In this document: piece after piece, positions 1 to 37,492 of the stretch
Layout: every line of letters begins with the position of its first letter
Numbering within the stretch: the stretch's first letter is position 1
Origin: a virus
Reading direction: 5' to 3' (one strand)
DNA length: 37,492 nucleotides
Virus record (IMG/VR): IMGVR_UViG_3300046718_000024
Coordinates: 1 to 37,492 of that record
Made by a program: the position numbers and the translations under genes
Notes under the pieces: model-generated
Database searches by the model: none
Told to the model about the DNA's origin: nothing
The model's input: the letters and a program-made list of their open reading frames with translations, nothing else

Positions 1-1
1 A

Positions 2-139
2 TGCTCGAAACATATGAGAAGAGAAAAAGAAAGAACTAGATATCAAAATAATAGACACAAAGTAGCTAATCTTCAGCGACTCAGACAGAAAAAACTACTG
101 CTTGCGCTAGAGCTGTGTCAGCAGCTTGGCTTGCAATAA
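2..139 (+). CDS. C-terminal end of a small Arg/Lys-rich protein (partial)
   Basis: The frame is open from the left edge to a TAA at 137-139, with an internal ATG at 14 that would give 41 residues. The peptide is strongly basic (RREKERTRYQ, then LQRLRQKK) and ends ALELCQQLGLQ. That ending resembles the C-terminus of the next gene (ALSLCEELNLL), so it is probably the tail of a paralogue whose start lies outside the window, or a short stand-alone copy starting at 14. The stop sits 11 bases before the next start, consistent with one operon. No function can be assigned. Confidence 0.55.
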   Translation, partial: CSKHMRREKERTRYQNNRHKVANLQRLRQKKLLLALELCQQLGLQ

Positions 140-150
140 GAGACAATCAA

Positions 151-795
151 ATGACATCCAAAAGAAAAGACGAAACAATTTTTGAGCACCGCAAGAGAGC
201 GTGTGAGGCATCTCGTTTATGGCGAGCAAATCATTTAGAACAATGCCGTACTGATGACCGGAAGCGATATTATAAACATCGAGATAAAAATAGGACCCGC
301 ATTAATGAATTGTCCCGTGCGCGGTATCATAAAAATAAAGACAGACTAAGAGACCATAAAAACGAGGTAAAGTGTAAGTGGAGAGCAAAAAACCCATGTC
401 TCGTTCGCGAGTATTGGAAAAGATATAAAGCAAAACATAAGAAAGAAATAAACGACCGACAGAAGATATGGAGACAAAAAAACGCAGAGCGAGAACGACA
501 GCGCGCACGAGAATATTATGCAAAAAACCCAGAGGAGTTTCGTAGGCGTGGACGTGATGCGGCGCGCAAGCGAAGAAAAGAAAAGCCAGAACACCATCGA
601 ATGGTTAGACAAATATGGGCAGAAAAAAATGCACCAAGAATTAGATTCTTAGCTCGTGAACGACGCAGAAAAAACAGAATCAGAATACGAAATATGGATA
701 GCACGAGATACAAAATAGCAAGGATGGCTCTTTCTTTATGCGAAGAGCTTAATCTTCTTGATAAAATCAAGCAGGAGATATCACATGAGGCATGA
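151..795 (+). CDS. Arg/Lys-rich tandem-repeat protein, possible nucleic-acid binder
   Basis: This is 214 residues if it starts at the ATG at 151, which follows the previous stop with a weak AAGAGA ribosome site. A start further upstream (GTG at 115) would overlap the preceding gene. Almost the whole protein is made of about ten imperfect units of 15-19 residues of the form [YW]-x-x-[KH]-[NH]-x(3-5)-R-x(5-8)-[YW], for example YYAKNPEEFRRRGRD and KIWRQKNAERERQ. It ends in a hydrophobic ALSLCEELNLLDKI segment shared with the partial gene before it. Similar K-N-R-Y repeats occur in phage proteins and near HNH nucleases, but no HNH or GIY-YIG catalytic motif is present. Binding to DNA or RNA is inferred from charge only. 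It overlaps the next gene by 11 bases. Confidence 0.7.
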   Translation: MTSKRKDETIFEHRKRACEASRLWRANHLEQCRTDDRKRYYKHRDKNRTRINELSRARYHKNKDRLRDHKNEVKCKWRAKNPCLVREYWKRYKAKHKKEINDRQKIWRQKNAERERQRAREYYAKNPEEFRRRGRDAARKRRKEKPEHHRMVRQIWAEKNAPRIRFLARERRRKNRIRIRNMDSTRYKIARMALSLCEELNLLDKIKQEISHEA

Positions 796-1297
796 CACTT
801 ACGAATCAATCCATGATCTACTCAAGCAGATCATCGTTGATGATGCTTCTGTATCTGAAGCGTCAGCTAAGGAACAGTTGTGGGAGCAGATTAGGGACTC
901 TCAAGGAATATTCCGGCTTCTATTTGACAACTGGTTCAATGCCAATTGGTTTCGCTATGAGCCGGAGGTGAAGGAAATCATCACTGAGATTCCTGGTAAG
1001 CCTCCTGTCATCGGGCACTCCGTAACAGTTATGAGGAAGCGTCAAGGCTCGACGCGAGAAACCAAGTTCAAGCGCAAAATCGTCGCTAAGAAAATCATCA
1101 TGGAAAAAACTCACGTTATCCTGATGAGTTTACCGATGCCAAATGGCAAGCAACTACGAGACTGCACAGGGGCGGAATGTATCAAGTTCGGTGGTTGGTT
1201 TGCATCAATCGGTAAAAACATCAAGGCTTCAGAGAAGGTTGGTAAGCAGCTAACAGAAACCGACTTGCAGAATCTCTATATGAGAAATGCCGCTTAG
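785..1297 (+). CDS. Hypothetical phage protein
   Basis: This is 170 residues from the ATG at 785, chosen because AGGAG lies 7 bases upstream at 773-777; earlier in-frame starts lack this. The N-terminal third is acidic and helical (HDLLKQIIVDD). A beta-rich, basic middle follows (VTVMRKRQGSTRETKFKRK), and the C-terminal half contains CTGAECIKFGGWFASIGKN. No catalytic motif or membrane segment is recognisable. Its place in a tightly packed rightward operon of small genes suggests an early or accessory phage function, but I do not recognise the family. Confidence 0.75.
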   Translation: MRHDTYESIHDLLKQIIVDDASVSEASAKEQLWEQIRDSQGIFRLLFDNWFNANWFRYEPEVKEIITEIPGKPPVIGHSVTVMRKRQGSTRETKFKRKIVAKKIIMEKTHVILMSLPMPNGKQLRDCTGAECIKFGGWFASIGKNIKASEKVGKQLTETDLQNLYMRNAA

Positions 1298-1309
1298 GGA
1301 GAAATAAAG

Positions 1310-1726
1310 ATGAACTTGGGTGGGTATTATGGAATGGGTGGAATGGTTGTGAGCCCAGAAGTACAGCTTCTAAAGCAAGAGATTGCCAACTTAAAGCATG
1401 ATCTCATTCGGCACATGGATGCTCTTAATATTTATATAGGTGATAAGCAGTTTAAGATAAATATTAGTGACCAATGGAAACCGATAGAGAGTGCGCCAAA
1501 GGATGGGACAGTAGTTCTCCTTTTCCTTCCTGATTGCAATAGGAAAATAAACATTGGCCAGTTTCGCGATACAGGCGATGTTGAGTATGGAAAAGTTATC
1601 CGCGAAAGAAAATATTGGATGGTAGACGGATGGTTTACGGTCGGGGCTGATCCTGTTCCAACACATTGGATGCCATTACCGGAACCACCGAAGGAGAAAG
1701 AAGATGAATCGACGCAATCTCTTTAA
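1310..1726 (+). CDS. DUF551-domain protein
   Basis: This is 138 residues. The ATG at 1310 follows GGGAG (1297-1301) by 8 bases. The first 45 residues form a Gly/Met-rich start and a short amphipathic helix. The rest matches the DUF551 pattern seen in many phage and prophage proteins: WKPIESAPKDGTVVLLFLP (about 56-74), then a tryptophan-rich segment with WMVDGWF and the terminal hallmark PTHWMPLPEPP (about 118-128). The molecular function of DUF551 is not known to me. The 3' end overlaps the next gene by 23 bases in another frame, so translational coupling is likely. Confidence 0.85.
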   Translation: MNLGGYYGMGGMVVSPEVQLLKQEIANLKHDLIRHMDALNIYIGDKQFKINISDQWKPIESAPKDGTVVLLFLPDCNRKINIGQFRDTGDVEYGKVIRERKYWMVDGWFTVGADPVPTHWMPLPEPPKEKEDESTQSL

Positions 1727-2051
1727 GTTTCTTGGCTCTCTGCCGTTGCTTGGATTGGTGGGGATTGAGGCAAAATCTCATCCATTATTATTGGAAGGCG
1801 TTATCAAATATCAGAGAGCCAAATATCGATGGATAGCCCCCGGTTCTCTTAGGGATGCAGTAGAAAGTGGCATCTATAAGAATTTTCCTGGATTTCCGCG
1901 AGATGACCGATACGTGGTGGCTTGTCCAACCACTGACGGCAAAACAGCGTGGTATTGCAGAGATAATGAAAAGGCTTGGTGGATTGATGAATCGGATGAT
2001 TCCATAACAATAGAGTTTGTTAAGGATGAGAAAAATGACCATAAAAGATAG
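1704..2051 (+). CDS. Small protein with a Tat-like N-terminal signal
   Basis: This is 115 residues. The ATG at 1704 has AAGGAG 7 bases upstream, inside the end of the preceding gene. The N-terminus MNRRNLFKFLGSLPLLGLVG has a twin arginine, a hydrophobic core of about 14 residues and a plausible cleavage region near residue 24 (GIEAKSHP). It therefore resembles a twin-arginine (Tat) or Sec signal peptide. The mature part is small and aromatic, with CPTTDGKTAWYC and a following WWIDESDD segment; the two cysteines could pair after export. Export to the periplasm or envelope is inferred from the signal only. I do not recognise the mature domain. Confidence 0.75.
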   Translation: MNRRNLFKFLGSLPLLGLVGIEAKSHPLLLEGVIKYQRAKYRWIAPGSLRDAVESGIYKNFPGFPRDDRYVVACPTTDGKTAWYCRDNEKAWWIDESDDSITIEFVKDEKNDHKR

Positions 2052-2211
2052 ATTCTATTTCAATGAAGACCTGACCGATTTGCCTCGCAAGCCAAAATAC
2101 AGATGGAGTGAGAAGAAGGAAATTGACGGTATTGACGGAGATATTTGGATTGATGACGCCACAGGAGAAAAATATTGGTTCCAGAATATCTTTCAGAGCA
2201 AGCCTCAATGA
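2035..2211 (+). CDS. Small hypothetical protein
   Basis: This is 58 residues if started at the ATG at 2035, which has AAGGA 8 bases upstream. TTG and ATG starts at 2017 and 2026 are possible but overlap that ribosome site. The product is Trp/Asp-rich (RWSEKKEIDG, DIWIDDATGEKYWF) with no membrane segment. Some wording (W-I-D-D and W-x-x-D) echoes the end of the preceding 115-residue protein, so the two could be related, though this is weak. It overlaps the next gene by an ATGA junction. Confidence 0.6.
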   Translation: MTIKDRFYFNEDLTDLPRKPKYRWSEKKEIDGIDGDIWIDDATGEKYWFQNIFQSKPQ

Positions 2212-2951
2212 CTGAAAGGTATGAGATTGGTGGAAACCTACCCCCGTCAATGTCGGTCACAGCCGGAGAGGTCATGCGCGATCTCTCTAGCTGGATGGCT
2301 GAGCACCCGATCATAGCGACTGATGAAGAAGCGAGAGAGAGCAAGGTCTATCTCGACCGCGCCAAACTCTGCATAGCCGACCTAGAGGATGAGCGAGAGA
2401 AACTTGTCCGTCCGTTAAACGCGGAAGTCCAAAGAATTAATGATGTCTACCGAAGTCCCCGAACTCTTTTAGAGCGAGTGCTCAATGAACTCAAAAACCG
2501 AGTCTCAGCGTTCATCCGGCAAGAGGAAGAAAAGAGACAAAGGATTGCGGAGGAGGCAAGACGAAAAGCTGAGGCTGCTGAGCTTGCTGCTAGGGAAGCT
2601 GAGCGAGTGGAACAGGAACGGATTGCCAACATTTCTTCTGGCGAACTTGGCGTCGATGTCGCTGCGGCAATTGAGGACGCTGACAAAGCATTTAATGATT
2701 ACAAGCGTGCCGAAAGGCAGGCGGCGCTCGCGGAACGGGAAACCAAGGTAAAGATAGCCGGTGGGTTCGGGAGGGCTATTAGCAACAGGAATAAGGAAAC
2801 TCTGATAGTTAAGGATGCCGTCAAGGCTGTTACGGCTATGGCTGACAATGAAGGAATTCATGAGGCAATCATCAAGGCAGCAAGATCGTATCGGTCGCTG
2901 CGTAATCAACTGCCTCCAGGCGTAATCTCTGAAACTGAAAGGAAACTATAA
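2208..2951 (+). CDS. Coiled-coil phage protein of the early region
   Basis: This is 247 residues, starting at the ATG of an ATGA overlap (2208). The N-terminus contains YEIGGNLPPSM, a Gly-Gly-Asn-x-Pro-Pro motif I recall at the start of early-region proteins in rhizobial phages. Residues about 40-160 are a long charged helix rich in Glu, Lys, Arg and Ala, very probably a coiled coil. The C-terminus (residues about 185-247) is a separate small helical domain with ETLIVKDAVKAVTAMADN and an RSLRNQLPPG ending. The next gene begins at TAATG. A role in replication or recombination is suggested only by the company it usually keeps. Confidence 0.8.
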   Translation: MTERYEIGGNLPPSMSVTAGEVMRDLSSWMAEHPIIATDEEARESKVYLDRAKLCIADLEDEREKLVRPLNAEVQRINDVYRSPRTLLERVLNELKNRVSAFIRQEEEKRQRIAEEARRKAEAAELAAREAERVEQERIANISSGELGVDVAAAIEDADKAFNDYKRAERQAALAERETKVKIAGGFGRAISNRNKETLIVKDAVKAVTAMADNEGIHEAIIKAARSYRSLRNQLPPGVISETERKL

Positions 2952-3424
2952 TGCCAGAGCAAATCACGGTAGCCAAGGTTGAGCCACCTGCCCCTAATCG
3001 CAAGCAGGGAACCATCCACGATACGAAGGGTGCGAGATGGAAGGTATGGGCCGATAAGATTCCCAACTACTCTGTAGGTAGCACCTACGAAATCACTTTC
3101 AAGACCAATCAATTCAACAATCAGACCTTCAACGTCATTGACAGCGCCAAGCCTCTCTCGACTGCCTCACCGCAACAGGCACAAGCCGCTGCCGCAACCT
3201 ATACTCAGGCCGACGATAAGAAGTCCGAGCAGATTGCCATTCTTGCTCTTGTTAAGCCGTGGATTGAGAAGATTCCGGTAGGAGATGCTGCGGCTATGGA
3301 ACATGCCATTCGTGCGGCTAGAACCGCGTGGAGGCAGGCGTGGAAAAGCCGAGTGGAGTCTAGTCGTCCGCCGCTAGACGATATGGACGGAGACATCATC
3401 CCCGACTTCCCAGGAGATCGGTAA
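2951..3424 (+). CDS. Possible OB-fold nucleic-acid-binding protein
   Basis: This is 157 residues, with its ATG overlapping the previous TAA. Residues 18-65 alternate in a beta pattern (GTIHDTKGARWKVWAD, then YEITFKTNQFNNQTFNVID) that fits an OB-fold barrel, the fold of single-stranded DNA-binding proteins. An Ala/Gln-rich linker follows, then a helical segment with Trp and Lys (AWRQAWKSRVE), and a very acidic end (DDMDGDIIPDFPGD). An acidic C-terminal tip is typical of SSB proteins, where it recruits partners. This makes an SSB-like role plausible but unproven, since the sequence is short and I have no alignment. Confidence 0.65.
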   Translation: MPEQITVAKVEPPAPNRKQGTIHDTKGARWKVWADKIPNYSVGSTYEITFKTNQFNNQTFNVIDSAKPLSTASPQQAQAAAATYTQADDKKSEQIAILALVKPWIEKIPVGDAAAMEHAIRAARTAWRQAWKSRVESSRPPLDDMDGDIIPDFPGDR

Positions 3425-3753
3425 TGGATAATATGTCCTGGGCCGATAAATATAGAGTCGCTGGGGAAACGTGGTGTGACGCGGAAGCCGCTGCGTCATT
3501 GCTCGAAGACATGAAAAGTGTCGTCATGGCTCAGAAGCAAACTGAGTTGGGCGAGCTGCCCGTGAATAGAGCCGAACAAACCGTAAAGGCTAGTCCGTTT
3601 TGGGAGGACTACGTTCGTTCCTGTATTACCGCTCGCAAGGAAGCCAATCTCGCAAAGGTGAAGGTTGAGGAAATCAGGATTGGCTTTTCAGAATGGCAAA
3701 GCTCTCAAGCCAATGAGCGGGCTGAGTTCAGAATGACGATGGGAGGGGGGTGA
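3424..3753 (+). CDS. Hypothetical helical phage protein
   Basis: This is 109 residues, starting in a TAATG overlap. It is predicted to be all-helical. The conserved-looking part is the C-terminal half, ARKEANLAKVKVEEIRIGFSEW followed by QSSQANERAEFRM, a pattern (A-N-L-A-x-V-x-x-E-x-x-x-x-x-F-x-E-W) that I have seen in phage early operons next to recombination or SSB-like genes. The last codons GGGGGG overlap a strong purine ribosome site for the next gene. No enzymatic motif is visible. Confidence 0.75.
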   Translation: MDNMSWADKYRVAGETWCDAEAAASLLEDMKSVVMAQKQTELGELPVNRAEQTVKASPFWEDYVRSCITARKEANLAKVKVEEIRIGFSEWQSSQANERAEFRMTMGGG

Positions 3754-4004
3754 TGCTTTGTCCGTACTGTCGCGCCCCAATCAACCGTAAGATAGAATTC
3801 ATCCTTATGGTCCCGCGTCATAAGAAGATTGTCGATGCCGTTATAGAAGCTGGTCCGGAAGGAATAGAGAGGAAGGAGTTCGAGAAGCAATTCTTCAAGC
3901 CCAATCGTTCTCCAACCACAGTGAGAACAACACTCAATCGGTTGAATAGCAAGATAAAGCCCTTGAAGTTTTCAACGAGGAACGGCAGGGTAAGGATTGT
4001 TTAG
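3753..4004 (+). CDS. Zinc-knuckle / winged-helix small protein, possible regulator
   Basis: This is 83 residues, using the ATG in a TGATG overlap (a GTG at 3750 is also possible). GGGAGGGGGG just upstream is a very strong ribosome site. The N-terminus has CPYC near residue 3, a half zinc knuckle. Residues about 22-83 look like a winged helix: helix 1 PRHKKIVDAVIEAGPEGIER, a second helix, then a recognition-like helix SPTTVRTTLNRLNSKI and a beta wing. A DNA-binding regulatory role is inferred. It is the last gene of the rightward operon, and its TAG touches the TAA of the first leftward gene with no gap. Confidence 0.75.
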   Translation: MLCPYCRAPINRKIEFILMVPRHKKIVDAVIEAGPEGIERKEFEKQFFKPNRSPTTVRTTLNRLNSKIKPLKFSTRNGRVRIV

Positions 4005-4457
4005 TTAATGCTTAAAGGCTACTACGATGCCGATGGCATAGGAGATTGTCATGACGACGCCGACAATTATTGATCCTATGAGAGCTAGGCCCCTTGTCTT
4101 AGTCTGCGCCTCCGTTTCAATTCTTGAAACTCTATTGGAAATTCCATCAATCTTGTCTTTTAGACTCGTATAAGTGGCTTCATATTCTTTTCGTGATAAG
4201 AAATCAGTATCTTGATCCGATAGCGTTTTTCTGAATTCATTAACCCCTTCAAATCTTCGTTCGGTAGCAATTTCTGCCTTGGTAACGGCTTCCTTGGAGG
4301 TAGCGAGTGCTGACTTAACGGCTTCATCTTGCGCTATTGCACGTTGATTATAGCGCTTATCGCGCTCGTCCATAAGCTGTTCAAATGCAGCGAGTTTGGC
4401 CTCCAGCGCGGTTTCGCGGGTGACCAATTCTCCATGTGAGCATCCATCCTTAGTCAT
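4005..4457 (-). CDS. Coiled-coil protein with C-terminal membrane anchor
   Basis: This is 150 residues. Residues 10-118 are a charged helix with coiled-coil character, including NEFRKTLSDQD and the SNRVSRIETEAQ heptads. Residues about 124-147 (LIGSIIVGVVMTISYAIGIV) are a clear transmembrane helix near the C-terminus. This arrangement, with the N-E-F-R-x-x-L-x-D-Q motif, is common among small phage proteins encoded beside holins. It lies at the end of the leftward transcript, after the holin and endolysin, and could be a lysis accessory or spanin-like factor. No lipobox is present. The start codon abuts the previous stop (TAAATG). Confidence 0.75.
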   Translation of the reverse strand: MTKDGCSHGELVTRETALEAKLAAFEQLMDERDKRYNQRAIAQDEAVKSALATSKEAVTKAEIATERRFEGVNEFRKTLSDQDTDFLSRKEYEATYTSLKDKIDGISNRVSRIETEAQTKTRGLALIGSIIVGVVMTISYAIGIVVAFKH

Positions 4458-4724
4458 TTATCCCAACAAATCCTTGTCTGTAGCATCTGCGAAGTTGATC
4501 TTGACACTCCCGTTCAATCGAAGTGCCCATCTTTCTAGGAACATGACGCGCTTTCTGAGAATATCATGCTCGGTTGACCACTGGTCCTCAGTGACGTGAC
4601 CATTTATTTGTCGTTCTAGCTGAGTGAACTTATTGGAGAGCCAGAACACAGAACTGATGAGTGCAACACTCCAAGTTAGAAACAGCCCCATAGCCGTGAC
4701 GATAACCGTACCGTCGATTCCCAT
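4458..4724 (-). CDS. Small membrane protein of the lysis cassette
   Basis: This is 88 residues. One transmembrane helix lies at residues about 8-29 (VTAMGLFLTWSVALISSVFW). It is followed by an amphipathic stretch with coiled-coil potential (NKFTQLERQI and ILRKRVMFLERWAL). This is the topology of an N-terminally anchored protein with a soluble helical domain. It could be an inner-membrane spanin-like or holin-accessory protein, but no family signature is recognisable. It lies between two other membrane-anchored coiled-coil genes, so a joint envelope role is reasonable. Confidence 0.7.
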   Translation of the reverse strand: MGIDGTVIVTAMGLFLTWSVALISSVFWLSNKFTQLERQINGHVTEDQWSTEHDILRKRVMFLERWALRLNGSVKINFADATDKDLLG

Positions 4725-4752
4725 TTTATGTTCCTGCCTTGGTTTAACAGAG

Positions 4753-5247
4753 TCATTGGTTTCCCTTTACCGTCTTCAGCGTCTTTAGTTGAGATTCCAG
4801 TCTTGACTTGGTATCTTGCTCATCCTGTAGAGATTTAGCGATCAGTTGTTTCTCAAGAGGCGTTGTCGCCTTGCCTAGCTCGAATTGCCACTTGGCGATA
4901 TTGTTGTTGCTGGCCGTCAGTTTGCCGTTGGCAATATCAATCTGGACATCACGCAAGATACCTTGGTTCTCCGAGCCGATAGAACCAACCTTGGCATCCA
5001 CCGCACCAACCTTTGCATCCACTACTCCTACTTTCTTATCAAGAACACCGATCTGGTAATAGACAAAAGGGTGGGTTGCGAGTTGCCAAGTATCGGTTGC
5101 TTCATTCAGCCAATCTATGCCTTTCACGGCAGGGTAGATTGCACCGAAGAATACAAGGACGGCGGTTGCCGCCTTGATCGGATTGTGTTTGATGGCTGCA
5201 ACGGTCTTGCCGTACAGCGTTCTAGGGCGCGGACGGCGGCGCGGCAT
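4753..5247 (-). CDS. Membrane-anchored coiled-coil protein, possible i-spanin
   Basis: This is 164 residues. The N-terminus is very basic (RRRPRPR), followed by a transmembrane helix at about 25-44 (AATAVLVFFGAIYPAV). Residues 68-88 hold three copies of a seven-residue unit, VGVVDAKVGAVDAKVGSI, like a short collar or helical repeat. The rest is a long helix with coiled-coil character up to a Lys-rich end. The positive-inside N-terminus and long periplasmic helix fit an i-spanin topology. No overlapping outer-membrane lipoprotein gene is seen, so this is only a candidate. Confidence 0.7.
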   Translation of the reverse strand: MPRRRPRPRTLYGKTVAAIKHNPIKAATAVLVFFGAIYPAVKGIDWLNEATDTWQLATHPFVYYQIGVLDKKVGVVDAKVGAVDAKVGSIGSENQGILRDVQIDIANGKLTASNNNIAKWQFELGKATTPLEKQLIAKSLQDEQDTKSRLESQLKTLKTVKGNQ

Positions 5248-5258
5248 TTCATTCCCCC

Positions 5259-5648
5259 CTAACGCTTGAAAATCCTGGCTACTTTTTCAATCGTGCGACC
5301 GCCGAAGTAGCCGGTAAGAACGATCCTCATAGCCCAATCTGCTTCTGGTCCGAGTGGATCGGTTGAACCCAATCCGAAACAACCATCCCATACCACAACT
5401 TTGCCGAGCCAAATAACGAATATGAAAGCAAGCATTGGCCGTGGCAGCGCCGTCACCCACCATCCCTGTTCCTGCCTGATGATGGAGGCTTCGGTCTGCC
5501 GGTCCTGTATCTCCCCGAGTATCTCGGCCTTGGCTAAGTCCGCAGCTTGGGCATCGGTGGTGTTGGTTGCGGCAAGCTTCGCCTTATAGGCAGAGATGAT
5601 GCCGCTGACGATTGGCCCCCCGATAAGATTGAGGAGAAAGCCCCACAT
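5259..5648 (-). CDS. Three-TM holin of the gene-transfer-agent type
   Basis: This is 129 residues, the usual size for the GTA_holin_3TM family, which makes the membrane lesion that lets endolysin escape or triggers membrane collapse. The pattern is clear: an N-terminal hydrophobic segment (LLNLIGGPIVSGII), the AYKAKLAATNT stretch, a charged helix ending in EQGWWVTALPRP, a second membrane segment (MLAFIFVIWLGKVVVWD), the GLGSTDPLGPEADW turn, and a third segment ending GYFGGRTIEKVARIFKR. The last two motifs are highly characteristic of the family in Alphaproteobacteria and their phages. It overlaps the next gene downstream-to-upstream by a TAATG junction. Confidence 0.92.
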   Translation of the reverse strand: MWGFLLNLIGGPIVSGIISAYKAKLAATNTTDAQAADLAKAEILGEIQDRQTEASIIRQEQGWWVTALPRPMLAFIFVIWLGKVVVWDGCFGLGSTDPLGPEADWAMRIVLTGYFGGRTIEKVARIFKR

Positions 5649-5869
5649 TACTTTATATTCCCATCTTTGTCGTACTCGGCGCGTCTACGCCGTAGAACCT
5701 CGGTGACAAAGCCATTCAGGATAAGCCACCACGTTAAATACTTGCCGTTCAGGAGTGGTGAGAGATCGGTCTGTGAGAGTGCATACCATGCCGCTCCGAC
5801 AGCGACCTGAATCCTCGCCCACCAGATGACTTCCGAATCGGCAAACGTCTTCTTGAATTTGTCCCACAT
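5648..5869 (-). CDS. Small hydrophobic protein of the lysis cassette
   Basis: This is 73 residues. Two moderately hydrophobic segments (about 16-34, ARIQVAVGAAWYALS; and about 44-58, YLTWWLILNGFV) are followed by a basic cytoplasmic-type tail VLRRRRAEYDKDG. Size, topology and position beside the three-TM holin suggest a second small holin or antiholin. No family motif is recognised, and a structural role cannot be excluded. The stop overlaps the holin start. Confidence 0.7.
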   Translation of the reverse strand: MWDKFKKTFADSEVIWWARIQVAVGAAWYALSQTDLSPLLNGKYLTWWLILNGFVTEVLRRRRAEYDKDGNIK

Positions 5870-5871
5870 GG

Positions 5872-6099
5872 CTAGGCAGCCGGAGGGGGCGGAGTAACGG
5901 GGGCAGCAGAGACCGCCGTTGTAATGGCATCGAGCTTGGCGTGAATTGCAGCTACATCGCCGCTCGGGATGGTGGTGGCCCGGTTAATGGCTGTAGCAGT
6001 TGCAACGGCAAGTTGATGCTGGTGGGTGGCGAGATAATAACCCCCACCGACGAGAACGACCGCAACGATGGCGACGATGACAACAACGAGAGTATCCAT
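5872..6099 (-). CDS. Small single-TM protein, holin-like
   Basis: This is 75 residues. The first 25 residues form a strong transmembrane helix (LVVVIVAIVAVVLVGGGYYL). A short helix follows (DVAAIHAKLDAITTAV), then a Pro/Ala-rich end (TPPPPAA). It sits directly after the endolysin gene and before two further small membrane proteins. Pinholin-like or envelope accessory functions are possible; nothing in the sequence decides between them. Confidence 0.65.
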   Translation of the reverse strand: MDTLVVVIVAIVAVVLVGGGYYLATHQHQLAVATATAINRATTIPSGDVAAIHAKLDAITTAVSAAPVTPPPPAA

Positions 6100-6108
6100 A
6101 GCAATCTC

Positions 6109-6846
6109 CTATGTTTTATTGTGAAGAATGAGCCATGCGATGATAGCTACAACAACTGCGCCGATAACGATAGCGGCTATAACGGCTGGCGAGGCACCGG
6201 CAGCGTGAGCCTGTTGGGCCACTACAACACCTCCGGCAATGGCACCGCCAGCGGCGACATGCTTGGCTGGAACGGTAACGGTCTTGCCGGTGAAAATGAT
6301 GGATGAGTCGGTCTGCTGCATAGCCATAAGCAGGCCAGCACAGCCAAGTTGCCTATCGACTGCATTGGGATCGAACACACCATCGGCAACATACTTTCCC
6401 GTGGTGTATTGATCGGTCCCAGCCCAGACATAGGGAGACGGGAGCCCCTTATTGGCATAGCCTAGACCGTTATACATTTCCAGCAGAGTCAGAGAGCCAC
6501 CGGCAGACCAGTCATGCCACCGACTGGCATAGGGGCCACAATTCTCCAGTGCATCATAGGCCCCGTCCTCCCAAGACTTGAATGGCCCGCGACCTGTAGG
6601 AATATGAGTGGAAACCCTATCGAGAGGGTCGCCCTGCCCTAGTTGCGTATTCCAGTTCTGAGAGGCTTCCCGTTCGTGGATGACGGCTATGATAAACCAC
6701 GGTACTCCAGTCTTGGCAGAGACGGCCTGATATCTGGACTTGGCGAGACATAGTTTACGAGCGGTCGGCCCAAAGTCAGAGCGTGTCAGCTTTGCCTGTT
6801 TCCATCGTGCGGCATTCTTGACAATGAGGGCTGCTGTATCAGTCAT
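6109..6846 (-). CDS. Endolysin (lysozyme-like) with C-terminal membrane anchor
   Basis: This is 245 residues. The catalytic domain occupies about 1-180 and matches a phage lysozyme-like family: AKSRYQAVSAKTGVPWFII, then VIHEREASQNW with candidate catalytic Glu58 or Glu60, LGQGDPLDRVSTHIPTGRGP, a DALENCGPYA stretch and YNGLGYANKGLPSPYVWAGT ending in GKYVADGVFD. It would cleave peptidoglycan to release virions. Unlike a typical soluble endolysin it continues with a Gly/Ala/Val-rich linker and a transmembrane helix at about 219-240 (IAAIVIGAVVVAIIAWLIL) followed by HNKT. No N-terminal signal or SAR segment is seen. The anchor suggests delivery to, or activation at, the inner membrane. Two holin-like genes and the three-TM holin follow it. 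Confidence 0.88.
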   Translation of the reverse strand: MTDTAALIVKNAARWKQAKLTRSDFGPTARKLCLAKSRYQAVSAKTGVPWFIIAVIHEREASQNWNTQLGQGDPLDRVSTHIPTGRGPFKSWEDGAYDALENCGPYASRWHDWSAGGSLTLLEMYNGLGYANKGLPSPYVWAGTDQYTTGKYVADGVFDPNAVDRQLGCAGLLMAMQQTDSSIIFTGKTVTVPAKHVAAGGAIAGGVVVAQQAHAAGASPAVIAAIVIGAVVVAIIAWLILHNKT

Positions 6847-6854
6847 CTTATGTG

Positions 6855-8987
6855 CTAGTTTACCTTGTGATGAAAATTGTCTTTCTGGTTTATGCGACCA
6901 CCGCGATTCTGCTGGCTTGGTGGCCCTGGAATCTGCTGTTGATCCTGTTGGGCTGCGCCTATCGATGGCATCTGCATTCCACTCAAGTCAATGCCAACCG
7001 CCCGGTATAACCTCATAAGATTGGCCGTGGCTAAAGCCAGAGCGGCCTGCGATGGTGGCGATGCCGCCTTGTTATAAGCGGCATTTGCTTTATTCCACTT
7101 CTTGAGGACATCGGCCATCATGGGCATCTGCTTGGCAACACCCGCTGCATTAATCCGGTTGGCAATCTTTTGAGCACCGATAGCAGCACCAGCGCCAATG
7201 CCTTCACTGACACCGAACGGTAGAATTGGCAGAGCAGCCCGAGCAAGGGAAGCCCCTACAACCATCCCCAACCAACCACCAAGCCTATGAAACATGGACG
7301 CCATGAAGGTTGATGTTTCAGACCTGTTGGCTCCGGTAGGTGGTACTTCAAGCTGCCGTTGCAGGTCGGCAAAACTTTGCAGCGTCTGCCTTTCCTGTGG
7401 GTTAAAGATGGTTTGGGACATCTCTTTTCCGTCACCATTCAGAAATCTATTGAGATTCTGGGCTATCTTTCCCGGACCCCACTCCGTCACACCGGGAGCA
7501 GGTGCGGTAACTCTAGAAAACAGTCCTTGTTTAACAGCAGTCCATTCGGGGGACTGTGGGCCCATGATCGTCTTTATTCTATTGGCAACTCCGACATTCA
7601 GAGTGTTAGGATTAACTCCAGTCGAGCCGTACATATAATCAGCGACATCGTTCGGTATGGCTGAGGGATTGCTCCCCTTTCCAATTATCTTCTCTACGAC
7701 GCGACCGATAGGGTCATTCTTATTTGCGGTGAAAGTCTTTCTATAATCAGAATATGATGCTCTAGCGTCATTCCATGCGCTAAGAGCGCGAGGATCACCG
7801 TTGAACAATCCAGAATTAACGGCGCGGTCTACATGATCGTCAAATGAGTTCAGAACTTCTTGTGTCGCCCTTCCATCAGCGGCATTACCGCTCTGGTAGG
7901 CTTGGTTTCTGAATGCTGATAGTCTCTTGCGCCACTGATCCACGCCAGTCAGATTAACTCCAACAATGTTCTCTTGGTTGGGCTGGCCAAACGGATCGGC
8001 GCGATTCTGAATATTGAGATTGGCAACATTGTTTTCGATGTCTTTGATTGCTCTAGAAGCATATGGTGTCAAAACATCATCAATAATAACTGGTTCTGGT
8101 GCTGTGGATAAATCATTCTTTATAGCGTTTCCAACACCTTCAAAGGCAGAGGCATGGATTTCTCCTGGATAAGATCGAGACGCAGCAAATTGGTTATTTA
8201 CGCCAGCCTTGGCGGCGGCTGCTGATCTTTTGAGAGAATCAGAAATTATGGCTCCGCTTTCTTGCGGGCCTTGAGCTATCTGCTGGCCAAACTGGTCAAA
8301 GCCAGATGTAATTGATTGCCTAGCGGCATCGACCTGTTGTTTTTGCTGTGTGGCAAAGTCTTCTGCATGAGCCTCTGCTTGAGGGCCTAATTGACCTCGT
8401 AAAGCCGCTTGTTCTTTCCTGATTAGAGGAAGTTCGCCCGTCTTCTGCCCTTCGGAAAGAAGAACTCCGAGAGGACCCGTTGGAGGAGGAGGTGGTGGAG
8501 CAATAGCAGGAGCCCTCAGGCCACCGCGCCCCGGTGCAAGCCCTTGGAGTGCAAGATTGGCAACATCTTCACCAGTTGATGGCTTGACACCAGCCTGTGC
8601 GAGCTTCTGAGTTTCTTCCGGTGTAAAGCTAGGTGCAAGAGCATTCCATCCTTTTTCAATGCCGGTAGCCGGGGCAGCCATAAGTGCTGCACCTGGGGCA
8701 GAGGCTATGGTCCCAATATCAGAGCCTACCTGTCCAACCCTTCTGATCTGCGGCATGATATTAAGAGGACCAGCAGCAGATATATCCTGCATATATTGTT
8801 TTTGTGCTTGCTGGGATTCTTCGGAGAACGGATTGAATTCTCTCTGTGCAGCAGACAGAGCGGCACTCCCAGCCGCCTTTATCTTTGGCCATACGCCTGT
8901 TTCCTGTTCTGGAGCAGGCGAAGTATCAGACGCCCAATCAGGTACAGCACTTGGTTTATCAACAGCCCAATCAGGAGCGTCTGCCAT
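6855..8987 (-). CDS. Large internal virion / DNA ejection protein
   Basis: This is 710 residues. It begins with a short acidic region containing two D-W-A units (PDWAVDKPSAVPDWASD), a start I associate with ejection-type proteins in this phage group. Ala/Gln/Pro-rich helices follow, with a poly-proline patch (APPPPPPTGP at about 167-176) and a long helical body with few cysteines. Near residue 590 there is a hydrophobic Gly/Ala segment (LGGWLGMVVGASLARAALP) that could insert in membrane. The C-terminus is Gln/Pro/Gly-rich. Together with the following 1122-residue gene product it would be packaged in the head and ejected to form a channel for the DNA, as in P22-like phages. Assignment is by size, composition and position. 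Confidence 0.75.
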   Translation of the reverse strand: MADAPDWAVDKPSAVPDWASDTSPAPEQETGVWPKIKAAGSAALSAAQREFNPFSEESQQAQKQYMQDISAAGPLNIMPQIRRVGQVGSDIGTIASAPGAALMAAPATGIEKGWNALAPSFTPEETQKLAQAGVKPSTGEDVANLALQGLAPGRGGLRAPAIAPPPPPPTGPLGVLLSEGQKTGELPLIRKEQAALRGQLGPQAEAHAEDFATQQKQQVDAARQSITSGFDQFGQQIAQGPQESGAIISDSLKRSAAAAKAGVNNQFAASRSYPGEIHASAFEGVGNAIKNDLSTAPEPVIIDDVLTPYASRAIKDIENNVANLNIQNRADPFGQPNQENIVGVNLTGVDQWRKRLSAFRNQAYQSGNAADGRATQEVLNSFDDHVDRAVNSGLFNGDPRALSAWNDARASYSDYRKTFTANKNDPIGRVVEKIIGKGSNPSAIPNDVADYMYGSTGVNPNTLNVGVANRIKTIMGPQSPEWTAVKQGLFSRVTAPAPGVTEWGPGKIAQNLNRFLNGDGKEMSQTIFNPQERQTLQSFADLQRQLEVPPTGANRSETSTFMASMFHRLGGWLGMVVGASLARAALPILPFGVSEGIGAGAAIGAQKIANRINAAGVAKQMPMMADVLKKWNKANAAYNKAASPPSQAALALATANLMRLYRAVGIDLSGMQMPSIGAAQQDQQQIPGPPSQQNRGGRINQKDNFHHKVN

Positions 8988-11900
8988 TTACGGCTCCCGG
9001 CCAAATCGCTGTATGAATTTATCTTTAACTTCCGGATGAGCGCGAACATAATCAATATCAGACTGAGATGGCTGAGCTTGTGATGGCGCATTCCCCTGAC
9101 TCTGAGAACCAAGTTGCTTGAAATTAGGAGGTATAGGTTTCTGCGGGTCAAGCTGGTTGGTGGTGTAGTTGATGATCGCTCGTCCTTCAGGACTCAACCA
9201 TGAAAGAGGATCGCGAGAGTGCATAGGTCCCATCGCATCATTATAGCGGTGGCCCGCTGCGGTGATACGACCGGCAAGTAGATTAGCGGCTTCTTGGAAG
9301 GCTCTGCGCTGCTCTACAGGGGAACCATTAATGGGAAAGTTGCTTCTCCATTCAGTGGCTTCTCTTTCACTCGCGCTACCAGAACCACGGAACGATCTCA
9401 TCAACTCGCTGCCTACCGCATCAATGTCTGTCTTGAGACCAGTCAATGCGGATTGAACTTGTGTGTTTCCAACATTCCTAGCGAGAGGATTGGCGATGGC
9501 GTTGTACATTGGATAGGTAGAGTTATGCAGAGCCTCAATGTTGGAGAGCCCCGTGCCGATATGTTTGATTGCCATATCGTTTGAGGTAAAGTTTCTGGCC
9601 TCCACACCGCTGCCCGTGTAGTTCTTTGCAGCCTGCGCTCTCATTGGTGCTGTGTAGGTATTGAATGAAGGATCGTATTGAGAGACTGCACCTAGGACGG
9701 CTGTTCTATCCCGATATCCGACATTGTTAATTCCAACATCGCCATTGGCTATTTGCTTGACTGTGTTAGCTAGACCGGGAGGCAAGGTCTTTAGGTATTC
9801 GTCTCCGGATAAGGTTGTCGGATCGGGACCGGAAGTTTGTCCGCTGATGGTTTTCTGATCGATAGGTTTTTGAGTGATCGGATCAACAAAGGTTCCATCC
9901 GGCTGTCTCTGCCCGTAAGTTGCATGGGTGCGACCATAGGCATCAACGGTCTGGGCTACAATAACTGGCTTTGCTGCCTCCTGAGCCTGATACGGCGTCA
10001 TTCTGGTATATTGATCGAGATGCTGCTTGGCTTGCTGATAAAGCTGCTGAGCTTTTAGATTGACGCCTTCCTCAGTTTGCAAGCTCTTACGTTGTGTATC
10101 CAACTCTCCAGCACCGGCAGCCATGCCGTGGGCAATTGCTGTTCCTACAGGTCCAGTAGTTGAAGCCATTGCTGCTCCGGCCCTAACAAGGGACATCCAA
10201 GGAGAACGGGCGAGGTTCTGGCCCCAATCGCGCTTTAGAGCATCAGGATAGGGTTGCTGACCTTGCGGCATTTGATATGGATTGGCATCAGACATCGTGC
10301 CGGTATCATTTTGCGCGTAGCGAGTATTACCAGAATAGCTAACAGGAGTTGCACCACTCGGTAATGTCTCATCACCGTCAGAACCAAGATACTTATTGGC
10401 GCGGGCCACTTGGAATTGCTGTGCCGGTTTTAGATATCCTTTCACAAACTGAGCCGCCGCCTCTCCCGGCGTTTTGGCATTATTCATTTTGTCCCAGAGA
10501 TCAGGATAATTGTTCTTCAGATTCCACGCAGTAAATTGTCCCTGAAGGGCGGGATCGCGCCAATTACCATTTGGTGCGTTTTGTTTCATCCAACTTTGAT
10601 AGTTATTCCACTCATCTCCACCTTCCTGAAGCAGTCCGTGGGCGTAATGAGCCTCGCCACCAAATTTAGGTTGGTCCGGGTGTCTTAAGCTTGAATTCCA
10701 ACCGCTCTCGTCCGGTACATTCATGAATATACCGCCGAGGAGATTAGGAGAGCCTCCAGCTTCCTTAATCGGAGTGGAAAAGGCGCTCTGAACCGTTCCC
10801 TGTTCCGGATTGGTAAAGCCCCCAACATTAGGTCTTGCTTGCGGTGCGGGGATGGCACCTTGCATGGCATTGCCAAGAACAGCAGACGGGTCTGCTCCCA
10901 TTGCTTCTACCGGAGGGGCATCTCCAGCGGCAAAAAAGCGGTCATCGAATGATGCTGGAGAATCATCTGAACCACCATCGGCAAAGTGCTGGCCAAAGTC
11001 GTAGGGATTGACTGCGCCACCTTCTGCCATATCGCCATAACCAGAACTATTTGATCCAAATAAATTTGGCAGAGACGAAGCCATCTTTAGGGCTTGGGAT
11101 GCTTGGTTTCCAAGCGTATCAGTCTGCGGTCTCATCATGGGTGTCTGCATATTGAGACCACCAGTAAGTAGTCCGGAATGGCCCGCACCCATGCCAAGAG
11201 GCAAATAAGGAATAGGAGCACCGCCGCCGATTCTAGGAACGGCTAAACCAGGGACGGGAGGGGGTGCATTTTGAATGTCACCACCATCGGCAAATGTTGG
11301 AAGCGAGCCGCCGATGGCCTGAAGGGCCTCAGCATCATACGGATTTCCTGCCTGAGCCTGTGGCAGCATGGCTGAGACATCATGCCGATAAGCCTGATCT
11401 GCTAGTTTCCCATAAGTAGAGCCGCCATCGGCCATAGCCGCTCCGCCACGTTCAAATTGACCTCCAATAAGTTGCGGAGATGAAGCTGAGGCACCCTTTC
11501 CAAATCCGCCACCAAATCCACCAAGCCCACCGAAGAGGCCGAGGGCGGATGTACCAAGGCCAAGAACTTGTGAAAGCGGGCTAGGAGAAGGATAAGTGGT
11601 CGTCGATTGCCCCTGCGTAGAACCACCAAGGGCAGGAGCAAGACCGCCAGTAATAGAAGCGAGATACTGGTTGTTCTGATAGGGCCAAGCTATCTGCGCC
11701 AGTTGATTCTGATACCCGGCATTCATCTGAGCCTGAGAGAGTTGCTGCTGCTGTCCACCAGCCGCACCCAAGGCTCCGGTCTCCGTCAAAGCGGAATTAA
11801 GAGCGGCAGGCCCCATCTGGGAAATGCCATATCCAGCACCGGCCTGCATCTGTTTCTGCTGTTGAGCAGCTTGGAGGGCCTGTTGATACAAACCGGCGTA

Positions 11901-12356
11901 GGTCTGCCCGGCAGCCAAGCCTTGCTGATTAGCCAATTCTGATTGACCGACCGCAATACGATCCGCACCAACGCCACCTGCCGCTTGGGTTAACTGTCCT
12001 GTAGTGGCTTGTTGCTGTTGACCAAAGATGTTCTGCATCTGATTGGTCACGCTCTGAGCCATCGGATTGTAGTAGTTGGCTACATCCTGCCCGCTTATCG
12101 GAGCCGCGCTCTGCTGAAGATACTGTTGGCCCTGATTAAAATATGGCTGTGAAAATCCCTGAAGCCCTTGTGTCTGTCCGAATGCTTGCTGCTGGAATGG
12201 GTTAAAGCCAGCGACAGGAGCGGTTGGCATAGCAAAGGGAGACTGTGCAAGACCTTGGGCAGCAGTAATAGCCTGCGTACCCGCTGCACCTACCGGAGCG
12301 TTTGGCGTATATTGTTGACTGGTATTGGTTGAGACCTGATTCGACTTGCTACCCAT
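8988..12356 (-). CDS. Giant ejection protein with embedded peptidoglycan hydrolase
   Basis: This is 1122 residues, the largest in the window. Residues 1-250 are Gln/Ala/Gly-rich with many low-complexity helices. Residues 260-300 are a Gly/Leu hydrophobic stretch (LGLFGGLGGFGGGFGKG). Residues 300-470 carry four [FM]A[DE]GG motifs at about 308, 355, 443 and 458. A domain at about 536-655 resembles phage tail lysozyme: NVPDESGWNSSL with candidate catalytic Glu550, then YAHGLLQEGGDEW, QFTAWNLKNNYPDLWDKM and AAAQFVKGYLKP. It would locally cut the cell wall during DNA entry. The C-terminal 450 residues are soluble, mixed helix and loop. Ejection function is inferred from the context. The start ATG lies after an A/T-rich spacer. 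Confidence 0.8.
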   Translation of the reverse strand: MGSKSNQVSTNTSQQYTPNAPVGAAGTQAITAAQGLAQSPFAMPTAPVAGFNPFQQQAFGQTQGLQGFSQPYFNQGQQYLQQSAAPISGQDVANYYNPMAQSVTNQMQNIFGQQQQATTGQLTQAAGGVGADRIAVGQSELANQQGLAAGQTYAGLYQQALQAAQQQKQMQAGAGYGISQMGPAALNSALTETGALGAAGGQQQQLSQAQMNAGYQNQLAQIAWPYQNNQYLASITGGLAPALGGSTQGQSTTTYPSPSPLSQVLGLGTSALGLFGGLGGFGGGFGKGASASSPQLIGGQFERGGAAMADGGSTYGKLADQAYRHDVSAMLPQAQAGNPYDAEALQAIGGSLPTFADGGDIQNAPPPVPGLAVPRIGGGAPIPYLPLGMGAGHSGLLTGGLNMQTPMMRPQTDTLGNQASQALKMASSLPNLFGSNSSGYGDMAEGGAVNPYDFGQHFADGGSDDSPASFDDRFFAAGDAPPVEAMGADPSAVLGNAMQGAIPAPQARPNVGGFTNPEQGTVQSAFSTPIKEAGGSPNLLGGIFMNVPDESGWNSSLRHPDQPKFGGEAHYAHGLLQEGGDEWNNYQSWMKQNAPNGNWRDPALQGQFTAWNLKNNYPDLWDKMNNAKTPGEAAAQFVKGYLKPAQQFQVARANKYLGSDGDETLPSGATPVSYSGNTRYAQNDTGTMSDANPYQMPQGQQPYPDALKRDWGQNLARSPWMSLVRAGAAMASTTGPVGTAIAHGMAAGAGELDTQRKSLQTEEGVNLKAQQLYQQAKQHLDQYTRMTPYQAQEAAKPVIVAQTVDAYGRTHATYGQRQPDGTFVDPITQKPIDQKTISGQTSGPDPTTLSGDEYLKTLPPGLANTVKQIANGDVGINNVGYRDRTAVLGAVSQYDPSFNTYTAPMRAQAAKNYTGSGVEARNFTSNDMAIKHIGTGLSNIEALHNSTYPMYNAIANPLARNVGNTQVQSALTGLKTDIDAVGSELMRSFRGSGSASEREATEWRSNFPINGSPVEQRRAFQEAANLLAGRITAAGHRYNDAMGPMHSRDPLSWLSPEGRAIINYTTNQLDPQKPIPPNFKQLGSQSQGNAPSQAQPSQSDIDYVRAHPEVKDKFIQRFGREP

Positions 12357-12382
12357 TTTATTATATCTCGTTCATGATTTGT

Positions 12383-12892
12383 TCAGGAGCTACCAGCGAC
12401 TGAGGCCATGCTGCCTTTCGGCATGAGCAGGAAGAATTCTCCAACTTTAGGAAGCAGGCGTCGATAAAGACGGCACTTCGCCTCCGTCCTTTCGTTCGAT
12501 ATGATTCCTGTCATCAAGGGCAGCCCCGTAATCTCCACCTGAAGTTTCATCCATTCGATGAGAGCGTGGGCGTGATTCGACTTACGGCACTCCGGATCGA
12601 CAAAAACTATGAATTCCTCGACATGCTTATCTCTGGAATACCAGTAATCCCCGATGGTTACAAACACCAAACCCTCTAGGGCTCCAACCGGGCCAATAAC
12701 TCCAATGGCTCCACGGGGACCAGTATCTCCAGGAGGAATGGTTTCAGGATTGAGAACCCGATTCATAAACCATTGGACCTTATCGGCAGCCAAGGTGAAG
12801 AGACCATTCTCCCGGTGCCCTTGGAGGAATAATCTCCACACTTCCTGTGCGTCAGCAGGCGTGGCAATACGAACAGAGGATGCACAGGTCAT
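12383..12892 (-). CDS. GNAT-like N-acetyltransferase
   Basis: This is 169 residues. The layout is that of a short GNAT fold: strand-helix start VRIATPADAQEVWRLFLQ, a Gly/Pro-rich loop (PPGDTGPRGAIGVIGPVG), strand LVFVTIGDYWY, then EEFIVFVDPECRKSNHAHAL. The last segment corresponds to motif A, where R-K-S-N-H-A replaces the canonical Q/R-x-x-G-x-G/A acetyl-CoA loop, so binding may be altered. The next helix is IEWMKLQVE, and a final strand FFLLMPKG follows. Such genes sit among virion genes in many related phages and may modify a virion or host protein. The start overlaps the previous gene by ATGA. Confidence 0.75.
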   Translation of the reverse strand: MTCASSVRIATPADAQEVWRLFLQGHRENGLFTLAADKVQWFMNRVLNPETIPPGDTGPRGAIGVIGPVGALEGLVFVTIGDYWYSRDKHVEEFIVFVDPECRKSNHAHALIEWMKLQVEITGLPLMTGIISNERTEAKCRLYRRLLPKVGEFFLLMPKGSMASVAGSS

Positions 12893-13584
12893 GTCTTTGG
12901 CCCAGGGAGACCCTTCAAGGTCTTGATGTGCTGCTTACGGGTGTGGAGAACGAATGCATCGAGAACCTTATGGCCCTTCTTGATATCACCAGCACCAAGC
13001 ATCTTCACTACATCAGGATGAATCACAAACTCTCCACCCGCAGCGACTATTGGAACGGTTCCGCTATCCTCCCCCGTATCCCCACCATCAGCAAACATTG
13101 GCTTAGGGACACGTTGAGGGCTCATATTGAGATGAGGCATAGTAGGTCGTACACCACCAATATGAGGAAGCGGCATTCCACCGGGGCCCTTAGAAAACAT
13201 TCGCTGAAGTATATTACCACCAGCAATACTATTCCCCTGTCCGAGTGCTGAAGGAATATCCGAAGGCAAGACATACGCACCAGCAGGAACGCTCATCGGC
13301 AGCTTGTCAGTCCTGCCCGGCACCGGAGACTTAATCATTCCCTCGAAGTGTAGATTTCTGGATGCTTGATGCTCCATCCATGAATCCATGCCGCCGCCTG
13401 AAGCATATTTCTTTGCTGTCCGCATGGCACCATCGAGTGCGCCGCCCTTACTTTTCTTGACATGATAGGGAAGCTTTTTGCCCTTCGAGGCGCTATTCCA
13501 TTCTCCAACATCGACGCCTTGCGATTCCAGTTCCTTCTTGTGGATGTTGAAATATGCGGCCTGTGCACGCGATTTAAAGGGCAT
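12889..13584 (-). CDS. Virion-associated protein with conserved phage termini
   Basis: This is 231 residues if started at the ATG at 13584, which has AAGGA 6 bases upstream; a GTG at 13602 lies within the ribosome-site region and is less likely. The N-terminus FKSRAQAAYFNIHKKELE is a signature I recall from many phage proteins of unknown function. The middle is Gly/Pro/Met-rich with PMFADGGDTGE, echoing the ADGG motifs of the large ejection protein. The C-terminus GGEFVIHPDVVKMLGAGDIK, then HKVLDAFVLHTRKQHI, is well ordered and also typical. Its place between fibre and ejection genes suggests a late virion or assembly role. Confidence 0.78.
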   Translation of the reverse strand: MPFKSRAQAAYFNIHKKELESQGVDVGEWNSASKGKKLPYHVKKSKGGALDGAMRTAKKYASGGGMDSWMEHQASRNLHFEGMIKSPVPGRTDKLPMSVPAGAYVLPSDIPSALGQGNSIAGGNILQRMFSKGPGGMPLPHIGGVRPTMPHLNMSPQRVPKPMFADGGDTGEDSGTVPIVAAGGEFVIHPDVVKMLGAGDIKKGHKVLDAFVLHTRKQHIKTLKGLPGPKT

Positions 13585-13594
13585 TTTGTTTCCT

Positions 13595-14512
13595 TTAGGC
13601 ACTTCTTAGCATGGTTATGCCGCCAACAAAAACTGGGGGCATATTCTGGGCACCACCAGAGCCGTATGTTGCGATAGAGGTGGCGACAGTAATTCCGGTT
13701 GTCGCAAGATCAGTGGTAGACTTTGCGATTGCCGCATTGGGGTTTGCAGCAAAACCAGAATTAGCGCCAGCAGAGTTTGAAATATTCAAAGTATGGAGAT
13801 GCCCTGGATCAGTAACAGAGCTATTCGCTGTATGACTGTGGGCCTGCGTGTTTTGATCTCCACCGCTGCCAAGCAGCGTGTTTCCAGGAACTCCAGATAC
13901 GGCAGAACTTACCCTCCCTACGCCAGCATCCAAGGCAAGCCTGAGTCGCCCCCTTGCATCAGGAAGAGTCGTTCCACCAAGGATTGTTGCCAAAACAGGG
14001 TATGTGGCTGACGAAAAGGCGGTCCCGTCGCAGTTGAGGTATGGAGGAACGGTGCAGGCTGAGACCCAAGCCGGGACAGAGGAACCAGCATAATCCCAAT
14101 AGTCACCAACACCTCGCCCCAGATTCATATATTTTACGTTCGAGCCGTCAGTGAATATCTGGGTAGGAGTCCCCCACGGGCAGCCAATGGTTTGTCCACC
14201 GGCAGTTGTGAGGAATGTCACCTGAAAATTGGATGTGTTGCTGGTGAGGTTCTGGACCGTGTAGAAACTGCCAACGGCTGGGAATGTAACAGCAACACTA
14301 CCGCTCAAGGCCCCGGTGAACACAAGAAAGGCGCACTGATACTGCGCTCCGCTTAGCGTTACGGGGGAGTTAGTAAGGGGGATCGTTGCAACGCCACCGA
14401 AGGAGTTGTCGATGATCCCCATGTTTCCATTAACGGGAACGTCCCAGGTGCCAACGTCCGAACCCCTGGTTGGTTGAGCTAAAAATTTGTTGACTGTTGT
14501 GGGGTCTGGAAT
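13595..14512 (-). CDS. Tail fibre with phage tail-collar domain; probable ATT start
   Basis: The open frame runs from an amber codon at 14552-14554 to a TAA at 13595. The first ATG (14422, 275 residues) lacks a good ribosome site. Thirty codons earlier an ATT at 14510-14512 has a perfect GGGAGG 5 bases upstream (14518-14523), and the extra residues (PDPTTVNKF, PTRGSDVGTWDVPVN) look like the usual start of this fibre family. I therefore prefer ATT (305 residues). The middle is beta-rich. A tail-collar domain follows, with PPYLNCDGTAFSSATYPVLA and TTLPDARGRLRLALDAGVGR. A His-rich turn (QAHSHTANSS, DPGHLHTL) and the characteristic ending GSGGAQNMPPVFVGGITMLR complete it. Role: host recognition at the tail tip. 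Confidence 0.8.
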   Translation of the reverse strand: MPDPTTVNKFLAQPTRGSDVGTWDVPVNGNMGIIDNSFGGVATIPLTNSPVTLSGAQYQCAFLVFTGALSGSVAVTFPAVGSFYTVQNLTSNTSNFQVTFLTTAGGQTIGCPWGTPTQIFTDGSNVKYMNLGRGVGDYWDYAGSSVPAWVSACTVPPYLNCDGTAFSSATYPVLATILGGTTLPDARGRLRLALDAGVGRVSSAVSGVPGNTLLGSGGDQNTQAHSHTANSSVTDPGHLHTLNISNSAGANSGFAANPNAAIAKSTTDLATTGITVATSIATYGSGGAQNMPPVFVGGITMLRSA

Positions 14513-14551
14513 CTTAGCCTCCCATGTACCTATATCCGAAGTGTTGCATAA

Positions 14552-14779
14552 CTAACTACTCGGCAAGAGAGCGATGCGATAGCTACCGCCTGAACTGGTC
14601 TGGAATAGGCCGAATGCCACAACCTGCGACGAGTTATAGGTTACTGTACCAGCCGTAGGAGCCACTGAACTAAGGGACGTAATTGGCGGGAAGGAGGCGG
14701 CAAGCTGCGTTTGCAGCCCCTGAATCGCCGTAACCCCGTTCTGGAGCGCCGAAAGTATGTCGCTCAGGCCGATGGCCAT
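14552..14779 (-). CDS. Small tail-region protein
   Basis: This is 75 residues, starting in a TAATG overlap with the nozzle gene. It has an N-terminal amphipathic helix (SDILSALQNGVTAIQGLQTQ), then a beta part (APTAGTVTYNSSQVVAFGL, SGGSYRIALLPSS). The ending R-I-A-L-L-P-S-S is, from memory, the natural end of this small family in related phages, so the amber stop at 14552-14554 appears genuine. The stop is in frame with the following fibre gene. The function is unknown; the position suggests a fibre-attachment or tail-tip component. Confidence 0.75.
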   Translation of the reverse strand: MAIGLSDILSALQNGVTAIQGLQTQLAASFPPITSLSSVAPTAGTVTYNSSQVVAFGLFQTSSGGSYRIALLPSS

Positions 14780-16800
14780 TACCTTCTCCCGCTCGAAGCG
14801 TAGCGAAAACGTATTTTCCCTAGCCGGAAGAAGCCTTCATTCTGGCTTTGGACCGAAACCGACATCAACCTACCACGAATCCTAGGGGTAATGTATTCCG
14901 TCATCTGGGTGACCGTATACGGCCCATAAGACCGTGGGACATCACCCGGGTAGTCCACACTGTAGAAAGTCAGGTTAATTGCCGTACCCTGACCACCCCC
15001 ATAGAAGCCCCACTTGAAGTCGGGAATGACCCAATCGACAAAGGAGAGTTCGTTTCCTTCCGAAATAGCCCACCAGCCGCTCGTAAACGAAGGATTGGAT
15101 GCCCCAGGATTAAGCGTCCCTGTTTCATGCTGGTAGAGGAAGGCACCGGAATCGGTCCCTATAGGGTTGCCAAAGACGGAGATATCCATCCAGGCCGTCC
15201 GGTTCATCGTCCCGTAATCCCACGTTCCATCGACAACATTCATCTTGACGTAGGAATCGTTCTCAGTCGCATTAGTAGAGGGGAAGAACCATGCAATCTC
15301 GTTAAAGACGCTGTTGGGAGCGCAGCGCACCTTCCAGGCATTGGTGGGGTTGATGTTCTGGAAGATAAAGTCCCAGACAGGACATGGGATGGGAGTGACA
15401 CCGTTCTGAGTAATTGTGAAGAAGTTATCCTGACCGCACCAGTAAACTGACCCATTTATGACACCGGCAGCGTGGGACCCGATCCAACCGCAACCTGAAC
15501 CAACGCGGGTGAAGTTGAAGATAACGACACCGCCGACATACTGCATGATCCAGACATCGAGATCGGTCGAGATCACTCCATAGTTAGGAGCCTGAATACC
15601 ACCAACAATGACGGAGCCTGTCGGGAAGTGAAAACTACCGGCAGTCGTCTGACTGGAAACCACCCAATTGTTAAAGTCTCCCGCGTTGCACCATCTCACA
15701 ACGAGATTGTCTTGCGTCCCTGTGCTCTGGACTGACTTCCAGGCTACCAGAATCTGCTGCGGCATCGAGATGAAAATACCGCCGTTAAAGAGCGGGGCGC
15801 TTGTAATGACTTGCGCGGTCGTTAGACCACTATCCATGGACCAAATGTAAATGGAACCATCCTTGGGACACGCCAGAAGAAATTCACCCCAGTTATCCTG
15901 ACTCCAATCAGTTGCGGTTATTGGCGCTCCAGGAGTTCCTGTCGTTGCAGACCCTGAACCAAATCCACCATCACCGAAACCGCCTGCGCCAAATCCGGAA
16001 CCAAGCGGCTGTGGACCAAGGGCGACATAATAATATAACTGCGCCAAGCCATTATTCATCGTTGCGGACGACGACGATGTTGCCTGCATATCTGCGGTGA
16101 TGTTGAACGTAGTGGAGTCAATGACGGACGCTATATAATAAGGCCCTTGTACGGTAAGGCCGCCAACATTCGTTGGAGCATAAAACGTCTGTTGCAGCCC
16201 GGTAATGGGTTGAAAGTTATTGTTCGGCAGAGTTACCAGGATATTTGCGCCACCGGCTGTGGTGTTAAATCCAGGCAAAATACCTGAGCTATTGATCGTG
16301 GTACTGGCGGAAACGCTGGACAGGATCGTATATGACCCTGTGCTCAGAACGCTGGTGATCTGATATGCGCCGTTGAGAAGGAGGTTTCCTATAGCAATAG
16401 GTGTTCTGAAAAACACGGAATTATAAACGCTCGGTCCAGCGTTACTGTCGATAATAGTGACGGAATTGCTTCCAGATGAAATCGAGAAATTCGGGGCAGG
16501 ATTAGTGATACTGAATTGTGGGGTTATGTTTTCCAGGTCAGCCGTATCTGAATGATAGATCGTCAGAGACTGTGTTGCGCCGATGCCGATATGTTCGTCA
16601 CTGGTAAACCCTCTCCATCCATGAAGGTCTCTAACGGTTGAGCCGACCGTAAACGGCGTGAAGAGTTGCCAGCCACCGTAAGACTGTGCCATTCCATTCT
16701 TGAAACGGATAAGTTGAGACTGCGAAATGCCAGCCTCATTCAAAGATGGAGTGCGCTCCACATCGACGCCCGGCTTAAGCTCGACTGCTCCCATCGGCAC
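14779..16800 (-). CDS. Tail nozzle / packaged-DNA stabilisation-like protein
   Basis: This is 673 residues from a GTG at 16800 with AAGGA 8 bases upstream; an ATG two codons later lacks this spacing. The N-terminus VELKPGVDVERTPSLNEAG, then ISQSQLIRFKNGMAQSYGGW, is a well-conserved opening of the P22 gp10/nozzle-like proteins that plug the tail after packaging. The rest is beta-rich, with repeated strand-turn units, Gly-rich loops (GFGAGGFGDGGFGSG near residue 274), several tryptophans typical of a beta-propeller-like body, and a C-terminal IRGRLMSVSVQSQNEGFFRLG. The adaptor gene precedes it in transcription, as in other podovirus tails. Confidence 0.85.
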   Translation of the reverse strand: MPMGAVELKPGVDVERTPSLNEAGISQSQLIRFKNGMAQSYGGWQLFTPFTVGSTVRDLHGWRGFTSDEHIGIGATQSLTIYHSDTADLENITPQFSITNPAPNFSISSGSNSVTIIDSNAGPSVYNSVFFRTPIAIGNLLLNGAYQITSVLSTGSYTILSSVSASTTINSSGILPGFNTTAGGANILVTLPNNNFQPITGLQQTFYAPTNVGGLTVQGPYYIASVIDSTTFNITADMQATSSSSATMNNGLAQLYYYVALGPQPLGSGFGAGGFGDGGFGSGSATTGTPGAPITATDWSQDNWGEFLLACPKDGSIYIWSMDSGLTTAQVITSAPLFNGGIFISMPQQILVAWKSVQSTGTQDNLVVRWCNAGDFNNWVVSSQTTAGSFHFPTGSVIVGGIQAPNYGVISTDLDVWIMQYVGGVVIFNFTRVGSGCGWIGSHAAGVINGSVYWCGQDNFFTITQNGVTPIPCPVWDFIFQNINPTNAWKVRCAPNSVFNEIAWFFPSTNATENDSYVKMNVVDGTWDYGTMNRTAWMDISVFGNPIGTDSGAFLYQHETGTLNPGASNPSFTSGWWAISEGNELSFVDWVIPDFKWGFYGGGQGTAINLTFYSVDYPGDVPRSYGPYTVTQMTEYITPRIRGRLMSVSVQSQNEGFFRLGKIRFRYASSGRR

Positions 16801-16803
16801 GGA

Positions 16804-17523
16804 TTAGGTCCTTTTCGGAGTGGCGATGGGGGAGGGGGAATCTGAGGTCCACCCCTCCGCTTGGAACTTGGCTCTCGCCTGCTCAACCTGAGCCGAGGCA
16901 AACAACTTGCCAAATTGAGTTTCCCACGATGTCCCCATAGCTGGGTTATCAGCGCCTTGAGCGCCGAAATCTCGCATATATCCAGCCGCAAAGACCATTG
17001 AGGCAGCAAAGAATAAATCAGGGACGTACTGGGTTAGTATCGTGCTGGAGTTTGAAGCCGATAAGGACGGCGGGCGTTGCACGCCGATGACTTCGGCCAC
17101 ATACGAAGCATCAGGCGCTGGCCCAAAGATGACCTGGGTATTGGAAGCCATCGCATAGAATTCTGGGACGCCTGTTGCCGTCTGCCCTGACGGATAGGCA
17201 ATATCGAGGAATTCGCGGGAAGTGGGTGTAAGCTGAACTCTTGTCCCACTCGCCGCTGGAGTTCCTGCCGGAGTAATGATGTTGATATTATCGCAGACGA
17301 TATAGGTGCCGGTGCTTGTCGGCAGAGAAAAGAACCTGTTCCCAGAACTCACGGAAGTTGTTGAATCAGTAACTTGCGTATAGAGTAAATCGAGTTCTCG
17401 ATATATCCTTTGCTCACTGTAATCAATCATCCCCGGAAGCATGGTATTGAAGTTAGCATCAGCACTGCTGACGGGCATCATATTCGCTACTTGAGAGACA
17501 TAGCTGGTATAGTTGAGGCTCAT
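16804..17523 (-). CDS. Tail adaptor protein (SU10-type)
   Basis: This is 239 residues. It starts at ATGA overlapping the preceding gene. MSLNYTSYVSQVANMMPV is followed by FNTMLPGMIDYSEQRIYREL, the usual start of the phage adaptor family that attaches below the portal and extends to the nozzle. A beta-rich central part includes TPTSREFLDIAYPSGQTATG and PEFYAMASNTQVIFGPAPDA. The C-terminal helices contain YVPDLFFAASMVFAAGYMRD and a terminal Lys/Arg-rich tail. The gene directly precedes the nozzle gene, matching its place between portal ring and nozzle. Confidence 0.87.
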   Translation of the reverse strand: MSLNYTSYVSQVANMMPVSSADANFNTMLPGMIDYSEQRIYRELDLLYTQVTDSTTSVSSGNRFFSLPTSTGTYIVCDNINIITPAGTPAASGTRVQLTPTSREFLDIAYPSGQTATGVPEFYAMASNTQVIFGPAPDASYVAEVIGVQRPPSLSASNSSTILTQYVPDLFFAASMVFAAGYMRDFGAQGADNPAMGTSWETQFGKLFASAQVEQARAKFQAEGWTSDSPSPIATPKRT

Positions 17524-18302
17524 GTGTTGCTACTTCCATCAGAGACGTTGAATTGAACCTGTGCAACGGCGATTCCAGATGCCCCACCATAGAAGGCAAC
17601 GCGGTGGAATTGATATCTAGCTCCTATACCTGTGCCGGTGATGCTCTCGCCAACCGTTCCCACTGGATTGCCGGATGCAATCGTTGTCCATGATCCAAAG
17701 CCGGAGTTAACCTGAGAACCTTGAACAACATAGGCTGTCGAGCCAAATGTGCTGTTGTTCGGGGCGGTGATAGTAAAGGACTCAACCGTATGAGTTAGAA
17801 CGGGAGAGTCGAGACTCGCTGGCAGCGTTGTCGCCGGATATCCTGACCAGTTAATCCCTACATAATTGTTGTAGCTGGAGTTCGGCGTGCTAATCATGGC
17901 AGACATGAAGGATGGCTTATTCACATTGCCGTCGAAGGCCGCAGGAACACCACCGGCATTCACCATGTTGCCGATCTGGCCGCTGAACTGCCAACGTGAT
18001 GGGCTTGGATTAGCGCCTATCGCGGAGAGTGGATTGCTGTCTGGGACATATTGCTCTGGTCGAGCGTTCTGTATTGGAATTGGATCGGCAGGTAGTATGA
18101 TCGTGCGCTGGCCGTTTTCCTGAAATTGGTCAATGCAACTTTCACAGCATAGGATTCGTAAGTTCTGCAACTTTACGCCTCTGTAATCGTACTGCCACCG
18201 TAGCTTGTAATGGTTAGTAGTTCTACCGCAGCGGTCGCAAATACCTTTTGCTGCTGGGAATGACGGACTGATATCAGCTTCACCGTGCGGGCGGTAACTC
18301 AT
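17520..18302 (-). CDS. Zinc-ribbon virion protein with galactose-binding-like end
   Basis: This is 260 residues. Residues 22-57 contain a zinc ribbon, CDRCGRTT ... CCESCIDQ, with a W-Q-Y-D-Y-R-G core between the two cysteine pairs. I recall this arrangement at the N-terminus of tail-region proteins in similar phages. After a Pro-rich linker, residues about 125-260 form a beta-sandwich-like domain with a repeated T-x-E-S/F-T-I-T pattern and the ending RYQFHRVAFYGGASGIAVAQ, reminiscent of discoidin or F5/8-type carbohydrate-binding folds. A glycan-binding tail role is inferred. It is separated from its upstream neighbour by an inserted HNH endonuclease gene, which it overlaps at ATGA. Confidence 0.75.
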   Translation of the reverse strand: MSYRPHGEADISPSFPAAKGICDRCGRTTNHYKLRWQYDYRGVKLQNLRILCCESCIDQFQENGQRTIILPADPIPIQNARPEQYVPDSNPLSAIGANPSPSRWQFSGQIGNMVNAGGVPAAFDGNVNKPSFMSAMISTPNSSYNNYVGINWSGYPATTLPASLDSPVLTHTVESFTITAPNNSTFGSTAYVVQGSQVNSGFGSWTTIASGNPVGTVGESITGTGIGARYQFHRVAFYGGASGIAVAQVQFNVSDGSSNT

Positions 18303-18775
18303 CTAGCCCTCGCAAATTCAGAGAAATGCTCTTTTGCTGCCTTTATATACGCAGCATGAGCATCTTCTCGCGTTTGAAAGGTTCCTAAATATCTAGTCTT
18401 ATAATCTACGTGGATGTAAGCTCTAATTGCACCATTCCTCTTATCGATAACAATTCCTTTCACACCAGATTTATTATTTTTACTTATACGCGAATTTCCG
18501 CTGTTTTGTTGCTGCGTTGCCAATCGCAAGTTGCAAATTCTGTTGTCTGATCTAACTCCATTAATGTGATCAATTTGTCTCTCAGGAGCAGAACCATAAA
18601 TATATAGCCATGCTAATCTATGAAGATATACGCGATGCCCATCTATTTTGGCTTCTCTATATCCTTGAGAATGGGCCGATCCAATGATTTTGCGACCGCG
18701 AGTATTCTTCCACCGGAAAATCCCAGTGTCAGGATCGTAGTCTACAAGTTCTTTTAATCTCTCAGTCGGTATCAT
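18299..18775 (-). CDS. HNH/AP2-type homing endonuclease
   Basis: This is 158 residues. The N-terminal part (DYDPDTGIFRWKNTRGRK, then GYREAKIDGHRVYLHRLAW) leads to a HNH_3 core QIDHINGVRSDNRICNLRLA with Asp69-His70, Asn78 and Asn82. The C-terminal part (SGVKGIVIDKRNGAIRAYIH and YLGTFQTREDAHAAYIKA) is an AP2-like DNA-binding domain. It is a free-standing selfish endonuclease that cuts near its insertion site and spreads by repair. It lies between the gp4-like adaptor gene and the zinc-ribbon protein gene and joins them with only nine bases on one side and an ATGA overlap on the other. Confidence 0.92.
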   Translation of the reverse strand: MIPTERLKELVDYDPDTGIFRWKNTRGRKIIGSAHSQGYREAKIDGHRVYLHRLAWLYIYGSAPERQIDHINGVRSDNRICNLRLATQQQNSGNSRISKNNKSGVKGIVIDKRNGAIRAYIHVDYKTRYLGTFQTREDAHAAYIKAAKEHFSEFARAR

Positions 18776-18784
18776 CTTCGTCTC

Positions 18785-19492
18785 TTAATTATTGCTGTAA
18801 TAGCCGCCAAGGCCCGGAGCGATGACCATGGCTATGTTCTCGACATCCTGCCTTGTCGCTATCTCCCAAGCACGCATGTATCTCGCAAAGAGTTTGTCCT
18901 CTAGTTGAGGAGCGTATATTTCAGCGAGCTTCCATGCCAAGCCAGCACAGTAAGCCTCGTAAAATCTAAATGGAATTTCCACATTTTGACCATTTGAGAC
19001 ATCAGCATCCTGAGTCTGCCTGACTGAGTAGAACTTCGCCGTATAAGGCCCATTGCCATCCGGGAATGGATAGAATGTGATGGTCTGCGAGATTAATCTG
19101 TCATACCAGAATACTGTCGGAGTCCCCTGCGTCGTCTTATTGGAGTACGAGGCATATTCAGTGCGGCTTACGGGCCATAGTATTCTATCCGTAGTTACGT
19201 TCGTTCCTGACGAGATGTAGAGATCGAGAATCATGACGGTTGGGGCGGGAACCGAGTAGGTCCCCACACCTTGCGTAAGCGGCATTGTCTGAAGCGCAAC
19301 TTCCCAGAGATTCGGAGTAGCGTTGGACCACTCAGACAATAGGAAATTCAGCGCCATCCTGGCGTTGAACATATGATCCTGCCCGATAGATGCTGGCCTG
19401 ATCTGACACCGCCCAAAGGCAGCAAGAACAAACTCAGCCCCGGTCGGAGCATAGTTGAACGTGCCGCTGGTTTGCTGGGACGTTACGAACAT
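18785..19492 (-). CDS. gp4-like tail adaptor / head-completion protein
   Basis: This is 235 residues from the ATG at 19492, in a TGATG overlap. A TTG one codon earlier is possible. The helical N-terminus includes FVLAAFGRCQIRPASIGQDH and ALNFLLSEWSNATPNLWEV, then a beta part (LPLTQGV-like segment, YSVPAPTVMILDLYI). The C-terminal helices carry PFRFYEAYCAGLAWKLAEIY. This is the pattern of the P22 gp4/T7 gp11-like adaptor group that closes the portal exit. A second adaptor-like gene lies two genes downstream, so one may form the head-side and one the tail-side ring. Confidence 0.8.
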   Translation of the reverse strand: MFVTSQQTSGTFNYAPTGAEFVLAAFGRCQIRPASIGQDHMFNARMALNFLLSEWSNATPNLWEVALQTMPLTQGVGTYSVPAPTVMILDLYISSGTNVTTDRILWPVSRTEYASYSNKTTQGTPTVFWYDRLISQTITFYPFPDGNGPYTAKFYSVRQTQDADVSNGQNVEIPFRFYEAYCAGLAWKLAEIYAPQLEDKLFARYMRAWEIATRQDVENIAMVIAPGLGGYYSNN

Positions 19493-20316
19493 CAAACTGC
19501 TCCCATATAGGTGTTGAAACGGGAATAAAGATTTCCTGCCAATGTCGAATTTAGGCTCCCTCCAAACACAACAATGGATAGCGTGCTGGCCATATCGGAA
19601 CTCTGGTTCTGTGAATATCCAAGCGAAAATGTATCGTTGTTAAGAAGACTCTCGGAAGGAGCTACACCATAAGACCCAATGGAAACCGCATTCTTATATC
19701 CTTGGCGCGTGGTTGCGCTATCACGATTACCGAGAAAGAACCCGGCTGAATTTGCCAGTACAAAGCCGCCTGTGTTAGGACCGTCATTGACACGCATAAA
19801 ACAGCTTCCGCTTAAGCTTGGAATTAAGTGTTCTCCTTGAGTAGCGGCGTTAGTCATTCCTAGTGGGGCGCATCCATCGGTTGGCGTGTTAAAACACCAG
19901 CATCCCATTGATGCGCTATTCAGGGTGTAGAACCCTCCGGCTGTCTTAGCATTATAAGATGTTAAGCGGTTAGCGTTAGTGGTTGCAGAATATCCTTGGT
20001 CTGCGGTAAATGTCGGAGTGCCAACAAGCACAGCATTAAAGCTTGACGATACGAGATTAAGAAGTGCTGTCGTGCTATCCTGTGTAGCAAGGCAATGAAG
20101 CACATCGAGATAGGATGACGTTCCATCAGAATTGAACAATCCGTCCGTTGTCAGTCCGTCTAACAGACCGGCGTAGGCATTAAGGTGTGTAGCATCCAAT
20201 CCAGAAGTACGGCCAATGAAATTCGTATAGGCAACGCTATGACCTGAAGTTGACACTAAAAACTCAGTCTCAGTGGCCGGGATGATCTTTTTTGTGTAAT
20301 CAAAGAAATCAGACAC
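19492..20316 (-). CDS. Concanavalin-like tail fibre / adhesin
   Basis: This is 274 residues from a GTG at 20316 with AAAGGGTG shortly upstream. Residues about 45-110 contain AYAGLLDGLTTDGLFN and LDVLHCLATQDSTTALLNLV, a start typical of phage proteins with a concanavalin/laminin-G-like beta-sandwich. The remainder is strand-rich with Ser, Thr, Gly and Asn, including DQGYSATTNANRLTSYN and GYKNAVSIGSYG. It ends in SLNSTLAGNLYSRFNTYMGA, a helix that often closes such domains. A carbohydrate-binding role at the virion surface is inferred. Stop and next start overlap by TGATG. Confidence 0.75.
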   Translation of the reverse strand: MSDFFDYTKKIIPATETEFLVSTSGHSVAYTNFIGRTSGLDATHLNAYAGLLDGLTTDGLFNSDGTSSYLDVLHCLATQDSTTALLNLVSSSFNAVLVGTPTFTADQGYSATTNANRLTSYNAKTAGGFYTLNSASMGCWCFNTPTDGCAPLGMTNAATQGEHLIPSLSGSCFMRVNDGPNTGGFVLANSAGFFLGNRDSATTRQGYKNAVSIGSYGVAPSESLLNNDTFSLGYSQNQSSDMASTLSIVVFGGSLNSTLAGNLYSRFNTYMGAV

Positions 20317-20332
20317 AGTTCACCCTTTGTTC

Positions 20333-20635
20333 TTATGGCTCTATTATACGAATCACACCAGTCTGGGCAGCGGTAGAAAACCCCGTAGCATACACGGACC
20401 ATGGGGCAAGACCCAAGGCAGCCGAGGTGGATGACCACACCCCGAGAAAGAAGCTATTGACCGGCCCTAATGTCACCGTGTCCGTCTGTGAGGCATTACT
20501 GATATTAGTGTAAGTAATGCTCAGAGTAGCCCCGCTCGGCACCGTTATCTGGTTATTGGAGTCGAAGAACTCCGCTACGAATTCAGCGGAATTTCCCTGA
20601 ACGATGTTAACGGGGCCTAGACTGATCTGTGTCAT
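20333..20635 (-). CDS. Small beta-rich tail-region protein
   Basis: This is 100 residues of all-beta character resembling an Ig-like sandwich: ISLGPVNIVQGNSAEFVAEF, LSITYTNISNASQTDTVTL, then FFLGVWSSTSAALG and TGVIRIIEP. This is a common layout of small phage structural proteins of unknown function (an Ig-like domain with about seven strands). It lies between two fibre-type genes and its ATG directly follows the previous TAA. Whether it is part of a fibre or a chaperone for one cannot be told. Confidence 0.7.
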   Translation of the reverse strand: MTQISLGPVNIVQGNSAEFVAEFFDSNNQITVPSGATLSITYTNISNASQTDTVTLGPVNSFFLGVWSSTSAALGLAPWSVYATGFSTAAQTGVIRIIEP

Positions 20636-22033
20636 TTATGTCTCTTCGATGGATACGGCGGCGCTATCCGTGGCCTTAATTTCCTTAATCGACACAAAGC
20701 ACCTTCCCGGACCGGTTTGATTATACACATAAATGCCGAAGGCGGCACTGTCCTTATTCGTCTCCGTGACCGCCATTACTAGGGTAACGGTGGGTAGTGC
20801 AGGGGGCTTGGTATCTGTACCGAAAAACTGCTGGACTCTTGCCCATAGCCCCTTCTTCTCCCGAACAGGCTCACTGAACGGCTCGTACCACTGGATGAGC
20901 TTGGTCAGGATCGGGAAGATCGGGGCAGAAGGAGCGGTAGCCTGCTGCAACCCAGTCCCAAGTCCCGGCTTCTTTCGGACAGGCTCCGACCACGGGTACA
21001 GCCAAGTTGGTATCTTGGAAGTCGGGATAGGCGTCGTATCGGCAGTAAAGGTCTGCTGAAGGGTGTAGGACAGACCTTGCTTTTGTCTGACAGGCTCGCT
21101 GAGCGGATCAAACCACTGGATCAGCGTTGTGAGGGTTGGGAAGACCGGGGGCTCAGCGGAGAATTGCTGCTCCGCAACAGGCAGACCCAGTTTCAGACGA
21201 ACTGGATTGGTCCATGACTCGAACCACTTATCAACAGTGATAACTTCAGGGACCGGCGGCAGAAGCGGGGCAGCAACGGCCTGATGTTGCTCAACACCTA
21301 CCTTACGCCTTGTCGGATCAGACCATGGATACTGCCAGCCCTCGATGAACGTACTCGGGATAGGAAGAAAATATGTATATGCGAGAGATTGCTGGTCTGC
21401 TGTCGGGAAATATCTGGTTCTGACAGGCTCTCTAAATGGCGAGTACCACTTACTGACCGTTATGACTTCTGCCGGAGGCGTGGTATTTGGCGCAGCCAGC
21501 ACCGATTGAAGCGCAGCAGAGATTGCCCTTCTTCTCGGTTCCGAGAATGGCACATACCAGTCAATGGCATTTGGTATGACGGCTGTTTCAGCAACAACCT
21601 GATAGATGATCGTCTTTTGGAAGGAGAGGCCGGTATCACCCTGCTCCAGATTAAAATAGGTCGGGGCAACAGGTGGCGGTGGCGTCCCTGCAATTAACGG
21701 GCTGGTAATCGCGCCCCAGATGGTAACGCGGGTAAAGGTGACGGTTCCACTCTCACCTTCAAAGAAGGTCGGGACGGTCGCAGCAGTTGGCTTCAGAACT
21801 GGCTCGGTATGGGACTGGTAGAAAAACCTGCTGCGGTAAGTAACCGGCGAACTGAGCGCAGACGTAACTACTGCTGTAACCGGAGTAGGCGTAAAAACCG
21901 GCTCCGTATGCGACTGATAAATAAAGCTTCTGGGGAAGATAACGGCGGTAGTCATTGCCGCTACGAAAATTGCAGCAGCAACGGTTGGTACGGTAACCGG
22001 CTCCGTCTTTATCTGATAGAGCCACCTAGACAT
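20636..22033 (-). CDS. Repeat-built tail-region protein with 37-residue W..SEPVR units
   Basis: This is 465 residues. Seven tandem units each begin with a tryptophan, at residues 159, 196, 233, 270, 307, 344 and 382, so the spacing is 37, 37, 37, 37, 37, 38. The core is W-[YFLQ]-x-[PS]-[FWL]-[STR]-[EDN]-P-[VTR]-R-x-[KRA], for example WLYPWSEPVRKKPGLGTGLQQ-type cores, followed by a QQ and a Pro-rich linker. Three degenerate N-terminal units (residues about 5, 38, 71) read Y-Q-x-x-T-E-P-V with a 33-residue spacing. The C-terminal 50 residues (LVMAVTETNKD, then FVSIKEI and AVSIEE) match the end of the smaller paralogue at 23554. No known fold is recognised. A fibre or adhesin scaffold is inferred from its position. 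Confidence 0.85.
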   Translation of the reverse strand: MSRWLYQIKTEPVTVPTVAAAIFVAAMTTAVIFPRSFIYQSHTEPVFTPTPVTAVVTSALSSPVTYRSRFFYQSHTEPVLKPTAATVPTFFEGESGTVTFTRVTIWGAITSPLIAGTPPPPVAPTYFNLEQGDTGLSFQKTIIYQVVAETAVIPNAIDWYVPFSEPRRRAISAALQSVLAAPNTTPPAEVITVSKWYSPFREPVRTRYFPTADQQSLAYTYFLPIPSTFIEGWQYPWSDPTRRKVGVEQHQAVAAPLLPPVPEVITVDKWFESWTNPVRLKLGLPVAEQQFSAEPPVFPTLTTLIQWFDPLSEPVRQKQGLSYTLQQTFTADTTPIPTSKIPTWLYPWSEPVRKKPGLGTGLQQATAPSAPIFPILTKLIQWYEPFSEPVREKKGLWARVQQFFGTDTKPPALPTVTLVMAVTETNKDSAAFGIYVYNQTGPGRCFVSIKEIKATDSAAVSIEET

Positions 22034-22039
22034 TTATAT

Positions 22040-23170
22040 CTAATACCCCGTTGGAGTTCTTCTATCGAATACCATTGATAGATTTGAATCTACCGAAATA
22101 GCTCCGCCAGCAGGCGCTGTGATGGTGATGCCGGTGTTATGGCCATTGTCTATGGAGCTACTCGCAGTGAACGTGCCGCCGCCTGTAAAAGCTATATCTC
22201 GAAGGGAGACATATTGCAGGGTTGATGCTCCACTGGATACAGAAATTGTTGCCAATGTCCCCAATGTGTCGGAACATATGAAGAGATAATCGGACGCGTT
22301 TGCCGTCATTGTAAACGCATTCGACACAGTTTGAGTGGTAGGGCCTACAAGATTAAGTGTTAGCGGCGTTGTTAGCGTGCCACAAGCAATATTAGCGAAC
22401 GTATTTGCTCCAGTGATCTTGTTAAATCCACCTAATGTATTTCCTCCGCTTATAGTAAAGGTTCCATATGTTGTTACGCCGCCGCCCGCAAAAGTCCTAT
22501 TAGTCGTTTGGTTTGCATCGACTATCCAATTTATATTCGCAGTAAACCCGGAAGAGGTCAGCCCGCTTGTTGTAAGATTCCAAGGAGTCGTAGCGCCTCC
22601 GCTCGTTCTTACGGTCCAGGTTCCGGTCCCTATCAAAACGCGGGTGCTACCACTGTTACAAATAAAATTTATCAGACTGACGTTAAAGCTTTGCGCGTCA
22701 AAGGTTCCGGCAGTAAGTGTTATTGTGGCATTAACGCTGGCAACCATTCCGACTATTGCATCCTGCAATTGGAATGTGCCACCCGCCCCATTAAAAGTTA
22801 AAGCAGGAACCGTTTTGCCATTGGTAGTTATCTGTTGAGTGCCGGAAGTTCCTGTAAATGTGAAAGTTCCTGTATGGGCATAGGTTGCGCCTACCCCGTC
22901 TGGTAGCGTGAGATTGCCGCCTGATATAGTAATAGCTGCCGCACCAGTAATGGCATTTTTAGAGCCCGTGCAGACCAGAGAATTGAGTGAGATTACGGTA
23001 TTCCAAACCGATCCTCCAGTTCCACTATTGCCGTCAAATATAACATCATCCCCGGTTACTGGTATGGCGGCCCCGCCTGCCCCGCCTGATCCAATAATTG
23101 ACCAGTTTGTAGGACCTACTGCATTCCAGTTGGTAGAGCTACCGCCGCCGACCCACCAGTGCGTCGTCAT
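22040..23170 (-). CDS. Beta-helical adhesin-like tail protein
   Basis: This is 376 residues. It opens HWWVGGGSSTNWNAVGPTNW, a start I associate with beta-helix surface proteins in phages and bacteria. Successive short strands rich in Thr, Ser, Asn and Gly follow (ITISGGNLTLPDG, TFTFTGTSGTQQITTN, TLTAGTFDAQSF, TFTISGGNTLGGFN), as expected for a right-handed beta-helix. The final segment (YVSLRDIAFTGGGTFTASSS and SIDNGHNTGITITAP) resembles capping rungs. There is no catalytic motif, so receptor binding is more likely than depolymerase activity, but neither is shown. Confidence 0.78.
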   Translation of the reverse strand: MTTHWWVGGGSSTNWNAVGPTNWSIIGSGGAGGAAIPVTGDDVIFDGNSGTGGSVWNTVISLNSLVCTGSKNAITGAAAITISGGNLTLPDGVGATYAHTGTFTFTGTSGTQQITTNGKTVPALTFNGAGGTFQLQDAIVGMVASVNATITLTAGTFDAQSFNVSLINFICNSGSTRVLIGTGTWTVRTSGGATTPWNLTTSGLTSSGFTANINWIVDANQTTNRTFAGGGVTTYGTFTISGGNTLGGFNKITGANTFANIACGTLTTPLTLNLVGPTTQTVSNAFTMTANASDYLFICSDTLGTLATISVSSGASTLQYVSLRDIAFTGGGTFTASSSIDNGHNTGITITAPAGGAISVDSNLSMVFDRRTPTGY

Positions 23171-23174
23171 TGGC

Positions 23175-23552
23175 TTATCCTAATGCCGGAGGGGCCATGA
23201 CTGGCGGCAGCGGCTGTATCACCTTATTTTGCGAGTTAGAGATTTGCGTATTGAGATCGGTTGCCTGCGTATTGAGCGTAGTTTGCTGTGCAGTGAGACT
23301 GTCGATCTGGGCCTGCAAGGCAGTGATTTGGTTGTTCACATCATCGAGTTGCTGTTGCAAGATGACTGCCGGATCGGGTGGAGTGCTGGCTACCGCGATG
23401 AAATTATCAATCCTTGCCTGCTTCAATGCGTCAATGTCGGTCGGTTGCAATTTGGCATATTCATCCTGGGTGAAATACAGGGCATCGCAATACGATCCGT
23501 AGGTTGGGTCGGTGTAGGTAAAAGTAAGGCGGATAGCGATATCGTCAGCCAT
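23175..23552 (-). CDS. Coiled-coil tail-region protein
   Basis: This is 125 residues. The N-terminal third is beta-like with aromatic residues (IRLTFTYTDPTYGSYCDALY) and a helix (EYAKLQPTDIDALKQARID). Residues about 65-112 form a canonical heptad coiled coil (QQQLDDVNNQITALQAQI, LTAQQTTLNTQATDLN). The end is Pro-rich (QPLPPVMAPPAL). It could be a trimeric linker or fibre chaperone. It lies between the beta-helical adhesin and the smaller repeat protein. Confidence 0.75.
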   Translation of the reverse strand: MADDIAIRLTFTYTDPTYGSYCDALYFTQDEYAKLQPTDIDALKQARIDNFIAVASTPPDPAVILQQQLDDVNNQITALQAQIDSLTAQQTTLNTQATDLNTQISNSQNKVIQPLPPVMAPPALG

Positions 23553-23553
23553 G

Positions 23554-24153
23554 CTAAGGCTCCTCTATTGAGACATTCCCGCCTTCCGTTGCGGGTATTT
23601 CTTTTACAGTAACATTGGAACCCATTATTAGCACATACGGCGTCGGGGGAGTATCATAGACATCGACCCCGGATATGATCGTGTCCCTGTTCGACTCACT
23701 TACGGACATGACAAGGAAGATACTCGGTGGAGCAAGCTTAAGTGGTGGATGAGCAAGGGTCTGCTGAAGGAAGGATTTAAGCCCCTTCTTAGGCCATACC
23801 GGCTCAGCAAACCATTGATACCAGCCCTCTAATGTGTTGGATGGGCTAGGAACTACAGAAAAAGGCAATGAATTGAAGAGATTAAGTCCGGGTCCCAACC
23901 TCGGCCTGACTCTGACCGGCTCGGACCACGCCTGATGCCAGCGGCTCTCAAACTTCTGGATAATCTCTGTATTTGGGTTGAGAACCGGAGCAATCAGCCC
24001 TGACGTTATTAGGGCAACTGCAAGTCGCGGTATTATCTTTTGACGCACCGGCTCAGACCACGCCTGATGCCAAGCACTCTCAAAACTCTGAATAAATAAG
24101 ACCGCCTCTGGGGGCTCTGCCTTAATTTGATATTGTTGAGTATTGAATGACAT
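23554..24153 (-). CDS. Small paralogue of the W..SEPVR repeat protein
   Basis: This is 199 residues from the ATG of a TGATG overlap. Three clear units, AWHQAWSEPVRQK, RWHQAWSEPVRVR and WYQWFAEPVWPKK, begin with tryptophans at residues 28, 72 and 111, preceded by a degenerate QYQIKAEPPE. The spacing is longer (44, 39) than in the 465-residue relative. The C-terminus (FLVMSVSESNRD, VTVKEIPATEGGNVSIEEP) matches the end of that relative. The two proteins therefore share both the repeat and the terminal domain and arose by duplication. The beta-helix and coiled-coil genes lie between them. Confidence 0.83.
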   Translation of the reverse strand: MSFNTQQYQIKAEPPEAVLFIQSFESAWHQAWSEPVRQKIIPRLAVALITSGLIAPVLNPNTEIIQKFESRWHQAWSEPVRVRPRLGPGLNLFNSLPFSVVPSPSNTLEGWYQWFAEPVWPKKGLKSFLQQTLAHPPLKLAPPSIFLVMSVSESNRDTIISGVDVYDTPPTPYVLIMGSNVTVKEIPATEGGNVSIEEP

Positions 24154-24818
24154 CAATACCCAACCATGGTCGGCCTTGACCTTGTAATGGAACCGAGCGG
24201 TGGAAGAAACGCACTCTCAGCAGCCGGTGCTATTGCAAGGGTTTGTGCAACCCAATCCTTAACAGAAGAAACAGTCCACGCGCTGGGATCGTCACTAGAA
24301 GCGTTCAACTGTCTTTGGGCGGAACCTATACAAAGCGTAACGCCTCCGGTTTGACTGAGGGTATTTGTGTAGTTTGTAGGCGATACGCTAATGGCTTCAT
24401 TAAAATCCTGCGCAAACGCTGAAATCCATAAGGTATCTTTAGCCCCCCACGAAGGAGCAAGGGACGGAGAGTTTGGAAATCTTGAGGTGCCAGTGGCTGC
24501 TACCCCTTTTTCAGGGATAAGACCCCAGCCGGAAATTCTATATATGTTGTAAACAGTAAGACTGGCAGTGCCTAAAGTGAATGTTTGCGATGCACCCTCG
24601 GTGCCATCAGAAACACGGTAACCTACTGATAATTGGACGGTGTTGTTATCCGCAGATAGGAAAGACCACCCTGCTAAACTAACCGTAGTTGTTCCAGAAA
24701 ACCCAAAGACGACAAGCAGCAAGTCTCCAGCCACAACACCGGCTGGCATATTGACGACTTGTGACGTACTGGAAGTGTTACTCCCGCCTGTCGTACTCTG
24801 AGGGTTTGGGAAGGTCAT
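24153..24818 (-). CDS. Beta-sandwich tail-region protein
   Basis: This is 221 residues. A conserved-looking N-terminal module reads VVNMPAGVVAGDLLLVVFGF, then TVSLAGWSFLSADNN and SVGYRVSDGTEG, a pattern I know from phage and bacterial surface domains of the 'A-G-D-L-L-L' type. Further strands include SLTVYNIYRISGWG and GAKDTLWISAFAQDFNEAIS. The C-terminus contains a DDPSAWTVSSVKDWVAQTLA strand pair before a short basic tail. Carbohydrate or surface binding is inferred. No enzymatic motif is present. Confidence 0.75.
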   Translation of the reverse strand: MTFPNPQSTTGGSNTSSTSQVVNMPAGVVAGDLLLVVFGFSGTTTVSLAGWSFLSADNNTVQLSVGYRVSDGTEGASQTFTLGTASLTVYNIYRISGWGLIPEKGVAATGTSRFPNSPSLAPSWGAKDTLWISAFAQDFNEAISVSPTNYTNTLSQTGGVTLCIGSAQRQLNASSDDPSAWTVSSVKDWVAQTLAIAPAAESAFLPPLGSITRSRPTMVGY

Positions 24819-24853
24819 TTTGAACTATCCGACCCAGCAGGGAGGCGCTCACC

Positions 24854-25135
24854 TCATAGTCCATATGATCGGAGAGCAATCTCTCGCTTCTCCATCTGTT
24901 CCAGCTTCTTCTCAAACGGAACGCAGGGGCCATCGGCACAGGTCGGGCAGACCATCTTCATGCAGTTGCGGCACATCGAACCGAAGTCATCCATGGGAGC
25001 AAGAGGTTTTACATGGATGACTCTGTTGCAATGTTTACAAGTGTATGTGTCCCGCTCTACCAAACCAGCAGATATCTCCTCACACCGCATCCTATCGAAG
25101 GATACCTTCGACGGCTCGGGAGAGACGATAAGCAT
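24854..25135 (-). CDS. Small zinc-binding protein
   Basis: This is 93 residues. Three cysteine pairs are visible: C-K-H-C (about residue 33-36), C-R-N-C (about 55-58) and C-P-T-C (about 64-67), plus a further Cys at about 71. Together these could bind two zinc ions. A charged C-terminal helix follows (PFEKKLEQMEKREIALRS). This architecture, a zinc domain with E-K-K-L-E-x-M-E, occurs in small phage proteins in late operons. Whether it binds DNA or is a structural virion part is not known. Confidence 0.75.
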   Translation of the reverse strand: MLIVSPEPSKVSFDRMRCEEISAGLVERDTYTCKHCNRVIHVKPLAPMDDFGSMCRNCMKMVCPTCADGPCVPFEKKLEQMEKREIALRSYGL

Positions 25136-25166
25136 ATATCCACCAGGGTTGCGAATGACACAACTC

Positions 25167-25721
25167 TCAGAGTTCGGTGAACAATACCGTTGCCGTCACA
25201 GTGCCGGTGAACGAAGCAAGACCGTTGCAGCGCAAATCCCACCCTGCGGATGAGGTTGCCGGATAAACCATCTCAGAGCCGGGAGCGGCAACCCAGCGAT
25301 ACGAAGCACGCTGGTTGATGCCTACGGTCCAGAGTTGGGATGTCATGGTGATGTTGGTCTCTGCCGATGTATTGGCCACCAAGACCGCGTTGCAGTTATA
25401 GTCGGCAATATCAAGGGCAAGCGCACTTGATACGCTGGAGAGTCCACCAGTATTGGTGATGATGGACGATCCAAATGCCGATAGACGACCGGCATCCCAC
25501 TGAATCGCAAGATCGCCCGGTGTCGAGTTGGTCCCGATGAGGATATCGTAGATTCTCCCGCGCCGTGCCGACACGATGGGCTGTGCGCCCTGAGTCGGGA
25601 AGTTAACGGAATTGCTGGTGCCGTTAACGATGGAGATGATCGACTTGGGAGAGGTGGTCATGGCTTGACCCGTGCCGCCAAATCCCGCCTGTGTAGCATT
25701 CGCAACGCTAAAGCTTGCCAT
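25167..25721 (-). CDS. Beta-rich virion protein
   Basis: This is 184 residues. AGGAG lies upstream of the ATG. The protein is a strand-rich sandwich: VNFPTQGAQPIVSARRGRIY, DILIGTNSTPGDLAIQWDAG, LALDIADYNCNAVLVANTS, and ASYRWVAAPGSEMVYPATSS, ending in TVTATVLFTEL. The R-x-G-R-I-Y-D-I-x-I-G and D-x-A-I-x-W segments are familiar from small phage virion proteins of unknown function. Unlike neighbouring fibre genes it has no repeats. It is preceded by a 92-base non-coding spacer after the HNH gene that holds only its ribosome site. Confidence 0.75.
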   Translation of the reverse strand: MASFSVANATQAGFGGTGQAMTTSPKSIISIVNGTSNSVNFPTQGAQPIVSARRGRIYDILIGTNSTPGDLAIQWDAGRLSAFGSSIITNTGGLSSVSSALALDIADYNCNAVLVANTSAETNITMTSQLWTVGINQRASYRWVAAPGSEMVYPATSSAGWDLRCNGLASFTGTVTATVLFTEL

Positions 25722-25813
25722 GGAATTTGCTCCTATCCTTGGCCATCAAGATGGGGGCTGTTATTCTGTGCTCCCGACCAGATCGATTGAACGTGTGGCA
25801 TAGTCTATTTCTT

Positions 25814-26335
25814 TTAACCTGCGTTGAAGAAGGGGCCGTGAAGTTGCTTGGCTGTGGCAGAGGCCCAAGCATAAGCCTCTTCTTTAGTCTTAAAGTAGCG
25901 TTGCTTTCTGGTTTTACCAAACCAGACCGAACCTTGGTAAAGGTCTCTATATTTTCGTTTAGAGACCCATTTAGTATTTATGGCGTTTGTCTTCCGTACC
26001 AGAGTATTTGCAGCCTGTTCACTATAACTGGCCAGTCGAAGATTAATTATACGATTATCACCCTTATCGCCATTGATGTGATCTATTGTCATGGATGGCC
26101 ATTCGCCATTAACGTATGTCCAAACAATATGATGAGCATAGAACTGGACATACTTTCCTTCTCTTCGTAGACCAATTTTCCTGTATCCGGGTCCAACAAA
26201 ACAACCAGCAGGCTTATTGCGATGCCTGCCCATGCCGCGCTCTTTCCAAAAAACCTCTCCTGTGTTGGGATTAACAACAAAGAAATCCCTGATTTCATCA
26301 AGGGAGAGACTTTTATCGTGATTGATAGCAACCAT
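25814..26335 (-). CDS. HNH homing endonuclease (second copy)
   Basis: This is 173 residues. It has the same order as the other HNH gene but low identity: NPNTGEVFWKERG, then a strand pair ending HHIVWTYVNGEWP, the HNH core TIDHINGDKGDNRIINLRLA (Asp85-His86, Asn94, Asn98), and a C-terminal AP2-like part (DLYQGSVWFGKTRKQRYF, KTKEEAYAWASATAKQLHG). It lies two bases after the Rossmann-type gene and before the 184-residue virion gene. It looks like an independent invasion rather than a recent duplication of the first HNH gene. Confidence 0.92.
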   Translation of the reverse strand: MVAINHDKSLSLDEIRDFFVVNPNTGEVFWKERGMGRHRNKPAGCFVGPGYRKIGLRREGKYVQFYAHHIVWTYVNGEWPSMTIDHINGDKGDNRIINLRLASYSEQAANTLVRKTNAINTKWVSKRKYRDLYQGSVWFGKTRKQRYFKTKEEAYAWASATAKQLHGPFFNAG

Positions 26336-26337
26336 TC

Positions 26338-27219
26338 TTATTTGCCACCATCTTTGGCTTCCTCTCGAAGCCGGTCTAAGTAGCTTATATCAGAGTTATC
26401 CTGTACGCCAGCATGAATAGAAGTTACATAATCGAGGTCCTCAAGAGCTCCTTCGAGATAAGTCAGGTTATGTATTAAACTATCTCGCTGCTGTCTCATG
26501 CTGTTAACCCGCTCCTTAATTTCGGTAGTTCTAGCCAGAATTTTGCGACCGAATGGCCCCACATCGGAATATCCATAGAGGCCCGGCGGTTGCATAATAT
26601 CAGATTCGTAAGGGGCCGAGACCTTGCAGCCGCGTCTAGCACACTCGATCATGAAATAGTAAGCTCCGGGCCTTTGGATAATATATTCCTCCCGAGACGC
26701 CATATCGATTCCGTAGAGAGCAATCTCCGTCGCCCCCTGCTTCATCGCCAAGGCCATCATCCAAGCAAAGGATGAGGTAAAGAAATACGGCCCAAATTCC
26801 TTCACCATGTCGCGCATGGGATAAATCAGGGCATTCGGTACCAGACTCTGATCCTGCATATAGACCGGGAATTTCTGCTGCTTGAGCCACTCGATATACG
26901 GCTTGCCATAATGTTCGTTCTGCGGCCACAGCAGATTGGTACCGTGAATTTCGAACCAAGCATCGACCTTGGGAAGGGCCCCCTGATTTCCGGGGGAACA
27001 GGCCCAGATTGTCCAAGTCGGATCATTGAACGGAGCCATCATTCTGGATGATGGAGCGGTGCCAATAAGAGCAACCTTGAGAGGTTTAACCTCAGTTACG
27101 GGAGTCTCGTTCTTGGTTTGTTCATTTAGCTTCAATAGCTCAGTAACTGGCGGGATTTCCATCCCAATCCCATTCTGCGGAGGGGTTTTCTCGATAAAGC
27201 GTGGCGTCAATAGCGTCAT
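26338..27219 (-). CDS. Rossmann-like protein resembling sialyltransferase/DUF115-type enzymes
   Basis: This is 293 residues. After a 45-residue leader, KVALIGTAPSSRMMAPFNDP is a glycine-containing first strand-loop, followed by WTIWACSPGN and PKVDAWFEIHGT. Later segments are YFFTSSFAWMMALAMKQG, EIALYGIDMASREEYIIQRP and a GCKVSAPYESDIMQPPGLYG strand-loop. This D-W-F-E-x-H, L-Y-G-I-D-M, E-E-Y-x-x-Q-R-P pattern recurs in phage proteins that I associate with DUF115/MAF-like or GT-type Rossmann enzymes. The last 70 residues form a coiled-coil helix. A glycan or nucleotide-sugar function is inferred. A phage gene of this kind inside the capsid and tail operon could modify virion or host surface sugars. 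Confidence 0.7.
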   Translation of the reverse strand: MTLLTPRFIEKTPPQNGIGMEIPPVTELLKLNEQTKNETPVTEVKPLKVALIGTAPSSRMMAPFNDPTWTIWACSPGNQGALPKVDAWFEIHGTNLLWPQNEHYGKPYIEWLKQQKFPVYMQDQSLVPNALIYPMRDMVKEFGPYFFTSSFAWMMALAMKQGATEIALYGIDMASREEYIIQRPGAYYFMIECARRGCKVSAPYESDIMQPPGLYGYSDVGPFGRKILARTTEIKERVNSMRQQRDSLIHNLTYLEGALEDLDYVTSIHAGVQDNSDISYLDRLREEAKDGGK

Positions 27220-27221
27220 GG

Positions 27222-27605
27222 TTAGGACCCTGTGATTTCGCCGCTGAGGAAGTCAACGACTTGGCCTGCTGTCACAAGGGTAGTGTTTAGCCCATTGGAA
27301 AGGATGATGTCAGCACCGGAAAGCGGGATTCCCACAGTAAGGCCGGAGATTTCCAGAGAGCCATCTCCAGCTTCGATTCTCGCACTGTTGATAGACCCGG
27401 TATTGGCTGCCGATGGATCAAGGATGTTCCCATAAAAGGTCAGAACGCCGCCACTGACCGTCCCGCATGGATTAGCCAATTGAACACTGGAAACGAGGGT
27501 GCCCCCGGCATAGAGCCGCATATACCCGTTCCCGGCGCTGTCAATGGCCGAGACAACGCCTTGGAGACGAGCGTTGATGGCGCTTTGACTGTAATTAACA
27601 CTCAT
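27222..27605 (-). CDS. Small beta-structured virion protein
   Basis: This is 127 residues. It has a recognisable phage structural pattern: INARLQGVVSAIDSAGNGYM, RLYAGGTLVSSVQLANPCGT, VSGGVLTFYGN, then SARIEAGDGSLEISGLTVGI and PLSGADIILSNG. The end strand VTAGQVVDFLSGEITG closes the sandwich. I recall this N-A-R-L-Q-x-V-V-x-A-I-D and G-A-D-I-I-L wording in small virion proteins near capsid genes. The exact role (decoration or tail) is unknown. Confidence 0.8.
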   Translation of the reverse strand: MSVNYSQSAINARLQGVVSAIDSAGNGYMRLYAGGTLVSSVQLANPCGTVSGGVLTFYGNILDPSAANTGSINSARIEAGDGSLEISGLTVGIPLSGADIILSNGLNTTLVTAGQVVDFLSGEITGS

Positions 27606-27608
27606 ATA

Positions 27609-28250
27609 TCACCCGCTCTGAAGAACGGTCGCATAACCAGAACCTGCCCCACTTGAAGTGCTGGTCAGGGTTACGCGCCATGCGGTGATAGGAGTGGTGA
27701 TAGAACCAAGCGTATTGGAAGCTACCGTAGAGCCAAGGCTGGAAATCGTGGCTTGAGGGCCGACCGTGGTATTAGGATTATCCCAATGGGCTGCCTGAAC
27801 ATTGTAGATCGGCGCGTCCATCGTATATTCAAAACTTAGCCCCATGCTATTGGCTGTCGATGTCAGACCGAGCAAGAACCCAACATTGATGGGGTTTCTA
27901 TTGGTATCCAGGCCCTTCCAAGGTGTTCCACCCTGAGTATTCGTTCCAACATACCCTTGCGTGCTGGTGAAGGTCGGAGACACAATACTGGTGACGCTGA
28001 TGAAGTCCTGAGTGGTCGCTACCGCAGCCCCGGTAGTCGAACCGGAAACCGTCTCGGAGATCGTTGTTCCTGTCTCGGAAAGACCAGTGATTGTCCAAGT
28101 ACCGGCAACGCTGGTAGAGCCCCAGACGATGAGGCGGCGACCTGTACCTAAAGATGATGTATTGAGGGTAACGACGCCACCAGACGAAACAGCAGCAACG
28201 CCGGTTGAAGAAGCTGCGATGAGGTTCTTTGAGACGTAGATCGGTAACAT
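27609..28250 (-). CDS. Beta-rich virion protein
   Basis: This is 213 residues, starting MLPIYVSKNLIAASSTGVAA. Alternating strands and Thr/Ser/Gly loops dominate: RRLIVWGSTSVAGTWTITGL, TISETVSGSTTGAAV, ITSIV-like strands, GGTPWKGLDTNRNPINVGFL and SLSFEYTMDAPIYNVQ-like segments. The final strands are TPITAWRVTLTSTSSGAGSG. The layout resembles Ig-like or jelly-roll decoration proteins. It lies between capsid-proximal genes, which favours a head or fibre surface component. No named family is recognised. Confidence 0.75.
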   Translation of the reverse strand: MLPIYVSKNLIAASSTGVAAVSSGGVVTLNTSSLGTGRRLIVWGSTSVAGTWTITGLSETGTTISETVSGSTTGAAVATTQDFISVTSIVSPTFTSTQGYVGTNTQGGTPWKGLDTNRNPINVGFLLGLTSTANSMGLSFEYTMDAPIYNVQAAHWDNPNTTVGPQATISSLGSTVASNTLGSITTPITAWRVTLTSTSSGAGSGYATVLQSG

Positions 28251-28259
28251 CGCTGGCCT

Positions 28260-28418
28260 CTATTTATGACGAAATTTCGCGAAGGTCAGCGCCAATCTCG
28301 CCCTCTTTCCGACAACCCCAGGGGAACCCTTATGCTTCTGAGCAAACTCTGAAGTTGACATTCCTGCTCTGTGTGCAGCGGTTCGTAAAGCCCCTTTGTG
28401 CTTTACTGCGTGCTGCAT
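28260..28418 (-). CDS. Short basic helical protein, possibly the -1 frame extension of the gene before it
   Basis: From an ATG at 28418 this encodes 52 residues: MQHAVKHKGALRTAAHRAGM, STSEFAQKHKGSPGVVGKRA, then RLALTFAKFRHK. H-W-[MI]-Q-x-A-[VI]-K-x-[KP]-G-A-L and K-R-A-R-L-A-x-T-F are wordings I know from phage proteins of this neighbourhood, so the stretch is clearly coding. No good ribosome site precedes the ATG. Upstream the frame stays open and readable (YASGGGAGHW) to the end of the 93-residue gene, where a GGG-TAG slip would fuse them. It may therefore be the C-terminal half of a single protein. Confidence 0.7.
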   Translation of the reverse strand: MQHAVKHKGALRTAAHRAGMSTSEFAQKHKGSPGVVGKRARLALTFAKFRHK

Positions 28419-28462
28419 CCAATGTCCGGCTCCGCCACCGGATGCGTATTCGGCAGAGCCAC

Positions 28463-28471
28463 CTACCCCTT
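28463..28471 (-). other. Candidate -1 slip site at the end of the 93-residue gene
   Basis: In the leftward reading the last codons are AAG GGG TAG. Four consecutive G (28466-28469) allow the glycine tRNA on GGG to move back one base onto GGG while the stop sits in the A site. The -1 frame then reads GTA GGT GGC TCT and stays open for 206 bases to 28260. The product would join HPHKG to VGGSAEYASGGG. The same signature would come from a simple one-base deletion in a G run or a sequencing error. Confidence 0.45.
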
Positions 28472-28744
28472 GTGGGGATGCGGATTGCCACCCGGCTCAC
28501 GCGGCTTGACATGGGCGCTTGAGAACGGAGACTTATCCGCACCAACGCCACCACCTCTGGCACGCTTATCCAAGCGGCCACCGCTGGCATAACCAGGAAC
28601 CTTGCCACCAGACTTACGCTTGTGAATCTTGCCACCGCGCTTGTGGCTGGTCGTTGACTCGGCCTCATGAGCGACATTGGACTCACCACCGGCATAAACA
28701 ACCTTGCCGCCGTGAGCCTTATGATGCTTGTGTCGATGTGCCAT
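28463..28744 (-). CDS. His/Gly/Lys-rich small virion-region protein
   Basis: This is 93 residues. The N-terminus MAHRHKHHKAHGGK is histidine-rich. Several GG-K/R motifs follow (RGGKI, SGGKV, YASGGRLDKRARGG at about 53-65). The ending PREPGGNPHPHKG runs into TAG. The 184-residue protein at 34123 starts MAHSHHAHREH and holds SGGRLDKYARGGK, so the two are related in parts. Strong positive charge suggests DNA or RNA contact, and histidines could bind metal. Reading continues in the -1 frame into a well-formed second half (see the gene at 28260). Confidence 0.78.
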   Translation of the reverse strand: MAHRHKHHKAHGGKVVYAGGESNVAHEAESTTSHKRGGKIHKRKSGGKVPGYASGGRLDKRARGGGVGADKSPFSSAHVKPREPGGNPHPHKG

Positions 28745-28754
28745 TCATTGCTCC

Positions 28755-29753
28755 TTAGAAGTTCGAGAACTGGGTAATGCCGAACATCGAAGCCTGACTC
28801 GATGCGGTAATGCCATTTGCCATAAGGGCATTGACATTCTGCTGGATGTAAACCCTGACCGTGGTGCTGTTGGCTGCACTGAGCGTACCGGAAGTACCAC
28901 TGGTTGCTATCGAGGATGTGTAAGTTCCTCTGGCATCAGGAGTCGTTGAAGTCGCAGTCGCCACAGTCGAAGCCACGGTCGCATTGGCTGAGGTCAGGGC
29001 AATCACGTTAGCTGTCGTCGGAACTGACGAAACAACAACGGTCGTTGCCGTGAAGTATGGCGCATAGATCGGAAGACCGAAGGTATCCGTGAACCCAATA
29101 CCGACACCCGTGGCACTGATCGTCGTATTGGTCGCCGGGATGACCGACTGGATATACTTGAACGCCTTCTTGCCCTGACCGGCACCTGTCGAGGTCGTCG
29201 AGGCACCAATCAACTCCGTCATCTTGATGCCGTACATATCACGGCCATTGACGTAATAGAGTTCCGAGTTGGCATTCGATGAATTGATGACGGTGATAGT
29301 GCGCCCAGGACTAGCGTTCGGATTCCAGAGGGCTACCGTTCCACCCGAGCCGAATGTCAGGACGGACGAAGTGCTATCGATAGCAATCACGGAGACGCTT
29401 TGCCCGGTCTCAGGAGCGATGAGCGTAGTCGTGAAAGTACCAATGCTTGCTAGAGCGGTCAGGGTCAGAGCCGTACCCGCAGTAGGAGCATTGCCTGTCG
29501 AGGGAGCAATGGCACTGGAGTTTTTGGCCCACGGGCAGAAGTCAATCGTAACCGTCTGATCGTAGAAGCCCTTGATCTGCGTTCCAACAGGACTGCCGGG
29601 GTCATAGTTGTAGTACGAACGAGGATCGAGCATCGCCTGCCCAAGATCGAACAGGCTGGGGGCGCGCTCCTCGTTATATTCCGTTACAGCACCGCTTGTA
29701 GTCTGAGTAATGCCGTAACTGACATACGGGCCTGAATTAGCAGTGATGCCCAT
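28755..29753 (-). CDS. Capsid-region virion protein, Thr/Ser/Ala-rich
   Basis: This is 332 residues. The N-terminal 65 residues are the most distinctive: SYGITQTTSGAVTEYNEERA, PSLFDLGQAMLDPRSYYNYD and IKGFYDQTVTIDFCPWA. The rest is strand-rich with low-complexity Thr, Ser, Ala, Gly and Val, including SVSVIAIDSTSSVLTFGSGG and NSELYYVNGRDMYGIKMTEL. It ends MANGITASSQASMFGITQFS. It is the first gene after the major capsid gene, so a decoration, vertex or head-fibre protein is likely. I do not know a named family. Confidence 0.78.
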   Translation of the reverse strand: MGITANSGPYVSYGITQTTSGAVTEYNEERAPSLFDLGQAMLDPRSYYNYDPGSPVGTQIKGFYDQTVTIDFCPWAKNSSAIAPSTGNAPTAGTALTLTALASIGTFTTTLIAPETGQSVSVIAIDSTSSVLTFGSGGTVALWNPNASPGRTITVINSSNANSELYYVNGRDMYGIKMTELIGASTTSTGAGQGKKAFKYIQSVIPATNTTISATGVGIGFTDTFGLPIYAPYFTATTVVVSSVPTTANVIALTSANATVASTVATATSTTPDARGTYTSSIATSGTSGTLSAANSTTVRVYIQQNVNALMANGITASSQASMFGITQFSNF

Positions 29754-29797
29754 AATTGACTCCTATTTTATCTCGCATCTCTTCTGCTAAGTCCTTG

Positions 29798-30718
29798 TTA
29801 TGACGTGGGGAAAGTTCCCCAAACGGCTCTCCAATCGTAATAGCTTGGCACGTATCTTTGATATCCCTTTACCAGCAGGTTATCCGTGGTGAACTCAACC
29901 GACATATCCATCTCGAATGGCTTGCGGTTGAAGAAGGTCAGGCCATCGTGGTTGGTGCAGATGAACCACGCAAAGCTCGATGTCAGGTAGTCCCACACCA
30001 TGAAGCCCTCTTTCAGAGAGTCGTTCATGCCGAGAACCGCGTTCACATCGTTCTGTGCAGTGCCGGGGCGTAGTTCTGAGCGGAATAGACGTAGCGCAAT
30101 CGGCTCAAGATTCGGTGGAACCAGAACCTTGCGGCCTCTGGCGTGAATCTTCAGACCAGCATTGTCGCGCCATGTTGAACGGATCGTAATCAGGGCGTTC
30201 AAGAGAGACGTTTCGTTCAGGTCAACGTCAGGGCTCGGTTGATTGCCAATCGTGCCATACGGAGGGTCGATTGGATGGGACGTATTGAAGAGTGATACGC
30301 CGTCGCCTTGGACCGCCGTGTTGAAAGTCGTGCCGGTGTTGAAGACGTTGGCCGCGTAGATTTCTTCGGTTTCCTTGAAGGATTCCATAAGACCGTCATT
30401 CGACGGGCCGAACTCTGCCTTATACAGGTTGTCATCAATGGCCTTGCGGGTAATCGCATAGCCAAGGCCGATTTCCAGATGTTCGGCGTTGTAGACGAAC
30501 CGCTGGCCAGCCGAGTTATCGAAGGAGGTCGGTGCGCCTTCCTGCTTCAACTGAGCATAACCGAGGTAGCGCATCGCTGCCCTACGCTCTAGGGCCATGA
30601 CCGAATCAGTCTGTCTAAAGACCTTCGGCCACTGCCGTTCGGTCATCGGGTATTTCCCTGAGATTCCCCAAAGCCCCGGAAGCAACAGGTCTCGGATTTG
30701 ACTTAATGCAACAGGCAT
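29798..30718 (-). CDS. Major capsid protein (Mu gpT-like, HK97 fold)
   Basis: This is 306 residues. AGGAG lies upstream of the ATG. The N-terminus (LSQIRDLLLPGLWGISG, TERQWPKVFRQTDS) leads to an E-loop-like region with YAITRKAIDDNLYKAEFGPS. SLFNTSHPIDPPYG at about 142-155 is the family's LF-x-T-x-H-P signature. Then LNALITIRSTWRDNAGLKIH, ARGRKVLVPPNLEPIALRLF, and a C-terminal A-domain-like part (FMVWDYLTSSFAWFICTNHD, LTFFNRKPFEMDMSVEFTTD). This is the pattern of the phage major head protein group related to Mu gpT. It would form the icosahedral shell with the scaffold encoded two kilobases upstream. Its leader holds a strong stem-loop. Confidence 0.9.
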   Translation of the reverse strand: MPVALSQIRDLLLPGLWGISGKYPMTERQWPKVFRQTDSVMALERRAAMRYLGYAQLKQEGAPTSFDNSAGQRFVYNAEHLEIGLGYAITRKAIDDNLYKAEFGPSNDGLMESFKETEEIYAANVFNTGTTFNTAVQGDGVSLFNTSHPIDPPYGTIGNQPSPDVDLNETSLLNALITIRSTWRDNAGLKIHARGRKVLVPPNLEPIALRLFRSELRPGTAQNDVNAVLGMNDSLKEGFMVWDYLTSSFAWFICTNHDGLTFFNRKPFEMDMSVEFTTDNLLVKGYQRYVPSYYDWRAVWGTFPTS

Positions 30719-30740
30719 CGGTTATCTCCTGAATGCCTTT

Positions 30741-30789
30741 CCCCCAAGTACGGTAGAACCTGCTCTACTCTCGTTAGATACGTTGGGGG
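30741..30789 (-). promoter_or_regulatory. Structured leader upstream of the major capsid gene
   Basis: A 7-base perfect inverted repeat, CCCCCAA (30741-30747) and TTGGGGG (30783-30789), encloses a second one, GTAGA (30753-30757) and TCTAC (30764-30768) with a six-base loop. In the transcript this would be a long closed stem holding an inner hairpin. It sits in the 82-base gap after the 213-residue gene and ends 23 bases before the capsid start codon. No U tract follows, so it is not a classic terminator. It could be an RNA-processing or stability element, or a translation-control leader, for a gene that must be made in great excess. Confidence 0.5.
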
Positions 30790-30800
30790 CCGTCTATTCC

Positions 30801-31442
30801 TTAGGTTGAAACACCCGTCAGAGCATTACGCGAGAAGTTGTTCGGCTGGACAACCATGATCTGGAGACCTTCGGTGCCGGTCGAGGTTCCGTTGACGCCC
30901 GGAGGCGCGTAGTTTGTGTAGGTGTCCACAATTCTCCAACCGCCAGTGCTGGAGAGTCCAGTGACGGTCGTAGAGAGAAGCGTCTGAACGCTCTGGCCTG
31001 TCGTCTGGTTACCCAGAGAAGAACCCGTCACGCTGCCTGAGACATTGAAGCCAATGCAGCTTGTGCCCATCACGGCACCGCTAGTGGCCTGCGCGATGTA
31101 AAGTTGTTGGGTGTTGGTGCAGACGTAAGCGTTGTAGAAGGCACTGGAGCCCTGGTTACCGGGCCAGTAGCTGTTCCAGACGGTGCGACCTACGTTGGCA
31201 TTGTAGTATTCACAGCCGAGGAAGACGCCGACAGGAGCGACCAGACCAACAGTGACAAGGGAGGAAACCGGGCTGATCGTCCCTGCGACGAGGGAGTACG
31301 AACTGATGGCGACCGCATCACCCGTGAAATACAGGTTGGTGTCGCTGGAGGTGATGAGTAGCCGTTCTATACCTGCTGTCGGGGCCGTGCCCTCGCGCTG
31401 GCCGAACTGGCGAAAACCAAAGGGGGATGCTGTATTGGCCAA
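30801..31442 (-). CDS. Capsid-associated (decoration-type) protein
   Basis: This is 213 residues from a TTG at 31442, chosen because AGGAGG lies 5 bases upstream. The product then begins LANTASPFGFRQFGQREG (first residue Met), a conserved start in phages that place such a gene next to the major capsid gene. The body is strand-rich: IERLLITSSDTNLYFTGDAV, VGLVAPVGVFLGCEYYNANV, GRTVWNSYWPGNQ, CTNTQQLYIAQATSGAVMG, ending TEGLQIMVVQPNNFSRNA. A minor capsid or decoration role is inferred. The TTG start with a perfect ribosome site may tune its amount. Confidence 0.82.
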   Translation of the reverse strand: MANTASPFGFRQFGQREGTAPTAGIERLLITSSDTNLYFTGDAVAISSYSLVAGTISPVSSLVTVGLVAPVGVFLGCEYYNANVGRTVWNSYWPGNQGSSAFYNAYVCTNTQQLYIAQATSGAVMGTSCIGFNVSGSVTGSSLGNQTTGQSVQTLLSTTVTGLSSTGGWRIVDTYTNYAPPGVNGTSTGTEGLQIMVVQPNNFSRNALTGVST

Positions 31443-31682
31443 ATTAGCCTCCTGTGAGGGCGAGGGAATACAAACAGGCCCGTAGAGCCATCTGGCTCCA
31501 TACGGACCTGCTCGTTAGTGAATTCTGTGATGCCAAGATGGCTCCTATCGACCTATTCTTCGAGCATCGAAGAATTAGGGCAGGTAAACCATCTGGCGTA
31601 GAGGGCTTAGGCTTTGGGAGGCGCTCCCAACACTCCATACGGAGTGCTTATTCTTAATCGTTATTCCAAATAATAATTTAAG
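31443..31682 (-). other. Hairpin-dense island between two virion genes, no convincing gene
   Basis: This is 240 bases with at least four short inverted repeats. ATTCTTCGA/TCGAAGAAT has a 9-base stem and 3-base loop at 31555-31575. The others are CACTCC/GGAGTG (4-base loop) and, two bases on, GGGAG/CTCCC (3-base loop) in 31617-31650, and GAGCCA/TGGCTC (2-base loop) at 31485-31498. TCCGTATGGAG occurs twice about 135 bases apart, and CCATCTGGC twice. One leftward frame (31444-31638, 64 residues) is open but does not look like a protein. A second frame looks more natural (GITEFTNEQVRMEPDGSTGL) but has TAA and TAG inside. It could be a structured RNA, processing sites or a decayed gene. Confidence 0.5.
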
Positions 31683-31988
31683 TCAACTGACTGCCGTAAC
31701 GACAGCATTGCCATCGGTTACGGCGATAATTGTTGCCCCACCATATTGACCACCCGTGACTACCGTTCCTGAGAGACCGTTAACGGTGGCCCCGGACCCG
31801 GCAGTTACCGTTATTACACCCGCTCCCATTTGGATAATCTGGCATGAAAATCCGGCAGTAAGAACGGATGTAAAAACAATACTGCCTGCGGAAGCTTGGG
31901 TACTTACGATAATCGTGCCATTGTGCCTAGCATGTAGGGTATAGGTCGTGGAATCGACCGTTGGATTAGGATAACTGGTAGTAGCCAT
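31683..31988 (-). CDS. Small beta-structured virion protein
   Basis: This is 101 residues. It is built of short strands with Thr/Val/Gly turns: STTYTLHARHNGTIIVSTQA, SIVFTSVLTAGFSCQIIQMG, AGVITVTAGSGATVNGLSGT, ending ATIIAVTDGNAVVTAVS. The G-x-S-x-x-I-I-Q-x-G-A-G-x-x-T-V pattern is shared by many small phage proteins related to trimeric fibre heads or capsid decorations. It lies between the AT-hook protein and the hairpin island. Function is inferred from composition only. Confidence 0.77.
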   Translation of the reverse strand: MATTSYPNPTVDSTTYTLHARHNGTIIVSTQASAGSIVFTSVLTAGFSCQIIQMGAGVITVTAGSGATVNGLSGTVVTGGQYGGATIIAVTDGNAVVTAVS

Positions 31989-31991
31989 GGC

Positions 31992-32543
31992 TTAGTCCTC
32001 TGGAATGGGAAGCCGCTCAAACGACTTGCTGATCCTGTTAGTGCCTAGCGCACTGGGATGACGCGAATCCAGCGGAATAGGAATATCACCGCCCCGTAGT
32101 GCCTGTTCCTTGATAGCTACCTGCTCAATTGCCTTACGGTGATCCTGCCGCTTTGCCTTATCGCTGAATTCCTTCGGCCTAGCCATCAGGACAAGACCCT
32201 CATTCATGATCTCGCCATCCTTACCCTTCGGCATAAACATACCGTTAAAGACACCATCAAAGTCTTCCTGATGTACAGGAGTCCAGCCTTTTTGCTCAAA
32301 CTTCATCCGGTGTTGGGCCATATTCTGCCCATAAACAGAATCGGTCACCCATTGAAGAGCAAATCCAGAGGGGACTAGCGATGGGTCAATATGCAGACGA
32401 TCCGGAGAATCCTCCGCTGTCGCATCGAAGGTTTCCCAATTCGGCTTGGCCTTCATCTTGAAGGTCTTAGGAGCAGGTTCATCCGGCTTGGCGGCTAGAA
32501 CCTTACGGGGGCGTCCGGGACCCTTTTTTACTACCTCTTCCAT
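31992..32543 (-). CDS. Capsid-operon protein with AT-hook-like start
   Basis: This is 183 residues from the ATG of a TGATG overlap; a GTG one codon earlier is possible. The N-terminus KKGPGRPRKVLAAK contains the GRPRK core of an AT-hook, which binds the minor groove of A/T-rich DNA. The body has FALQWVTDSVYGQNMAQHRM, KFEQKGWTPVHQEDFDGVFN and GMFMPKGKDGEIMNEGLVLM, then ARPKEFSDKAKRQDHRKAIE. These motifs are familiar from proteins encoded between scaffold and capsid genes in related phages. An internal DNA-binding head protein is possible. Confidence 0.78.
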   Translation of the reverse strand: MEEVVKKGPGRPRKVLAAKPDEPAPKTFKMKAKPNWETFDATAEDSPDRLHIDPSLVPSGFALQWVTDSVYGQNMAQHRMKFEQKGWTPVHQEDFDGVFNGMFMPKGKDGEIMNEGLVLMARPKEFSDKAKRQDHRKAIEQVAIKEQALRGGDIPIPLDSRHPSALGTNRISKSFERLPIPED

Positions 32544-33526
32544 CACTGACCTCCCGTATAGTTACCTTTGGATTTTTCTTCAATCAGCCTGAGTTTCTGC
32601 TTGGCATATTCGGTCTCGGTCACCCCCGCATCCTTCGCGGCTTCCTTTTCCGCAGGGGAAAGGGTGACTTGACCATTTCTACGGGTGCCAGTTCCACCAG
32701 AGGGAACCTCACGGCTGACAGGTGCGCTCACGATGTTGGTCCTCTGCTGTTCCTGTGGCTTTTCCGGCTCCTTGGGGGCTTCTCGAAGGCCAAGATGCTC
32801 CTCCATGCGATTGAAGTATTCTGGGGAAAACGCAGATTTCCCTTCCTTTACAATAACATGGTGTAGCCATTGAATCTGGGCATTCTTTTCCGGATCACTC
32901 AGATATTGGGGATGGGCGTGAAGCCATGACAAGGCTGATTCCGGTAGTTGAGGCTGCTGCTGTTTTGGCTCTTGTCTGACTTCCGGCCTTGGCTCTGCCT
33001 TAACTCTGGCCTCAAGCTCGAACTTGCCATCCTCCAGTTTGGAGATATTGGCCCTAGCTGCCGCTAGACGCTCATAAGCCTCCGTTTGGGCATCCGGATC
33101 GGCATTGGTAATGGCTGTTTTAATGTCTCTTTTGGCTGATTCAGCTTCAGCTTGGGCAGCGGATAGGGCCGTTGAAACATGATCTAACTGGGATTGAGTT
33201 GCCTCTTTCTGGAATTTGACAACCTCAACATCACGCTCCTGAGCCCGTTTAATGGCTTCTTCGCGCTCTTTCGCAGCCTGTTCGGCGCGATTACGCTGGA
33301 ATTCCTCTGATTTCCTCAGTTCCTCTAATTGCTTCTGAAGTGCAAGGGTAGGGTCATCTTTTGGAGGCTCAGGAGGCTCTGGGGGTTCAGGAGCCACTTC
33401 CTTGTTTTCATGCAGTTCGACTTCAGGAGCCTCTTCCTTGCTCTCAAAAAGAGAGGATACGGACTCACTAGGGTCCGGCTCGTCCAATGAAACCCGTTCT
33501 TTTGGCAGTGGTCGAAGTCGCGGCAT
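32543..33526 (-). CDS. Scaffolding-like protein
   Basis: This is 327 residues. It has an acidic N-terminus (PDPSESVSSLFESKEEAPEV), a P-E-P-P repeat linker, and a long coiled-coil helix at about 65-185 (LQKQLEELRKSEEFQRNRAE, AKEREEAIKRAQERDVEVVK). A middle segment SALSWLHAHPQYLSDPEKNA is followed by a second Pro/Gln-rich linker. The C-terminal helix reads VTLSPAEKEAAKDAGVTETE, YAKQKLRLIEEKSKG. Coiled-coil body, basic C-terminal helix and position between portal and capsid genes fit a scaffold that guides procapsid assembly and then leaves. It could also remain as an internal core protein. Confidence 0.85.
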   Translation of the reverse strand: MPRLRPLPKERVSLDEPDPSESVSSLFESKEEAPEVELHENKEVAPEPPEPPEPPKDDPTLALQKQLEELRKSEEFQRNRAEQAAKEREEAIKRAQERDVEVVKFQKEATQSQLDHVSTALSAAQAEAESAKRDIKTAITNADPDAQTEAYERLAAARANISKLEDGKFELEARVKAEPRPEVRQEPKQQQPQLPESALSWLHAHPQYLSDPEKNAQIQWLHHVIVKEGKSAFSPEYFNRMEEHLGLREAPKEPEKPQEQQRTNIVSAPVSREVPSGGTGTRRNGQVTLSPAEKEAAKDAGVTETEYAKQKLRLIEEKSKGNYTGGQ

Positions 33527-33534
33527 GGTGACTC

Positions 33535-33948
33535 CTATAGGACCATCATCGGGTCTTTAATCTTCGCAATGAAAGCCGTGTCTTTAATCATCCGGCAGGG
33601 CATCTTGTTGACTTCCAATTGCCAGCCGTCACCGACCTTGAAGACCACCCAATCCCCAACGGAAACACGCTGTTCGTAAAGGGAACCGTCTTCCGGGTCC
33701 ACAAAGGCATTGGGGCCTAGTTTCAAAACTAACCCAACCTTGCCCTGCCAAACATCCTCTTCTTTATTGGCATCCGGGCGAATAATACCACCCTTGGTCT
33801 TTTCCGGCCTCATATAGACGCCGACCAGAACCCTATCCCCCATAACTTCGAATGTTGATAAGTCACCAATAAATCTGAGGATAGCCTCTTTAGGGTCGGA
33901 AGCCGTCGAAATAGCTTCAATTGCCCGGTGTGGAACCACTACGCTCAT
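33535..33948 (-). CDS. GroES-like co-chaperonin
   Basis: This is 137 residues. A 30-residue helical leader precedes a GroES-type barrel at about 34-132: FEVMGDRVLVGVYMRPEKTK, GGIIRPDANKEEDVWQGKVG, LVLKLGPN, VSVGDWVVFKVGDGWQLEVN, and MIKDTAFIAKIKDP. The mobile-loop region (about 50-67) keeps the GGI that contacts GroEL. It would act with the host GroEL during folding of virion proteins, as T4 gp31 does for the T4 capsid protein. Its place between portal and scaffold supports a capsid-folding role. Active pairing with GroEL is inferred, not shown. Confidence 0.88.
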   Translation of the reverse strand: MSVVVPHRAIEAISTASDPKEAILRFIGDLSTFEVMGDRVLVGVYMRPEKTKGGIIRPDANKEEDVWQGKVGLVLKLGPNAFVDPEDGSLYEQRVSVGDWVVFKVGDGWQLEVNKMPCRMIKDTAFIAKIKDPMMVL

Positions 33949-34126
33949 TTCCCATGTCCTGTTCTACTTCGTCGCAAAGATTAAGGGTGTCAGTAAAAGC
34001 CTGCATATAACCTACATACCATTGGTATTGCGGGTAATCCTTCGCTGACCCAGCAAGAAGCTGGGCTGAATTCTTAGCAATCTGATCCTCAATCTTCTTT
34101 TTAAGGAACGAGTGAAATCTGGTCAT
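33917..34126 (-). CDS. Small helical protein
   Basis: This is 69 residues. Its ATG overlaps the end of the preceding gene by ATGA, and its 3' end overlaps the co-chaperonin gene by 32 bases. It is helical: MTRFHSFLKKKIEDQIAKNS, AQLLAGSAKDYPQYQWYVGY and MQAFTDTLNLCDEVEQDMG. The Y-x-Q-Y-x-x-x-x-G-Y-x-Q-x-x-x-D wording is similar to short phage proteins encoded beside portal genes. No function is known. Confidence 0.75.
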   Translation of the reverse strand: MTRFHSFLKKKIEDQIAKNSAQLLAGSAKDYPQYQWYVGYMQAFTDTLNLCDEVEQDMGNERSGSTPGN

Positions 34127-34677
34127 TCGTCTCTTTTGTTGCCGTGAGGCTTGAGTCCGTAAGCTTTCATCTTCTGCTTACGACCTTCACCCGTAAGGCT
34201 GCCAGCAGTCATATGCACTTTTCCACCACGGGCATAAACTTTCCCACCACGCTTCATGACACCGGGAGGCTTCATGCCAGGAGGTGGCATACCTGGAGGC
34301 ATTCCCGGAGGACCACCGGGGGGAAGGCCGGGAGGACCGCCAGCAGGCAGGCCGGGTGGCAACCCCGGAGGTCCTCCCGCAGGCGGGACACCGGGAGCGG
34401 CGTCCTTATGCGGATTCACTACGGCAATATTGATGTGGGTGCCCTTCTTGTCCTTGGTCTTTCCACCACGGGCGTACTTGTCCAAGCGGCCACCTGACTT
34501 CTTGCCTTCGGCCTTGGTCTCACCGGCCTCATGCTCTTTCATCATTTTCTTGAACAGAGCGCGGTCTTCCTTCTCGTCCCCGTGGGCCTTACCACCGTGC
34601 TTATGGCCTTTCAGAATGTGACTAACGCGCTTATGCGATGCAACGTGTTCCCGGTGGGCATGGTGCGAATGTGCCAC
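34123..34677 (-). CDS. His/Gly-rich protein with collagen-like PPG stretch
   Basis: This is 184 residues from a GTG at 34677. The N-terminus MAHSHHAHREHVASHKR is histidine-rich. A charged helix follows, then SGGRLDKYARGGKTKDKKG (about 61-79). Residues about 95-139 consist almost only of Pro, Gly, Leu, Met and Ala with P-P-G-[LM] units, like a short collagen or proline-rich rod. Next are RGGKVYARGGKVH and a basic tail (GRKQKMKAYGLKPHG). It shares the His-rich start and GGRLDK motif with the 93-residue protein at 28463. A flexible, DNA- or capsid-binding virion component is possible. Confidence 0.78.
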   Translation of the reverse strand: MAHSHHAHREHVASHKRVSHILKGHKHGGKAHGDEKEDRALFKKMMKEHEAGETKAEGKKSGGRLDKYARGGKTKDKKGTHINIAVVNPHKDAAPGVPPAGGPPGLPPGLPAGGPPGLPPGGPPGMPPGMPPPGMKPPGVMKRGGKVYARGGKVHMTAGSLTGEGRKQKMKAYGLKPHGNKRDE

Positions 34678-34679
34678 GG

Positions 34680-34898
34680 CTATTTTCCCTTCTTGGTATG
34701 ATCGAAGTGCGGGTAGGGGCTACCATGCCCGTTCACCCATCCCTCAGAATCATTATTGTATGTATCCTCATGTTGATCTTGTGGGTCTTGAGGACTTTGC
34801 AAGTTATTTGCCTTTGGATGGTCGGACAGAGAACCCTGACCCTTTCCATACCGTTCCTTGGCGGTTTCTCTGCCCCACTTTGATGTGTCCTTAGTCAT
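34680..34898 (-). CDS. Small polar protein
   Basis: This is 72 residues, strongly polar and without hydrophobic core: MTKDTSKWGRETAKERYGKG, QGSLSDHPKANN, PQDPQDQHEDTYNNDSEGW, ending DHTKKGK. It is probably disordered. The ATG lies three bases after the portal stop. It is transcribed between portal and the PPG protein. It may be packaged or act as an assembly factor; nothing specific can be said. Confidence 0.65.
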   Translation of the reverse strand: MTKDTSKWGRETAKERYGKGQGSLSDHPKANNLQSPQDPQDQHEDTYNNDSEGWVNGHGSPYPHFDHTKKGK

Positions 34899-34901
34899 AG
34901 A

Positions 34902-37376
34902 TCATTCCTTTGCCTTCGGTTTCTTTACCTTAGCCAATTGTTTAGCGGACTCCAACTTCTGTTCGTGTAACTCCTGTGCGTGCTGCATGGACATCCGATG
35001 AGACTCGTCGGCACGGCGCATTTCAGCCTGATGCCGTTCATGCTCCATCTGTAGTTCCATGGCAGTTTTAACAACACCACCACGCATTTCATGCTGCTGT
35101 TCGATCTGATCGCCTTGGAGTTCGCTCATTCTGGCAATGTGATCGTGCTGCAATTCCTGTATCTTTTGGGCGCGATCCATCTGCATCTGCTGTTGCGATT
35201 CGACGGTGCTCTGCTGGAGATCGTGGGCGTGGATAACCGCTTCCTGCTTCAGCCTCATATCCGCCAACTGAAGCTTCATAGCCTCAATACGCTCTCTCGA
35301 CTGGCGCTCCTGTGCCTTATCAGCAAATGTTGCCTGAGCGGTCGCAGCCTTGATCTGCGCCTCCATCTGCTGGATTTGAGCCTGTTGCTGAGCCTGCTGT
35401 TGCTTGGCCTGAATAGCTTGGAATCTCGGATCGGGTGGAGGTTCTGCTGGAGTCGGTCTGAATAGACCTTCGGGGTCAATATCGACAATCCGCATGATCC
35501 GCATATCGACGGCTTGAGGATCGTAAAGCTGCGGGCTCGCCTGTTGTAGCGTCTTGATCGCCATCGCCTTGGCAATGCGGTGCAGGGAAGTCGGGTTGTT
35601 CGGGTCAGCAACAGGAACCAGTTCGCAGCTATTCAACGCCTGAATAAACTGGTCTTTCTTCCACTCGATAGTCTGTTTCTTATCATGCCGCCAGAAGGCT
35701 TCCGGGTCCTCGCGGAACCGTTCTTTGAGAAGTTTGAATTCTTCGGCCTGCGCTGCATGAAGCCGCTTGTGAGCAGAGTCCATGACTTTGGAGGCTTGCT
35801 CGATAAGCGCGAGAGTAGTTCCAACCGGAGCGTCTTGCTTACCTTCCCCAACATTGGCACTAGCTGTAGAGGCGAGACGCCTTCCCACTTCCTCGATGTG
35901 CGTCGTAAAAGCCGTGAAGGAGGGTCCAACTTCCTTATAAGGAAGCGGCATAATTGCGTCTTTGATTGACTGCTGTGCGCCAACATCTAGTCCCTGTCCC
36001 GTGCCAGGAGCAATGCGGAAGGTATTGGTGTTCTGCCGACCAGCGCCTTTGGCATATAAAAATCCGGGGAAGTTAGCAAACATCCCACTGTCCAGCATAA
36101 GCCGCCAAGCAGCAGTAAGGGCGCTAGTGGTGTTACCGAGTAGATGAATATAGCCAAGTCCATAGAATCCAAGACCACGGATAAAGGGAAACTGGACGAA
36201 GAATCTCTTGGCGAGACATTGCTCATCCTCTTCCTTCCAGTTCCTGCGGATATCGAGGATTTTACGGCTGTCGTGCTCGATTGTTACACGATACGGGAGC
36301 GGTAGCCCTTTTCCCTTGAATTGCTTTGGCGCGAATTCATCAAGATCGAGTTCGCAGTAGCACTCGTAGATTGTGTATTCTCTATCTTCCGGACGCTTGA
36401 TAGTGTCCTTTTGTCCGGAAAGTTCCTGCTTCTTCTTATCAACCGCGTCGGGGGCCGGAGGATTGGGAACACCAATGTCTACATCCCGATAAACACCTAG
36501 AATCTGCATTCTTCTGAGAGTTGACTTCCGCATCTTAATGCGGTGGGTAACTCTCGTGGAATTGTAAAGGTCGGTCGCCGCATTGGAAACAATCAGGTCT
36601 TCGGCATCAATACTTTCCGAGACAGGTCTTCGGCGTAAGGGGCAGTTATAAACCTTTTTGAAGCCATCACCTCCAAAGCCAACGTAGAACAGCATCCGGT
36701 CAGTATCAGGAACATACTCAGTCGCGACAGCCGTCAGATAATGGTTCATATCCTTCTCAAGAGCCTGAGAAAGATCATCCTTATTATCCATGCTGTCGGC
36801 TAGATCGTGAGTTGCTGACGTGTCTTGCGAGACAGACTTTGGAGGGGTCGGTGCGTCATTGCGGACTTTAACAGGTCCTGATGCTGGGAGGAGTTCAGCG
36901 CGGGCAGTGGCTTGAAATGATACTGTGGCCTCCAATAACAGTGGGTGCCTGACAACAGCCATGCCCTCAAGCGGCGCACTCGATGTACCTGCGTCTGATC
37001 TGGCTTTTTCAAGTTTCAACCCCAGTAAGGCAATTCCCTGTTCGCGAGTATCAATCCACTCTTTCCGGGAAAGTATGTCCTGCTCGATTCCTTCCTCAAG
37101 ACTTGTCGCAATCGAGGAAAGCTCGCCGTCATCCATGTTCTTGGCGAGATTCTTGTCGAAATCGGTATCTTCCGGTCCATCATCGGTCTGCGGCTCGCCA
37201 CTGAAATCAATAGTGGTCGTCCCGTCCTCGTTATCAATCTTGATGGCACCGTCTTCAAAGGAAACATTAGAGGTAGGAGCAGATTCACCATTTGTTCCCC
37301 CAACAATAGACAACGCACGATGCGTTGGCTTGGGATAGGGATCGGTGAGTGGCAAACTGCCTGTTTTTCGCGCCAT
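34902..37376 (-). CDS. Portal protein with long Gln/His-rich C-terminal helix
   Basis: This is 824 residues, large for a portal. The N-terminus is acidic with a DDGPEDTDFDKNLAKNM helix. The core includes GMAVVRHPLLLEATVSFQAT and ARAELLPASGPVK, AVATEYVPDTDRMLFYVGFG and GDGFKKVYNCPLRRRPVSES. YGLGYIHLLGNTTSALTAAW, then RLMLDSGMFANFPGFLYAKG and the ASANVGEGKQDAPVGTTLAL clip-like part, follow; these are typical of podovirus-type portals in this group. Residues about 640-824 form a Gln/Met/His-rich coiled coil, reminiscent of the barrel extension of P22 portal that reaches into the head. Role: dodecameric DNA gate where the terminase docks. It precedes the scaffold and capsid genes as expected. Confidence 0.9.
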   Translation of the reverse strand: MARKTGSLPLTDPYPKPTHRALSIVGGTNGESAPTSNVSFEDGAIKIDNEDGTTTIDFSGEPQTDDGPEDTDFDKNLAKNMDDGELSSIATSLEEGIEQDILSRKEWIDTREQGIALLGLKLEKARSDAGTSSAPLEGMAVVRHPLLLEATVSFQATARAELLPASGPVKVRNDAPTPPKSVSQDTSATHDLADSMDNKDDLSQALEKDMNHYLTAVATEYVPDTDRMLFYVGFGGDGFKKVYNCPLRRRPVSESIDAEDLIVSNAATDLYNSTRVTHRIKMRKSTLRRMQILGVYRDVDIGVPNPPAPDAVDKKKQELSGQKDTIKRPEDREYTIYECYCELDLDEFAPKQFKGKGLPLPYRVTIEHDSRKILDIRRNWKEEDEQCLAKRFFVQFPFIRGLGFYGLGYIHLLGNTTSALTAAWRLMLDSGMFANFPGFLYAKGAGRQNTNTFRIAPGTGQGLDVGAQQSIKDAIMPLPYKEVGPSFTAFTTHIEEVGRRLASTASANVGEGKQDAPVGTTLALIEQASKVMDSAHKRLHAAQAEEFKLLKERFREDPEAFWRHDKKQTIEWKKDQFIQALNSCELVPVADPNNPTSLHRIAKAMAIKTLQQASPQLYDPQAVDMRIMRIVDIDPEGLFRPTPAEPPPDPRFQAIQAKQQQAQQQAQIQQMEAQIKAATAQATFADKAQERQSRERIEAMKLQLADMRLKQEAVIHAHDLQQSTVESQQQMQMDRAQKIQELQHDHIARMSELQGDQIEQQHEMRGGVVKTAMELQMEHERHQAEMRRADESHRMSMQHAQELHEQKLESAKQLAKVKKPKAKE

Positions 37377-37380
37377 TTAT

Positions 37381-37492
37381 TTACGTTGGATATAACGGCA
37401 AATTGGCCGATGGAGAAACATAACGCATATCGTCTTCCCGAGCCAGAGAACTCTCGTCTCGCCTGAGCGCAAAGCCTTGATCGCGAAGATAC
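37381..37492 (-). CDS. C-terminal end of an upstream gene, probably large terminase (partial)
   Basis: One leftward frame is open from the right edge to a TAA at 37381-37383, five bases before the portal ATG. It encodes 36 residues: YLRDQGFALRRDESSLARED, then DMRYVSPSANLPLYPT. The gene before the portal in such operons is usually the large terminase subunit, and the R-E-D-D-x-R-Y wording fits its C-terminal region. The ATPase and nuclease domains are outside the window, so the name rests on synteny alone. Confidence 0.45.
   Translation of the reverse strand, partial: YLRDQGFALRRDESSLAREDDMRYVSPSANLPLYPT

Follow-up and report, generated by a model that had tools for sequence, protein, structure and literature searches.

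The long-tail-fibre proteins of phage T4 are virion proteins that owe part of their length to quasi-repeats of about 35-45 residues, and head decorations of the T4 Hoc type are attached through their C-termini and expose N-terminal beta domains. In the cellulosome, the scaffoldin is a chain of repeated modules, and unrelated partner proteins carry a common C-terminal tag, the dockerin. Podoviruses of the Pam1, HTVC023P and CRP-901 type have their portal, GroES-like, capsid and adaptor genes in the same order as the phage DNA analysed here, a stretch of 37,492 nucleotides (IMG/VR record IMGVR_UViG_3300046718_000024; hereafter the window). Among its structural genes, the window encodes two proteins, P1 and P2, built from a W..SEPVR unit, and here we describe the family to which they belong, which comprises about 48 uncultured viral contigs (a tally over our search tables).

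P1 and P2 are built from a recurring W..SEPVR unit

P1 (465 aa; 20636..22033, minus strand) carries seven W..SEPVR units in residues 154-405 (20819..21574, minus strand). The initial annotation had placed them at tryptophans 159, 196, 233, 270, 307, 344 and 382, with a spacing of 37 residues five times and then 38, and these positions were verified in the translation. It had also proposed three units before the array: residues 1-91 (21761..22033, minus strand) hold the N-terminal motif LYQIKTEP and two Y-type units with YQSHTEP, and the TEP core of the three (YQIKTEP, YQSHTEP and YQSHTEP) recurs at 10, 43 and 76, giving the claimed 33-residue spacing. P1 ends in a C-terminal domain (residues 410-465; 20639..20806, minus strand) of the pattern TETNKD...VSIKEI...VSIEE. 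P2 (199 aa; 23554..24153, minus strand), a paralogue of P1, consists of a YQIKAEP N-terminus, three W-units (W28, W72 and W111; spacing 44 and 39) and a P1-type C-terminal domain, its VTVKEI...VSIEE corresponding to the VSIKEI...VSIEE of P1, in agreement with the earlier reading.

A hidden Markov model of the unit was trained on 383 units taken from other phages, with the window proteins left out. With this held-out model, P1 scored 177.4 bits (E 3.3e-54) and P2 96.1 bits (E 2.8e-28), while the top score among 2000 shuffled P1 sequences was 10.4 bits. Because the unit model scores so far above the best shuffled P1, the repeat in P1 and P2 is not due to chance. The seven W-units of P1 reached 13.6-35.7 bits each. 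The Y-type units alone scored only 2-3 bits each, and we accept them as probable units from their shared TEP core and their recurrence in relatives.

An apparently undescribed family in uncultured phages

One direct relative was found with P1, namely L003, from a 73-kb contig, with homologues of 991 and 192 aa. The window adaptor, which is 82% identical to that of L003 and 72% identical to that of L005, is better conserved than P1, and as a query it retrieved 25 loci; the unit profile detected arrays in most of these loci that reach far enough upstream. A search of viral contigs with the DNA pattern WHx(P/A)WSEP gave 50 stretches, nearly all within multi-unit arrays, whereas among genome contigs it had eight matches, one of them a true multi-unit array (L082, a Patescibacteria-binned contig).

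The consensus of the 383 units reads W(86%) H(39) Q(28) P(54) W(51) S(64) E(68) P V(68) R(81) x K(43) x G L(40) x A(43) x x Q(54), in which the P after E is set by the search pattern and W partly so. The initial annotation had regarded the 37-residue period as constant, but this is peculiar to P1: unit spacing in 50 relatives has its mode at 36 and falls mostly between 32 and 45, so that strict 37-residue spacing is not a property of the family and was rejected as such. The linkers between the units vary in length, and several types of them recur (ExxTxDKW, TQIIQxFESRW, NPxVSFxW and IPTSK). Most complete members start with FQYQxKTEP or a similar motif, and many end in the ATETNxD...VSIKEI domain; C-terminal ends of other kinds occur in some arrays (L043, L053, L056 and L064). 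In L070 a beta-rich domain precedes the array, and in the L003 protein at 9035-12010 an IPT/TIG domain (residues 162-236; Pfam 2e-7) is inserted within it. The repeat proteins of L015, L017 and L021 contain in their C-termini a second, shorter repeat, VS(I/T)xEIPAV, of about 15-17 residues and variable copy number.

Neither P1 nor P2 had a match in Pfam or in PHROGs, and for their relatives the inserted TIG domain was the only named match in these libraries; PHROG matches of the long arrays included no single significant stretch. Searches against PDB sequence profiles gave chance-level matches only (best E 0.72 for the unit profile and 0.79 for the C-terminal profile). The unit therefore corresponds to no named domain in Pfam, PHROGs or PDB, as the initial annotation had supposed. 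Five family members, P1 among them, had no credible tblastn match in 50,697 deposited phage records, nor had the one member searched against plasmids, and no description of a W..SEPVR repeat family was found in the literature. By these searches, the P1/P2 family appears to be undescribed: none of the profile libraries or deposited phage genomes searched contains it, but it is present in about 48 uncultured phages.

The repeat gene occupies a conserved place beside the head-tail adaptor

The window contains portal, GroES-like, capsid, SU10/Pam1-type adaptor and phrog_3287 genes, which together form a podovirus-type module, and the adaptor, portal, capsid and GroES-like genes lie in the conserved order of a Pam1-like podovirus structural cassette. 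From these structural genes, we infer that the particle is probably short-tailed. The adaptor, the marker of this phage group (18785..19495, minus strand), was recognised by Pfam (SU10_adaptor, 1.7e-09) and through its relatives. P1 is followed by a 100-aa gene (20333..20635, minus strand) that is kept beside the adaptor in relatives. At least 37 contigs (tallied from the tables) carry the repeat gene next to the adaptor, g24854 or the 100-aa gene, and in about 20 it lies immediately before the 100-aa gene.

P1 and P2 are encoded in a variable cassette, which in Pam1-like podoviruses separates the capsid genes from the adaptor. A GroES co-chaperonin homologue (33535-33948; phrog_3188, E 1.7e-12) lies between the portal and capsid genes of the window and is retained in relatives. 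Two genes at 18299-18775 and 25814-26335, read by eye as HNH-endonuclease-like, lie within the structural cluster, and such genes adjoin the adaptor in some relatives. In L008 (1396-3789), L011 (3-3659) and L013 (417-4499), proteins of about 800-1360 aa that look tailspike-like by eye are encoded immediately before the adaptor, one of them with a signal-peptide-like start.

Units are gained and lost between sister phages

Complete repeat genes encode from 1 to about 21 recognised units in 85 to 1334 aa. L023 and L078 have 8 and 13 units, although their adaptors are 92% identical; L019 and L020 have 19 and 21 units, also at 92% adaptor identity, and L003 and L007 have 15 and 6 units at 79%. The blocks shared by L019 and L020 are 71-96% identical in DNA, some of them at shifted positions. 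Mean identity among the units of one protein is 30%, while adjacent units in L005 are 97% identical in protein, which points to a recent duplication. Between P1 and L003, the penultimate unit has been kept (W344 against W836, 85% identical) and most of the remainder has diverged. These comparisons show that units are gained, lost and shuffled rapidly between sister phages, and the change in length by unit gain and loss that had been anticipated for P1 was borne out by the unit numbers of its relatives. A graded set of natural variants, with 1 to about 21 units, is available at one gene position.

The array is predicted to be extended

AlphaFold2 was run as a monomer on three units and the C-terminal domain with a 78-row alignment, and it returned a model of modest confidence (pLDDT 68, pTM 0.24). 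Each W..PWS is predicted to form a short helix (construct residues 8-13, 45-51 and 83-88), and the rest of the chain is extended. An earlier run on five units and the C-terminal domain, with 33 rows in poor register, had given pLDDT 45 and pTM 0.16. Foldseek with the modest-confidence model as query found no fold match in the PDB. The propeller suggested by the initial annotation, like a solenoid, is not supported by the monomer model, in which an extended chain has one short helical turn per unit at a pTM of 0.24. As modelled, the array would fit beads on a string.

Another arrangement that must be weighed is a homotrimeric fibre shaft, close to the rod of the initial annotation, in which three intertwined chains form a rod, the number of units determines its length and the C-terminal domain is the tip or trimerisation domain. 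The place of the repeat gene in the structural cassette beside the adaptor and the variation in length by units would both suit such a shaft, and the poor monomer model is compatible with it, as intertwined trimers are often modelled badly as monomers. However, a spacing of 32-45 residues and several linker types are looser than a rigid shaft would have, the conserved core is predicted to be a helical turn instead of strands, and an entire TIG domain sits within one array. We consider this shaft rather unlikely.

The largely extended, low-confidence model, together with the lack of a homologue of known location, could also suggest that the repeat protein is not part of the virion at all and either helps in assembly or, being disordered, acts on the host, with its gene lying among structural ones. 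This seems very unlikely to us: the place beside the head-tail genes is strongly conserved over diverged phages, and the inserted TIG domain and lectin-like neighbours suggest surface proteins.

Upstream neighbours share a C-terminal GY tail

Immediately upstream of P1 lies the gene of a 376-aa beta-rich protein (22040..23170, minus strand; no Pfam match) that ends in a tail ...FDRRTPTGY (22043..22081, minus strand), and immediately upstream of P2 that of a 221-aa beta-rich protein (24153..24818, minus strand) that ends in ...ITRSRPTMVGY (24156..24194, minus strand), with the stop of the 221-aa gene overlapping the start of P2 (TGATG). The shared tail is roughly (R/K)xxx(V/I)xGY, i.e., basic, then hydrophobic, then GY. 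Further tail-bearing loci, mostly immediately upstream of repeat genes, include L003 8309-9031, L005 1-1140, L015 1198-1914, L040 9350-11405, L046 5490-7509 and L076 3672-4463, among others. Among nonredundant genes, 15 of the 39 directly upstream ones ended in GY, compared with 11 of the remaining 448 (Fisher p 9e-12); most of these 11 belong to the same variable cassette. The p value is descriptive, because the loci in which the tail was first noticed also supplied the count, and because related contigs are non-independent. Upstream GY-tailed genes are thus statistically associated with repeat genes. In nine loci where a repeat gene was not observed, several of them partial, there was no comparable tail in the region.

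The proteins behind the tail are of several kinds. Laminin_G_3 lectin domains were found twice in L040 and once in L076, with L045 and L082 slightly below the Pfam cut-off, and one tailed lectin matches the PHROGs annotation 'virion structural protein'. Gly-rich tailed proteins occur in L005, L046, L075 and L077 (and L022 has a weak Gly_rich_2 match), while those of L015 and L034, like both window neighbours, were read by eye as beta-rich. A 110-aa protein of L017 (6778-7107; likewise in L016), encoded just before the 100-aa gene, carries a repeat of its own (TNAFPNLxFPQH..., two copies) and ends in a GY tail. The GY tail is a simple sequence tag that ties otherwise unannotated neighbours to the repeat family and, even without docking, helps to annotate proteins of several folds within this group of phages.

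In two loci the tail is joined to a unit on one chain: the 85-aa protein at L070 7374-7628 combines the N-terminal motif with one unit and a GY tail, and the protein at L069 4026-4862 has a unit-like stretch with a variant tail at its end. A chain like that of L070, the position of the genes between the capsid and adaptor genes, and the fact that the window has repeat genes and tailed genes in equal number, two of each, would all be in keeping with capsid decoration, in which each unit binds a repeated site of the capsid or cement lattice and the GY tails bind that lattice too, as parallel decorations and not as partners. Nevertheless, unit number runs from 1 to 21 among close relatives that share a capsid gene type, unlike a lattice-matched tape, and we regard this explanation as unlikely.

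Discussion

The explanation that we tentatively favour, while judging it somewhat short of probable, is that P1 and P2 are modular proteins of the virion type, forming a flexible multivalent array that co-assembles with tailed host-contact proteins. Anchored on the virion close to the neck or head, the array would serve as an extended, flexible connector; its units would act as docking or spacer modules co-assembling with the tailed proteins, which would be presented to the host surface through it, and the number of units would set reach or valency. In favour of this explanation, which is the most economical, are the place of the repeat gene near the adaptor, the change in unit number between phages with closely similar adaptors, the tail association and the lectin and Gly-rich proteins that bear the tail, the fusions in L070 and L069, the overlap of the 221-aa gene with P2, the modelled short helix at each W..PWS within an extended chain, and the TIG insertion. 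The host-contact role proposed in the initial annotation is plausible in light of the lectin-like and Gly-rich neighbours and the TIG domain within one array. Against our preferred explanation count the differing C-terminal ends of L043, L053, L056 and L064, the modest confidence of the AlphaFold model, and two observations on the tails taken up below: their number does not follow that of the units, and the fusions would also fit a third partner.

A more specific form of this explanation, which we hold to be doubtful, is that the W..SEPVR chain serves as a dock for interchangeable lectins and adhesins, holding them by their GY-type C-terminal tails, so that the phage could swap binders and alter valency. 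Gene adjacency and the fusions support such a scaffoldin-like display, but the number of genes with a tail does not rise with the number of units: a simple stoichiometry between tails per genome and units fails in L019 and L020, which have 19-21 units and no canonical upstream GY tail. The fusions in L070 and L069 would also fit a third partner bound by both unit and tail; such a partner, or a trimeric shaft, would explain much of the same evidence. If the tail does dock on the units, the array would be a modular means of swapping host-binding proteins.

Compared with known systems, the window adaptor is 31-44% identical to those of deposited relatives of the Pam1, HTVC023P and CRP-901 type, whereas in the stretches read around the adaptor CRP-901, HTVC023P, DSL-LC04 and the Manatee Spring record have no W..SEPVR gene, and the deposited relatives have no comparable GY tails there. 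Like the long tail fibres of T4, P1 would be a virion-type protein lengthened by quasi-repeats; it differs from them in its W..SEPVR core and Pro-rich variable linkers, in a helical turn instead of beta structure predicted at the core, in a family unit number of 1-21 at one gene position, and in the lack of a sequence match. A C-terminal attachment of the Hoc type would fit the GY-tailed neighbours, although what these proteins share is a short tail and not a domain. The W-units, of about 25-30 residues, are not folded cohesin domains, and the GY tail, a putative binding element of about 13 residues, differs from dockerin in having no Ca-binding repeats. The likeness to scaffoldin and dockerin would be an analogy of working and not homology: a chain of modules adjoining genes for unrelated proteins that are tagged at their C-termini.
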